Origin: Prodigiosinella confusarubida
Lineage (GTDB): Bacteria > Pseudomonadota > Gammaproteobacteria > Enterobacterales > Enterobacteriaceae
Assembly: GCF_002847015.1 (NCBI RefSeq)
Contig: NZ_CP025085.1
Coordinates: 3,038,001-3,102,000, forward strand
Length of the DNA stretch: 64,000 nucleotides
Direction: 5' to 3'
Position 1 is the stretch's first letter; each line of letters opens with the position of its first letter. The translations under genes were made by a program, and so were the position numbers. Of this stretch, positions 1 to 64,000 are shown in pieces. The notes below the pieces were generated by a model. That model saw nothing but the letters and a program-made list of their open reading frames with translations, was not told the DNA's origin and did not search any database.

Positions 1-55
1 GGGACTTCAGTTACCTGCCTTTTTATTTAGAACCGAATGCCAATGGGGTAAAGCA

Positions 56-514
56 TCAATCTTTCGGAACAAGAGATGAATGGTGGCTGGTGATCAGCCA
101 TTCCTTACCATCCCAACCATAAGTGAAAGTGTAACGCGCCCTAGCCTGTGATTTATCACCAAACGTGAAGGTATAGTTCCCAGTATCCAGTGCCTCATTA
201 CACCCTACTCTGATCGTGCGGCTGTCAATATGCCCTACTGGTTTGTCATGCAAGAAGTGTTCAAAATAATCGATTCGTTCTGCTGAATTCTTCCGTGCTC
301 TAGACGACAGCGTCGGTAACAGAACCGCATCAGCGGCATAATTGGCATTGACCTTTTTCGCATTACCCGTTTTTAAAGACTGATTCCAGCGATCGAATAA
401 TCCGGCAATGGTGTTCTGATCAGTTTGCACACACTGTACAGACTCAGTGGCATAAGCAGATGAACCCGCGATAACACCTGATATTGCCAATAGCAAAAAT
501 GTATTCTTGAACAT
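56..514 (-). CDS. Small exported SgcJ/EcaC-like (DUF4440/SnoaL-fold) protein
   Basis: The protein is about 152 residues from the ATG at 514. It opens with a signal peptide: two basic-polar residues after Met, a hydrophobic stretch (LLLAISGVIAG), then a SSAYA-type cleavage site. The mature part has features of the small cone-shaped SgcJ/EcaC and CaMKII-association-domain families, with a helix around LFDRWNQSLKTG, a strand ANYAADAVLLPT, and an end reading WLITSHHSSLVP. No enzymatic role can be assigned. A GTG at 547 would overlap the atpG stop as GTGA, but the ATG at 514 has a G-rich ribosome site just upstream and begins the signal peptide, so I prefer it. It is the last gene of the N-ATPase operon, so it may be co-expressed with the ATPase. 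Family assignment rests on sequence character only. Confidence 0.72.
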   Translation of the reverse strand: MFKNTFLLLAISGVIAGSSAYATESVQCVQTDQNTIAGLFDRWNQSLKTGNAKKVNANYAADAVLLPTLSSRARKNSAERIDYFEHFLHDKPVGHIDSRTIRVGCNEALDTGNYTFTFGDKSQARARYTFTYGWDGKEWLITSHHSSLVPKD

Positions 515-543
515 AACACCCCCATTATTTTCAGGTGAATGGA

Positions 544-1422
544 TCACCGGTCATAAGCCCCAAAACCAGAAACAACGTCGAACAACTCTTCGTCGATAGC
601 ACTCTGACGCAATCGGTGAAAATCACTGCTCAGCGTTTCTAAAATCTCACCAATATTTTTTTCTGCACGTTGCATTGCCGTCAAACGGCAGATATTTTCA
701 CTGGCCAGTGATTCCGCGCACGCACGGAACAAAGAAACAAAAAAATACTCTCGCACAAATGCAAACATGGTTCGTGCAATATCCGGCATTACCTCTGGCA
801 AGTTATTAGATGGCCAGTGACGACTGGCCATCTCACGGTACCATTCGTCATCCAGTGGCAATAAACGCTGACAGATCGGTTCACTGATAGCCCCTGAAAT
901 AGAGCGATTGTAAAACAGGTAAACAGGGCCAATTTCTCCCCGAGTTCGCCAACTTTCCATTTCAAGCAAAACATGTCCGACCAGTGATGTGATCGCACCG
1001 ATCGAATTAGGTAACTGAAAGTTTGCCCCAACGCTGAGCTCGCTGTTGGCCAGACGAGCCTTGATTCGCTCCCCAACGGCCCAGACTATTTTCCGTCCAG
1101 GCAATTTTCCCAGCGTCTCGACAGCGAACTCAACAAGAAGATCATTGAACTGGCCAACCAGCCCCTGATCTGAACCGAAAATCACCGCGCCGATGGCACC
1201 TTCACTTTCGCGGTTTAACTGACCGGTAACAGCGGGATGCTGCTGCTGACAGCAAGCAAGAAGGCCGAGTTGTATTGTTCGATTATAGTCATCCAATGAG
1301 CGTACGGCATTCTCATACTGGCTGATACTCGACGCCGCCATGGCTTTCATTGTGCGTACCACAGATTCGAGATCAGTCGCAGTGCCAATCTTGTGATGCA
1401 GGCTGACGGTGGTATTACTCAA
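544..1422 (-). CDS. atpG: N-type ATPase gamma subunit
   Basis: This is the central rotor shaft of F1, which turns inside the alpha/beta hexamer. The 292-residue protein has the gamma N-terminal helix ([20 protein letters not shown]), the middle alpha/beta domain with [16 protein letters not shown], and a C-terminal helix containing [18 protein letters not shown]. Sequence is more divergent than ordinary bacterial gamma subunits, as expected for the N-ATPase branch. The start is a TTG at 1422 that overlaps the atpA stop (TTGA), which suggests translational coupling and low relative output, consistent with one gamma per three alpha/beta pairs. It is last of the ATPase structural genes; the exported small protein follows, overlapping or within 30 bases. 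Confidence 0.93.
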
Positions 1423-2966
1423 GATCCCTCCTTGATAGCCAGTTCTGGCAAGAAGGCGATCAACGCCTGCTCCGCAAGTTGAGTTATCAACGCCTTGTCC
1501 GCCTCACTCAGTGTATCGGCCGTCTCTAATTGTGCCGCTAATTCGTCCGGCATATCGGCAGCCGCGGCATAAATGGCCAGCTCGGCGTCAACCATTCGGG
1601 TTAGCGGCACCCGGTCAAACAACCCGGCAGTCAATGCCAATAAAACCGTAATTTGTACGGGTACCGGCAATGGCGACAATTCCTGCTGCTTAAGACAAGC
1701 TCGTATACGCAACCCATGATCGAGCTGTTGGCGGGTTGATTCATCAAGGCGGGCACCGAAGCGGGAGAAACTTTCAAGTTCCTCAAACTGGGCATAAGAC
1801 AATTTCAAATCACCCGCTACCATCCGATAAGCAGCGCGTTGCGCCTTACCACCGACACGTGACACTGATTTACCAACATCAACCGCCGGCAACACGCCGA
1901 GTTCGAAAAGCACGGGTGACAAGTAGATTTGCCCATCAGTGATTGAGATCAGATTGGTCGGAATGTAAGCCGATATATCCTGAGCCTCTGTTTCAATGAT
2001 CGGTAAGGCAGTCAGCGACCCTCCTCCCAAATCTGGACTTAAATGGGTAGCTCGCTCCAGCAACCGCGAGTGAATATAAAAAATGTCGCCGGGAAAGGCT
2101 TCACGACCTGGTGGTCGACGTAGTAACAAGGAGAGTTCACGATAGGCGCGAGCATGGTGAGTCAAATCATCATAGACCACCAGCACATCCCGCCCCTTCG
2201 CCATGAAATATTCAGCTATGCTGGTCGCCGCATAAGGCGCGATATAAGCTAACCCAGGCGGGTCATTACCTTCCGTGACCACCACGACGGTATAAGCCAA
2301 TGCGCCCTTTTCACGTAGCGCAGCGATAACTTTTGCCACACCGGAAGCACGCTGACCGATGGCACAATAAACACAGAGGACGTTCTTATCGTGTTGATTG
2401 AGGATGCTATCAAGCGCAATGGCCGTCTTACCGGTCTGTCGATCTCCGAGGATCAACTCACGTTGACCACGACCAACCGGGATCAGCGCATCGATAACCT
2501 TGATACCCGTCTGCAACGGTACCGTAACCGGGGCCCGATCCATGATCGGCGTCGCCGGTCGTTCAACCGGCAAGCGAGTACCGCCCAACAGCGGCTCTAA
2601 CCCATCGAGCGGTCTTCCTGTTGGATCAATGACCCGACCAAGCAACCGCTCACCGACAGGCACATCAACCACATGACCACCACGCTCGACGAGATCACCG
2701 GCCTGCAATAACCAGTAATTGCCAAGCAGGACAACGCCAATTTCGTCTTCGTCGACATTGAAGGCAATACCCTCAATGCCGCCAGGAAAATTAAGAACTT
2801 CCTCAAAACCCACACCTGGCAGGCCGGATACCTTGGCAATACCGGCCGCAATGCTAGAAATTCGACCAAATTCACGGGGTTTCAGCTGTGGAGCGAACAC
2901 TTCACACGCCGTGTCTATGCTGGAGAATGTCTGATCCAGGATATCGCTTAGTGGCTTAGTGCTCAT
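1419..2966 (-). CDS. atpA: N-type ATPase alpha subunit
   Basis: This non-catalytic nucleotide-binding subunit of F1 has about 515 residues. The P-loop GDRQTGKT lies at residues 174-181, followed by the ISVSRVGG-like segment ([10 protein letters not shown]) carrying the arginine finger that reaches the catalytic site on beta. The ATG at 2966 overlaps the end of atpF by 11 bases (ATGAGCACTAA), and the expected alpha N-terminus begins there; an upstream in-frame ATG would lie deep inside atpF. The gene is part of the tightly packed atpDCQRBEFAG operon. An N-ATPase assignment rather than housekeeping F-ATPase follows from gene order and from the neighbouring atpQ and atpR genes. Confidence 0.96.
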
Positions 2967-3759
2967 TGACAATACCCTCTTCCGGGATGGCATTCTGAGC
3001 CGTCTTCACGTTGAGTAGTTCAATAACACCGTTTTCCATCTCGGCCAGGTATTCGGCAATACTCCATGCCACCTTTTGCCCATTGGCGCTCAACTCAATA
3101 CCGCTGACCATTTCTGGGGCCGTTTCAAAACATAACGTCGTTTTAGCGCCAAACAGTTCTCTGATTTGAGTTTCGATAATCGTCCGGTCTGTGGCTGGCA
3201 GCTCAAAAACCGTGCGCACAACAATCGGCTGGGCCGCTACGAGCAAAGCATCCACCAGCTTTTGCTTTTCATCCGTGCTCAAATTTTGTAACCGAGCCAC
3301 AAAAACCAAAACCATCCGTGTTTCCAGCGTCACATCAGCCAGATCAACCAATGTTTTGCGAGCAATAGAAAATATCTGTTGTCGCGTGCGACGGCTGATC
3401 TCCTGCTGTAATTCCTGCGCTTCACTTTGCAAACGTTCCTGACATTTGGCACTCAGCGCTATCGCCTCCTCACGGGCAATATCAAGCAGGCGCTGACGTT
3501 CATCATTCGCCGTCTTCTTTGCCTGACTCAGCAATGAGGCTCTCTCTTTGTCAAAGGCCGTATTCTTATGTTGAAATTCGTCGCGGGCCTGCTCTGCTTC
3601 CGCCTTCTTGGCATCAGCATCGGCCAGTTCTCTTTCTATCCGTTGCTCTCGTGCATCAATGGCATTAAGTATGGGAAGATAGAGAAAGTGCTTCAGTAAC
3701 CAGACCAGAATCAGGAAGTTGAGAACCTGCGCGCCAACGGTGAACCAGTCTATAAGCAT
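2956..3759 (-). CDS. atpF: N-type ATPase b subunit with delta-like C-terminal part
   Basis: This is the peripheral stalk subunit. A single N-terminal membrane helix ([20 protein letters not shown]) is followed by a long charged coiled coil (about residues 35-130) as in ordinary b subunits. At 267 residues it is far longer than a standard b subunit of about 156. The extra C-terminal part contains a pattern like the end of the delta subunit: a beta/alpha segment, then [21 protein letters not shown], matching the GG-x-I-DGS-x-x-x-L signature region of delta. The operon has no atpH, so this extension probably supplies the stator contact with the top of F1. Members of the N-ATPase family are known to lack atpH and to have a long b subunit. 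The delta homology is my reading from pattern, not an alignment. Confidence 0.93.
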
Positions 3760-3762
3760 GGT

Positions 3763-4044
3763 CTACTTTCCAGTTATCTGAGTGATGGCATAGTTCCAGA
3801 ATGGATTGGCGAAGAGCAGGATCATCGACACCACAAAGCAGTAGATGGCTACCGACTCGATCATCGCAAGCCCGACGAATAGAGTACGTGTAATGGTTGC
3901 CGATGCATCGGGTTGTTGTGCCAAAGAACTGAGTGCTATGGCGACAGCCCGACCTTCGCCTAGCGCTGGGCCAATGCTGCCAATAGCGATGGTTAAGCCG
4001 GCTGTAATGATCGAGACTACCGCAATAACTGTCATACTATCCAT
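3763..4044 (-). CDS. atpE: N-type ATPase c subunit (rotor ring)
   Basis: This 93-residue hairpin protein of two membrane helices forms the ion-carrying c-ring. Helix 1 ends with IGPALGEGRAVA and helix 2 contains LAMIESVAIYCFVV. The ion-binding set reads Glu30 in helix 1 (where the Na+-ring of Ilyobacter has Gln), and Glu63, Ser64 and Tyr68 in helix 2; Val65 replaces a common Thr. Two carboxylates per site is the arrangement reported for the Burkholderia N-type c-ring, which behaves as H+ selective, so Na+ transport should not be assumed. The loop AQQPDA is the usual polar loop contacting gamma/epsilon. The gene sits between atpB and atpF with 3-20 base gaps. Confidence 0.95.
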   Translation of the reverse strand: MDSMTVIAVVSIITAGLTIAIGSIGPALGEGRAVAIALSSLAQQPDASATITRTLFVGLAMIESVAIYCFVVSMILLFANPFWNYAITQITGK

Positions 4045-4062
4045 GGTAATTCCTTTCGTTGT

Positions 4063-4764
4063 TTATGTTTTTACTTCAGCGCTATCTTCTTGGTTGGGTG
4101 TACGAGCGCGTGTCGCTGCCGCGATGTAAACCGCTGCCAGAATACTGAAAATGTATGCCTGCACCATGCCGGTCAACAGCCCCAAGACACTCATGACGAT
4201 CGGAAAAATAAACGGGGTAATGGTCAGCAGGATGGCAAGGATCATCGTGCCACTCATCATATTGCCAAAAAGTCGGGCAGCCAGAGCCAGAGTGCGTGAG
4301 AGTTCACTAATGATATTGAAAGGCAACATGATGACTGTCGGCTTCAGATAGGTATTCAGGTATTCCCTTGGGCCACAATTGGCGATACCGAACATAGGGA
4401 CGGCGATGAAAACACAGATAGCCAGTGCCGTCGTAGTAGATAACGAACCCGTGGGTGGCTCGTAACCAGGCACAATGGTGCATAGGCTGGCCAAGCCGAT
4501 GAACAAAAACAAGGTGCCAAGAAAGGCCAGGTACTGGCGTGGGTTTGTCAGGCCCACCTCGCCAATCTGCGTGACAATGCCCGTCACGACAATCTCCAAC
4601 AGGTTCTGCCAGCGACTACGCGTGAGCCCGTGCGACAAACGCCGCGTAACAAGATAGGACCCCAGCGTCAGCACCAGCATCAACACCCAGGTATAAACAA
4701 TGGTGGCATTGATATTGAACCAGCCCCACTGCCAGAAAATAATGCTGTCGGGACTAAGATGCAT
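4063..4764 (-). CDS. atpB: N-type ATPase a subunit
   Basis: This integral membrane stator subunit forms the ion half-channels. The 233-residue protein has five to six hydrophobic segments. The essential arginine of helix 4 is present in LALAARLFGNMMSG, corresponding to Arg210 of E. coli. The last helix contains VQAYIFSILAAVYIAAA, matching the conserved VQAxVFxxL region. It overlaps the end of atpR by 11 bases at 4754-4764 and is followed by atpE after 18 bases. The shorter N-terminus is usual for this branch. Confidence 0.95.
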   Translation of the reverse strand: MHLSPDSIIFWQWGWFNINATIVYTWVLMLVLTLGSYLVTRRLSHGLTRSRWQNLLEIVVTGIVTQIGEVGLTNPRQYLAFLGTLFLFIGLASLCTIVPGYEPPTGSLSTTTALAICVFIAVPMFGIANCGPREYLNTYLKPTVIMLPFNIISELSRTLALAARLFGNMMSGTMILAILLTITPFIFPIVMSVLGLLTGMVQAYIFSILAAVYIAAATRARTPNQEDSAEVKT

Positions 4765-5050
4765 GATTGTTTTCCTTAATCACGATACTCGGACGGGTTA
4801 CCCGTGAGATGGCCCATCGAGCCATGCTGAATCCGAGCAAGGCCGCTAGCCAGTTTTGCCAGTCTTTGCCGCAAACCCAATAGAAGCCGGGTAACACAAT
4901 CATCAAACGGACCAACAGGCTGGCGAAAAACCACTGAGCCACACGCGGCGACGACATCGCCCGCTGAACCGTCCACCACAGGCCACCAAAAAATACGACA
5001 CCAAATACAACACCCGCCAGCAACGGCACTAAAACTCCTGAGTCAATCAT
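4754..5050 (-). CDS. atpR: N-type ATPase accessory membrane protein AtpR
   Basis: This 98-residue protein has three predicted membrane helices (about 8-28, 40-58 and 66-84) and a short polar C-terminus. Such a small protein between atpQ and atpB is characteristic of N-ATPase operons and is absent from ordinary atp operons. Its role is not firmly known; assembly or ion supply of the c-ring has been proposed for the family. It overlaps atpQ by 8 bases upstream and atpB by 11 bases downstream, so translation is almost certainly coupled. Confidence 0.88.
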   Translation of the reverse strand: MIDSGVLVPLLAGVVFGVVFFGGLWWTVQRAMSSPRVAQWFFASLLVRLMIVLPGFYWVCGKDWQNWLAALLGFSMARWAISRVTRPSIVIKENNHAS

Positions 5051-5370
5051 CGTCGTCAGACTCCTGTTTGCGTATTTCCTGACCCTCTTTGACCACCCAG
5101 CGCCACGCGCTAAAGCACCCCAACATCAGACCAGCGACCAGCAGTGCCAGTGTCCATGATCGTCCACCTGGGTACCGAGCATCCAGCCATAGGCCCAACG
5201 CCGCACCGAGCAGTGTCGGTAGCGCCACAGACCAACCGATCATCCCCATCATGCCCAGCCCAGTCCAGACAGTTCGCGTCACATGGCGCTGCGCGTTACG
5301 CTTGCGTGCGGCCTTGAGGCCAACCCGCTGGCTGAAATCACTCTTGCCAGAGGAAGACTTGCCATTTTTA

Positions 5371-5378
<8 letters not shown>
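5043..5378 (-). CDS. atpQ: N-type ATPase accessory protein AtpQ (AtpI-like)
   Basis: The protein has 111 residues from the ATG at 5378, which overlaps the atpC stop in ATGAGTAA. A basic N-terminal tail is followed by a two-helix membrane domain: WTGLGMMGMIGWSVALPTLLGAALG, then TLALLVAGLMLGCFSAWRWV. It resembles the AtpI/AtpQ family thought to help c-ring assembly. The C-terminus is acidic (ESDDDD). A longer reading from 5417 would add 13 residues inside atpC without a better ribosome site. Confidence 0.87.
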
Positions 5379-7201
<1,823 letters not shown>

Positions 7202-7245
7202 TTAGTCTAGTGCAGAATCGAGGGATTTGTGACATGACGGGAAAT

Positions 7246-7291
7246 CAGAGCGCGCTAATCGATGGAAAAACATCATGATTAACGCGCTCTG
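7246..7291. promoter_or_regulatory. Long inverted repeat in the N-ATPase leader
   Basis: A 15-base arm at 7246-7260 is complementary, with one mismatch, to 7277-7291, and the pairing continues inward through GATG/CATC around a short A-rich loop. It lies about 66 bases upstream of the atpD start. There is no long T-run on either side, so a simple intrinsic terminator is not the obvious reading; an operator, an attenuator or an mRNA-stabilising stem are alternatives. Confidence 0.55.
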
Positions 7292-7380
7292 AATGCTTCA
7301 GCTTATTTCAGGCAGGCATCAGCAACCTGATGCCAGGCGTGACGATCAGAAAGGTAGAAGGTAGATAACCACCTCAATGA

Positions 7381-7430
7381 CCACGACAGATAGCCTTGTC
7401 TAAAAAGGCAGACGGAATCAACTGTCGTGG
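7381..7430. repeat. Nested inverted repeat between yfeH and the atp operon
   Basis: The 9-base arms CCACGACAG and CTGTCGTGG at 7381-7389 and 7422-7430 enclose a second small stem (GCCTT/AAGGC). It begins 47 bases after the yfeH stop on the minus strand. Either strand could fold it. It may mark the end of the yfeH transcript, but it lacks a T-run. Confidence 0.45.
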
Positions 7431-7476
7431 CGTCGAGAATATCAGTGGTAGCATTCCGTGATAGAACGCTTATTGA

Positions 7477-8475
7477 TCAAGCTTTATCGATCACCGCAAT
7501 ATCTTCATTTTCAGCACGCTTGGCATAGCGCTGTGCCAATGCAGCACAAACCATTAGCTGAATTTGATGAAATATCATCAACGGCAACACCATTGCCCCA
7601 ACCGCAGCAGCAGGAAATAAAACATTCGCCATGGGGATCCCATTAGCCAGGCTCTTTTTCGAGCCACAGAACACAATCGTGATTTCATCTGCCGTGCTGA
7701 ATCCCATTTTACGGGCCACTACCGTGTTGATCACCAGAACAATCGATAACAGCACAATGGAGCAAACGACGACAGATAGCAGAGCCCAGCCATCAATCTG
7801 CTTCCAGATGCCTTGCACGACCGCTTCACTGAATGCGACATACACCACCAGCAATATAGATGACCGGTCAGTAATATTTATCCATTTCCGGTGGCGTTCC
7901 ACCCAATGGGCAATCAGCGGACGGGATAAATGCCCCACCACGAAAGGCACCATCAACTGCATGATGATCGAGCCAATCGCATGCAGCGTATCGGTTTTCC
8001 CGCCCTGGGAGTGCATCAATAATCCCACCAGAACCGGCGACAAAAACACGCCCAGGATGCTGGAAGCTGACGCACTGCAAACCGCGGCGGCGATATTACC
8101 TCTGGCCATTGAGGTATACGCGATGGCGGATTGCACCGTTGCAGGCAAGGCGCATAAATAGAGGAAGCCAAGATACAGTGTAGGTGTCAGTACGCCAGGA
8201 ACCAAAAAGGACATACCGATTCCCAACAATGGGAAAAGAATAAACGTGCTACTGAAGACGACCAGATGCAAACGCCAGTGGCCAAGGCCTGAAGTAATTG
8301 CCTCGCGAGACAGTTTGGCACCATGCATAAAAAACAGTAATGCAATGGCCGCCGTAGTCAGTCGCTCGAAAAACACCTTCGCAATCCCTTCACAAGGGAA
8401 AAATGATGCAGTAACCACCACCAGAATTAAAACCAGTAAAAACTTATCAATTCTCAAGCGTTGTAACCATGCCAT
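7477..8475 (-). CDS. yfeH: Putative bile acid:sodium symporter family transporter YfeH
   Basis: This 332-residue inner-membrane protein has about nine to ten hydrophobic segments and matches the E. coli YfeH branch of the bile acid:Na+ symporter superfamily. Recognisable parts are LLFFMHGAKLSREAI near residue 47, the ALPATVQSAIAYTSMARGN region near 108 and FCGSKKSLANGIPMANVLFP near 270, which are the discontinuous-helix segments that bind Na+ in related proteins. The true substrate is unknown. It is transcribed on the same strand as the N-ATPase genes, separated by about 300 bases with two inverted repeats, so an independent unit is likely. Confidence 0.88.
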   Translation of the reverse strand: MAWLQRLRIDKFLLVLILVVVTASFFPCEGIAKVFFERLTTAAIALLFFMHGAKLSREAITSGLGHWRLHLVVFSSTFILFPLLGIGMSFLVPGVLTPTLYLGFLYLCALPATVQSAIAYTSMARGNIAAAVCSASASSILGVFLSPVLVGLLMHSQGGKTDTLHAIGSIIMQLMVPFVVGHLSRPLIAHWVERHRKWINITDRSSILLVVYVAFSEAVVQGIWKQIDGWALLSVVVCSIVLLSIVLVINTVVARKMGFSTADEITIVFCGSKKSLANGIPMANVLFPAAAVGAMVLPLMIFHQIQLMVCAALAQRYAKRAENEDIAVIDKA

Positions 8476-8568
8476 AGCCAGCTTATATCCTATGCGATAA
8501 AAAGACAGACAACCCTAGGATCATCTGCCTAAACAAAACGTTAATATCGACAATAAAAAGCAGAATCG

Positions 8569-9618
8569 CTAGCTATTTTTAAGCGTAACCGTTTTTTTCT
8601 GTTCATAGGAAATCAATCCCAGCTCAATTAACTCCATCACTTTGATAGCCTGGTATATCGGGACCGGGTTTTCCCCTTTTCCAAGTAGCGCACCGCTCAC
8701 CGCTGCGTAATAAGCTGGATAGTTACCCGGTATGGTAGGTACGTTCTGTTCAGTAACAGTACCATCACGGTATAACGTTAGCACGCCATCGCGTTTATCT
8801 TGCCCCCAATCTGCGTGTGCCTCTGGGCGCTCACCCGCTTTCAGACGGGCTTCCTGCGGATCCAGCCCGTACTTCACATAACTACCGTGGGAACCATGAA
8901 TGATGTAACGAGCCGATTCTGCCGCCGCCAGCATACTGGCATGCAATACGACACGACGTTGCGGATAAATCAGCGTGGCATGAAAATAGTCGATGGACTT
9001 ACCACCTGGACGTAACTGGGCCATATCCGCCTGAATCGCTACTGGCATACCAAACAGTTGCAGTGCCTGATCCAGCACATGAGGACCTAAATCGTACCAG
9101 ATGCCGCTGCCCTCACTACCATCTTCACGCCAGCGTTGCCGTATTTCCGGGCGATAGCGGTCAAAATGGGATTCCATGTAGATGACATCCCCCAGAATTC
9201 GGGTGTGCAGCAAACTCTTCAGCGTCAAAAAATCGCTGTCCCAGCGGCGATTGTGAAACACCGAGAGTAACTTGCCGACATGTTCTGCCAACAGATTCAG
9301 TTCATAGGCTTGTGACAACGTCACGGTAAAGGGTTTATCTACCACGACATGTTTACCCGCTTCCAGTGCCTGCTTGGCCAATGGAAAGTGCGTATCGTTA
9401 GGGGTTGGAATGACGATTAAATCAATATCAGGATCGTTGAGCAGTATTTGCGGATCAGGCACAACCCGCATCGCTGGCCAATCAGTATGGACTTTGCTGG
9501 CATCACTGCTGGAAATCGCCGCCAGTTCCATGCCGGGTGTTGCGGCAATTAACGGCGCATGAAACGTTTTACTCGCATAACCATAGCCCAGTAACCCAAC
9601 ACGAATAGTATCAGCCAT
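8569..9618 (-). CDS. ydgJ: Gfo/Idh/MocA family NAD(P)-dependent oxidoreductase YdgJ
   Basis: This 349-residue cytoplasmic dehydrogenase has the N-terminal Rossmann fold VGLLGYGYASKTFHAPLI and the family motif GKHVVVDKPFTVT, with the conserved lysine near residue 95. The C-terminal domain contains SGIWYDLGPHVLDQAL with the conserved Asp and His. It matches E. coli YdgJ along its full length; the natural substrate is not established, but an inositol- or sugar-type ring alcohol is usual in the family. A ribosome site (AAGGGG) precedes the ATG. It is upstream of yfeH on the same strand. Its 5' leader contains a short stem at 9638-9658. Confidence 0.93.
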   Translation of the reverse strand: MADTIRVGLLGYGYASKTFHAPLIAATPGMELAAISSSDASKVHTDWPAMRVVPDPQILLNDPDIDLIVIPTPNDTHFPLAKQALEAGKHVVVDKPFTVTLSQAYELNLLAEHVGKLLSVFHNRRWDSDFLTLKSLLHTRILGDVIYMESHFDRYRPEIRQRWREDGSEGSGIWYDLGPHVLDQALQLFGMPVAIQADMAQLRPGGKSIDYFHATLIYPQRRVVLHASMLAAAESARYIIHGSHGSYVKYGLDPQEARLKAGERPEAHADWGQDKRDGVLTLYRDGTVTEQNVPTIPGNYPAYYAAVSGALLGKGENPVPIYQAIKVMELIELGLISYEQKKTVTLKNS

Positions 9619-9637
9619 AAAAATTCCCCTTAGCCTG

Positions 9638-9658
9638 AGAACCTGCCCGACAGGTTCT
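9638..9658. other. Short stem-loop in the ydgJ leader
   Basis: The arms AGAACCTG and CAGGTTCT pair around CCCGA. On the plus strand a T-rich stretch (TATTT) follows. It lies 20-40 bases upstream of the ydgJ start on the minus strand and could affect its translation, or mark a transcript end. Function is not known. Confidence 0.4.
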
Positions 9659-9683
9659 TATTTACGGTCATGAGACCTCAGTA

Positions 9684-9714
9684 TATACCTGTCATCTTTC
9701 AAGTTGCAGGTATC
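9684..9714. repeat. REP-like intergenic repeat fragment
   Basis: The segment around GTCATCTTTCAAGTTGCAGG, bordered by TACCTG and CAGGTA, is the same kind of sequence as the short dispersed palindromic repeats I recall from intergenic DNA of Serratia, Pectobacterium and Dickeya. Only one copy was noticed in this window, so the assignment relies on memory of such repeats. The rest of 9619-9898 holds no gene that I can see. Confidence 0.4.
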
Positions 9715-9898
9715 GGCATCACTGCCCGGCTAAGGCATGTTTTTTGGAATTCACTGTAAGCAACATTCAAATCTGTTCCAGGCGGATCAAATCACGTAGG
9801 CAAAAACACCAGGACTTATTCGATTGTGTTTTCCCGCATTTTTGATATCTAGGGGGATACTTATGTTTCTATAAAAATTTATTTATCAGATAGTTCTA

Positions 9899-10840
9899 TC
9901 ATGTTGTTACCACCCGAACCCCTTTAGTCTCATCCACTTCCCAGTTAGCGGCGACGGTGATCTTCTCTGACAGATGATTAATTTCACTGTTGCGGCGGCG
10001 AAAATCACTTGGGCTGACACCCACACGTTTACGGAAAACACGGGAGAAATAGAGCTGATCGTCATATCCTACTACCCGACCGATGTTGGCAATGGATTCC
10101 TGCGTCGTCTGCAACAGAAGCTTGGCACGGATGACGCGCTGATCTTCACGCCAACGCAATATATTGATTCCCACCTGTTCGCGGAACAAATGCGCCAACC
10201 GTGACGGCGACAGACAAACATGCCGGGCAACTTCATCAATTCTCAATTCATCCGACAGATTACTGGTAATAAACTGACAAGCTTCGATCACTCGAGGATC
10301 CATGATTCTTTGCGGACTGAGCGGGTCTTCCTCCATCGCACGTAACAATAACCGCTCTAGCAGATTCATCGCCAGTTCTTCCGAAAAACGCCGTCCAGAC
10401 TGATGGGTTTGCTCAATACTGGCGAATAGCTGGTCAAACTCTTTTAACAGGTGCGCCGGCAGGCTCAATCGTCCAACATCGCAACTCTTGCTGTGCCATT
10501 CCAGCCAATCCGTCCAGTAAGCCCGGGGACGAAAATAAACCCAACGATGATACCAGCAGTCATTATCAGGTGAACGTCCATAATAATGACGCGATTTGGG
10601 TGGGAACAAGAGCAGGTCGCCAGAATTGCAATAGAACGTATTATCGCCATCCAGCACTTTTCCCTGCCCTTTAATGGTCAGGTTAATGATGTATCCTTTC
10701 ATGCCGTCTGGACGATCGATAAAAAAATCCAACGGCCCACCTGCCAATATCGGTGTTAACCCCGCCACCAGATACGCGTTAAACGAGTAGCCGGGTAGCA
10801 ACGGATTGGACTGAAATTCATGTGCCATACGGTGATACAT
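9899..10840 (-). CDS. araC: Arabinose-responsive transcriptional regulator AraC
   Basis: This activator/repressor of the arabinose genes has an N-terminal arabinose-binding cupin ([20 protein letters not shown], then [19 protein letters not shown]) and a C-terminal double helix-turn-helix ([20 protein letters not shown], then [21 protein letters not shown]). The ATG at 10840 is chosen because GGGAGG lies four bases upstream and the E. coli N-terminus aligns just inside it; an ATG at 10924 would add 28 residues with no relative in E. coli AraC. The C-terminus is longer than in E. coli. It lies 98 bases behind araH on the same strand, so it may be co-transcribed with araFGH, which would give autoregulation through the transport operon promoter, unlike the divergent araC-araB arrangement in E. 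coli. Confidence 0.94.
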
Positions 10841-10938
10841 TAAGCCTCCCGTACCGGGTAAAAGGGAACTGGCAACGCCGACAGCATTTAGAGTGCTGTC
10901 GGCGGCGTCAGTGCTATTAGTCATTAACCTGACAACAG

Positions 10939-11931
10939 CTATGCTACCTTTTTCGATAATACTTGTTTATAACGGTCAAAGATTACTGCCACCAGCAGAA
11001 TCAAACCGCGCACCACATACTGGGAAAACGGCGAAATGTTCAGCAGGTTCATGGCATTTTCTACTGTTCCCAGAATCATGACCCCGGCGACCACATAGGA
11101 AATCTTGCCAATCCCCCCTTTTAACGACACCCCACCCAATACGCAAGCGGAAATAACAGTTAACTCATAACCGATAGAGGTCATTGGTTGACCACTGGTC
11201 ATGCGGGATGCCAAAATAATACCAGCCGCCGCAGAAACCAGCCCTGACAAACCAAAAATAATGATTTTGGTACGCACGACGGGGACACCGGCCAGACGGG
11301 ACGCTTCTTCATTACCACCAATGGCCAGTGTATTACGACCAAATGTGGTTTTATTAAGCAGCAATCCAAATATGATCATACAGCCGACAGTAATCCAAAT
11401 AGGCGCTGGCAGCCCTAACCAATTGGTATAGCCAAGCGCGAAGAAATGTTCATTTTCGATCCCTACTGCTCTACCATCAGAAATAATGTATGCGAGACCA
11501 CGCACGATCTGCATCGTCGCCAGGGTGGTGATCAATGCATTAATTTTCAGTCTGGCGATAACAAAACCGTTCAACAGACCGAATGCTACACCCAGCAACA
11601 AGCCCGCCGCGATACCTACCAATAAACTGCCGCTGAGGTTGATCACCACGGCAGTGGTTACCCCGGCGCAAGCAATTATCGAGGCAACCGACAGGTCGAA
11701 ATCACCGGAAGCCAGGCAAAACAACATACCGCACGACACCATGCCGGACATGGAAACCGCCAGCCCCAGTCCTTTCATGTTAATAAACGATCCAAAATTG
11801 GGAACAAACACACTACACGCAATAAATAACACTGCAAAAACCACTAGCATGCCGTAGTTATCCCAGATGCGGGACATTCCGATGCCACTCTTGTTGTTCT
11901 TCTCGGGTGTGGTAGACGTAACCGTTGACAT
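10939..11931 (-). CDS. araH: L-arabinose ABC transporter permease AraH
   Basis: This inner-membrane permease of the high-affinity arabinose importer has 330 residues and eight to ten membrane segments, in the ribose/arabinose permease family. Diagnostic regions are [42 protein letters not shown] and the cytoplasmic coupling loop [14 protein letters not shown] that contacts the ATPase. It follows araG by 17 bases. Confidence 0.96.
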
Positions 11932-11949
11932 TATTATGCTCCTTTGCGG

Positions 11950-13473
11950 TTAAGCAACCGCGGACTCAATAGCAGGGGTTTGTAACATCGCCAGGCTCAA
12001 TACTTTCTGTTCGCTGGCCTCATCGTGCAAGAGTTCACCGGAAACGGCACCTTCACGCATCACAACAATGCGATCCGCTAATCCAAGCACTTCAGGTAAG
12101 TCACTGGAAGCAAACAGGACCGCGATCCCTTGCTTGGCCAGCGTATAAATGACGTGATAAATTTCATGCTTCGCTCCCACGTCGATACCGCGGGTCGGTT
12201 CATCAAGCATGATGACGCGCATCTCTTCCGACAGCCAGCGGCCCAAAATGACCTTTTGCTGATTACCGCCGGAAAGATTCATGATCAACTGTTCTGGTGA
12301 CGGTGTTTTAATATTCAGCGCTTTGATTTGCTGATCTGCATTTTCGGCTTCCCAGCGGTTATTAATAAGAAAACCACTCTTCACGCTTTTACGCCGCGCA
12401 CTGATATTGATGTTATCGCGCACCGAATGTACCGGGATGATACCGTCCGCCTTACGATCTTCCGGGCAAAGCATCAGCCCCAGGCTAATGGCATCAATCG
12501 GTGAGGTAATTCGGGTCGGTTTCCCATCCAGCAACACTTCTCCTCCGGTAATTTGCGTAGCGCCAAACAGTCCTTTCATTAACTCACTGCGGCCCGCCCC
12601 AACCAGCCCGAACAACCCGACAACTTCGCCACTGCGCACACTGAACGATATGGGGGATTTCACTCCTTCAGCTTTTACCTCATGCAGGGTCAGACGTTCT
12701 TCACCATGTTCCCGAGATTCATACCCATAGATATCACCAAGATTACGGCCCACCATGGCCTTTACCAGCAAATCATGATTGGCCTGCCGTGTATCTTCGA
12801 ACGTTTTTACATAACGGCCATCCTTGAACACAGTAATGGCATCGCTGAGCGTAAAGATCTCTTCCATACGATGTGAAACATACAGGATGACCCGTCCCTC
12901 ACTACGCAACTCACGGATCACCCGGAATAATTGTTCAATTTCGCGGGCAGATAACGAGCTGGTCGGTTCGTCAAAGGCAATGATTTTGGCGTTTCTGGCC
13001 AACGCTTTGGCGATTTCCACCATCTGCCATTGGCCGATGGAGAGATATTTCATCGGTGTATCAGGATCAATATCCAACCCCAGATGTTGCAATTGTAGTT
13101 TAGCTTCATAGCGCAACAGGGAGTAATTCACTATTCCGCCTTTATGGGGTAATTGTCCCAGATAAATATTTTCTGCGACTGTCATCGTCGGTATCAGATG
13201 CAATTCCTGATAAATGATCGCCACACCGGCGTTTAGCGCCTCCATGGTGTTATTAAAATGGACAGGCTCGCCCTTAATACGGATTTCTCCCTGTGACGGG
13301 GTATAGTTACCGCTCAGAATTTTCAACAGCGTTGACTTTCCAGCGCCGTTTTCACCCATCAACGCATGGATTTGTCCTGCATGGCAGGAAAAACTGATAT
13401 CGTCCAGCGCCTTAACACCGGGAAAGTTTTTACTAATCCCGTGAAACGATAAATAGGGTGACTGTGCTGTCAT
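11950..13473 (-). CDS. araG: L-arabinose ABC transporter ATP-binding protein AraG
   Basis: This 507-residue protein has two tandem ABC ATPase domains. The first has Walker [13 protein letters not shown] near residue 39 and a D-loop region in [10 protein letters not shown]. The second has a degenerate nucleotide site ([17 protein letters not shown]), a good signature LSGGNQQK and Walker [13 protein letters not shown]. It is as long as E. coli AraG (504). It energises import through AraH with the binding protein AraF. The start at 13473 is preceded by a purine-rich stretch. A large stem-loop in the 170-base gap before it probably sets its expression below that of araF. Confidence 0.97.
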
Positions 13474-13585
13474 TTCGGCTTCCTCATGGTTAATGCCTGT
13501 GATTACCCTTGTCGGGCAAACACGGCAGCCCTTCGGTTACGGATCGGGTTTTTTAGTATTGTTATAATCCGTTGATCAACGGTCT

Positions 13586-13626
13586 TGACACCAACACTGG
13601 CGTTTTGCCTGCCAGCGTTGGTGTCA
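13586..13626 (-). other. Stem-loop between araF and araG
   Basis: A 16-base arm at 13586-13601 pairs with 13611-13626 with one mismatch. It lies 18 bases after the araF stop in the araFGH transcript. Such a stem protects the upstream message and lowers read-through, which is the usual way to make more binding protein than membrane components. A second small palindrome, CCGTTGATCAACGG, is at 13569-13582. Confidence 0.7.
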
Positions 13627-13643
13627 TACCATCCTGTCTCTGA

Positions 13644-14627
13644 TTACATCAGGCCTTTCTTCTTCAATTCGGCTCTAAAGTTCTTGCGCGTAATTAACAC
13701 CACGTCCGTCACTTCGGTGAATTTCGGCGGCTCTATACCTTTAGTCACCCAGTTAAACAGCATCTGAATACTCTTGTAGCCGTGGATGTCCGGGCTCGGC
13801 AGCAGAGAACCGTAGAAACCGGTAGCTTTATCTTTGGAAAGTTCGTTGATCGCATCCACACCATTGATCCCGATACCAATGACATTCTCGGGCTTGAAGC
13901 CTTGCCCTTCAGTCGCGCGCACGCCACCCAGGACCGTATTGTCATTCATCCCGACTATCAGCCAGTTTTTCACTTCAGGATGCTGTACCAACATTGAGTT
14001 CCCGGCATCAAATGCCCCAGGGATGTCGTTGGATTTGGTCGGAACCTGATAAATCTGTTTTGCCGGGAAACCGGCGGCTTTCAGAGCATCCATCGACCCG
14101 GTGGTACGACGGCGGGCCGTATCAAGTTCATCGTCTGTAATGGCCATAACCGCCGTGTCTGATATTTTCCAGCCACGTTTATTCATCTCTTTCCACAGTT
14201 CCTGGCCCTGACGTTCACCAATTTTGGTGGCTGCCATCATGACCAGCGGAACATTGGTCATCGGTTTGCCTTCAGCGTTGACAAACTGATCATCAACAGC
14301 GATCACTTTCAGTCCATAGCCACGAGCTTTCGCCACAATCGCAGGGCCCAGTCTCGGATCAGGAGTACAGATAACGAAACCTTTCGCTCCATTGGCTGCC
14401 AGGCTGTCGATGGCATTCAGGGTTTTTTCACCATCCGGTACAGCAATCTTGATGACTTCAAAACCAAGATCCTTGCCAGCCTTATCAGCAAACCTCCATT
14501 CGGTCTGAAACCAGGGCTCTTCGGGTTGCTTGACCAGAAAACCCAATTTCAGAGTTTCCGCTATAGCTGATTGTGACATAATTGCTGTCAGTCCAATCAC
14601 CGCTAGCGCTTTAGTGAATTTATGCAT
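13644..14627 (-). CDS. araF: L-arabinose-binding periplasmic protein AraF
   Basis: This 327-residue protein begins with a signal peptide (basic MHKFTK, hydrophobic ALAVIGLTAIM, cleavage after SAIA). The mature part, starting ETLKLGFLVKQPEEPWFQTE, is the standard arabinose-binding protein start, with the conserved ligand residues in the KQPEEPWF segment. The protein delivers arabinose to AraG/AraH. It is the first gene of araFGH-C and is divergent from araBA; the 375-base gap between them holds the shared regulatory region. Confidence 0.97.
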   Translation of the reverse strand: MHKFTKALAVIGLTAIMSQSAIAETLKLGFLVKQPEEPWFQTEWRFADKAGKDLGFEVIKIAVPDGEKTLNAIDSLAANGAKGFVICTPDPRLGPAIVAKARGYGLKVIAVDDQFVNAEGKPMTNVPLVMMAATKIGERQGQELWKEMNKRGWKISDTAVMAITDDELDTARRRTTGSMDALKAAGFPAKQIYQVPTKSNDIPGAFDAGNSMLVQHPEVKNWLIVGMNDNTVLGGVRATEGQGFKPENVIGIGINGVDAINELSKDKATGFYGSLLPSPDIHGYKSIQMLFNWVTKGIEPPKFTEVTDVVLITRKNFRAELKKKGLM

Positions 14628-14836
14628 GGTCTTCTCCGCTGTTTTTTTCTCTATAACACTTCAATGATTTAAAGTGTGTAAGCGTTATTAGTAAGGTAAC
14701 GTCGGTCTGAACAACGTAAAAATGCACTGATTTATTGAGGTTGAGATATTCAGCATCGCTCAGACGCTGTTTGTTTTAGCTGTTATCTTCACCAAGAATG
14801 GAGAGCGTTATCACAGAAGAGAACTACAGCTGGTTT

Positions 14837-14926
14837 ATGCATACATTTAGCGAATTTAACCTAGCGTTAACTTTTGACAGACGTCACAAAATGATTAGTA
14901 GTGACAGAAAAATGCATACATCTAGC
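14837..14926. promoter_or_regulatory. araF-araB divergent control region with AraC-like repeats and CRP site
   Basis: Two 15-base direct repeats, ATGCATACATTTAGC at 14837-14851 and ATGCATACATCTAGC at 14912-14926, are identical but for one base and start 75 bases apart. Read on the minus strand they resemble AraC half-sites (TAGC, a short spacer, then a CAT-containing box), though the spacing is one base off the E. coli consensus. Between them, TTTGA-N6-TCACA at 14873-14888 is a good CRP match. The arrangement suits AraC with CRP acting on both divergent promoters. The rest of 14628-15002 has no gene; a GGGAG ribosome site at 14991 serves araB. Confidence 0.6.
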
Positions 14927-15002
14927 TAACGGCTCCTCACGTCATGCCGACGTCCTGTCTATCGTAACTAACAGTTAAAATAGAATTAACGGGAGCAGAA
15001 AG

Positions 15003-16688
15003 ATGAGTGCGGGTGCGATTACCATTGGTCTCGACTTTGGCAGCGACTCAGTACGTGCCTTAGCCGTCGACTGTCAAAGCGGGCACGAGCTCGAAACAGA
15101 AGTTATCTATTATCCGCGCTGGCGCCTGGGACAGTATTGCCAGCCTGCCAATAACCAATTTCGCCATCATCCTTTGGATTACATAGAATCATTGGAACAG
15201 GCCATTCGTGTGGTGGTATCACGGCTTTCCGTGGTTCAGCGTCAGCAGATTGTAGGTATCGGTGTGGACTCGACCGGCTCAACGCCTGCGCCGATCGATG
15301 AACAAGGCGAGATTCTGGCTCTGCATCCAGAGTTTGCCGAAAATCCCAATGCCATGTTTGTGTTGTGGAAAGATCACACAGCAATAGAAGAAGCGGAAGA
15401 AATCAACCGTTTGTGCCGTAGCGGACAGTTCCCGGACTATAGCCGTTACATCGGTGGTGTTTACTCATCGGAGTGGTTTTGGGCCAAGATTCTACATGTT
15501 TCTCGGCAAGACCCTAACGTACGGCAGGCTGCGGTTTCCTGGATTGAACTGTGCGATTGGGTACCCGCGTTACTGTCGGGAACCACAGCGCCACAACACA
15601 TCCGCCGTGGACGTTGCAGTGCTGGACACAAGTCACTCTGGCATCCTGACTGGGGTGGCGTTCCGCCAAAAGCCTTTCTGGAAGCGTTGGATCCCTGCCT
15701 GACAGAACGACTGCAATACCCGCTGTTTACCGATACCTGGACTGCCGATCTCCCTGTGGGGAAAATCACGCCAGAATGGGCGCAACGCCTGGGCGTCCCG
15801 GAAACAGTGATGCTTTCCGGCGGGGCATTTGACTGCCATGTCGGCACGGTAGGTGCTGGCGCCCAACCTTACACACTGGTTAAAGTCATTGGCACGTCTA
15901 CTTGCGATATTTTAATCGCGGATGAAGCTACAGTGGGTGAAAAGACCATCGCTGGCATCTGCGGCCAGGTCGATGGCAGCGTGGTGCCAGGTTATATCGG
16001 GCTGGAAGCCGGTCAATCCGCTTTCGGTGATATGTATGCCTGGTTTGGTCGATTACTGGGTTGGTCACTGCAACAGGCAGCTAAAGATCATCCTGAATTA
16101 ACGGCCCAGATGGAAGCGACCCAGTCCAAACTACTGGAGCGCCTTACCCAAGATTGGGCAGCTAATCCGACACTGGATCATCTACCGATTGTGCTCGACT
16201 GGTTTAACGGTCGCCGCACCCCTTTTGCCAATCAGCGACTGAAAGGTGTTATTACCGATCTGAATCTGGGCACTGACGCCCCTACACTGTTTGGCGGTTT
16301 TATCGCCGCGACCGCCTTCGGTGCACGCGCCATTATGGAATGCTTTGAATCACAAGGCATCCCGGTAGAGAACATTCTGGCATTAGGCGGCATTGCCCGT
16401 AAATCACCCACCATCATGCAGGTCTGTACCGATGTTATGAACCGGCCATTGCAGATTGTCTCTTCCGATCAATGCTGTGCTCTGGGTGCCGCTATTTTTG
16501 CCGCCGTAGCCGCTGGCATTCATGCCGATATTCCAACGGCTCAACGTCATATGGCCAGCAGCATCGAGCGAACATTGACACCAGACAAATACCGTGTAGC
16601 CCGTTACCAGCAGTTGTATGAACGTTATCAACAGTGGTGCCAAATGGCTGAACCCGCTTACCGCGCCACATCAAAACCCGGGGCCTAG
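15003..16688 (+). CDS. araB: Ribulokinase AraB
   Basis: This enzyme phosphorylates L-ribulose to L-ribulose 5-phosphate with ATP. The 561-residue FGGY-family protein has the N-terminal phosphate site [18 protein letters not shown], substrate-contact region [13 protein letters not shown], and the C-terminal ATP site [18 protein letters not shown] near residue 460. Length is close to E. coli AraB (566). The ATG at 15003 has GGGAG ten bases upstream. araA follows after 61 bases. No araD for the next step lies in this window, so the 4-epimerase must come from elsewhere. Confidence 0.97.
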
Positions 16689-16749
16689 TCAGCCAACAAC
16701 CGTATATAGACGATTACATCTCCCTCTGGGATAAGAAACAGGAGTTATC

Positions 16750-18255
16750 ATGGATCACTTTAAGCAGCTTGAGGTCTGGTTTGTTATTGGCAGCCAGCAT
16801 CTTTATGGCCCGGAAACTTTACGTCAGGTAAAAGAAAACGCCGAAAAAGTGGTAAACGGCCTGAACAGGGACGCCGCACTACCGGTTAAACTGGTGCTTA
16901 AACCGCTAGTCAAAACCCCGGATGAAATCACTGCGTTATGCCGTGATGCCAATTATCAGGACAACTGTATCGGTTTGTTAACCTGGCTGCACACCTTCTC
17001 TCCCGCCAAGATGTGGATTGGTGGTCTAAGTATTCTGAACAAACCCTTGTTGCAGTTCCATACCCAGTTCAACGCCGAAATTCCGTGGGATACCATGGAT
17101 ATGGACTTTATGAACCTGAACCAGACCGCGCACGGAGGTCGGGAATTTGGTTTCATTGGTGCCCGTATGCGTCAGGCGCATCAGGTCATCGTCGGTTACT
17201 GGAAAGATAAAGCCGCTCACGAACGTATTGCCCAATGGATGCGTGTCGCGTCCGCTATTCAGGAAAGCAAACAACTGAAACTGGCCCGTTTTGGCGACAA
17301 CATGCGTGAAGTTGCGGTGACCGAAGGGGATAAAGTTGGTGCACAGATTCAGTTTGGTTACTCCGTCAGCGCCTGGGGACTGGGTGATCTGGTCGGAGTG
17401 ATAGACGATGTCGGCCAAGGGGATATTGATGCCCTGATTGAAGAGTATGAAACGACCTATACCCTGACGAACGCCGTGCAACTACATGGTCCAAAACGCC
17501 AGAATCTGTTAAATGCCGCACGCATCGAACTGGGGATGAAACGTTTTCTGGATCAAGGCGGATTCAAAGCGTTTACCACTAACTTTGAAAACCTGCATGG
17601 TCTGAAACAGTTACCGGGTCTGGCCGTTCAGCGCTTAATGCAACAAGGTTACGGTTTCGGTGCCGAAGGTGACTGGAAAACAGCAGCACTGCTGCGCATC
17701 ATGAAAGTGATGTCCCACGGTTTAAGCGGCGGCACCTCGTTCATGGAGGATTACACTTACAACTTCCAGCCGGGAAACAATCTGGTTGTCGGATCACACA
17801 TGTTGGAAGTGTGCCCCAGCATAGCGAAAGAACCAAAACCCATTTTGGATGCCCAGCATCTGGGAATTGGTGGCAAGGAGGACCCCGCTCGCTTGATCTT
17901 CTCTGCTCCGGCAGGGGCGGCGCTGAATGCCAGTCTCATTGACCTGGGAGATCGCTTCCGCTTGCTGGTGAATGCCGTGGATGCGGTTGAACAGCCCCAC
18001 CCACTGCCAAAACTACCCGTCGCCCGAGCTATCTGGCAGGCACAACCCTCACTGGAAGTGGCAGCCGAAGCCTGGATTATCGCCGGTGGTGCGCATCATA
18101 CGGTGTTCACTCAGGCCTTGAGCCTTGATTACCTGCGGATGTACGCGGAAATCAATAACATTGAACTGGTAGTGATCGACAATCAAACCAGCCTGTCTGC
18201 GTTTAAAGATGCGCTACGCTGGAACGAAGTCTATTACAAACTGTGCAGCCGATAA
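16750..18255 (+). CDS. araA: L-arabinose isomerase AraA
   Basis: This enzyme converts L-arabinose to L-ribulose in the cytoplasm. The 501-residue protein starts [21 protein letters not shown], the classic AraA N-terminus, and retains the Mn2+ ligands around [13 protein letters not shown] (Glu306 region), SFMEDYTY (Glu333), [11 protein letters not shown] (His350) and the final [10 protein letters not shown] (His450). An AGGAG ribosome site precedes the ATG. It is the distal gene of araBA; a small hairpin at 18311-18335 follows. Confidence 0.98.
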
Positions 18256-18310
18256 GATAACCGGCCATTATCAGTCAATAAGCTCGCGGTATATTCAGGG
18301 GTTTTCATCA

Positions 18311-18335
18311 TGAGGCATCGGTTATCGGTGCCTCA
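18311..18335 (+). terminator. Possible araBA terminator hairpin
   Basis: TGAGGCA and TGCCTCA arms (extended by CG pairs and one wobble) form a ten-base stem with a five-base loop, 56 bases after the araA stop. There is no strong T-run behind it, so termination may be weak or rho-assisted. Otherwise 18256-18636 shows nothing beyond the rsxA leader. Confidence 0.4.
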
Positions 18336-18636
18336 CATTGCTGATTCATGTCGTCCACATACCAAAATCAATCTGCTGTTTTGCGGCTTAACCGTGTCTT
18401 ACTACCTACTGCTATTCCACTATTTTTCATTACTTCCGACAATCTCTAGGTCTGGCGGTTTTCTTTTTGGCTGTCACTGACGGCAGTCGTGATGCTTTTT
18501 CACCTTTATTTCAACAACAAACGATGTATTCTCTCTCTCAAAAGAATCGCTCAGCCGAATATCCCTACATTGGGTAATGTTGTCGAATGGCGGACAATGC
18601 CTGATAATATGCCGGTTTTATTTCTTAGGCACTGCA

Positions 18637-19218
18637 ATGACCGATTACGCACTTTTATTTGTTGGCACCATCCTGGTCAATAACTTCGTTCTGGTGAAGT
18701 TTCTGGGACTCTGTCCGTTCATGGGGGTTTCCAAAAAGCTGGAAACCGCTATCGGGATGGGGCTGGCTACCACCTTTGTCATGACGCTGGCGTCCATTTT
18801 TTCCTGGCTGGTAAATGCCTTTATCCTGCTGCCACTGGATTTGGTCTATTTGCGGACACTGGCGTTCATTCTGGTATTCGCCGTCGTCGTTCAGTTCACC
18901 GAGATGGCCGTGCGTAAAACCAGTCCGGCGCTTTATCGCCTACTCGGTATTTTCTTGCCGTTGATTACCACCAACTGCGCTATCCTCGGCGTCGCTCTGC
19001 TCAACGTAAACCAGTCACACAACTTCTTTCAGTCCGCCGTGTATGGTTTCGGTGGTGCAGTCGGCTTCTCCCTGGTGCTGGTATTGTTTGCTGCTATTCG
19101 TGAACGTATTGCCGTTGCTGATGTGCCAGCGCCGTTCCGCGGCGCTTCCATTGCCTTGGTTACCGCCGGGTTGATGTCTCTGGCCTTTATGGGCTTTACT
19201 GGCCTGGTGAAATTCTGA
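18637..19218 (+). CDS. rsxA: Electron transport complex subunit RsxA (RnfA)
   Basis: This 193-residue protein with six membrane helices is the first subunit of the Rsx/Rnf complex. The ATG at 18637 gives [20 protein letters not shown], the standard start; an upstream in-frame ATG at 18577 would add 20 unrelated residues. Conserved segments [11 protein letters not shown] and [13 protein letters not shown] contain the cysteines that hold a membrane-embedded iron-sulphur cluster in Rnf structures. In E. coli the complex reduces SoxR and switches off the SoxRS response; in other bacteria Rnf pumps Na+ or H+. It overlaps rsxB by one base. Confidence 0.97.
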
Positions 19219-19796
19219 TGAGCACGATCTTCATAGCCATGATGGCATTAAGTGCTCTGGCGTTAGTGTCCGGGTTAATTCTGGGCTTTGCTTCCCGCCA
19301 TTTTAAGGTAGAAGAAGATCCGATTGTCGAACAGGTGGAAAACATGCTGCCGCAAAGTCAGTGTGGTCAATGTGGCTATCCTGGTTGTCGCCCTTATGCA
19401 CAAGCCATCGCCCTGAATGGTGAGCAAATCAATAAATGCGTACCTGGCGGCGAACCGCTGATGTTGAAACTGGCAGAGCGGCTGAATGTTAAACCACTGC
19501 CGTTAACCGATGCGGTGTCCTCACAGAAACCCGAACGTAAAATTGCCTGGATCGACGAAAGCAATTGTATTGGCTGTACCAAGTGCATTCAGGCTTGCCC
19601 GGTCGATGCCATTGTCGGCAGTACCCGCGCCATGCATACGGTAGTCAGTGATTTGTGCACTGGGTGCGATCTTTGTGTTGCTCCCTGCCCGACCAATTGT
19701 ATTGAATTACGACCTGTCGCCCCGACACCAACAAGCTGGAAATGGGATCTCAATACCATTCCGGTGCGCCTTATCCAAGTAGAAAACCATGTTTAA
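19218..19796 (+). CDS. rsxB: Electron transport complex iron-sulphur subunit RsxB (RnfB)
   Basis: This 192-residue protein has an N-terminal membrane anchor ([21 protein letters not shown]). It then carries the four-cysteine cluster CGQCGYPGC plus a later Cys, and two ferredoxin-type motifs, [12 protein letters not shown] and [12 protein letters not shown], binding [4Fe-4S] clusters. It passes electrons between the soluble donor side (RsxC) and the membrane subunits. It overlaps rsxC by eight bases. Confidence 0.97.
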
Positions 19797-21924
19797 GCTG
19801 TTCTCAGCCTTCAGAAAAGACAGAATTTGGGACTTCGAAGGGGGAATACATCCTCCGGAAATGAAAACGCAGTCCAGCCGAATTCCTTTACGCCAGGTTC
19901 CGTTACCGGCATATTTCATCATTCCGCTCAAACAGCATCTCGGACCGGAAGGTGAACTGTGCGTTAGCGTCGGCGATAGCGTACTGCGTGGTCAGCCGCT
20001 GACTCGTGGCGTGGGAAGAACGCTGCCTGTTCATGCACCAACGTCAGGCACAGTTAATGCCATCCGCCACCATATGACGGCACATCCGTCAGGGCTGTCG
20101 GAACTCAGTATTATTATTATCCCGGATGGAGAAGACCGCTGGGGAGAGCGTCAGACTATGACAGATTATCGTCGCGCCTCCGCGGACACCCTATTGGCAC
20201 ATTTGCATCAGGCCGGTATCGCCGGACTGGGTGGTGCCGGTTTTCCTACTGCCGCCAAATTACAAGGTGGGTTGCCTGGTATTGAAACCCTGATTATCAA
20301 CGCCGCCGAGTGTGAACCCTACATCACCGCGGATGACCGTCTGATGCAGGAGTGTGCGGATGACATTGCGCTGGGTGTGGATATCCTCGATCATTTACTA
20401 CAGCCGCAACGCATTCTGCTGGGCATTGAGGACAACAAACCGGAAGCGATCACGGCACTAAAACAGGCATTGCAAAACTATCCCAACATTCAGATACGGG
20501 TTATTCCCACTAAGTATCCTTCCGGCGGTGCCAAGCAACTAACAAAAATTCTGACCGGGAAAGAGGTGCCTTTCGGCAAACACTCCTCCTCTATCGGTGT
20601 ACTGATGCAAAATATTGGAACGGTATATGCGATTAAACGCGCCGTAATAGAGGGAGAACCGTTAACTGAACGGGTCGTCACGCTGACAGGGGAAGCCCTG
20701 CGCCAACCCGGCAATGTCTGGGCGCGTCTTGGGACACCGGTAAGACATTTACTGCGCCACGCCGGATACCATGTTAATAACGCACGCCCGATGGTAATCA
20801 TGGGAGGTCCGTTGATGGGCTTTACCCTGCCTGCATTGGATGTTCCCGTTGTAAAGATCAGCAACTGCATTCTCGCCCCCTCCAGTGATGAGTTTCAGCC
20901 GCCGGAAGATGAACTCGCCTGCATTCGTTGCAGCAAATGCGCAGATGCCTGTCCGGCGGGGTTATTGCCACAACAGCTCTTCTGGTTCAGCCAAGGTCAG
21001 GAGCACGAAAAAGCCCGTAACCATCATCTATTCGATTGTATTGAATGTGGTGCCTGTGCTTATGTCTGCCCCAGCAATATTCCACTGGTACAGTATTATC
21101 GTCAGGAAAAAGCGGAAATCAGAGCGCAGGATCAGGACGCCCAGCGTGCGGCACAAGCCAAAACCCGTTATGAAGCCCGTCAGAGCCGCCTGGCACGGGA
21201 GAAACTAGCGCGTGAACAGCGTCATAAACAGGCTGCATCCACCACACCAACGACAGATAAACAGGCAGTGATAGCCGCGCTGGAAAGAGTTCGTAACAAA
21301 CAGACTGCACCAACACTGCAAGTGGCTATCCCCATTCAGCCAGGCCAAACACCGGATAACCGTGCCATTATCGCAGCCCGGGAAGCACGTAAAGCACTTG
21401 CACGGGAAAAGCAGGCAGAAAAATCGCCCGATACGATAACCGACACCGCAACTACGCCGCCTAAAGCTGCTGTGGCTACGGCGATTGCGCGTGCCAAAGC
21501 ACGCCAGGCTGAACAGCACATTCAGCCATCGGCCACAACGGCCGCCGTGTCACACGAAACTCCCCCATCGACTACCGATCCTCGTAAAATAGCGGTTGCC
21601 GCCGCAATCGCCCGGGTGAAAGCCCGTAAAGCCGCACAGGCTCAGAACGGCGTTGATGAACCGAAGAACACCGCAGAAGACGCCCTATCACGGGTAAATC
21701 AGGCGGAGAACAGTTGTTCGTCGTCAACGGAAAGCATACGCGATAAAGCACGAACAGTTGCTCAACAGCGCGAGGTCATTACCCGTAAAGAAGCGGAACC
21801 CGTCACGATCCCCCATGACGACGGTATTCTTGCTGATCCGCGTAAAGCGGCGGTTGCCGCCGCGATCGCACGGGTAAAAGCCCGAAAAGCCATACAGGCA
21901 TCGCAAAAGTCTCAAGAGGAATAA
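19789..21924 (+). CDS. rsxC: Electron transport complex subunit RsxC (RnfC)
   Basis: This 711-residue peripheral subunit is proposed to take electrons from NADH. It has the glycine-rich nucleotide/FMN site [16 protein letters not shown] near residue 145, an SLBB-type middle domain, and two [4Fe-4S] motifs, [12 protein letters not shown] near 381 and [12 protein letters not shown] near 420. From about residue 445 onward a long alanine-, lysine- and arginine-rich tail begins, with at least three copies of a unit of the form K-x-AVAxAIARxKAR (near residues 560, 600 and 685). Such repeat tails vary in length among enterobacteria; E. coli has 740 residues. rsxD starts at the next base after the stop. 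Confidence 0.97.
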
Positions 21925-22980
21925 ATGGCTTTTAAAATAGCGAGTTCCCCGTTTACCCACAATCAGCAGACAACCCGTAATATCATGCTGTGGGTCATCA
22001 TGGCCAGTATTCCCGGTATAGCGACCCAGGTTCATTTTTTCGGCTACGGAAACCTGATTCAAATCGGGATTGCCATCGTCACGGCATTGATGGCAGAAAG
22101 CCTGGTGTTGTCGCTCAGAAAATATCCAGTCATCGGCACGCTCACAGATAATTCCGCATTATTGACAGCCATATTGCTCGGTATCAGTTTGCCACCATTG
22201 GCACCTTGGTGGATGATCGTGCTGGGTAGCGCATTTGCCATTATCATCGCAAAGCAACTTTATGGCGGTCTGGGCCAAAACCCATTCAATCCAGCGATGA
22301 TTGGCTATGTGGTATTGCTGATTTCTTTTCCAGTACAAATGACCAGTTGGCTTCCTCCGGCAGGATTCCAATCCGTGCCCATCGGTTTTCACGATACCTT
22401 GCTGGCCATTTTTACCGGCCACGATGCGTCAGGCATGGCGGTTCAACAGCTTATTCAGGGTGTTGATGGGATCACCCAGGCGACACCGCTGGACGCGATT
22501 AAAACCGGGTTACGTTCTGGCCATTCCGCTTCAGTTATCCTGCAACAACCGTTACTCAGCGGCATAATTGCTGGGCTGGGCTGGCAGTGGATTAACCTGG
22601 CGTTCCTGCTGGGCGGCCTGTTCCTGCTGCTGAGCAGAATCATCCATTGGCACATTCCATTCAGTATGTTACTGGCACTTTCCCTTTGTGCGCTGATCGG
22701 TTGGTTAATCAAGCCGGAAACCTGTGCGCCACCCATGATGCACCTGTTCTCCGGTGCCACCATGTTAGGGGCATTTTTTATCGCTACCGATCCGGTTACT
22801 GCCTCCACCACCAATCGAGGCCGCCTTATTTACGGTGCATTGATAGGCGTGCTGGTATGGGTCATCCGCACTTACGGCGGATATCCAGACGGTGTGGCTT
22901 TTGCCGTTTTGCTGGCCAACATCACGGTGCCATTGATTGATTACTTCACCAAACCGCGGGCATATGGCCATCTTCGCTAA
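21925..22980 (+). CDS. rsxD: Electron transport complex subunit RsxD (RnfD)
   Basis: This 351-residue membrane subunit has about nine helices, in the NqrB/RnfD family. The covalent FMN attachment motif S-G-A-T occurs in [20 protein letters not shown] near residue 275, where the threonine binds the flavin phosphate. An AAGAGGA ribosome site sits inside the end of rsxC. It lies between rsxC and rsxG in the conserved ABCDGE order. Confidence 0.97.
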
Positions 22981-22989
22981 GGAATCATT

Positions 22990-23619
22990 ATGTTGACAAC
23001 CATGCGTCGCCATGCCGTGACGCTGGCGATATTTGCCGCGCTGACCACGGGTCTAACAGCTGTGGTTTACCACCTGACCCAAAACGCCATTTCCCGGCAA
23101 GTGCAGGAACAGCAAAAAATGCTGCTGGATCAGGTGATTCCTGCGACGCTTTATGACAACGATCCTCTGCATGAGTGTTACGTTGTCACTAATGATGCTC
23201 TGGGCAACACCGCCCCCCATCGAGTATTCATCGCCCGTAAGGGTGGCCAACTTATTGCTGCCGCACTGGAGAGCACCGCCCCTGATGGCTACTCTGGTTC
23301 CATTCAATTACTTATTGGCGCTGATTTTCAGGGTACGGTATTAGGCACCCGGGTGATTGAGCAGCATGAAACGCCTGGATTAGGCGATAAAATTGATATT
23401 CACGTCTCGAACTGGATCCTGAGTTTTACTGGCAAAACAGTACAAGGACAAAATGACCCTCGCTGGGCAGTGAAAAAGGATGGCGGGGAGTTTGATCAAT
23501 TTACCGGAGCGACCATCACGCCTCGCGCCGTGGTCAACGCGGTTAAACGCAGCACGTTATTCTTGAAAACATTGCCGCCACGTCTTGCCACCCTTACCCG
23601 CTGTGGAGAAATCCAATGA
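22990..23619 (+). CDS. rsxG: Electron transport complex subunit RsxG (RnfG)
   Basis: This 209-residue subunit has one N-terminal membrane helix ([20 protein letters not shown]) and a periplasmic FMN-binding domain. The flavin is attached at the threonine of [16 protein letters not shown] near residue 178. The segment ETPGLGDKI is the other conserved motif. It overlaps rsxE by four bases (ATGA). Confidence 0.97.
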
Positions 23620-24311
23620 GTGATCCCAGAGAACTTTTTATACAAGGATTATGGAAAAACAACTCTGCATTGGTGCAATTGCTGGGGTTATGTCCGCTGT
23701 TAGCCGTTTCCTCCACCGTCACCAATGCACTGGGGTTGGGGTTAGCGACAACACTGGTTCTGCTGTGTACCAACGTTGCGGTATCGGCACTGCGCCGCTG
23801 GGTTCCGGCAGAAGTCAGGATCCCTATTTATGTGATGATTATTGCTTCGGTAGTCAGTGTGGTACAGATGCTGATCAACGCCTATGCGTATGGCCTGTAT
23901 CAATCACTGGGGATTTTTATTCCCTTGATCGTCACCAACTGTATCGTCATTGGTCGTGCTGAAACATTTGCTTCTCGGAATCCCATAATACCTTCGGCGC
24001 TGGATGGATTAGCGATGGGACTAGGCGCCACCGGAGCCCTCCTCGTGCTGGGAGCCATGCGTGAGATTTTAGGCAATGGTACGGTGTTTGATGGGGCCGA
24101 TCGCCTGTTAGGGAGCTGGGCCAGCGTATTGCGTGTCGAGGTGATCCACCTTGACTCTCCATTCCTACTGATGATCCTTCCACCCGGTGCGTTTATTGGT
24201 CTGGGGCTGATGCTGGCGGGTAAATACGTAATTGACGAGAAACTCAAACAGCGCCATCAGGCGGTACAACACTCTGCGACATCTTCAAAGGCTGAGGCAA
24301 AATTATCATGA
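23616..24311 (+). CDS. rsxE: Electron transport complex subunit RsxE (RnfE)
   Basis: This 231-residue protein with six membrane helices is homologous to RsxA and completes the complex. [21 protein letters not shown] and [16 protein letters not shown] carry the conserved cysteines of the shared membrane cluster. Its stop overlaps the start of nth (ATGA), so endonuclease III is translationally coupled to the electron transport operon. Confidence 0.97.
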
Positions 24312-24943
24312 ACAAGGAAAAGCGGATTACCATTTTAGCTCGACTGCGAGAAAACGATCCTCATCCCACAACAGAGCTTCATTACGCCTCTCCGTTTGAA
24401 TTGCTGATCTCTGTATTACTCTCCGCACAGGCTACCGATGTCAGTGTGAACAAAGCCACGGAAAAACTTTATAAAATTGCCAATACACCACAAGCAATGC
24501 TGGATTTAGGCGTGGATGGAGTCAAAACCTACATCAAAACTATCGGGTTATTTAACAGCAAGGCGGAAAATGTGATAAAAACCTGCCGTATGCTGATAGA
24601 GCATCATCAGGGGCAGGTTCCGGAAGACCGCGCCGCACTTGAAGCTCTGCCCGGCGTAGGTAGAAAGACAGCCAATGTTGTACTGAATACCGCTTTCGGT
24701 TGGCCAACCATTGCCGTCGATACGCACATTTTTCGTGTATGCAACCGAACAGGGTTTGCACCGGGCAAAAATGTCGAACAGGTAGAAGAAAAACTGTTAA
24801 AAGTGGTACCCGCCGAGTTCAGAGTCGACTGCCACCACTGGCTGATTCTGCATGGTCGCTATACCTGTATTGCCCGCAAACCACGCTGTGGTTCTTGTCT
24901 GATTGAAGATCTGTGCGAGTTTAAAGAGAAAACATACGCGTAA
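24308..24943 (+). CDS. nth: Endonuclease III
   Basis: This base-excision repair DNA glycosylase and AP lyase acts on oxidised pyrimidines. The 211-residue protein has the helix-hairpin-helix [12 protein letters not shown] with catalytic Lys120 and the following aspartate in AVDTHIFRV (Asp138). The C-terminal [4Fe-4S] loop has Cys spacing C-x6-C-x2-C-x5-C in the last 25 residues. It is at the end of the rsx operon, as in E. coli. Confidence 0.98.
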
Positions 24944-25532
24944 CATCGGTTACGCTCCTTTCCTCAACGCATGGCGCATCAAAGCATCGCGTTTTATGAC
25001 CGTCACGTCGTTTTATTTCCTTTTTGTAACTATTACCTAATCAACCAATAATTCTGGTCGATTTATTTTTTTCTATCGTAAATTTAGTCATGAAGTATTG
25101 ATCTAAAACTCTGTTCATTTTTATCCAAAACCGATCACTTTCATTTATTTTAGTTAATTCCGTATGAAATAAGTAAAACAACATATATATCTTGATAACT
25201 ACACATAACTGCCAAATAAATTCCAACATATAGCTAATAGTCAAGATTATTATTCTTAATTAAATTTTACACTGATTGTTTCAATATAAAGATTCAAGTT
25301 AAAACGAAGATACAAAATTAAAATCTACATAACAATTCATTTTTAGTCTTATTACACTGGAAAAACCATGTGTAACCAAACATGTAAAATGACTTGTCTG
25401 TGTCGAGAATAGAGTCAATATAAGCGCCCTTTGTCCTTCTCATAACAACAAAATCAGATACAGAACAGCTGTATCACGCTTGTTATTTTCTCGCTTAAAA
25501 AAACGAGATACCAACAATCAGAGGTTTTTTTA
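24944..25532. other. AT-rich gap between nth and dtpA
   Basis: About 590 bases that become strongly AT-rich from roughly 25010. No credible gene is seen: the only open frame of note (25041-25244, minus) has no ribosome site or recognisable sequence. The region near 25440-25530 presumably holds the dtpA promoter, and GAGG at 25521 is the dtpA ribosome site. In E. coli dtpA is activated by OmpR; no clear OmpR site could be picked out here. Confidence 0.5.
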
Positions 25533-27050
25533 GTGTCTTCAGCAAACAAAAACAACACGCCTTCTGAAAGCGTCAGTATGAATGCGTTCAAACAACCAAA
25601 GGCGTTCTATCTCATTTTCTCTATCGAACTATGGGAGCGTTTTGGCTACTACGGTTTACAAGGCATTATGGCCGTCTATCTGGTCAAAATGCTGGGAATG
25701 TCGGAAACAGATTCCATTACACTGTTTTCTTCGTTCAGCGCCCTGGTTTATGGCTTTATTGCCATTGGTGGCTGGCTGGGAGACAAAGTATTAGGAACCA
25801 AACGCGTCATTGTACTTGGCACAATGACGCTGGCGATAGGTTATGCCATGATCGCCTACTCCGGCCATGATCTATTTTGGGTTTATGCTGGTATGGCAAC
25901 CATTGCGGTGGGTAACGGGCTGTTCAAAGCCAATCCCGCCGCCTTGCTCTCTACCTGTTATGCCAAGGATGATCCACGCCTTGATGGCGCGTTCACCATG
26001 TATTACATGTCGGTGAACATCGGCTCATTCTTTTCCATGCTGGCGACACCTTGGCTGGCGGTACATTATGGCTGGAATGTAGCATTTTCCCTCAGCGTCA
26101 TAGGCATGGTATTAACCCTGGTCAACTTCATGTTCTGCCGTAAGTGGGTGAAAAAATATGGTTCACAGCCCGATTTTGTACCGATCAACATTCGAAAACT
26201 GCTGATGACGCTGGTCGGGATTGTTGCCCTGATCTGTATTTCAGTCTGGCTACTGCATAACCAACTCGTTGCCCGTTGGATGCTGGCTATTATCTCTCTG
26301 GGCATTATCCTGATTTTCGCTAGAGAAACATTCCGCTTGCACGGTACGGCACGTCGCAAAATGATCGTCGCCTTTATATTAATGATTGAAGCCGTCGTAT
26401 TCTTTGTGCTTTATAGCCAGATGCCGACCTCACTTAACTTCTTTGCCATCCGCAATGTTGGGCACTCCATTTTTGGTATTGCCTTTGAACCGGAACAGTA
26501 TCAAGCACTAAATCCGTTCTGGATCATGGTTGCCAGCCCGTTCCTGGCGGCAATATACAATAAAATGGGCGATCATCTGCCTATGCCACACAAGTTCGCT
26601 ATTGGTATGGTGCTCTGTTCCGGCGCATTCCTGGTACTCCCCTGGGGAGCCAGCATGGCCAATGAACAAGGTATTGTTTCGGTTAACTGGCTGATAGCAA
26701 GTTATGCGCTACAAAGTGTGGGTGAGCTGATGATTTCCGGTCTGGGTCTGGCTATGGTGGCACAGTTGGTGCCGCAACGCCTGATGGGGTTCATTATGGG
26801 AGCCTGGTTTTTGACTACGGCGGCGGCGGCGCTGATCGCAGGTAATGTTGCCAACCTGATGGCTGTACCGAAAAATGTGGTGGACGCTCATGAGTCACTG
26901 GCTATCTACAGCCATGTCTTTCTACAGATTGGTATCGTAACCGGCATTATCGCCATACTCATGCTATTGACCGCGCCGAAGCTGACGCGTATGACGCAAG
27001 AAGAACACACCACAGAAATAGCGACTGGTATTATCAACATCACCCAGTAA
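25533..27050 (+). CDS. dtpA: Dipeptide/tripeptide:proton symporter DtpA (TppB)
   Basis: This 505-residue inner-membrane transporter of the POT/PTR family has twelve to fourteen helices and imports di- and tripeptides with H+. The family motif ExxERFxYY is present as [10 protein letters not shown] near residue 35, and the second signature [17 protein letters not shown] is near 130. The start is a GTG at 25533 with GAGG upstream, aligning with the E. coli N-terminus ([20 protein letters not shown]). It is followed by a bidirectional terminator and faces cysB. Confidence 0.97.
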
Positions 27051-27065
27051 AACCTTCTCATATAA

Positions 27066-27095
27066 AAAGCCTGAAATGTATATATCTCAGGCTTT
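27066..27095. terminator. Bidirectional terminator between dtpA and cysB
   Basis: The arms AAAGCCTGA and TCAGGCTTT pair around a 12-base AT-rich loop. T-rich sequence follows on the plus side (CCATTTTTAC) and an A-rich run lies on the other side, so it can serve both convergent genes. Confidence 0.85.
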
Positions 27096-27109
27096 CCATT
27101 TTTACTGCC

Positions 27110-28159
<1,050 letters not shown>

Positions 28160-28346
28160 TCACCCCTAATAAACGGCATATTTTTTCACCATTTAAATGA
28201 CATTTAATCATAAAAATATATTTTATATAACCACTTTCTTTTTCGCCCACAGAGAAACTATCAGTATGAAGAAAGCGTTATATTTCTCTCATGACCCTGG
28301 TAGCGTATTATCACCCTTGACAGATTACACTCACCTTATGCAGATC

Positions 28347-28372
28347 AAAAAAGCCAGCCTAAACAGGCTGGC
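28347..28372 (-). terminator. topA terminator
   Basis: On the minus strand GCCAGCCT pairs with AGGCTGGC around a four-base loop and is followed by six T residues. It lies 54 bases after the topA stop. The rest of the 28085-28425 gap is the AT-rich cysB promoter region; no gene is evident in it. Confidence 0.9.
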
Positions 28373-28425
28373 CATAAAGCATTTGGTTTTATTAACCGGG
28401 ATACCTGAGTCTATCGGCAAAAAAG

Positions 28426-31023
28426 CTATTTCTTTGTCTCAACCCATTTTCCGTCTACATAAAACGCTGACCACCCAGTAGCCTTACCCTCTTTCTCTGA
28501 AGAAACATACTGCTGTTTGGTCTTACGGCTAAAGCGGACCAATGTTTTATTCCCCTCGTTATCCGTTATCGGAGCATCAGCCAGATAACGTAGTTTCTCC
28601 GGCAACCGATCTTTGAAACGAAACAGCTCTTCGACCAATGGTGCCCTCGTCTCACGAGATTTCGGGAACGTATTGGCGGCCAGAAAAACACCCGCAGCAC
28701 CATCACGTAGTACGAAATAAGCATCGGATTTTTCACAAGCCAATTCAGGCAGCGGTACAGGATCTTCCTTCGGCGGAGCAACCTCACCACTGCGCAAAAT
28801 CTTGCGGGTATTACCGCAGCTCTCATTCGTACACGCCATATACTTACCAAAACGCCCCATCTTCAGATGCATTTCCGAACCACACTTCTCGCACTCCACC
28901 ACTGGGCCATCATAGCCTTTGAGACGAAACTCGCCGTTTTCTATTTCATAGCCATCACAAGATGGATTATTACCGCAGACATGCAGCTTACGCTGATTGT
29001 CGATCAGATAACTATCCATAGCAGTGCCACACTTCGGACAACGACGGCGAGCACGCAGTGCATTGGTTTCGGCTTCATCACCTTCCAGTATGTTCAGCAC
29101 TTCAGCTTCTGGAATCAGATTGATGGTGGTTTTGCAGCGTTCTTTTGGCGGTAGAGCGTAACCTGAGCACCCCAGAAAAACGCCCGTACTGGCGGTACGA
29201 ATCCCCATCTTGCGACCACAGGTCGGGCAATCGATGCTGGTCAGCACCATCAGATTGGGTCGCATTCCCCCCGCTTCTGGTTCCTGCTCAGCGGTTTCCA
29301 GTTGCTGGCTGAACTCGGCGAAAAACTCGTCCAACACGGCTTTCCATGCCGCCTGATTGTTCGCGACCTGGTCTAAGCTACTCTCCATGCGAGCAGTAAA
29401 ATCATAGCTCATCAGCTCGCGAAAATTATCTTCCAAACGGTCAGTAACAATTTCCCCCATTTTTTCGGCATAGAAACGACGGTTTTCAACCCGCACATAA
29501 CCACGATCCTGAATGGTGGAAATTATTGATGCATAAGTGGAAGGACGGCCAATGCCACGTTTTTCCAATTCCTTCACCAAAGACGCTTCACTGTAACGCG
29601 CAGATGGCTTGGTAAAGTGCTGGCTTGGTAACAGTTTTTCTAACGTCAGTGTTTCGCCCACCTCAACGGATGGCAATGTACGATCTTCATCACCTTTGCG
29701 TAACGCCGGAATCACTTTGGTCCAGCCATCAAAACGCAAAGTACGGCCTTTGGCACGAAGCTGGTAATCATCGGCTTTCACCACCAGCGTGGTGGAGTCG
29801 TACTGTGCAGGCGTCATCTGACAGGCCAAAAACTGACGCCAGATCAGCTGATACAATTTCTGGGCATCCGCTTCCATATCTTTCAGTTGTTCAGACAAAA
29901 CCTTGACATCTGAAGGACGGATTGCTTCATGAGCTTCCTGCGAATTCTCTTTACTGCTGTAAAAATTCGGCGACTCAGGCAAATAACGCTGACCGAATTC
30001 GTCGCTGATATATCCGCGCACCATATTCAACGCATCCTGACTCAGGTTAGTCGAGTCAGTACGCATATAGGTGATATAACCCGCTTCATATAAGCGTTGG
30101 GCCATCATCATGGTTTTCTTGACGCCAAAGCCCAAACGGGTACTGGCTGCCTGCTGAAGCGTCGATGTAATAAAAGGAGCGCCAGGCTTACTACTGGTCG
30201 GTTTATCTTCACGCTCAGCCACGACATAACGGGCTTTTTCCAACAAACTGACGGCCGACTGCGTCTGGACCTGATTGACTGGCTTAAACGGTTTTCCGTT
30301 ATGGTGCGTTACCTGCATTTGCAGCATGATGTCATGGGCCGTTTGCATCTCGGCGTGAAGTTCCCAGTATTCTTCTGGGACAAACGCCTTTATTTCTCGC
30401 TCACGATCCACCACCAAACGCACAGCCACTGACTGCACACGTCCCGCCGATAACCCTCGGGCAATTTTCTTCCATAGCAAAGGCGATACCATGTAGCCTA
30501 CGACCCGATCCATAAAGCGACGGGCCTGTTGGGCATTAACACGATCGATGTTCAACTCTCCAGGGTTTTTAAATGCCTGCTGGATCGCATTTTTGGTGAT
30601 TTCGTTGAACACCACACGACTGAACCGTTTTTCATCCCCACCAATTATTTCCCGCAGGTGCCACGCAATGGCTTCCCCTTCGCGGTCAAGGTCGGTAGCG
30701 AGATAAACATGGTCTGCTTGTTCTGCCAATGTCTTCAGCTCAGAGACGACCTTTTCCTTGCCCGGCAGGATTTCATAATTCGCATCCCAACCGTGATAAG
30801 GATCGACCCCCATTCGGTTGACCAGCGCCGATTTTTCATCTTTTTTGACGGCTTTTTTAGTTTTGCCGTTGGTTGAGTCCGAACTCTTCTTACTACCGGA
30901 GCCACTGGTTGGCAAATCGCGCACATGACCGACGCTGGATTTCACCACGTAGTCATTGCCTAGATATTTATTGATCGTTTTGGCTTTTGCCGGGGACTCA
31001 ACTATGACGAGAGCTTTACCCAT
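28426..31023 (-). CDS. topA: DNA topoisomerase I
   Basis: This type IA topoisomerase relaxes negative supercoils. The 865-residue protein is as long as in E. coli. The Toprim domain begins [20 protein letters not shown], with the acidic [13 protein letters not shown] near 110. The catalytic tyrosine lies in [14 protein letters not shown] near residue 319. The C-terminal part has three four-cysteine zinc ribbons: CPTCGRKMG with a later [12 protein letters not shown] with CGNNPSC, and [10 protein letters not shown] with CTNESC, followed by ribbon-like domains without cysteines. It is divergent from yciN. Confidence 0.98.
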
Positions 31024-31455
31024 ATTTATGGTTACCTACTGAATTCTTTAAAAAAGTAAAAATCTTCGCAGGCATCTATCGCTACTTTCAGCATCAGATG
31101 CTCAATTAGCCGCCTGTTACGGGAAAATCGTTCTGTTATCGTGGTATCAGGCCGGATATCACCGTCTACCTTACCGCAACGCTATGATCTATCTGTGGTA
31201 TTCATTTACTACATTGTAGTCACAAACAAACGCAGGCAGCTATGGTGTAAAGAAATTATTCCGCTGACTATACAAAATCCCACACTCTACCTGATAAATA
31301 ACGTCACGCAACCTAATTAGCATATCTCGCTCTTTTCACTGATGAAGAGACTAAGCAGTATCGGCAGATTGTATGAAAAAATGTAGTCCAATTGCGGGAA
31401 AGTCACGTCAGGCAGTACAATGCCCTGAAGATTGTTGATGCAGGAGTATGAGCAC
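31024..31455. other. topA-yciN divergent intergenic region
   Basis: About 430 bases with no credible gene; a 70-codon open frame at 31317-31529 runs antisense into yciN and looks spurious. The region should hold the topA promoters (multiple and supercoiling-sensitive in E. coli) and the yciN promoter; no single promoter stands out well enough to call. CAGGAG at 31441 is the yciN ribosome site. Confidence 0.5.
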
Positions 31456-31725
31456 ATGTCCGATTTTATACACTCAAATGAAGAAAAAATATCGATCGAT
31501 CGCCAGGCACTACTGACTGAAGCCAACATGCTGATAAAAAATCATGACGATTATCTGCATGGTATGGAGGCCAACGACGTGGAGCAGAAAAATGGCATAC
31601 TGATTTTTCGCGGTGAGTATTTTCTCGACCAGGATGGACTACCGACACTGAAAACTACGGCCGTATTTAATATGTTTAAACATCTGGCTCATGTGCTGTC
31701 GGAGAAGTATTACCTTGCGGATTAA
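31456..31725 (+). CDS. yciN: Conserved small protein YciN
   Basis: This 89-residue cytoplasmic protein matches E. coli YciN (83 residues) in the segments [20 protein letters not shown] and the very conserved end [19 protein letters not shown]-type (here [19 protein letters not shown]). Function is unknown. The ATG at 31456 follows AGGAG by nine bases; the N-terminus differs from E. coli by a few extra residues. An unrelated methyltransferase gene follows 27 bases later, between yciN and sohB, which is not the E. coli arrangement. Confidence 0.9.
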
Positions 31726-31752
31726 AGAAAGTTGACGCTATGAACAGTGACA

Positions 31753-32430
31753 ATGTCTATTTATGAGCGGCTTTACCAGACATTAAAAAGTAAGGGTGAC
31801 CCGGCCTGGACCGGCGCAGGTTACGAGAGGGCCTGGCATTATCTGACAGCCACGATACAAACTTTGCAACAGGCTGGCATTATACCTGCGCCCGGTTCCA
31901 CCTGTCTTGAACTGGGATGCGGCAATGGTGCCATGGTATCATTGTTGCTGGCCCGGCAAGGGTATCTGGTTGATGGTGTGGATATTTCACCTACCGCAAT
32001 TACCTGGGCGCAGGAGAAATTTTCCGCCGAAGGCCTGATTGGTCGTTTTCAACAAGGGGATGTTTGCGTGCTGGATAACTATGCTTCCCAACAATTCATG
32101 GTGGTCTACGACGGCAGTTGTATCCACTGCCTGATTGGGGAACAACGGCCACGTTGCTTCAGCCAAATTAAGCGCGTCCTCAAATCCGACGGGATATTCA
32201 TCGTCAGCAGCATGTGTGGAGAACCCAAAAGACCGCAGGACCGTGAAAATTATGATGCGGAACACTATCAGCTCAGGAAAGAGGGCCAACCCTGGCGAAC
32301 GCTTATGCCTTTGCCATTGTTACGAAAAGAACTGGCTGAACATGGTTTTGAGGTATTCCATGAATCGGTCAATGATAACCCATGGTGGAACCATGCGACG
32401 CTTTGCTGCCGTATATTGGACAAAACCTGA
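31753..32430 (+). CDS. SAM-dependent methyltransferase, class I
   Basis: This 225-residue protein has a Rossmann-type methyltransferase core. Motif I reads CLELGCGNGAMVSLLLARQG near residue 50, motif II is YLVDGVDISPTAITWA with the acidic residue that binds the SAM ribose, and motif IV is VVYDGSCIHCLIG. Resemblance to ubiquinone/thiopurine-type small-molecule methyltransferases is only general, and the substrate cannot be named. The ATG at 31753 is two codons inside a GTG at 31747; the ribosome site is weak for both, so translation may depend on yciN, whose stop is 27 bases upstream. It seems to be an addition to the conserved topA-sohB neighbourhood. Confidence 0.85.
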   Translation: MSIYERLYQTLKSKGDPAWTGAGYERAWHYLTATIQTLQQAGIIPAPGSTCLELGCGNGAMVSLLLARQGYLVDGVDISPTAITWAQEKFSAEGLIGRFQQGDVCVLDNYASQQFMVVYDGSCIHCLIGEQRPRCFSQIKRVLKSDGIFIVSSMCGEPKRPQDRENYDAEHYQLRKEGQPWRTLMPLPLLRKELAEHGFEVFHESVNDNPWWNHATLCCRILDKT

Positions 32431-32567
32431 GGGAACGTGTTAATTAACACTCTACTCCACGTCCACCCAGTTTCAATACTGACAATATATGATTATGGTG
32501 AGCAATAATTTGCTCAAAAGAGACTCCTCTCCCGCTACAGGTCGAATCGTCAACACCCTTTAAGACA

Positions 32568-32650
32568 AAAAAATCCCGCCTGATATTGATAGCCCTTTGC
32601 AGAGTTGTCAGTTATCCAACTCTTGTGGGCCTTGCAAAACGGCGGGCCTT
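32568..32650 (-). terminator. Nested-stem terminator-like element behind sohB
   Basis: On the minus strand, an outer stem CCCGCC/GGCGGG (32641-32646 with 32575-32580) encloses a GCCC/GGGC step and an inner seven-base stem AGAGTTG/CAACTCT, and ends in a run of seven T residues (32568-32574 region). It starts about 25 bases after the sohB stop. A stem this long and interrupted is unusual for a plain intrinsic terminator, so a terminator carrying a processed small RNA is possible. On the plus strand it has only a weak T-run and would lie behind the methyltransferase gene. Confidence 0.7.
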
Positions 32651-32670
32651 TTCATTAACAATCGATTCAG

Positions 32671-33717
32671 TTACAACCGCGGCTGGTTCCCCCGCTGCCA
32701 CCAGCGCAACATCATTCTCTCTATCGTGTCCCCGGTGCTACCTGTCAATCGATCAATCAGGCGTTTACGGCGGGTATAACGCACGGACAACACCTCATGT
32801 GTGGCAATTTCCGCAATCAGTAAATCGTCGCTGGTACCAATGGCATCAACCAATCCCAGATCTCTCGCCTGTGATCCAAACCAATGCTCCCCTGTCGCCA
32901 CCGCATCAATATCCAGTGAAGGGCGCATTTGTTGAACAAACTGTTTGAACAACTGATGAGTTGCATTCAGCTCCTCGCGAAATTTCTCACGTCCTGCTTC
33001 CGTGTTTTCGCCAAATAGCGTCAATGTCCGTTTATATTCGCCAGCCGTATGTAACTCGACATCAATGTCTTTATTTTTCAACAGCCGGTTGAAATTAGGG
33101 ATCTGTGCTACAACACCAATGGAACCCACAATAGCAAACGGGGCTGCAACAATGCGATCCGCCACGCAAGCCATCATATAGCCGCCGCTGGCAGCCACTT
33201 TATCCACTGCCACGGTAAGACGGATCCCGCCCTGGCGTAAACGCTGTAACTGAGATGCAGCCAACCCATAACCGTGAACCACACCGCCAGGACTTTCAAG
33301 ACGCAACAAGACCTCATCTTCCGTTCTGGCTACTGCCAGAATGGCGGAAACCTCTTCTCGCAGTGAACTGACTTCGCCAGCATCCATACTGCCATTAAAA
33401 TCAAGGACGTAAAGACAGGGTTTGATCGCTTTCGTATCCCCCCTTTTAACGCGCTGCTTTTCCTGTTTAGCGGTTTCCTTTTCCTCTTTTTTATTTTTCT
33501 TCAACAACACCTTGCGTTCAGCATCGCTTATCGCAGCCGCTTGCATATCCCGCTGCATTTCGCGATATTGCTCACCCAGATTAACGACCTGTAACTCACC
33601 TTTACGCTGGCGTTTACGTTGGGTCATACTGAATATCAACACCACCAATACGCCGATTGCGACGACGATGGTCAGGATTTCTGCCAGGAATAAACCATAC
33701 TGAGAAAGTAACTCCAC
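32671..33717 (-). CDS. sohB: Inner-membrane peptidase SohB (S49 family)
   Basis: This putative signal-peptide-peptidase-like protease has an N-terminal membrane anchor (YGLFLAEILTIVVAIGVLVVLIF) followed by a charged linker and the S49 core. The catalytic serine is in AASGGYMMACVADRIVA near residue 180 and the general-base lysine in the later EYKRTLTLFGENTE segment. The start is taken as the GTG at 33717 (VELLSQYGLF), which has GAAGG upstream and matches the E. coli start; the ATG at 33732 would add five residues. It is a single gene divergent from yciK, ending in an elaborate hairpin. Confidence 0.93.
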   Translation of the reverse strand: MELLSQYGLFLAEILTIVVAIGVLVVLIFSMTQRKRQRKGELQVVNLGEQYREMQRDMQAAAISDAERKVLLKKNKKEEKETAKQEKQRVKRGDTKAIKPCLYVLDFNGSMDAGEVSSLREEVSAILAVARTEDEVLLRLESPGGVVHGYGLAASQLQRLRQGGIRLTVAVDKVAASGGYMMACVADRIVAAPFAIVGSIGVVAQIPNFNRLLKNKDIDVELHTAGEYKRTLTLFGENTEAGREKFREELNATHQLFKQFVQQMRPSLDIDAVATGEHWFGSQARDLGLVDAIGTSDDLLIAEIATHEVLSVRYTRRKRLIDRLTGSTGDTIERMMLRWWQRGNQPRL

Positions 33718-34034
33718 AAATACCGCCTTCATTGACCAAATTATGAATATAATCTTGATTATTAACTAACTACAACATTGCGTACGTTGTACGCTGTCTC
33801 TATAACGTAACGTATGGCGCGACCAATGGCGATGATCTTCATGCTTAATCCATACTTTCCGCTACTTTTTGTGACGCAGTTTGAGGTAAATCGCCGCAGT
33901 CTCATTGAAACCCCTTATTGTTTCAGGCATAAAAAACCATTATTGCCTTTTCTATTATCAGGTTGTTCACCTGAGTAAAGACAATAGACAACCTGAAAAT
34001 CGGCATGCCACAGCCAAGGCAAGAGGATATTGCT

Positions 34035-34796
34035 GTGTATTACACACCTAAAAAAGACCTTTTAAAACGAAGAATTATATTAGTTACCGGTGCTGGAGAC
34101 GGTATTGGACGAGAGGCTGCACTCACCTATGCTCGTTTTGGTGCCCACATGGTTTTGTTGGGCAGGACAGAAAGTAAGCTACATGATGTAAAACGACAGA
34201 TTGAGCAAGAGTGTGGTACGTCGTCGTTGGTAATCCCCTGCGATATGCTGACAACCACTTCAGAGCAATTTTTCTTGATAGCAGAACAGATGTCTCAGTC
34301 CATTCCTCAACTTGATGGTGTGCTGCATAATGCTGGTCTGCTAGGTGATATTGCTTTAATGGCGGATCAATCAGTGGAGCATTGGCATCAGGTAATGCAC
34401 GTCAACGTCAACGCAACATTCATGCTTACCCAGGCATTGTTGCCGTTATTACTAAAGTCCCCGAGCGCCTCATTGGTATTCACCAGTTCAAGCGTAGGCC
34501 GTCAGGGACGTTCCGGCTGGGGAGCCTATGCAGTTTCGAAATTCGCTACTGAGGGAATGATGCAGGTACTGGCAGAAGAGTATCGCCACAAAAATCTGCG
34601 AGTGAACTGTATTAATCCCGGCGGCACTCGTACCGCTATGCGCGCAGCTGCTTTTCCGAATGAAGACCCGGACAAGCTCAAAACACCAGCGGATATTATG
34701 CCGCTTTATCTTTATTTGATGGGTGATGACAGCCGACGTAAAACAGGAATCAGTTTTGACGCCCAACCCGGTAAAAAACCGGGGACCGTCGACTAA
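34035..34796 (+). CDS. yciK: Short-chain dehydrogenase/reductase YciK
   Basis: This 253-residue classical SDR has the cofactor site VTGAGDGIGREAALTYARFG, the NAG motif in LHNAGLLGD, catalytic Ser in VFTSSSVGRQGR and the YxxxK pair in GAYAVSKFA. The substrate is not known. A GTG at 34035 is chosen as start because AAGAGGA is seven bases upstream and it aligns with the E. coli start; an ATG at 34005 would add ten residues. btuR follows after 44 bases, the same pairing as in E. coli. Confidence 0.94.
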   Translation: MYYTPKKDLLKRRIILVTGAGDGIGREAALTYARFGAHMVLLGRTESKLHDVKRQIEQECGTSSLVIPCDMLTTTSEQFFLIAEQMSQSIPQLDGVLHNAGLLGDIALMADQSVEHWHQVMHVNVNATFMLTQALLPLLLKSPSASLVFTSSSVGRQGRSGWGAYAVSKFATEGMMQVLAEEYRHKNLRVNCINPGGTRTAMRAAAFPNEDPDKLKTPADIMPLYLYLMGDDSRRKTGISFDAQPGKKPGTVD

Positions 34797-34840
34797 TTGC
34801 GACATCCCACACCATAAATAAGCACTGGGGAAACCCCGAC

Positions 34841-35431
34841 ATGAATGATGAACGACATCAGCAGCGTCAGCAACGTTTGAAAGAAAAAGTCGATGCCCGC
34901 ATTGCCACCGCAACCCAGCTACGCGGCATTATCATGATATTTACTGGCAATGGAAAAGGAAAAACCACCGCAGCCTTCGGCACGGTAACTCGAGCTGTCG
35001 GACATGGACTGCAAGCAGGCGTGATTCAGTTTATCAAAGGAGAATGGCCCAATGGTGAAAAAAACCTGCTGCAACAGCATGGTGTTGAATTTCAGGTCAT
35101 GTCTACTGGCTTTACCTGGGACACCCAGAACCGGCAAACCGACACCGAGGCGGCACATCTCGTGTGGCAACACGGAAAACGCATGCTGGCTGACCCGCAA
35201 TTGGATTTAGTGGTGCTGGATGAGCTGACATACATGATCAGCTACGATTATTTACCGCTGGATGAGGTGATTGAAGTATTGAATGCGCGACCTTCGCACC
35301 AGAGTGTGATTATCACCGGACGAGGCTGCCATCGTGATTTACTGAACCAGGCCGATACTGTGACCGAAATGCGCCCGGTGAAACATGCTTTTGATTCAGG
35401 GATCCAAGCTCAGCAAGGCATTGACTGGTAA
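34841..35431 (+). CDS. btuR: Cob(I)alamin adenosyltransferase BtuR (CobO type)
   Basis: This 196-residue enzyme transfers the adenosyl group of ATP to cob(I)alamin, and also acts on cobinamide. The P-loop is GNGKGKTTAAFG near residue 36, with an ATP/corrin region WPNGEKNLLQQHGVEFQVM and the Walker B-like LDLVVLDELTYM. It is the same length as in E. coli. It is at the end of yciK-btuR and faces rluB. Confidence 0.97.
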   Translation: MNDERHQQRQQRLKEKVDARIATATQLRGIIMIFTGNGKGKTTAAFGTVTRAVGHGLQAGVIQFIKGEWPNGEKNLLQQHGVEFQVMSTGFTWDTQNRQTDTEAAHLVWQHGKRMLADPQLDLVVLDELTYMISYDYLPLDEVIEVLNARPSHQSVIITGRGCHRDLLNQADTVTEMRPVKHAFDSGIQAQQGIDW

Positions 35432-35436
35432 TCACA

Positions 35437-35468
35437 CAAATAACATCAGGATCAAATAACATCAGGAT
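35437..35468. repeat. Perfect tandem duplication of 16 bases
   Basis: CAAATAACATCAGGAT occurs at 35437-35452 and immediately again at 35453-35468. It starts five bases after the btuR stop. It looks like a recent slippage duplication in the btuR-rluB gap. Confidence 0.85.
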
Positions 35469-35493
35469 ACTGTGCATTGTGCAAGTATCCTGA
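35462..35493. terminator. Hairpin between convergent btuR and rluB
   Basis: The arms TCAGGATAC (35462-35470) and GTATCCTGA (35485-35493) pair around a 14-base loop. The left arm uses part of the duplicated 16-base unit. No T-run is present on either side, so its strength as a terminator is uncertain. Confidence 0.5.
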
Positions 35494-35499
35494 CGCATG

Positions 35500-36372
35500 C
35501 TAACCGTTACGTTTAGGCGCGTTACGGCGCGTGGTACTCACTTGGCTATGTCGTTTCACGGCACGACGGATTTGATTGGCTTTGACACGCCGACGTTCGC
35601 GTTCCACGGGTAGTTTGCTAACGGTTTCTGGTATAAGTTTAACCAATTCACGCAGATAATTGACATCCGTGAGGTTCATTTCTGCCCAGCCACCACGGGG
35701 CAACCCTTTGGGTAGTTGGATATCACCGTAACGAACACGGATCAACCGACTGACCTGTACGCCAACGGCTTCCCACAAACGACGCACTTCACGGTTACGT
35801 CCTTCGGTCAATGTCACGTTATACCATTGGTTTAATCCTTCACCCCCCTGGTAGCGAATCTTGCGGAATGATGCCGGACCATCATCCAACTGTACGCCCT
35901 TGCTGAGTTGTTTGATTTTTTCATCATTTACCTCACCAAACACACGTACAGCGTACTCCCTTTCTACTTCCTGGCTGGGATGCATTAATCGGTTTGCCAG
36001 TTCACCATCCGTAGTAAACAACAGTAATCCAGACGTATTAACATCAAGACGACCTACTGCTACCCAACGAGACCCTTGAATTTTTGGTAAACGGTCAAAC
36101 ACGGTAGGACGACCATCTGGATCGCTGCGGGTGCAAAGTTCGCCTTCCGGTTTGTAATACATCAGCACGCGGCATACTGTTTGCTCGGTATCCCGAACAA
36201 CAACCACATGACCATCAATGCGGATTTTTGTCGCGTTGGTGACCTCAACACGATCGCCCAGCGTGGCAATTTTACCATCAACGCTAATTCGTCCCTGCTG
36301 GATCATACTTTCAATTTCACGGCGCGAACCATGACCTGCGCGCGCCATCACTTTCTGTAGCTTTTCGCTCAT
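35500..36372 (-). CDS. rluB: 23S rRNA pseudouridine(2605) synthase RluB
   Basis: This enzyme converts U2605 of 23S rRNA to pseudouridine. The 290-residue protein has an N-terminal S4 RNA-binding domain ([19 protein letters not shown]) and a RsuA-type synthase domain with catalytic aspartate in [19 protein letters not shown] near residue 110. The basic C-terminal tail (about residues 250-290, rich in Arg and Lys) is typical. The length nearly equals E. coli RluB (291). It is alone on the minus strand, behind yciO and its terminator. Confidence 0.97.
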
Positions 36373-36461
36373 CGAGCAACCTCTAAGTGTCGCCTTCCCA
36401 GGCGTCGGGGGGATGGATCTGTTACCAGCTGTAGCGGTAACTCATGGAAAAATAATGAGTT

Positions 36462-36503
36462 ATAAAAAATAATGGCGCGATTATACAGAGATTCGCGCCA
36501 TTT
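36462..36503 (-). terminator. yciO terminator
   Basis: On the minus strand, AATGGCGCGA (36493-36502) pairs with TCGCGCCATT (36471-36480) and is followed by ATTTTTTATA. It starts 44 bases after the yciO stop. The loop contains TATAAT on the minus strand, so an rluB promoter may overlap the hairpin, although no good -35 box is at the right distance. Confidence 0.8.
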
Positions 36504-36546
36504 GTATGCCAAATGTTAGACCCAATGAAGGGAAATCCACCACCCT

Positions 36547-37167
36547 CTATAGAAAAGGGGTGACATCTCCGGTACCTTCCCGAACGATCTGCGGCGACGT
36601 GTCGGTCAAATCAATCACGGTGGTCGGTTGTTGCCCCAAAGAACCACCATGAATAACCAGATTCACTCGTTTTCCCAAACGTTCCTGTATCTCCTCCGGA
36701 TCTGACTCCGCAAAATCATTGCCCGGCAAGATTAATGTCGTGGACATCAGCGGTTCGTTCAACGCTTCCAACAGTGCCAATGCTATTGGGTTAGAAGGAA
36801 CACGCAGACCGATGGTTTTACGTTTTTCATTCATCAGGCGGCGCGGAACTTCTTTTGTTGCTTTCAGGATAAAGGTGTAATTCCCAGGGGTATTGTTTTT
36901 AATCAGACGAAATGCCGTATTATCCACATAAGCATAGGTGGATAATTCGGACAGATCGCGACACACCAGTGTGAAATTATGATTATTGTCCACGTTGCGT
37001 ATACGGCAAATCTGTTCCATCGCGGATTTATCTTCCAACATACATCCCAGTGCATAGCCAGAATCCGTAGGGTAGACAATAACCCCCCCCTTATGCAGCA
37101 CTTCCACCGTCTGATTAATTAGTCGTAATTGAGGGTTCTGTGGGTGAATATAGAAAAACTGACTCAT
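36547..37167 (-). CDS. yciO: YciO, Sua5/YrdC-family protein
   Basis: This 206-residue protein has the YrdC fold that binds RNA and ATP in threonylcarbamoyl-AMP synthases. Recognisable are GGVIVYPTDSGYALGCMLEDK (conserved KPTDTVYGL-like site), the NHNFTLVCRDLSEL strand and GNYTFILKAT with the later GLRVPSN motif. YciO is a paralogue whose exact substrate is uncertain. A run of eight G in the coding strand (37083-37090) encodes part of the HKGGVIV segment. It is downstream of rnm on the same strand with an 81-base gap. Confidence 0.94.
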   Translation of the reverse strand: MSQFFYIHPQNPQLRLINQTVEVLHKGGVIVYPTDSGYALGCMLEDKSAMEQICRIRNVDNNHNFTLVCRDLSELSTYAYVDNTAFRLIKNNTPGNYTFILKATKEVPRRLMNEKRKTIGLRVPSNPIALALLEALNEPLMSTTLILPGNDFAESDPEEIQERLGKRVNLVIHGGSLGQQPTTVIDLTDTSPQIVREGTGDVTPFL

Positions 37168-37248
37168 ACTACCTTATGCCTCCCAAAACACAGCGCACCA
37201 GTCTTTTGCTCATCAGCAGTCCGCTGATCTGATCGCGCCAGCAGATAC

Positions 37249-38124
37249 TCACCGTTGCGTCAGCGCCGCATGCTGCCACACTGGCTCAACATCGCCAGGT
37301 AACCACAACTTACGACCTAACTCAATCCAGGCACAGGGTTGATGAAAATCTGAACCCTGAGATCCCAGCAAACGATATTCCCGCGCATAACGCGCCAATT
37401 GCAAACGCTCATCAGGTGCCTGCTGGCACTGCGCCACTTCCATTGCATCACCACCACAATCGGTGAAATGACGCAGTAGCCGTTTCAACCACTTAGCCGT
37501 TAAATCATAGCGTCCAGGGTGAGCCAGCACTGCAACACCTCCTGATTGGTGTATTGCGTCTATAGCCTGTTGTATTGTACACCACTGTGATGGAACATAA
37601 CCGGTTTTCCCTTTTGCCAGGTACTTCTTAAAGACCTGACTGATATTCTCCGCACGCCCTTGTTCTACCAGATAGCGGGCAAAGTGCCCACGAGTTATCG
37701 TGCCGCCAGCGGCCAGTCGGGCGGCACCGGCGAACGCGTCAGGAATTTGTGCCTTTTCCAGCCGCAAGCCGATATGCTCCGCCCGTTGCAAGCGATAGTC
37801 GGACTGTTGCTGCAACAGGTTTACCAGTGCCGGATGACTGCAATCCTGCCCCAGCCCAACAATATGAATTTCATGGTTTTCCCACAATGTTGAGATTTCA
37901 ACACCGGTAATCAATCGCAACGGCAAAGAACACTGGCGAATCGCGGTCTGCGCCTCATCCAGTGCAGCCGTCGTGTCATGGTCGGTAATAGCCAGCACAC
38001 CGACCCGCATCTCAACGGCACGCTGAACTAGTTCTGTTGGCGTCAGTAGTCCGTCGGATGCTGTCGTATGGCTATGCAAATCATAAAGCGGAAAAGAAGA
38101 AAGTATCGAAGACGCTTCTGGCAC
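37249..38124 (-). CDS. rnm: RNase AM (YciV/TrpH), PHP-family 5'-3' exonuclease
   Basis: This 291-residue PHP-domain phosphoesterase acts on 3',5'-bisphosphates and RNA 5' ends, including maturation of rRNA 5' ends in E. coli. Metal-binding motifs are YDLHSHTTASDG near the N-terminus, ITDHDTTAAL near 45, an E of ITGVEIST, VLAHPGRYDL and the C-terminal GSQGSDFHQP. It is divergent from trpL, the same place as yciV in E. coli, and the 200-base gap holds the trp promoter. Confidence 0.95.
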   Translation of the reverse strand: MPEASSILSSFPLYDLHSHTTASDGLLTPTELVQRAVEMRVGVLAITDHDTTAALDEAQTAIRQCSLPLRLITGVEISTLWENHEIHIVGLGQDCSHPALVNLLQQQSDYRLQRAEHIGLRLEKAQIPDAFAGAARLAAGGTITRGHFARYLVEQGRAENISQVFKKYLAKGKTGYVPSQWCTIQQAIDAIHQSGGVAVLAHPGRYDLTAKWLKRLLRHFTDCGGDAMEVAQCQQAPDERLQLARYAREYRLLGSQGSDFHQPCAWIELGRKLWLPGDVEPVWQHAALTQR

Positions 38125-38261
38125 AGTGGTTATTTATCCAGTCAGGAGTGAAGACTTGACGGCATCATGCCATTAACAAGGGGAAAAGGATAAGAAAGAA
38201 TCGGATTTTCTGACTATAGGTACTCTGTGTGAAACACCTTAAAAATAACCTGAATTTTTTA

Positions 38262-38300
38262 TTGACTTATTTACTTCGTTCCAGTTAACTAGTACACAAG
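38262..38300 (+). promoter_or_regulatory. trp promoter and TrpR operator
   Basis: TTGACT at 38262-38267 and TTAACT at 38285-38290 are -35 and -10 boxes at 17 bases, as in E. coli. The segment 38281-38300 (CCAGTTAACTAGTACACAAG) overlaps the -10 box and matches the right half of the trp operator; the left half is less perfect. Tryptophan-bound TrpR should block RNA polymerase here. Confidence 0.92.
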
Positions 38301-38326
38301 TTCAGCAAAACGCAAGGGATACGATA

Positions 38327-38392
38327 ATGGCAATGCTGTTTAAAAAGAAAAATGCAGGTTGGTGGCGCTCTTCCCTTTCGCGGGCGGAGTAA
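38327..38392 (+). CDS. trpL: trp operon leader peptide
   Basis: This 21-residue peptide has two adjacent tryptophan codons at residues 12-13 (AGWWRSS), the sensing element for attenuation. It lies 37 bases after the -10 box. Ribosome stalling at the Trp codons favours the antiterminator stem and transcription into trpE. The N-terminus (MAMLFKKK) differs from E. coli and the peptide is longer than its 14 residues. Confidence 0.93.
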   Translation: MAMLFKKKNAGWWRSSLSRAE

Positions 38393-38430
38393 TCACGCAT
38401 AGCTGTTATCAGAACATGCAGATATCCCAA

Positions 38431-38455
38431 AGCCCGCTCATCAGCGGGTTTTTTT
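38431..38455 (+). terminator. trp attenuator
   Basis: AGCCCGCT and AGCGGG pair around CATC, followed by seven T. It lies 38 bases after the trpL stop and 24 bases before trpE. This is the intrinsic terminator whose formation depends on translation of trpL. Confidence 0.93.
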
Positions 38456-38479
38456 ATGGGCAAAACAAGAGTAAAGATA

Positions 38480-40042
38480 ATGCAGACAACACAATCCGAA
38501 CTTGAACTCCTGAGTACTGAGGCAACTTACCACAACAATCCCAGTGCGATGTTTCATCAGCTCTGTGGTGCCAGACCTGCCACACTGTTGCTGGAATCGG
38601 CTGAAATTGATAGTAAGCAAAACCTGAAGAGTCTGTTGATCGTTGACAGTGCATTGCGCATTACCGCACTGGGTCCCCAGGTTTTCATACAGGCGCTAAC
38701 CGCTAACGGCGCGTCATTGCTACCATTACTGGATGATGCCTTTCCGCCCAGTGTGATTATTGAAGCGCGCCCCAATTGTCGCGAACTGACTTTTCCTGCT
38801 ACAGACATGATACAGGATGAGGATGCACGTCTGTGTTCCCTTTCCGTATTTGATGCCCTTCGTCAGTTACTGACTCTAGTAAAGTGTCCCCCCAACGAAC
38901 GTGAAGCCATGTTTCTAGGTGGACTGTTTGCCTACGATCTGGTCGCCGGATTTGAGGCATTACCACCGCTGGGACAACAACAGCGTTGCCCGGACTACTG
39001 TTTTTATCTGGCTGAAACCTTGGTGATTGTTGATCACCAACAACAAGTCACTCACATTCAGGCCAGCCTGTTTACGTCAGACAGTGCCGAACGTCAGCGT
39101 TTGCAGCAACGACTGAAACAGTTACAGCATCAGTTGCTTCAACCCGCCCCGCCTCTGCCTTGTCAGTTCGTTGAGAGTATGACTCTGAGCTGTAATCAAA
39201 GTGATGAAGACTATGGTGAAGTAGTCAGTCAGATGCAACAGGCTATCCGCATCGGGGAAATTTTTCAGGTCGTTCCCTCCCGACGTTTCTCTCTGCCCTG
39301 TCCTTCCCCGCTGTCTGCTTATCAAACGCTGAAGGATAACAATCCCAGTCCGTATATGTTCTACATGCAGGACCAGGATTTCACCCTGTTTGGCGCTTCA
39401 CCGGAAAGCTCCCTGAAATACTCAGCTGATAGTCGTCAGATTGAAATTTATCCAATTGCCGGCACCCGCCCCCGAGGACGCCATGCGGATGGTTCCCTGG
39501 ATCGCGATCTGGACAGCCGTATCGAGCTGGAAATGCGTACCGATCATAAAGAGCTGGCAGAGCATTTGATGCTAGTGGATCTGGCACGCAACGATCTGGC
39601 GCGTATCTGCGAGCCGGGTAGCCGTTACGTGGCCGATTTGACCAAAGTTGACCGGTATTCATTCGTGATGCATCTGGTTTCCCGCGTAGTCGGCACGTTA
39701 CGAGCCGATCTGGATGTACTACATGCCTATCGCGCCTGCATGAATATGGGTACGTTGAGCGGGGCCCCCAAAGTACGCGCCATGCAGCTGATTGCCAATA
39801 GCGAAAAGAACCGGCGAGGCAGCTATGGCGGCGCCGTCGGGTATTTTACCGCACACGGTGATCTGGATACTTGCATCGTCATTCGTTCCGCCTATGTGGA
39901 AGATGGCATAGCCACGGTTCAGGCTGGCGCCGGTATCGTGCTGGATTCCGATCCCCAGTCTGAAGCCGATGAAACCCGTAACAAGGCCCGTGCTGTTTTA
40001 CGCGCCATTGCCAGCGCCCACCACGCCAAGGAGGTGTTCTAA
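38480..40042 (+). CDS. trpE: Anthranilate synthase component I
   Basis: This subunit makes anthranilate from chorismate and ammonia. The 520-residue protein has the tryptophan feedback site LLLESAEID near residue 40 and the chorismate-binding core with [31 protein letters not shown] and [18 protein letters not shown]. The ATG at 38480 matches the E. coli start (MQT...). Its stop overlaps the trpG start by one base (TAATGG), so the two subunits of the enzyme are made in equal amounts. Confidence 0.98.
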
Positions 40043-40620
40043 TGGCGGATATCCTATTGCTCGATAACATCGACTCGTTCACGTACAACCTGGTCGATCA
40101 ACTGCGGGCCAGCAAACATCATGTTGTGGTTTATCGTAATCAACTCCCCACCAGCGTGATAATCGAGCGTCTACAACAAATGGAAAACGCGATTCTGATG
40201 CTGTCTCCCGGTCCCGGCACGCCCGCTCAGGCCGGTTGTATGCCCGAGCTGTTGCAGCAATTACGTGGACGATTGCCAATCGTCGGTATTTGTCTTGGGC
40301 ATCAGGCCATTGTCGAAGCCTACGGCGGTCATGTTGGTCAGGCCGGGGAAATCCTGCATGGCAAAGCCTCTTCTATCGAACATGACGGACAGGAAATGTT
40401 TAACGGCCTGCCAAACCCCTTACCGGTAGCGCGTTATCACTCGCTGGTAGGCAGTAACATTCCCGACGAACTTACTGTCAATGCCCGCTTTAACGATATG
40501 GTGATGGCGGTTCGTCACAATGAACATAGGGTCTGTGGTTTTCAATTCCATCCTGAATCCATACTGACCACCCACGGTGCACGGTTGTTGAATCAAACCC
40601 TGGAATGGGCACTGGCATAG
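40042..40620 (+). CDS. trpG: Anthranilate synthase component II (glutamine amidotransferase)
   Basis: This 192-residue class I glutamine amidotransferase supplies ammonia to TrpE. The catalytic cysteine is in [16 protein letters not shown] near residue 80, the oxyanion loop is [11 protein letters not shown], and His/Glu are in [13 protein letters not shown]. It is a free-standing protein; in E. coli it is fused to TrpD. The trpD start lies 14 bases after its stop. The separate arrangement is like that in Serratia and related plant-associated genera. Confidence 0.97.
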
Positions 40621-40634
40621 CCAAGGAAAAAATC

Positions 40635-41633
40635 ATGAAAAGTATTCTCGAAAAACTCTATTGTGCAGAAACGCTCAGCCGCCAGGAAAGTCACCAGTTA
40701 TTCCGTGCCATTGTCCGGGGTGAACTGGAGCCGACCCAATTGGCCGCCGCGCTGATTAGCATGAAAGTCCGTGGTGAACATCCAGACGAAATCGCCGGGG
40801 CTGCCGCCGCACTACTGGAAGATGCTCAACCGTTTCCACGCCCCGACTATCTGTTTGCCGATATCGTTGGTACCGGTGGCGACGGCACCAGCAGCATTAA
40901 TATTTCCACAGCCAGCGCATTTGTCGCGGCCAGTTGCGGAGTGAAAGTGGCTAAACATGGTAATCGCAGCGTATCCAGCCGCTCCGGCTCTTCCGACCTG
41001 CTGTCAGCATTTGGTATTCGTTTGGATATGTCGGCACAGACATCTCGTCAGGCACTAGACGAACTTGGGGTATGTTTCCTGTTTGCTCCGCAATATCACA
41101 CCGGGTTTCGTCATGCAATGCCGGTTCGTCAGCAGTTGAAAACTCGCACGGTGTTCAACGTACTGGGTCCGTTAATCAACCCGGCACATCCACCACTGGC
41201 GTTGATCGGCGTTTACAGCCCGGAACTGGTTCGTCCTATTGCTGAAACACTGAAAGTATTGGGTTATCAGCGCGCCGCAGTAGTACATGGCGGTGGTATG
41301 GATGAAGTGGCCATTCATGCTCCGACTCAGGTAGCCGAGCTACGTGACGGTAATATAGACGTGTATGAATTGACTCACCGCGATTTTGGATTGGACAGCT
41401 TTCCACTGGCGGCATTGCAGGGCGGCACGCCCGAAGAAAACCGTGATATTCTGGCACAACTGCTACAAGGTCACGGTGAACGTGCCCATGAAGCTGCGGT
41501 CGCCGCCAACGTCGCGTTGCTGTTGAAACTGTTTGGACAGGAAGATCTGCGACAAAACGCGCAACAGGCACTGGAAGTGATACATAGCGGGCAGGCATAT
41601 CAGCGCGTTGTTGCCTTGGCCGCCAGAGGATAA
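40635..41633 (+). CDS. trpD: Anthranilate phosphoribosyltransferase
   Basis: This enzyme joins anthranilate with phosphoribosyl pyrophosphate. The 332-residue protein has the glycine-rich PRPP site [17 protein letters not shown] near residue 78, [17 protein letters not shown], and the DE pair region [17 protein letters not shown] at 40635 follows AAGGAAA. An upstream ATG at 40605 would overlap trpG and has no ribosome site. Confidence 0.97.
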
Positions 41634-41640
41634 TGATGTG

Positions 41641-43047
41641 ATGCAAGACACCGTATTAACTAAAATTGTGCGCGACAAAGCGTTGTGGATCGAGGGACGT
41701 CGGCAACAGCAGCCACTGGCAGATTTTCAACATCTGGTGAAACCCAGCCAGCGCAGCTTTTATCAGTCACTAAAACGTGCTCACCCAGCGTTCATCCTTG
41801 AATGTAAAAAAGCGTCTCCCTCAAAAGGGTTGATTCGTACCGATTTTGATCCGGTGGCGATAGCCCGGGTTTATCAGGATTACGCGTCGGCAATTTCCGT
41901 ATTAACAGATGAAAAATACTTTCAGGGCAATTTTGAATTTTTGGCTCAGGTCAGCGCAACAGTCCCACAACCGGTACTGTGCAAAGACTTTATTATTGAC
42001 CCTTATCAAATCTATCTGGCCCGGCATTATCAGGCGGATGCCATTCTGCTAATGCTCTCTGTTCTGGATGATACGCAGTATCGGCAATTGGCCGCGGTGG
42101 CGCACAGCCTGAACATGGGCGTATTAACAGAAGCCAGTAATGAAAGCGAATTACAACGCGCTATTCATCTTGACGCGCAAGTTGTCGGGATTAATAACCG
42201 GGACTTACGTGATCTCTCCATCGATCTGAACCGAACCCGCACGCTGGCACCACGTTTACCCGCCAGTGTTACCGTGATTAGCGAATCAGGCATCAGCCGC
42301 TTTGCAGACATTCAGGCGCTCAGCCCGTTCGCTGACGGTTTTCTGATTGGCAGTTCCCTGATGTCTGAGCCGGATCTTGCCTTGGCCGTACGCCGGGTCA
42401 TTCTGGGAGAAAATAAAGTCTGCGGGCTGACTCGACCCGAAGATGCTGCCGTCGCCTATCAGGCCGGTGCTGTTTATGGTGGGCTGATTTTTGTCGAGTC
42501 ATCTCCCCGGTATATTTCCGTCGCACAGGCTGAAACCATCATCACGGGTGCGGCGCTGCGTTATGTCGGTGTATTTCGTGATGCAACAATTGCCGATATC
42601 GTCACAACAGCAGAGAAACTTAATCTGGCTGCGGTTCAATTGCATGGACATGAAGATCAACACACCATCAACGCATTACGCCAACAACTTCCAGCACAAT
42701 GCAAAATCTGGAAGGCACTGGGTGTGAATACCACACTACCTGGGCTTGAACTGGAAAACGTCGATCGCATCGTGCTGGATAATACCCAAGGTGGCAGTGG
42801 TAAGACGTTCGACTGGTCCTTGCTGCACGGACACACACTAAATCATGTGTTACTGGCTGGCGGATTGAGCACAGAAAATACAGCCCAGGCCACTACGTTC
42901 GGTTGCGCCGGTCTGGATTTTAATTCCGGCGTGGAAAGCCAACCGGGTATCAAGGATCCACAGAAAATCGCGGCGGTGTTTAACATCCTGCGCACTGCGC
43001 AGCAACATCGCGCCCCATTGAATCAAATAAAGACAGGCTTATTATGA
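41641..43047 (+). CDS. trpCF: Bifunctional indole-3-glycerol phosphate synthase / phosphoribosylanthranilate isomerase
   Basis: This 468-residue fusion of two TIM barrels carries out two consecutive steps. The N-terminal IGPS half has [15 protein letters not shown] (catalytic Lys), [15 protein letters not shown] and [15 protein letters not shown]; the C-terminal PRAI half begins [21 protein letters not shown] with catalytic Cys and ends [13 protein letters not shown] and LDFNSGVES with the active-site Asp. The ATG at 41641 is preceded by AGAGGA; an upstream ATG at 41608 lies in trpD. It overlaps trpB by four bases. It is longer than E. coli TrpC by about 15 residues. Confidence 0.97.
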
Positions 43048-44234
43048 CGTTACTTAATCCTTATTTTGGTGAGTTTGGTGGACAATACGTACCACAAATA
43101 CTGATGCCAGCGTTGCGCCAGCTTGAAGATGCATTCGTCAATGCACAGCGTGATCCTGAATTTCAGGCCGAGTTTACTGATCTGTTGAAAAACTACGCCG
43201 GGCGCCCCACAGCGCTGACCTTATGTAAAAATCTGACGGCGGGAACCCGCACCAAACTTTACCTGAAACGGGAAGACCTCCTGCACGGTGGCGCGCACAA
43301 AACCAACCAGGTTCTGGGACAGGCATTGCTTGCCCTGCGTATGGGGAAAACAGAGATTATCGCTGAAACCGGTGCGGGTCAGCACGGAGTGGCAACGGCG
43401 TTGGCCTGTGCGCTTCTTGGGCTAAAATGCCGTATTTATATGGGAGCGAAAGATGTAGAGCGCCAGTCGCCGAACGTATTCCGTATGCGACTGATGGGAG
43501 CGGAAGTCATCCCGGTACACAGTGGTTCCGCTACACTGAAAGACGCCTGTAATGAGGCGCTGCGAGATTGGTCTGGCAGTTATGAACAAGCACATTATCT
43601 GTTGGGAACGGCCGCCGGCCCACATCCCTATCCCACGATTGTTCGGGAATTTCAGCGGATGATCGGCGAAGAAACCAAGGCGCAAATGCTCGAAAGAGAG
43701 GGCCGCCTGCCAGACGCCGTACTTGCGTGTGTTGGGGGGGGCTCCAACGCCATTGGTATGTTTGCCGACTTTATTGACGAGCCAACGGTTCGCCTGATTG
43801 GTGTTGAACCTGCAGGGTTAGGCATTGAAACCGGACAGCATGGCGCTCCGCTAAAACATGGCCGGGTCGGTATTTACTTTGGTATGAAATCGCCAATGAT
43901 GCAGACGGCTGAAGGCCAGATTGAAGAGTCCTATTCACTTTCCGCCGGACTGGATTTCCCATCAGTCGGGCCACAGCATGCCTATCTCAATAGCATTGGT
44001 CGGGCGGATTACGTCTCAATAACCGATGATGAAGCATTGGATGCCTTTAAAGAATTGTCCCGCCATGAAGGGATAATTCCGGCGCTGGAGTCTTCTCACG
44101 CATTGGCTTACGCGATCAAAATGATTAAAGCAGAGCCGGAGAAAGAACAAATCCTGGTCGTTAACCTTTCCGGTCGTGGGGACAAAGACATTTTTACAGT
44201 TCACGATATTCTGAAAGCTCGGGGAGAAATATGA
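43044..44234 (+). CDS. trpB: Tryptophan synthase beta subunit
   Basis: This pyridoxal-phosphate enzyme condenses indole and serine to tryptophan. The 396-residue protein has the PLP lysine in [20 protein letters not shown] near residue 87, the catalytic-loop motif [13 protein letters not shown] and the phosphate-binding [15 protein letters not shown] near 232. The last of these is written in DNA with a run of eight G (43734-43741). Its stop overlaps the trpA start (ATGATGG). With TrpA it forms the tunnelled alpha2-beta2 complex. Confidence 0.98.
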
Positions 44235-45046
44235 TGGAACGTTACCATGCCTTGTTTAGTCGATTGGCAGAAAAGAAGGAAGGTGCTTTTGTACCTTTTG
44301 TGACACTCGGTGATCCCTCCCCTGAACTATCACTACAAATTATTGATACGCTGGTTGCTTCGGGGGCCGACGCGCTGGAATTAGGCATTCCGTTTTCCGA
44401 TCCGCTGGCGGATGGCCCAACGATACAGAATGCGACCTTGCGAGCCTTCGCTGCCGGAGTGACGCCTGAACATTGTTTTGAAATGCTCACTGTTATCCGC
44501 CAGAAATACCCTGAATTGCCAATGGGATTACTGATGTATGCCAATCTGGTGTTCAGCAATGGTATCGACACATTTTACCAGCGCTGCGCCCAGGTTGGCG
44601 TCGATTCTGTACTGGTTGCGGATGTTCCTCTGGAAGAGTCAGTACCATTCCGTACTGCGGCGCAGCGTCACAACATTGCGCCTATCTTCATCTGCCCACC
44701 CAATGCAGATGATGAACTGCTACGCGAAATTGCATCTCACGGGCGTGGCTATACTTATTTGCTGTCCCGTGCCGGAGTTACTGGGGCGGAAACCCGGGCT
44801 CAGTTACCGCTGCACCATCTGTTGGCCAAGCTGCATGAATACCACGCCGCACCGCCGCTACAAGGGTTTGGCATTTCCGATCCCACCCAGGTCGAGCTGG
44901 TATTAAAAGCGGGTGCCGCCGGCGCCATTTCTGGTTCTGCCATTGTAAAAATTATTGAACAACACCAGAAGCGACCAAAAGAAATGTTGGAACAACTAAG
45001 TGAATTTGTCCGTAGCATGAAAGCGGCGACCCGCCCTTCACGCTAA
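44234..45046 (+). CDS. trpA: Tryptophan synthase alpha subunit
   Basis: This 270-residue TIM barrel splits indole-3-glycerol phosphate to indole. Catalytic Glu49 and Asp60 lie in [19 protein letters not shown], and phosphate binding in [10 protein letters not shown] and GAISGSAIV. The ATG at 44234 overlaps the trpB stop as TGATGG, as in E. coli; another ATG is directly before it at 44231. It is the last gene of the operon, followed by a strong terminator. Confidence 0.98.
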
Positions 45047-45127
45047 AAGTGTCTCATTGTGTAATGAGTAATAATCAACTCATTCATCTGACATCATGCA
45101 GGAAATAAATACCCGACAGAATGAGAT

Positions 45128-45165
45128 AAAAAAGCGGCGGGATAACTATTCCGCCGCTTTTATTT
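45128..45165. terminator. trp operon terminator (bidirectional)
   Basis: AAAAGCGGCGG and CCGCCGCTTTT form an 11-base perfect stem around a ten-base loop, with A-rich and T-rich flanks on both sides. It lies about 80 bases after trpA and also 110 bases behind ompW on the other strand. Confidence 0.92.
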
Positions 45166-45274
45166 CACATAAAGTACCCTTTCGTCGTTAGTTTATTGTG
45201 AAATAAATTCAGTTAACAAGCCGTACAATAACTAAGCGAAGGCTACCGCTTTTCCATCATATATTGATATCAGC

Positions 45275-45910
45275 TCAGAACTTGTAACCTACGGCAAACA
45301 TAAATAACCAGGGATCAAGACGAGTGCTGACAGTTTGATCTTGACCGCCTGACTTGAATTTCACATCAGTGCTGATATCCATCCACCAGAGAGACATATT
45401 CAGTAACCAGTTTTTATTCAGGTTATAATCCAACCCGGCCTGGGCGGCTATCCCCCAGGAGTCAGTGAAACTTAAATCACTTAAACCCGCGTTTGTACCC
45501 GTATCATTGAATTTTTCATCAAAGAAAGTCGTATAGTTCACACCAACCCCTAAATAAGGGCGCAACTTGTCTTCTTTTTGTCCAAAATAATACTGAGCCA
45601 TTAATGTAGGGGGCAGATGTTTCACTTCCGCGATCGTGCCCATACCATTCAGTCCTACTTTATGCTGGAACGGCGTAGCTGCCAGTAACTCCACACCAAT
45701 ATTATCAGTTGCCATATAAGTGAACGTTAATCCCAATTGAGTATTGTTATCAACGTTAAAAGATCCTAATGACCCCAGCACATTATCTGAACCCTCATTA
45801 GGACGTAAAGTAGCCGTACCTGCACGAACAATGATATCACCCGCTTGATTAGCCTGCGCAAAAGCTGGCATTAACGCTGCTGCCATTAATAATAAAGACG
45901 CCTTTTTCAT
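45275..45910 (-). CDS. ompW: Outer membrane protein OmpW
   Basis: This 211-residue eight-stranded outer membrane barrel has a signal peptide (MKKASLLLMAAALMPAFAQA). The mature start is NQAGDIIVRAGTATLRPNEGS, typical for OmpW, and the protein ends in aromatic Phe (FAVGYKF), the outer-membrane assembly signal. It is thought to pass small hydrophobic molecules. In E. coli it is regulated by FNR, and an exact FNR palindrome lies 146-159 bases upstream of this start. Confidence 0.97.
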   Translation of the reverse strand: MKKASLLLMAAALMPAFAQANQAGDIIVRAGTATLRPNEGSDNVLGSLGSFNVDNNTQLGLTFTYMATDNIGVELLAATPFQHKVGLNGMGTIAEVKHLPPTLMAQYYFGQKEDKLRPYLGVGVNYTTFFDEKFNDTGTNAGLSDLSFTDSWGIAAQAGLDYNLNKNWLLNMSLWWMDISTDVKFKSGGQDQTVSTRLDPWLFMFAVGYKF

Positions 45911-46055
45911 TACCCACCCCTTTTGTATGGTTTAAAGTCGAGCGCAATATACCCCCGGGTAAGTATTCTTGTTTTAATCCAGATCACATCCTGACATGTT
46001 TCTTGGTAAATTTTTACACACATCAATTTGCTCTAAGTCATTAAAAATACAAGAC

Positions 46056-46069
46056 TTGATCTAAATCAA
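46056..46069. promoter_or_regulatory. FNR-binding palindrome
   Basis: TTGATCTAAATCAA is an exact TTGAT-N4-ATCAA match. It lies between ompW (divergent, start 45910) and the YkgJ-like gene (start 46193), 124 bases from the latter. It could control either or both in response to oxygen loss. Confidence 0.85.
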
Positions 46070-46192
46070 AAATCGACCTTAAGGCATAAAAACGGCATTG
46101 AAATAAAAACTGTCACAGGATTCATTTAGGCGTAAATTTCTTCTTCTACTGCGCATGATTCAATACTGACGAAAGTCGGCGGGATAATCAGA

Positions 46193-46555
46193 ATGAGTGA
46201 ATACATCAGCCCCTGTATGCAATGCGGTGCTTGCTGTAGTTATTTTCGCGTTTCTTTCTATTGGGCCGAAGCTGATGACGGTGTGGGCGCCGTTCCTGTC
46301 TCGCTAACGGTACCTATATCTCCTTTTCTGCGTTGCATGCAGGGAACAAACCGTAAATCGCCTCGTTGTTGTGCATTAGACGGTGAAATTGGTATTGCGG
46401 TCCGGTGCCGAATTTACGCCAATCGACCTTCCACCTGCCACGAATTTTCTCCGTCAGGAGAAAATAGCCAGATAAACGAAGCTTGCGATCGTGCCCGCGC
46501 CTATTACGGACTTCCTGCGCTTATAGCAACCAGAGTGATTAAACTTAAGGATTGA
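46193..46555 (+). CDS. YkgJ-family cysteine cluster protein
   Basis: This 120-residue protein belongs to the CxxCxxCC family thought to bind zinc or an iron-sulphur cluster. It has CMQCGACC near the N-terminus, the family-typical [14 protein letters not shown], then [13 protein letters not shown], and [14 protein letters not shown] with the later [13 protein letters not shown]. It is close to E. coli YkgJ. Biological role is unknown. It is divergent from ompW, with an FNR site between them. Confidence 0.9.
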
Positions 46556-46671
46556 AGTTCGGAACAAAAAGAAACAGATAATCGTGATTACTGTCGGGGT
46601 GCCACTGTCTAGCGTAACGAGTTACAATCAGCCACCAAGTTAGATTGATAACCTTTTGCCAAGGAGTTTTC

Positions 46672-47424
46672 ATGCCTATCACGGCCAGTACGTTGTACCG
46701 TGACACGATGTATTTTGCGCGTAACCAGTTTGCCAGCATTCTGATGTTGGCACTGTCGGCAGCGTTGATTACTGTCGTTATCAACCATGTTTTTACACCA
46801 GATAGCGACCAACTACAGCTACTGAACAGCGACAGCCTTAACCTCTCTTCTGTCAACCAGCCGGGATTGAGCGAGCTCATTCAGCAAATGACGCCAGAAC
46901 AACAACTCGTCTTGTTAAAAGCGTCAGCGGCAGGGACATTTGCATCACTTGTCGGTAATGCATTGCTTACGGGTGGAGTGCTGATGTTGATCCAGATGGT
47001 ATCCGCCGGTGCCCGCACCAGCGCCTTGCGAGCAATCGGCGCGGCGGCACCATTATTGCCAAAACTGTTACTACTGCTCCTGATATGCACCTTGCTTATC
47101 CAGGTCGGTGTATTGCTGGTAATCGTACCGGGCATATTATTGGCAATTGCATTGAGTTTATCGCCCATCATAGCCATTAGTGAAAAGCGCGGGATTCTCT
47201 TCTCCATGCGCGCCAGTAGCAAACTGGCCTTTGCCAATTTACGGATTACCGCACCGGCGGTTATGTTATGGCTTATCGTCAAAGTTATTCTTTTACTATT
47301 GGTTGCTAAAATGCCGATGGTTTCACCGACTGCATTGGCAGTGATAATAAATGGTGCCAGCAACTTTATTTCCGCGCTGTTACTGATTTATCTGTTCCGT
47401 CTGTATATGCTCTTACGCGCCTGA
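46672..47424 (+). CDS. yciC: YciC family inner-membrane protein (UPF0259)
   Basis: This 250-residue protein has about six membrane helices and the YciC start [20 protein letters not shown] at 46672, with AAGGAG nine bases upstream. Conserved segments include [11 protein letters not shown] and the repeated leucine-rich helices near 125 and 205. The role is unknown; E. coli YciC is linked to envelope integrity with YciB in some work, which I cannot verify from sequence. An in-frame ATG at 46645 would lack a ribosome site. Confidence 0.93.
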
Positions 47425-47552
47425 CATCCAAGGTGCTACTATTCAAGTGGCACCAGCCTCTGGCTTTACCGGTGGTGATGTGACAGTATGACTTCCGATA
47501 GAGCCATAAGATGGTCTATCGCCAATACAAGGTTAAGCGACGGATTACCACA

Positions 47553-48116
47553 ATGAAGCAACTTCTTGATTTTATCCCCCTTATTGTTTTTTTTACTTTT
47601 TATAAGCTTTACGACATCTATGTTGCCTCCGGCGCATTGATCGCCGCTACGGCCGCATCACTGCTCATCAGTTGGTTTATCTATCGCAAAATTGAAAAAA
47701 TGATGCTGATTACCTTCGTTATGGTTGTCATATTTGGTTCCCTGACGCTGATATTTCATAACGACCAGTTCATAAAATGGAAAGTCACTTTTATTTATAC
47801 CCTGTTTGCAGCTGTGTTATTAGTAAGTCAGTTTGTCATGAAGAGACCTATTATCCAGCAGATGCTAGGCAAGGACATCACTCTGCCACAGCAGATATGG
47901 GCAAAACTTAACGTCTCATGGGCGCTCTTTTTCATTATCTGTGGCCTGGCAAATATTTATATTGCCTTCTGGATGCCGCAAAGTGTTTGGGTTAATTTCA
48001 AGGTGTTTGGATTAACCGGTCTTACGCTGGTATTTACCTTACTGTGTGGGCTCTACATTTATCGCCATCTATCGATTGAACCGGGAAAGCCGGAACATGA
48101 TGAACGCGATACCTAA
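47553..48116 (+). CDS. yciB: Inner-membrane septation-like protein YciB (IspZ/IspA family)
   Basis: This 187-residue protein with five membrane helices has the family start [21 protein letters not shown], and the motif [17 protein letters not shown], then [24 protein letters not shown]. It is related to intracellular septation protein A and to E. coli YciB, which takes part in envelope synthesis and division with ZipA. The ATG at 47553 is chosen since it matches E. coli; 47511 would add 14 basic residues. yciA follows after about 50 bases. Confidence 0.95.
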
Positions 48117-48169
48117 TTTGACGCTTAAACACGCATTCATATTACTCACACTTTTTAGTTGATACTACG

Positions 48170-48598
48170 ATGAACAAACAAGACGTAATACTACCCCATG
48201 GTGAATTGGTACTCCGAACACTGGCGATGCCTGCGGATACCAATGCTAACGGTGATATTTTTGGTGGCTGGTTAATGTCCCAGATGGATATTGGCGGCGC
48301 GATTCTGGCTAAGGAAATCGCGGAAGGTCGAGTGGTTACCGTTCGTGTAGACGGTATGACCTTTCTCAAATCAGTGGCTGTCGGCGACGTAGTTTGCTGT
48401 TATGCCCTTTGTACCCGTACTGGTCGCAGTTCAATCACCATCAATGTTGAAGTGTGGGTGAAGAAAGTCTCTTCCGAACCCATTGGACAACGTTATCGAG
48501 CCACCGAGGCACTGTTTACCTATGTAGCGGTTGACGATGACGGAAGACCACGGGAATTACCCTCTGGAAAGAGCCATTTTACGCTAGATAAGGGATGA
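48170..48598 (+). CDS. yciA: Acyl-CoA thioesterase YciA
   Basis: This 142-residue hotdog-fold thioesterase hydrolyses a range of acyl-CoAs. The active-site signature is ANGDIFGGWLMSQMDIGGAI near residue 24 with the conserved Asn, Asp and Gly, then VTVRVDGMTFLKSVAVGDVVC. It is ten residues longer than the E. coli protein (132). Transcription ends near the 163-base palindromic element that begins 26 bases after its stop. Confidence 0.96.
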   Translation: MNKQDVILPHGELVLRTLAMPADTNANGDIFGGWLMSQMDIGGAILAKEIAEGRVVTVRVDGMTFLKSVAVGDVVCCYALCTRTGRSSITINVEVWVKKVSSEPIGQRYRATEALFTYVAVDDDGRPRELPSGKSHFTLDKG

Positions 48599-48623
48599 TA
48601 TCCCGGCTCAATGATAGCGCCTA

Positions 48624-48786
48624 AGTTTGATGACAACGTCTCTATAGCGGCGATAATGAGAAGATCGTAAAGACGCTGCAAGTATCTCCCTGTAAGCTCA
48701 AGCCGCGCCATCCCTGGCGCGGATGCTTTACTCTTCTTCCTCATTATCACCGTTCTGACGCTATACGTAGGTTTGTCAACGGTCTG
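48624..48786 (+). repeat. 163-bp palindromic dispersed element, copy 1
   Basis: The element has imperfect terminal inverted repeats (with shared TATAGCG and GATAATGAG blocks) and a central perfect hairpin CCGCGCCA/TGGCGCGG with loop TCCC (48692-48711). Its reverse complement is found at 60786-60948 with three mismatches in 163 bases. It has no coding potential and looks like a small non-autonomous transposable or REP-type element. It sits between the convergent yciA and tonB genes, where it may act as a bidirectional terminator. Confidence 0.9.
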
Positions 48787-48811
48787 GCCTAATATCCCGA
48801 TATTGAGGCAA

Positions 48812-49540
48812 TCACTCCATCGCCGCCCCACCATTAATTTTGAACATAATGGTCACCACCAAATCCTTGGCTGGCTTATTCTCTTCATAACGCCATTTAC
48901 GCATCGCTTGTTTGATAGCACGCTCAAACATATTTTTAGGTTCAGCCGATAACACGCGCACATTATCCACTCTGCCGGATGCATTAACGTCAAATTGCAA
49001 CTTAACTCGCCCTTCAATGCGCAAGGCAAAAGCACGCTCCGGATATTCCGGCTGCGTACGACTGAGCGGCCGAGGACCGGACGATGGCACGTTAACGGTT
49101 GGAGACTGCCTAACTGGCGCCGTGTTTACCGACAGTAACGGCTCATCACTGGTGAGATGTGACGGTGGCTGTTTCTCTACAGCGCGCTGGCGAATAGGCG
49201 GTTTGGATGGTTTGACTTTCTTCACCGGTCTTGGTTTTGGTTTTGGCTTGGGCTCAGGCAATGGAACCGGAACCGGCTCAGGTACGGGTTTTGGCTGTAG
49301 TTCAGGTTCATGCATTGGCTCCGAAGGTGACGTTTCTTTGGGCCGTGGCGCCGGGGCAGCCTCCAGTACAGCGGGATTAACCATCACCACACTGATGGGT
49401 TGCGATTCCGTTGGTAAGGTTGTTGTGGGATTATTCAGGGATGCGTACAGCAGTCCGGCAATCACTAGACAATGAAAGCCAACTGAAAGAATGAAAGGCC
49501 ATGAGAATCGACGAGCAAGGAAAAACTTTTTTTGCGGCAT
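48812..49540 (-). CDS. tonB: Energy transducer TonB
   Basis: This protein links the proton-motive force of ExbB/ExbD to outer-membrane receptors for iron siderophores and cobalamin. The 242-residue protein starts MPQKKFFLARRFSWP at 49540; a membrane anchor follows with the conserved Ser-x3-His pair (LSVGFHCLVIAGLLYAS). Residues about 80-130 are proline- and lysine-rich (EPKPKPKPRPVKKVKP), spanning the periplasm. The C-terminal domain YPERAFALRIEGRVKLQFDV and KWRYEENKPAKDLVVTIMFK contacts TonB boxes. An upstream ATG at 49588 lies inside the probable Fur site. It is divergent from yciI. Confidence 0.96.
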   Translation of the reverse strand: MPQKKFFLARRFSWPFILSVGFHCLVIAGLLYASLNNPTTTLPTESQPISVVMVNPAVLEAAPAPRPKETSPSEPMHEPELQPKPVPEPVPVPLPEPKPKPKPRPVKKVKPSKPPIRQRAVEKQPPSHLTSDEPLLSVNTAPVRQSPTVNVPSSGPRPLSRTQPEYPERAFALRIEGRVKLQFDVNASGRVDNVRVLSAEPKNMFERAIKQAMRKWRYEENKPAKDLVVTIMFKINGGAAME

Positions 49541-49577
49541 AGTATTACATTGTCCTCTTAGGACTCCGATTTTAAAT

Positions 49578-49596
49578 GCAAATAGCAATCATATTC
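49578..49596. promoter_or_regulatory. Probable Fur box at tonB
   Basis: GCAAATAGCAATCATATTC agrees with the 19-base Fur consensus at 12 positions, mostly in the right half. It lies 38-56 bases upstream of the tonB start. tonB is Fur-regulated in E. coli, which supports the reading. Confidence 0.6.
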
Positions 49597-49771
49597 AATA
49601 CCGTTAGACTACATTGTTAAAAACCGGTGATTAAGATGGATATTCAGCTACAGCGTCAATCAGTTTCCCTTTTACAGACATTCCCTATGCTAGAATCTCC
49701 GTTCTGAAACGTTATCTCAAAACATCTCCCGCTATCACTCGGCATAGCGATGACTACTGAGGGCTACTTTA

Positions 49772-50068
49772 ATGCTTTATCTTATTTACGCTACTGACAC
49801 ACCTGATGCCTTACCGCAACGTCTGGCTGCCCGACCAGATCATCTGGCCCGACTGCAAACACTGCGAGATCAGGGCCGTCTTTTAACCGCTGGGCCGCTC
49901 CCCGCCGTTGACAGTGAAGACCCCGGCACAGCCGGTTTTACCGGTTCGGTTATCATCGCTGAATTTGACTCCCTGCATGAGGCCGAACTCTGGGCAGAGG
50001 CCGACCCTTACACCGCAGCAGGCGTCTATAGCAGCGTCACGGTGAAACCGTTCAAGAAAGTCTTTTAA
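49772..50068 (+). CDS. yciI: YciI family protein
   Basis: This 98-residue protein has the YciI ferredoxin-like fold with a putative His/Asp active site (RPDHLARL near residue 24 and [13 protein letters not shown]). It is close to E. coli YciI along the whole length, including the end [12 protein letters not shown]. The reaction is unknown. It is divergent from tonB. In E. coli the next gene is kch/yciY/cls; here a chemoreceptor gene follows. Confidence 0.95.
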
Positions 50069-50198
50069 TTCTAAAATGATGGAGATCAATAGCAGTATCA
50101 ATAAGTCAGATCTCCATTCCTTCGACTATTATCTGAAATATTTTAGTCATTTAACGATGATATTTTGACGACTCTTAATCTGTAGAGAGTCAAAATAT

Positions 50199-51866
50199 AT
50201 GTTAATGTCCACAACATCACAAACCAGGAAATGGCGCAGACTCCATCAATATCGGCTGAGTTTCCTTTCCGGTTTGTTGTTGATTATCGGGTTATTCTCT
50301 TTACTGCAAATTTTTTCAGTCGGGATTATCTCAAAAACCATGACTCAGGTACGGCTAGATAGCGCCGCCAATGAAACATTACGACAGCAACAAGCATTAA
50401 TGGATCAATCCCGCATGGAGATCATGAATGCCAGTGACAAACTGAATCGCGCAGGCATCTATTTGATGGTTGATAAAGAAACAGGCTCTGTCGGCAGCTG
50501 GCACAGCCTGATGAGTGAGGCAGAAACGTCTTTACAACAAGCCGAGAAACATTATCAACAACTCAATACCCGCACCGCAGCACAGAAAGATCCAGCCTTT
50601 GCCGCGTTGAAAGTCAGTTACCAACAACTCTATGCCGGTCTGCGAGAAGTGGCGGAAAGCATTAAAAAAAGCAATCAGATTGATATTTTCTTCTCCGTCC
50701 CTATTCAGGCTTACCAAAACGACTTCACCAAAAAGTACTCTCGTTATCTACAGGACAATGACACTCGACAAAAGCAACACAGTCAGAAATTACTTAACAA
50801 TCTGGATGAAGCGCATACCATTTTCATCATCGTGCTGGGGTTATTAATGATGGTATCCGCCATGGTATGGGCAGGCGTTAGTAAAACCATTATTCGCCCC
50901 TTGAAGCGTATTACCGATCATTTGCAATTAATTGCCGCAGGTGATCTCTCTCATACGATAAAAACTGAAAAACGCGCCACCCGTGAAATATCCCAATTAA
51001 ATGACAGTGTGATCCAAATGCAAAGCGGATTGGTTGACCTGGTAAATCAGGTTCGCCAAGGCATCGAAAATATGGTGGTACAGCTTGATCATGTCACCAA
51101 TGATAACCAGACGCTATCGACTCAAGCTAACCGTCAGTCACTGGAGCTAAAAGCCACCACTGAGCATATTATCCAGCTCAGTCAGCATTTGGAGCAGAAT
51201 TCACATCATACTCAGCAGGCCAGTCACCATGCAGAAGAAACCAGCCACATCGCTGAGCGTGGCGAAAACATGATGAATGATGTCAAAAGCGCCATGTTGA
51301 ATATTTCCGGGCGCACCAAGGAGATGACGGAAGTTATCAGTATGATTGAAAATGTTGCGTTTCAGACGCACATTTTGTCGTTGAACGCCGCCATTGAAGC
51401 TGCCCGCGCCGGTGATATGGGGCGGGGATTTTCCGTTGTTGCGCGGGAAGTGGGAACACTAGCGGCACAGAGCAGCAACTCTGCACAAAACATTAATGTC
51501 CTGATTCGTGAATCCGATGACAGTGTAACCACCGGCGCACAATTGGTAACCCGTTTGAATGACAGTTTGCAGGAGATCATTCGGGCAGCTAAAGAGACAT
51601 GCACATTCCTGAACGACATTGCCACTATTTCACTGCAACAAAACCAGAGTATCCACGAAGTCACCAACCGAATCAGTACGCTTAACGATACGGTCCGGCA
51701 AAATGCCGGGCAGGTAGCAGCATCGGCTCAAACTTGCACATCATTACTGGAACAAGCGGAACAACTAACCGCTTCGGTCTCTCTGTTTTCATTACCCCGA
51801 CCGGCTGATCCCGCGCCACATGGTGCCGCAGCAGCAGCAGCATCAATGATACCGGTATTATCCTAG
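50199..51866 (+). CDS. Methyl-accepting chemotaxis protein
   Basis: This 555-residue chemoreceptor has a first membrane helix at about residues 22-44, a periplasmic helical sensor domain of the Tar/Tsr four-helix type to about 205, a second membrane helix to about 228, then a HAMP domain (PLKRITDHLQLIAAGDLSHT) and a cytoplasmic signalling domain. The hairpin tip reads AFQTHILSLNAAIEAARAGD followed by MGRGFSVVAREVGTLA. Against the usual tip, Asn is His in FQTNIL, Glu/Gln is Asp/Met, and the Arg of EVRxLA is Gly. There is no NWETF-type CheR/CheB tether at the C-terminus; the protein ends in an alanine run written as (GCA)n. The ligand is unknown. It lies between yciI and yciY, an insertion relative to E. 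coli. Confidence 0.93.
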   Translation: MLMSTTSQTRKWRRLHQYRLSFLSGLLLIIGLFSLLQIFSVGIISKTMTQVRLDSAANETLRQQQALMDQSRMEIMNASDKLNRAGIYLMVDKETGSVGSWHSLMSEAETSLQQAEKHYQQLNTRTAAQKDPAFAALKVSYQQLYAGLREVAESIKKSNQIDIFFSVPIQAYQNDFTKKYSRYLQDNDTRQKQHSQKLLNNLDEAHTIFIIVLGLLMMVSAMVWAGVSKTIIRPLKRITDHLQLIAAGDLSHTIKTEKRATREISQLNDSVIQMQSGLVDLVNQVRQGIENMVVQLDHVTNDNQTLSTQANRQSLELKATTEHIIQLSQHLEQNSHHTQQASHHAEETSHIAERGENMMNDVKSAMLNISGRTKEMTEVISMIENVAFQTHILSLNAAIEAARAGDMGRGFSVVAREVGTLAAQSSNSAQNINVLIRESDDSVTTGAQLVTRLNDSLQEIIRAAKETCTFLNDIATISLQQNQSIHEVTNRISTLNDTVRQNAGQVAASAQTCTSLLEQAEQLTASVSLFSLPRPADPAPHGAAAAAASMIPVLS

Positions 51867-51958
51867 CGTCAGGACACCACTAACATTTCTATTCGGGACG
51901 ATAGCTCTGCGCCAAGGATGGTGCAACATCAAACAGAGCGCATCAGACAGTATCGGTT

Positions 51959-52135
51959 TTACCATTCATACGCTACCGCATACAGTAAAGCTCGGCGCTG
52001 GTGTTTCTGCTGTAGGTAACGAGCATAGCGAATATGACAATAGCTGCGAGACTGGGCTTCAAGCCAACGGCTGCGGCGGCGTTGTATCTGACGCTGCATT
52101 CTCCAGCGACTGACTTCATTCCGACTGCGTTTCAT
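51959..52135 (-). CDS. yciY: Small basic protein YciY
   Basis: This 58-residue protein was found by reading the minus strand upstream of clsA. It starts MKRSRNEVSRWRMQRQIQRR, continues RSRWLEAQSRSY, and is close to E. coli YciY (57 residues), with the same RSR-x-EV-x-RWRMQRQ opening. It is strongly basic (Arg-rich) with no membrane segment; the role is unknown. A weak AAGAG site lies about ten bases upstream of the ATG. It is divergent from clsA, the same position as in E. coli, which strengthens the call. Confidence 0.88.
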   Translation of the reverse strand: MKRSRNEVSRWRMQRQIQRRRSRWLEAQSRSYCHIRYARYLQQKHQRRALLYAVAYEW

Positions 52136-52343
52136 AGCATGACTCTTTTTATCAAGTGATGATTTTTTTCGGGGAACGTGCGGCGCACATTATAGTCTCT
52201 TCAATTAATGCGCCAAGCCCTGTTTGAAATTTAGTGTGGTGTAATGCGCTATTTTATTCAGACTAAAGGAATTTCCCCTTTACGCAAACTATGCGTACAC
52301 TCTGAAGACATACACTTGCCAAAAGGAATGATGTCTCTTAATC

Positions 52344-53804
52344 ATGACAACATTTTATACCATGCTTAGTGGAGTAATTGTTTTCGGTTACTGGCTACTG
52401 ATTGCAGGTGTCACGCTGCGGATTCTGATGAAACGGCGTGCAGTTCCCTCAGCCATGGCCTGGCTGCTGGTGATTTATATCCTTCCACTGGTAGGTATTG
52501 TGGCCTATCTATCTTTTGGTGAACTCCATTTAGGAAAGCGTCGGGCCGAACGAGCGAGCAAAATGTGGCCGTCAACCGCAAAATGGCTGCGTGAACTCAA
52601 AGAATATCACCATATATTTGCGACTGAAAACAGTGTGGTTGCCAGCGCACTATTTCAACTTTGCGAGCACCGTCAGGGTATCGGCAGCGTAAAAGGGAAT
52701 CAACTTCAACTGCTAACCTCGTTCGACGACACAATCAAGTCACTGGTTCGCGATATTGAACTGGCTCGTAGCAATATTGAGATCGTATTTTACATCTGGC
52801 AACAGGGCGGATTGGTAGAACAAGTGACACAGTCACTTATAGCAGCGGCACAGCGTGGTGTTCACTGTCGAATTTTGTTGGATTCAGCAGGCAGTGTGCA
52901 GTTTTTTCACAGTACCAATCCTGATGAGATGCGAGCCGCCGGTATCGAGGTGGTACAGGCGCTAAAAGTCAACATTCTGCGTGCTTTCCTGCGCCGCATG
53001 GATTTACGTCAGCACCGCAAAGTCATTTTGATTGATAACCGCATTGCTTATACCGGTAGTATGAATATGGTCGATCCACGCTACTTCAAGCAAGATTCAG
53101 GGGTTGGGCAGTGGGTTGATTTAATGGCGCGCGCAGAAGGTCCGGTTACTACCACCATGGGGGTCATTTACAGTTGTGACTGGGAGATGGAAACCGGAAA
53201 ACGCCTGCTGCCACCGCCACCGGACGCCAACATTATGCCGTTTGAACAAGAAAGTGGTCACACCACCCAGATTATTGCCTCTGGTCCTGGCTACCCGGAA
53301 GAGCTGATTCACCAGGCATTGCTGACATCGGTATACGCAGCCCGCAAACAGTTAATCATGACCACCCCCTACTTCGTGCCAAGCGACGATTTATTGCATG
53401 CCATCTGCACAGCAGCTCAGCGTGGTGTAGATGTCAACATCATTGTACCGGACAAAAATGACTCGGTGATGGTCGGTTGGGCCAGTAAAGCTTTCTTTAG
53501 CGAACTACTGGCCTCCGGAGTAAAAATCCATCAATTTAAAGGCGGTTTGTTACATACCAAGAGTGTGCTTGTCGATGGACAGCTAAGCCTGGTTGGTACT
53601 GCGAATCTGGATATGCGCAGTTTGTGGTTGAATTTTGAAATTACACTGGTCATTGATGATGAAGGGTTTGGGAGTGATCTTGCCTGTGTGCAGGAGGATT
53701 ATATCGCCCGGTCTCAACGATTAAATATCGATGTGTGGCAAAAACGTCCTTATTGGCAGCGGATTGTTGAGCGTTTATTCTATTTTTTCAGTCCACTGCT
53801 ATAA
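52344..53804 (+). CDS. clsA: Cardiolipin synthase A
   Basis: This 486-residue membrane enzyme joins two phosphatidylglycerols into cardiolipin and glycerol; the length equals E. coli ClsA. Two N-terminal membrane helices ([20 protein letters not shown] and [20 protein letters not shown]) precede two phospholipase-D motifs, [16 protein letters not shown] near residue 223 and [20 protein letters not shown] near 404. yciU follows after 55 bases. Confidence 0.97.
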
Positions 53805-53859
53805 CTGGGCTCTGCCCCCGTGTTCTAATAGTCTCATTATATTTTCACAGGAATGTTGT

Positions 53860-54183
53860 ATGGATTTAAATAATCGTCTGACCGAAGATGAAACCCTGGA
53901 ACAGGCTTACGATATTTTTCTGGAACTGGCGCCAGAAAACCTGGACCCGGCAGATATTTTGCTGTTCAACCTTCAGTTTGAAGAGCGCGGCGGTGCCGAG
54001 TTATTTGATCCGGCAGAAGATTGGCTGGAGCATGTGGATTTCGATCTGAATCCTGATTTTTTTGCCGAAGTCATTATTGGCCTGGCAGAACATGACGGTG
54101 AAGATATTAATGATATTTTTGCCCGCGTTCTGATTTGCCGAGAAAAAGACCATAAGCTTTGCCATATTCTATGGAAAGAGTAA
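53860..54183 (+). CDS. yciU: YciU family protein (UPF0263)
   Basis: This 107-residue very acidic cytoplasmic protein starts [20 protein letters not shown] at 53860 and contains [20 protein letters not shown] and [20 protein letters not shown]. It matches E. coli YciU (109), a small acidic protein sometimes described as a DNA mimic like HI1450. The ATG is used because upstream in-frame sequence overlaps clsA and is not conserved. It follows clsA in the same orientation. Confidence 0.95.
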
Positions 54184-54242
54184 TCCAGGTAAATAATCAT
54201 TCATATAAGCGTTGAAAACGATTGCACTGTTCTTGAAAGTCG

Positions 54243-54272
54243 AGCCGGGATTATCCCGACCCGGCTTATTTC
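54243..54272. terminator. Bidirectional terminator between yciU and oppF
   Basis: AGCCGGG (54243-54249) and CCCGGCT (54260-54266) form a seven-base GC-rich stem; TATTTC follows on the plus strand. It starts five bases after the oppF stop on the minus strand, so it is shared by the two convergent units. Confidence 0.8.
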
Positions 54273-55278
54273 ATTGTGGCAGAGGGTCGACTTTCAAACA
54301 TGAAACCGCATGGCGAAAACTACCCTCCAGCACGGGGCGTGTTTTAACACACTCCGGTCCGGCAATCGGGCAGCGGGTACAGAACACACATCCAGTCGGT
54401 GGGTTAATGGGTGAAGGAAGGTCACCTTCCAGCAACTGAATCTGCTTATTCCGCTCTTTATCCGGATCTGGAATCGGTACCGCCGACATTAACGCCCGAG
54501 TGTAAGGGTGCAGTGGATTATGGTACAGCTCATCATAAGTGCCCAGTTCTACCGCATGGCCCAGATACATGACCAACACCCGGTCAGAGATATGTTTAAC
54601 CACAGATAAATCATGCGCAATAAAGATCAATGATAATCCCATTTCACGCTGCAACTGCTGCAACAGATTCACTACCTGTGCCTGAATTGATACGTCCAGC
54701 GCCGACACGGGTTCGTCGCAAATGATCAGTTTTGGCTCCAGAATCAGCGCTCGGGCGATCCCGATTCGCTGACACTGTCCACCGGAAAACTCATGCGGAT
54801 AACGGTTGATCAGGTTTGGCAACAACCCCACTTTCATCATTATCGTCTTAACCCGATCCTTGACGTTCTGGCGGGATAACTTCGGATGATAGGTACGCAG
54901 TGGTTCAGCAATAATTTCCCCGATGGTCATCCGTGGGTTCAGCGAAGCCAGCGGATCCTGAAATATCATCTGGATATCGTTGCGCACTTCCCGCCACTGT
55001 GTATTTCCCATCCCCAATAAATCGTTACCCATCCAGGTAATACTGCCACCGGTGGCTTTCACCAGACCGATAATGGCGCGGGCCAGTGTGGATTTGCCAC
55101 AACCGGACTCTCCAACGATCCCCAGCGTTTCACCTTGATACAATCGCAGAGTGACGCCATCGACTGCTTTCAAGCGCATTGGCGGCTGCCAGAACCACTG
55201 CTTTTCATCCCGGACATCAAAATGAACTTTCAGCTCGTCCACTTCAAGCAGGATTTTTTTATCGTCCATCAGGCTCAT
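54271..55278 (-). CDS. oppF: Oligopeptide ABC transporter ATP-binding protein OppF
   Basis: This 335-residue ABC ATPase of the oligopeptide importer has Walker [18 protein letters not shown] near residue 52, the signature [20 protein letters not shown] and Walker [13 protein letters not shown]. The C-terminal regulatory extension has [14 protein letters not shown] with a later Cys, which in relatives can bind an iron-sulphur cluster. It overlaps oppD by four bases and is the last gene of oppABCDF. Confidence 0.97.
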
Positions 55279-56270
55279 AGCAACTCCTCCACGCGTCTAA
55301 AACAAGCGCGCAGTCTACCTTCTCCAAATGGTGTCAATGCAGGTGGCTGATTGCAACGTTCCTGCGCATAAGGGCAACGTGGTTGGAAAGGACACCCTTT
55401 CGGTAAACGCAGCAGATTAGGAGGATTACCTGGAATAGTGGCCAACACTTCATTTTCAGCATCCAGACGAGGAACCGCATTAAGTAAACCGATGGAGTAA
55501 GGATGAGTCGGATTATAGAACACCTCGCGCGCTGTACCGTATTCCATAGTACGTCCCGCGTACATCACCAATACCTTGTCACAGATACCGGCGACTACGC
55601 CCAGGTCGTGAGTAATCATAATGATAGCTGTATTAAATTCACGCTTGAGCTCATTAAGCAACGTCATGATCTGCGCCTGCACCGTCACATCCAACGCCGT
55701 GGTGGGTTCGTCAGCGATCAGTAGTTTTGGGCGACATAACAACGCCATGGCAACCATCACCCGTTGGCGCATCCCACCAGAAAATTCATGTGGATACATA
55801 CGCATACGTTTTCTGGCTTCTGGCATTTTCACCGCATCCAACATCTGGATTGATTCTTCAAACGCTTCACTCTTGCTGAGCTTCTTGTGCAGCATCAGCA
55901 CTTCCATCAACTGCTCCCCTACTCTCATATAAGGGTTAAGCGACGTCATCGGATCCTGAAAAATCATGGCGATTTCTTCAGCACGTAGCCGGTTCAACTC
56001 ACGCTCAGGCAGATTCAGAATTTCCCGTCCATTGAAACGCGCCGAACCAGTAATATGTCCATTGGTGGCCAGCAATCCCATCAGAGCAAACGCGGTCTGG
56101 GATTTACCCGAACCAGACTCGCCAACAATCCCCAATGTTTCACCTGAATTCAGCGTAAAATTAAGATCATTCACGGCGGTCACATCACCATCCGGCGTAT
56201 CAAAAGTTACGCGCAAATCTTTTACGTCCAACAACACGTCCTGGGGCTCTGACGTATTCATCATGGTCAT
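55275..56270 (-). CDS. oppD: Oligopeptide ABC transporter ATP-binding protein OppD
   Basis: The second ATPase of the Opp importer, 331 residues. Walker [20 protein letters not shown] near residue 50, signature [20 protein letters not shown], Walker [14 protein letters not shown] and H-loop ITHDLGVV are intact. The C-terminal cysteines are in [14 protein letters not shown]. oppC ends 12 bases upstream and oppF overlaps by four bases. Confidence 0.97.
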
Positions 56271-56281
56271 GAAGCGTCTCC

Positions 56282-57190
56282 TTAGCGATCTTTCGGATCG
56301 AGGGCATCGCGCAAGCCATCGCCGATAAAGTTAAAACAAAACAAGGTGATTACCAGAAACCCTGCCGGATAAAACAGTAACCAGGGTGCAACCTCCATCG
56401 AGTTGGCACCATCGTTCAGCAGTGCGCCCCAACTACTTAGCGGTTCCTGCGTACCTAAGCCAAGGAAACTCAGAAAGGATTCAAACAAAATCATGCTGGG
56501 AACCAGCAATGATGCATATACCACCACCACACCCAACACATTGGGAACGATATGGCGTAATACAATCCCGCGCGTGGATACGCCACAGACCAGTGCGGCC
56601 TCGATGAACTCTTTGCGCTTAAGGCTCAGAGTTTGCCCACGCACAATTCGCGCCATATCCAGCCATGACACCATGCCAATAGCCACAAAAATCAACAAGA
56701 TATTCTGACCAAAAAATGTCACCAACAGAATGACGAAAAACATAAATGGGAAAGAATTCAGAATCTCCAGCAGACGCATCATTACCGAATCGACTTTACC
56801 GCCAAGGTAGCCGGACACCGCGCCGTACAACGTCCCCACGACGACTGCAATCAGTGCTGCTGCCACACCCACCATCAGGGAAATCCGGCCGCCGATGGCA
56901 ACCCGTACCAGTAGGTCGCGACCCGATGAATCCGTACCAAAATAGTGTCCGGAAGCCAGATCCGGCGCACTAGACATCATGTTCCAGTCAGTATCGGCGT
57001 AATTAAATGGCGAGAGCATCGGCGCGAGAATGACAAACAGGGTAATGAGTATCAGAACGATCAAACTGGTCAATGCCGCCCGGTTATGTATAAAACGACG
57101 CCGGGCATCCTGCCATAGACTGCGCCCTTCAATTTCAAGTCGTTCACTAAAGCTATCTACTGCCTCAAGGTTACGTTTATTCCAGAACAT
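56282..57190 (-). CDS. oppC: Oligopeptide ABC transporter permease OppC
   Basis: This 302-residue permease has an N-terminal cytoplasmic part ([19 protein letters not shown]) and six membrane helices; the coupling loop motif [21 protein letters not shown] contacts the ATPases. The ATG at 57190 gives exactly the E. coli length; an upstream ATG at 57256 would extend it into oppB without a match. It sits 13 bases after the oppB stop. Confidence 0.97.
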
Positions 57191-57203
57191 CAGCTCCCCC
57201 GGT

Positions 57204-58124
57204 TCAGTAACGGATCTTCGGATCGATAACGGCATACAGCACGTCAATGATCGCATTAAACAGAATGGTCAACCCACCCACCAGGATGGTAAGACTAAGC
57301 ACCAGCGAGTAGTCGCGGTTCAATGCCCCGTTGACAAACAACTGGCCGATACCCGGCAACCCGAAAATGGTTTCTACCACCATCGAACCGGTAATAATCC
57401 CGACAAATGCCGGCCCCATATAGGACAGTACCGGCAACAGTGCCGGTTTTAGTGCATGGCGGAAAATAATATGTCGCATTGGCAAGCCTTTGGCCCGGGC
57501 GGTACGAATAAAGTTGGAATGCAACACTTCAATCATTGAGCCACGAGTAATACGAGCGATACTGGCGATATAGGCCAAAGACAGTGCCACCATCGGCAAA
57601 ATGACATACTTTGGTGCCCCACCATTCCAGCCACCACCTGGTAGCCAATGCAGTGTGATGGAAAAAACCAATACCAATAACGGCGCCACCACAAAGCTGG
57701 GAATCACCACCCCGGTCATGGCAAATCCCATTACGGTATAATCCCACTTGCTGTTTTGATGCAGTGCTGCGACCACGCCAGCGCTCACGCCCAGAACCAC
57801 AGCCAGCAGAAAAGCCGCCAGCCCAAGCTTGGCGGATACCGGAAAGGCACTTCCCACCAGATCATTCACCGAATAATCTTTATATTTGAACGACGGTCCG
57901 AAATCCCCATGCGCTAACTGCCATAAATAATCACCATATTGTTTAATCATGGGATCGTTAAGGTGATATTTGGCTTCAATATTGGCCATGACTTCGGGAG
58001 GAAGCGTTCGCTCTCCGGTAAACGGGCTGCCGGGTGCCAATCGCATCATAAAAAACGAAAGGGTAATCAAGATGAACAATGTTGGAATTGCTTCAAGACA
58101 TCGACGAAAAATAAATTTTAACAT
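57204..58124 (-). CDS. oppB: Oligopeptide ABC transporter permease OppB
   Basis: This 306-residue permease with six membrane helices is as long as in E. coli. It begins LKFIFRRCLEAIPTLFILIT, the usual start, and has the coupling loop NFIRTARAKGLPMRHIIFRH and the tail IDVLYAVIDPKIRY. With OppC it forms the membrane channel. An attenuating hairpin lies between it and oppA. Confidence 0.97.
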   Translation of the reverse strand: MLKFIFRRCLEAIPTLFILITLSFFMMRLAPGSPFTGERTLPPEVMANIEAKYHLNDPMIKQYGDYLWQLAHGDFGPSFKYKDYSVNDLVGSAFPVSAKLGLAAFLLAVVLGVSAGVVAALHQNSKWDYTVMGFAMTGVVIPSFVVAPLLVLVFSITLHWLPGGGWNGGAPKYVILPMVALSLAYIASIARITRGSMIEVLHSNFIRTARAKGLPMRHIIFRHALKPALLPVLSYMGPAFVGIITGSMVVETIFGLPGIGQLFVNGALNRDYSLVLSLTILVGGLTILFNAIIDVLYAVIDPKIRY

Positions 58125-58176
58125 TGACCTTACCTATAAAGCCGGTCTGAAAGTTTAACGTTAATTACCAAAACCA

Positions 58177-58204
58177 AACGGGACTGCGTGGTAACACAGT
58201 CCCG
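58177..58204 (-). other. Intercistronic hairpin between oppA and oppB
   Basis: ACGGGACTG and CAGTCCCGT form a nine-base perfect stem with a ten-base loop, beginning nine bases after the oppA stop; on the minus strand TTTGGTTTT follows. It should terminate part of the transcription after oppA and protect the oppA message, giving excess binding protein. Confidence 0.8.
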
Positions 58205-58212
58205 TAGGAATA

Positions 58213-59850
58213 TTAATGTTTGATAATGTAAAGGTTCTTAACGTAGACATTATCCAGCGGATCTTTACCGGTTAAGCCACCCACATAGGGTTTCACCAAG
58301 CGGGTGTTGGCGTAGTAGTAAACCGGAACAATCGCGGCATCTTTTTCTAACCGTATTTCCGCTTGTCGATAAAAATCGGCCCGTTCATCTTCGGTTTTGG
58401 CCGCCATTGCTTTTACCATCAACGCATCAAACACCGGGTTCTTGTAATGGGCGGTGTTGCTGCTGCTGTCGGAAATCATAATGTTCAGGAACGTGGACGG
58501 CTCGTTATAGTCCGCACACCATCCCCCGCGGGCCAGGTCATAATTCCCCTGATGACGGTTATCCAGGAAGGTTTTCCATTCCTGATTATCCAGTTTTACC
58601 TCAACGCCAATGTTGTGCTTCCAGATAGACGATGCTGCGATCGCCATCTTTTTATGCAAATCGGAAGTATTGTACAGCAGATTAAACGTCAATGGTTTTG
58701 CGGCAGTATAACCGGCTTCAGCCAGCAATTTTTTCGCTTCAGTATCGCGTTTTTCCTGTGTCCAGCTAAACCACGCCGGCGCGGTTAATTTCAGACCGTC
58801 AATATAAGGCGGGGTAAAACCATAAGCCGGAATATCACCCTGATTTTTCACTTTGTTAGTGAGGATATTTTGGCTCAGACCTAAAACCAGCGCCTTACGT
58901 ACTCTGGGATCGTTGAACGGTGCCTTCTGATTATTAATTTCGTAGTAGTAAGTGCAAAGATAAGGATTGACTTTAACTTCGTTCGGGATCTCTTTTTTCA
59001 ACTTCTGGAACAGTTCTATTGGCAGATAGTTATACGTCATGTCGATTTCACCGCTGCGATAGCGGTTAACATCAGTCACTTCAGATGAAATAGGCAAATA
59101 GGTAACTTTGTTAATCACAGTGTGGGCGTTATCCCAGTAATACGGATTACGTACCAGCACCATTTTTTCGTTAACCACCCACTCTTTCAGCTTATAAGCA
59201 CCATTGCCAACCCAATTTTCTGGCCGCGTCCATTTTTCACCAAACTTTTCGACAACGGCTTTATTTACCGGGAAAGTCGATGGATGAACCAACAATTTAT
59301 AAAAATATGGAACTGGTTCGCTCAACGTCACTTCCAGCGTATGGTCATCCAGCGCTTTTACACCCAGCGTATCCGGGGATTTTTTACCGGCCACCACATC
59401 ATCAATATTGACAATATGACCAAACTGCAAATAACTGGCATAAGGCGAGGCGGTTTTCGGGTCGGAAACACGCCGCCAACTGTAAACAAAATCTTGAGCG
59501 GTAACCGGATCGCCATTAGACCAACGGGCATTTTTACGCAAGTGGAACGTCCAGACTTTAAAATCCTTGTTATCCCAGCTCTCCGCCACCCCCGGTGCCG
59601 GATGACCATCAGGAGAAGTGACCAGCAAGCCTTCCAGCAAATCACGCGATACATTGGACTCAGGAACCCCTTCAATTTTGTGTGGGTCAAGTGAAGAGAC
59701 TTCAGCACCATTATTACGCACCAGTTCTTGCTTGGCTGCCAATTGCACACCGGCTGGCACATTAGCAGCCCAGGCAGAGGCACCGGCAGACGCCCCCAGA
59801 ACTGAGAGAATCCCGACGACAAGTCGTTTTTTTGTTGTTTTAGTTAACAT
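58213..59850 (-). CDS. oppA: Periplasmic oligopeptide-binding protein OppA
   Basis: This 545-residue protein binds peptides of two to five residues with little sequence preference. The signal peptide is TKKRLVVGILSVLGASAGASAWA, cut before ANVPAG. The mature sequence has family landmarks RNNGAEVSSLDPHKIEGVPE and the peptide-contact segments YLCTYYYEINNQKAPFNDPRV-type and DNRHQGNYDLARGGWCADYN. The ATG at 59850 has CAGGAG ten bases upstream; one at 59859 is too close to it. Codons 4-8 carry ACAACAAAAAAACG, a CA-rich stretch similar to targets of the small RNA GcvB; that is inference. It is the first gene of oppABCDF. Confidence 0.97.
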   Translation of the reverse strand: MLTKTTKKRLVVGILSVLGASAGASAWAANVPAGVQLAAKQELVRNNGAEVSSLDPHKIEGVPESNVSRDLLEGLLVTSPDGHPAPGVAESWDNKDFKVWTFHLRKNARWSNGDPVTAQDFVYSWRRVSDPKTASPYASYLQFGHIVNIDDVVAGKKSPDTLGVKALDDHTLEVTLSEPVPYFYKLLVHPSTFPVNKAVVEKFGEKWTRPENWVGNGAYKLKEWVVNEKMVLVRNPYYWDNAHTVINKVTYLPISSEVTDVNRYRSGEIDMTYNYLPIELFQKLKKEIPNEVKVNPYLCTYYYEINNQKAPFNDPRVRKALVLGLSQNILTNKVKNQGDIPAYGFTPPYIDGLKLTAPAWFSWTQEKRDTEAKKLLAEAGYTAAKPLTFNLLYNTSDLHKKMAIAASSIWKHNIGVEVKLDNQEWKTFLDNRHQGNYDLARGGWCADYNEPSTFLNIMISDSSSNTAHYKNPVFDALMVKAMAAKTEDERADFYRQAEIRLEKDAAIVPVYYYANTRLVKPYVGGLTGKDPLDNVYVKNLYIIKH

Positions 59851-60785
59851 TATTATCATGCTCCTGTATTTACTATTAGCGCACCAATAAGCGCCACATA
59901 ACCCTGCTTAAAGCACCAAACGTTTGACATCAGAGGAACGTATCTGGTGATTTCAACATTTAGTGATTGAGAGATCGTCTATTTATATAGCATCTGACCG
60001 ATTACCGACTGTACATCACTTAAAATAAGGCAGTGATTGTCTGAGGCAGGCGGGGTCAGAAATGTCATTACGCATCTCATCTGCTGCCAGAAATCAACAG
60101 CGTATATATGTCCTTCCCTACCTATAGAAAGGTGATTAAATACTCAAAATACATCTTTATAATATCGCAGTGACACATGCCATCTTTTCAAGAAAACACA
60201 AAGCGTTTTGGAAGCCATGGGCTGCCGATATCCGTTTCTGGGAAGCCACAAAATCAGAGATACTGTTATCTATCATTTGCCCTGTTATCTAATCTAGTAC
60301 AAATATGTTTTCCATAAAATTAACTTATGCATAACTACAGTATGAAAAGTAACGGTTCCGAACGTATCAAAAGAATTCACCTGCGCCAATAGATTTTATA
60401 TGTTGTTACTTAATTTTCTTTTCTATCCTCATAACGATACACCTACCTTAGATTACTAACAGCAACGCTGTTCTGATGAATTCCACAAATAAGTAAATTG
60501 CTTATTTTTTAGATTATAACTTTAATATACAACACATTGACAACATAAAATTTACACACATGAAATAAAACAATATATTATTCTTTGTCGTAAAACTGTG
60601 ATCATAGCAGCACAAAAACGTAGATTTGTGAAAAAATTAACAACATGCTGGGTATGGGCGACAAGGATAGATTGTTCAACATTCCTCAGTTCACGTAAGT
60701 ATCAATGTCTTAACGGCATGAGAAATAGATAAGATTTTTTTATCTTAATATCCATGGTAAAAATAATGGGAAGGCAGGATATAAT
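59851..60785. other. Long non-coding region upstream of oppA
   Basis: About 935 bases with no credible gene on either strand; it becomes very AT-rich from roughly 60300 to 60770. It should contain the oppA promoter and a long leader or regulatory zone. No clear operator or terminator could be picked out. The 163-base palindromic element follows at 60786. Confidence 0.55.
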
Positions 60786-60948
60786 CAGACCGTTGACAAA
60801 CCTACGTATAGCGTCAGAACGGTGATAATGAGAGAGAAGAGTAAAGCATCCGCGCCAGGGATGGCGCGGCTTGAGCTTACAGGGAGGTACTTGCAGCGTC
60901 TTTACGATCTTCTCATTATCGCCGCTATATAGACGTTGTCATCAAACT
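60786..60948 (-). repeat. 163-bp palindromic dispersed element, copy 2
   Basis: This is the reverse complement of the element at 48624-48786, with the same length and three mismatches. The central hairpin is at 60849-60868. On both sides the flanks read ATATAAT (before 60786 and after 60949), which may be a target-site duplication, and a further CAGGAT/ATCCTG pair lies outside. It sits between oppA and ychE. Confidence 0.9.
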
Positions 60949-60999
60949 CATATAATCCTGCCTGATCATCAGAGGACATAATTAAAAGAGAGAAGAAAA

Positions 61000-61644
61000 T
61001 TAAAGCAGTCCAGGGAAAATGGCTTTTATGCCTGTCACAATAAACTCAATGCCCAGAGACATCAGTAGTAACCCCATAATACGGGTGACAACGTTGATTC
61101 CCGTCTGTCCCAATACTTTGACCAAAATAGGTGCCACACGGAATAACAGCCAACAGCAAAAAGCAAAAATGGCAATCGCCAGAGAAAGTCCAAATAAATT
61201 CAACCAGCCATGATACCGGGAACTCCATACAATGGTTGAACTGATAGCGCCAGGCCCGGCCATCAAGGGTAAAGCCAGTGGCACAACACCAATGCTTTCA
61301 CGATTGGCAGTTTCCGTTTTTTCTTGCTTATTCTGTTTATCTTCCCCTAATTTACCGCTGATCATTGACATCGCAATGGTGACCACCAATATTCCTCCGG
61401 CAATACGGAATGAATCAATAGAAATTCCGAACAACCGCAGAATACTGTCGCCAAAGAAAAGAGACCCCCACAGAATACCGACGACTGAAAGATTGGCGGT
61501 CAAATTGGTCTTGTTACGCCCAATCGTCCCTTGATAATTAGTCATGCTAATGAAAACAGGCAAGATACCAATAGGGTTGATCAACGCAAACAACCCGATA
61601 AAAAACTTGATATAGCCGGAAAAATCTAACATGGACTGCATCAC
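61000..61644 (-). CDS. ychE: MarC family inner-membrane protein YchE
   Basis: This 214-residue protein has six membrane helices and is close to E. coli YchE. Conserved segments are KFFIGLFALINPIGILPVFIS, NLTANLSVVGILWG and GIDSFRIAGGILV-type (ISIDSFRIAGGILVVTIAMS), with PLALPLMAGPGAISSTIVW near 122. The function of the MarC family is not established. It is divergent from adhE, as in E. coli; a strong Fur-like box lies between them. Confidence 0.95.
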   Translation of the reverse strand: MMQSMLDFSGYIKFFIGLFALINPIGILPVFISMTNYQGTIGRNKTNLTANLSVVGILWGSLFFGDSILRLFGISIDSFRIAGGILVVTIAMSMISGKLGEDKQNKQEKTETANRESIGVVPLALPLMAGPGAISSTIVWSSRYHGWLNLFGLSLAIAIFAFCCWLLFRVAPILVKVLGQTGINVVTRIMGLLLMSLGIEFIVTGIKAIFPGLL

Positions 61645-61828
61645 AAACTACCTCAAATGGATTAATGTGAAAGCTAGGAACCTTCGCGGCGCTACTGTAA
61701 TGTAAGTAATGGCGCTAATCCATTACTTGATAGACATCTCACCTGTCATTTTTTCTCTATTTTCGATATAAACAGTGAAAGATTGCATTTGATGATGCTG
61801 ATTGTTTTATCTACAGATGCACAATGTT

Positions 61829-61847
61829 GATAATGATTCTCATAAAC
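61829..61847. promoter_or_regulatory. Strong Fur-box match between ychE and adhE
   Basis: GATAATGATTCTCATAAAC matches the 19-base Fur consensus at 15 positions, and its reverse complement contains the classical ATGAGAATCATTATC. It lies 185 bases upstream of ychE and 317 bases upstream of adhE. Apart from it, the 519-base gap 61645-62163 shows a TATAAT at 62081 and the adhE ribosome site AGGAG, but no gene. Confidence 0.7.
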
Positions 61848-62163
61848 GCGCTGCTGAATGGAGTCAGCATGGATAATTTTAGATAGAGATCACAAAATTA
61901 CTCTCTGTAAGTCGGTATGCTTCTTCTATAGCAAAGGACGGAAACCAGTAAGACATTCATAGACAGGAATTAAAACTATTTGGGAAATTGAAAGAGAAAA
62001 AAGGGAAACTACCAAGCTCTTTGAGTCAATGGAATAAGGACTAATGACACAAGTAATCCATAAGACTTTTGTCATCACCGTATAATCAAGTGTGATTATC
62101 TATACTTCTTACTTGTTCGACAGACCATTGACTGAAAGAATTTAACATTATCAGGAGAGCACT

Positions 62164-64000
62164 ATGGCCGTAACAAATGTTGCTGAACTTAACGCACTGG
62201 TCGCACGCGTGAAAAAAGCACAGCAGGAATTTGCTAACTATTCTCAAGAGCAGGTTGATAAAATTTTCAGCGCTGCCGCACTGGCTGCCTCGGACGCTCG
62301 CATACCGCTGGCAAAAATGGCTGTCACTGAATCCGGTATGGGGATTATTGAAGACAAGGTCATCAAAAACCATTTTGCCTCTGAATATATCTACAATGCT
62401 TATAAAGATGAGCAAACCTGTGGTGTCTTATCTGAAGATAAGACCTTCGGAACAATCACCATCGCGGAACCTATCGGTATTATTTGTGGTATCGTTCCTA
62501 CGACCAACCCGACGTCAACCGCAATTTTCAAAGCATTAATCAGCCTGAAAACCCGTAACGGCATCATTTTCTCCCCTCACCCACGCGCTAAAAACGCGAC
62601 TAATAAGGCCGCTGATATCGTGCTGCAAGCCGCTATCGCTGCAGGCGCACCGAAAGATATTATCGGTTGGATTGATGAACCTTCTGTTGAGCTTTCCAAT
62701 CAGTTAATGCATCACCCTGATATTAACCTGATCCTGGCTACCGGTGGTCCTGGCATGGTGAAAGCCGCATACAGCTCAGGCAAACCGGCTATCGGCGTCG
62801 GTGCGGGTAATACCCCGGTCGTCGTTGACGAAACCGCTGATATCAAACGTGCAGTCGCCTCCATCTTGATGTCAAAAACCTTTGATAACGGTGTTATCTG
62901 CGCGTCTGAACAATCCGTTATTGTGGTAGACAAAGCTTATGATGCCATGCGTGAGCGTTTTATGACTCATGGCGGTTACATGTTGAAAGGCAAAGAATTG
63001 GAAGCCGTTCAGGGTGTTTTACTGAAAAATGGCGCACTGAATGCAGCTATTGTCGGCCAGCCCGCGCCTCGTATTGCGGAAATGGCAGGTATCACTGTTC
63101 CAGCTGAAACCAAAGTGTTGATCGGCGAAGTCACCAATGTTGATGAGTCCGAACCTTTTGCTCACGAAAAACTCTCCCCTACGCTAGCTATGTATCGGGC
63201 CGATGATTTCGAAGATGCCGTCGTCAAAGCTGAAAAACTGGTGGCTATGGGGGGGATCGGTCACACATCCTGTCTGTACACCGATCAGGATAACCAGACT
63301 GCGCGGGTTAATTACTTCGGCGACAAGATGAAAACCGCCCGTATTCTGATCAACACCCCAGCATCCCAAGGTGGGATTGGGGATCTTTACAACTTCAAAC
63401 TCGCACCGTCATTGACATTAGGTTGTGGTTCTTGGGGCGGTAACTCCATCTCCGAGAACGTCGGGCCGAAACATCTGATCAACCGCAAAACAGTCGCTAA
63501 GCGAGCAGAAAATATGTTATGGCACAAGCTCCCCAAATCAATCTACTTCCGTCGTGGCTCTTTGCCAATCGCACTGGAAGAAGTGGCAACAGATGGTGCT
63601 AAACGCGCCTTTATCGTGACCGATCGCTTCTTGTTTAATAACGGTTACGCTGATCAGATCGTTGATGTACTGAAAAATTGCGGATTAGAAACCGATGTCT
63701 TCTTCGAGGTGGAAGCTGATCCAACGCTGAGCATCGTTCGCAAAGGCGCCGAACAGATGAATTCGTTCAAACCCGATGTCATTATCGCGCTTGGCGGTGG
63801 TTCACCGATGGATGCTGCCAAAATCATGTGGGTCATGTATGAACATCCTGATACCCACTTTGAAGATCTGGCATTGCGCTTTATGGATATCCGTAAGCGT
63901 ATCTACACCTTCCCGAAAATGGGTGTAAAAGCGAAATTAATCGCGGTCACGACAACATCCGGCACGGGTTCTGAAGTGACACCGTTTGCGGTAGTTACCG
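62164..64000 (+). CDS. adhE: Bifunctional acetaldehyde-CoA/alcohol dehydrogenase AdhE (5' part)
   Basis: This fermentation enzyme reduces acetyl-CoA to ethanol in two NADH steps and forms filaments (spirosomes). The gene runs off the window end; 612 codons are present of about 890. The aldehyde dehydrogenase half includes GIICGIVPTTNPTSTAIFKA and catalytic Cys in NGVICASEQS near residue 246. The iron-dependent alcohol dehydrogenase half begins near 450 with IALEEVATDGAKRAFIVTDR and holds IIALGGGSPMDAAKIMW; the metal-binding histidines are beyond the end. ATG at 62164 has AGGAG eight bases upstream. Confidence 0.97.
   Translation, partial: MAVTNVAELNALVARVKKAQQEFANYSQEQVDKIFSAAALAASDARIPLAKMAVTESGMGIIEDKVIKNHFASEYIYNAYKDEQTCGVLSEDKTFGTITIAEPIGIICGIVPTTNPTSTAIFKALISLKTRNGIIFSPHPRAKNATNKAADIVLQAAIAAGAPKDIIGWIDEPSVELSNQLMHHPDINLILATGGPGMVKAAYSSGKPAIGVGAGNTPVVVDETADIKRAVASILMSKTFDNGVICASEQSVIVVDKAYDAMRERFMTHGGYMLKGKELEAVQGVLLKNGALNAAIVGQPAPRIAEMAGITVPAETKVLIGEVTNVDESEPFAHEKLSPTLAMYRADDFEDAVVKAEKLVAMGGIGHTSCLYTDQDNQTARVNYFGDKMKTARILINTPASQGGIGDLYNFKLAPSLTLGCGSWGGNSISENVGPKHLINRKTVAKRAENMLWHKLPKSIYFRRGSLPIALEEVATDGAKRAFIVTDRFLFNNGYADQIVDVLKNCGLETDVFFEVEADPTLSIVRKGAEQMNSFKPDVIIALGGGSPMDAAKIMWVMYEHPDTHFEDLALRFMDIRKRIYTFPKMGVKAKLIAVTTTSGTGSEVTPFAVVT

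Follow-up and report, generated by a model that had tools for sequence, protein, structure and literature searches.

In Escherichia coli the gene adhE is controlled by Cra, FNR and Fis, and RNase III frees its ribosome-binding site. The E. coli ftnA gene, whose product is devoted to iron storage, is freed from H-NS silencing by Fur acting from a site far upstream of the start. Fur recognizes a palindrome whose 7-1-7 form is TGATAATNATTATCA, and whose known instances admit T/G and A/C alternatives. PMC1805755 cites FNR and Fis as regulators of E. coli adhE, distal Fur activation at ftnA is reported in a paper that appears by title in the reference list of PMC10219339, and PMC7867234 gives a 19-base Fur consensus, GATAATGATAATCATTATC. 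In the open-licence full-text literature we recognized no paper describing an enterobacterial adhE with a Fur site: the sampled text of a Yersinia pestis iron-starvation proteome (PMC2835676) makes no mention of alcohol dehydrogenase, the one match to adhE as a word start in the sampled text of a Y. enterocolitica Fur paper is "adhesin" in a reference, and an E. coli Fur paper holds one word-start match for adhE.

The stretch of Prodigiosinella confusarubida DNA analyzed here (64,000 nucleotides, hereafter the window) encodes the YchE family NAAT transporter ychE on the minus strand (61000..61644) and the bifunctional acetaldehyde-CoA/alcohol dehydrogenase adhE on the plus strand (62164..63999, cut by the window end). 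These divergent genes are separated by a gap of 519 bases (61645-62163), as the first-pass annotation had stated, and its 19-base classical Fur box GATAATGATTCTCATAAAC is indeed present on the plus strand at 61829..61847, matching GATAATGATAATCATTATC at 15 of 19 positions by direct count and at 16 of 19 once the centre position is written W. In the 7-1-7 form the core of the box, TGATAATGATTCTCA (61828..61842, plus strand), matches 13 of the 14 specified bases. Measured from the centre of the box, the ychE start is about 190 bases away and the adhE start 329. Scans of the window with the W form at up to 3 mismatches recovered 61829-61847 alone (0.04 expected from shuffles), and with the 7-1-7 form the core at 1 mismatch, the remaining 7 window matches having 3 each. 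The first-pass statement that the box is a better match than the tonB site is backed to the extent that no second 7-1-7 site of the window is below 3 mismatches. Across the whole genome the 7-1-7 motif retrieved 16 sites at 0 or 1 mismatch, the adhE-side core among them, and 79 sites at up to 2 mismatches vs 31 with the motif reversed as a backward-read control. The surroundings of 15 of the 16 one-mismatch-or-better sites, including the adhE-side one, were inspected: genes beside them include mntH, fepD/entS (an iron-siderophore permease gene adjoining entS), a feoA-like gene and mntP; a RyhB match begins 62 bases downstream of a one-mismatch site; and another such site lies beside an ABC-transporter binding protein that, from its sequence and neighbors, is probably of the siderophore type. 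Others fall within open frames or by genes with no evident iron role, and hence the motif by itself is no proof of a Fur operator. Two of the inspected sites, at one mismatch, lie upstream of an apparent fliA, judged by eye from its sequence (L129:1501-1515), and of a formate dehydrogenase-N alpha gene (L127:1501-1515). The genome encodes a Fur-family protein of 148 residues (L176:1474-1920; PF01475 at 161 bits) and a second, weaker member of the family.

To place the box in a comparative context we collected YchE relatives by protein similarity, taking the best 80 of the 467 genomes encoding one; adhE is divergent from ychE in all 80 of these loci. To them were added another genome of the window species, a single E. 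coli genome, 34 stretches from further genomes, 29 loci from a search with the gap (296 relatives, 65 with a match) and 4 loci carrying the composite pattern described below, giving 150 upstream regions including the window. A Cra-like box scoring at least 13 of 16 is present in 147 of these, the 3 lacking it being from Pantoea, and 131 of the 147 are distinct. When the Fur score is plotted against distance from the Cra-like box, a single peak emerges at a gap of 10 bases with the Fur motif upstream, where the mean score is 7.08 of 14 and 28 percent of the regions score at least 11, vs means of 3.1-5.7 at the other gaps between 0 and 59. At gaps of 6-14, 43 of the 131 distinct regions score at least 11/14 and 33 at least 12/14, vs 0.17 and 0.01 respectively expected from dinucleotide shuffles, figures that are to be read as counts rather than probabilities since the sequences are related and non-independent. 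Of the 43, 37 have a gap of exactly 10. The count includes four loci (L138, L139, L161 and L173) that had been fetched for carrying the composite pattern, and omitting them leaves 39 of 127. The exact Fur-plus-Cra composite occurs in 9 of 392 genomes of the family and 5 of 154 genera, with none for a reversed control. Perfect cores are found in L138, L139, L141 (Dickeya) and L161; in the other genome of the window species the box is weaker, at 12/14. By these comparisons the Fur box is a match beyond chance.

The Cra-like palindrome GCTGAATGGAGTCAGC (61853..61868, plus strand) starts 10 bases 3' of the Fur core, consists of near-invariant columns and as a predicted site has 1 mismatch to a Cra consensus. 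It is followed by a CRP/FNR-like site TAGATAGAGATCAC (61880..61893, plus strand; TTGATNNNNATCAA/C in many relatives), the right half of which, TCA, has the offset Cra+37 in 130 of the 131 regions, and by a predicted adhE -10 element, TATGCT (61916..61921, plus strand), corresponding to TAnnCT at Cra+63 in 120 of 131. We accordingly predict an adhE transcription start near 61928, the E. coli counterpart of which we take to agree with the published downstream adhE start; relative to it the CRP/FNR-like site is centred at about -41.5, the Cra-like box at -67.5 and the Fur box at -93. Further downstream, the adhE leader contains a long-range stem on the plus strand with its left arm at 62014..62031 and its right arm at 62126..62143, directly before the adhE ribosome-binding site. 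In 39 distinct rows 87 percent of the cells of this stem are paired, vs 36-52 percent when the arms are slid, and it covaries, with both A-T and T-A pairs exchanged for C-G; such a stem would fit RNase III control of the ribosome-binding site. On the other side of the gap the alignment profile revealed a strongly conserved block (61689..61705, minus strand), upstream of ychE and with the consensus GCGC-TAATGTAATG among relatives, which is possibly the ychE promoter. In Yersinia long insertions separate this block from the ychE start, and in Y. similis (L033) a run of CACCTAT-type tandem repeats lies between ychE and the block.

The first-pass annotation had pointed out that the site is closer to ychE, and in bases this is correct for the window, where about 190 bases separate them; as a pointer to ychE it is misleading. 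Among 34 carriers the distance from the box to the ychE start, which an operator of ychE would be expected to keep fixed, ranges from 190 to 530, while that to the adhE start is 294-338 and the 10-base gap to the Cra-like box is kept in 31. The Cra-like, CRP/FNR-like and -10 elements all lie on the adhE side of the box, and the rigid register with them ties the site to adhE. The distance from the box to the conserved ychE-side block is nonetheless nearly constant (136-163 in 33 of the 34), indicating that the ychE side is also under some constraint, and service to ychE, or to both genes, is an improbable but not negligible reading. The earlier suggestion of an iron link to adhE is supported as regards a Fur-type site and a probable connection to adhE, by way of its conserved fixed register with the adhE control elements. 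The same annotation had proposed that the box might belong to a small RNA, for which there is a precedent in the same genome, as RyhB likewise has a Fur box just upstream. Against this, the gap yields no Rfam family at gathering score (weak snoRNA-model noise only at a lax threshold), there is no terminator-like site in 61500-62250, the promoter scan picked up nothing resembling a promoter pair at the box, and what is conserved 3' of it is a set of predicted protein-binding sites and promoter elements; we therefore leave this proposal unsupported and regard an unrecognized iron-regulated small RNA as highly improbable. Elsewhere in the window, 48623-48729 matches the Yersinia small RNA Ysr224 in Rfam at 71 bits vs a gathering score of 70. 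It is unlikely, too, that the conserved site is bound by some other regulator with a similar palindrome or is functionless. Such a reading draws on one of 139 reordered control palindromes, a near neighbor of the TGAGAAT variant, which scores 20/131; against it, the next control scores 4, the Fur motif itself scores 43/131, and both halves of the site display the T/G and A/C alternatives characteristic of Fur sites.

We hence consider, with a probability of about 0.72, that the box is a genuine Fur operator serving adhE from a distal position. Iron-loaded Fur would bind around position -93 relative to the adhE start, bringing an iron signal into the control of ethanol fermentation by Cra (carbon) and FNR/CRP (oxygen or cAMP); with plentiful iron it might act, by a slight lean, as a distal activator or anti-repressor of adhE. 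This lean stems from the resemblance of the -93 position to that of reported Fur-activated genes and from the iron need of AdhE. According to passages of PMC10219339, Fur-activated sites in E. coli have a median position of -74 and repressed ones of -20, and anaerobic respiration genes are activated by Fur; AdhE declines in iron-depleted Shewanella (in a passage of PMC2667191), and adhE is listed as strongly negative in the iron and fur comparisons of a table excerpted from PMC6311696 on Clostridium difficile. The converse proposal, that Fur represses adhE by blocking an upstream promoter or by aiding Cra so that iron starvation switches fermentation on, is one that we entertain as a tentative but substantial alternative. 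The box is centred around -93 of the predicted main start, beyond the promoter core, a second conserved promoter over the box is absent from the alignment, and the promoter scan found none there, all of which weigh against repression. The upstream adhE start of E. coli, on the other hand, would presumably put the Fur box just downstream of a start, an arrangement favoring repression. PMC10219339 also describes repressed sites as having a clear motif and activated ones a weak motif, so that the strength of the present site counts against activation and is in keeping with repression. In addition, the excerpted data of PMC2631605 have adhE up 2.1-fold in Y. pseudotuberculosis and 3.4-fold in Y. 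pestis in human plasma vs LB; this rise in an iron-poor medium speaks for Fur repression, although glucose differs as well between the two media. These opposing Yersinia data keep repression at nearly equal odds, and activation of adhE by Fur is only slightly favored over it.

The distribution of the box was tallied by genus over named loci with a Cra-like box drawn from the best 80 hits, counting as carriers those scoring at least 11/14. Yersinia has 10 carriers of 12, the other two being weak at 9-10, Rahnella 7 of 8, Ewingella 2 of 2, Serratia 7 of 19 with the remaining 12 at 9-10, and the single loci of Dickeya, Hafnia, Edwardsiella and Enterobacillus are all carriers; Chimaeribacter (0 of 3, at 9-10 of 14) and Edaphovirga (0 of 1) have weak boxes only. 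The weak boxes of Serratia, Yersinia and Chimaeribacter, like the 12/14 box in the other genome of the window species, weigh against the Fur operator reading. No box reaching 11/14 was found in the sampled loci of Rouxiella (0/1), Pantoea (0/18), Erwinia (0/3) and Mixta (0/1). Outside this tally, 16 of 58 further distinct regions carry the box and 32 score below 9. In three Erwinia/Pantoea loci (L076, L080 and L081) a different palindrome, ACTTTAGTTGCTAAAGT, occupies the Fur slot upstream of the Cra-like box. A megablast search of the window gap against E. coli genomes gave no match; the E. coli adhE region, located through a more distant search, was taken from a single genome, which in the alignment has no Fur box in the slot (best 8/14). 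A quickly made ychE tree with 82 rows, uncertain both at its deep forks and in where it puts the window and E. coli, implies 4 changes of the trait when weak boxes are counted and 9 when they are not. This pattern suggests an old site that is absent, by loss or because it was never held, from E. coli and the Pantoea/Erwinia lineages; it may have decayed or been lost in some lineages, with gain in others as the alternative. Whether the adhE promoter was ancestrally a four-signal one that holds Fur, Cra and CRP/FNR elements in fixed register and makes ethanol fermentation directly iron-controlled in Yersinia, Serratia, Rahnella, Dickeya and relatives, its iron input having been lost in E. coli and Pantoea/Erwinia, is in our estimate evenly poised; if so, that loss would explain why the model organism E. 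coli never showed the iron input. The conserved register suggests a direct tuning of fermentation by iron in the carrier bacteria. Were this the case, iron would feed directly into a central fermentation switch of many enterobacteria, an input missing from the E. coli model, and rules drawn from E. coli adhE would not be transferable to the carriers. With the fixed four-part layout shared by many species, the direction in which Fur acts from a distance, and how it does so, can be tested directly.

In comparison with the known systems, the adhE site has its palindrome in common with the Fur boxes of ryhB, mntH, fepD/entS and feoA in the same genome, all of which have 0 or 1 mismatch. It differs from them in that they serve iron or manganese supply, whereas the adhE box precedes a fermentation enzyme and stands beside Cra-like and CRP/FNR-like sites. 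The ftnA gene resembles it in having its Fur site well upstream of the start, though ftnA stores iron and is freed from H-NS silencing, and adhE is a fermentation gene. The E. coli adhE region has the Cra-like box, the CRP/FNR-like site and the -10 element at spacings identical to those of the window, but its Fur slot scores at best 8/14, unlike the 13/14 of the window.
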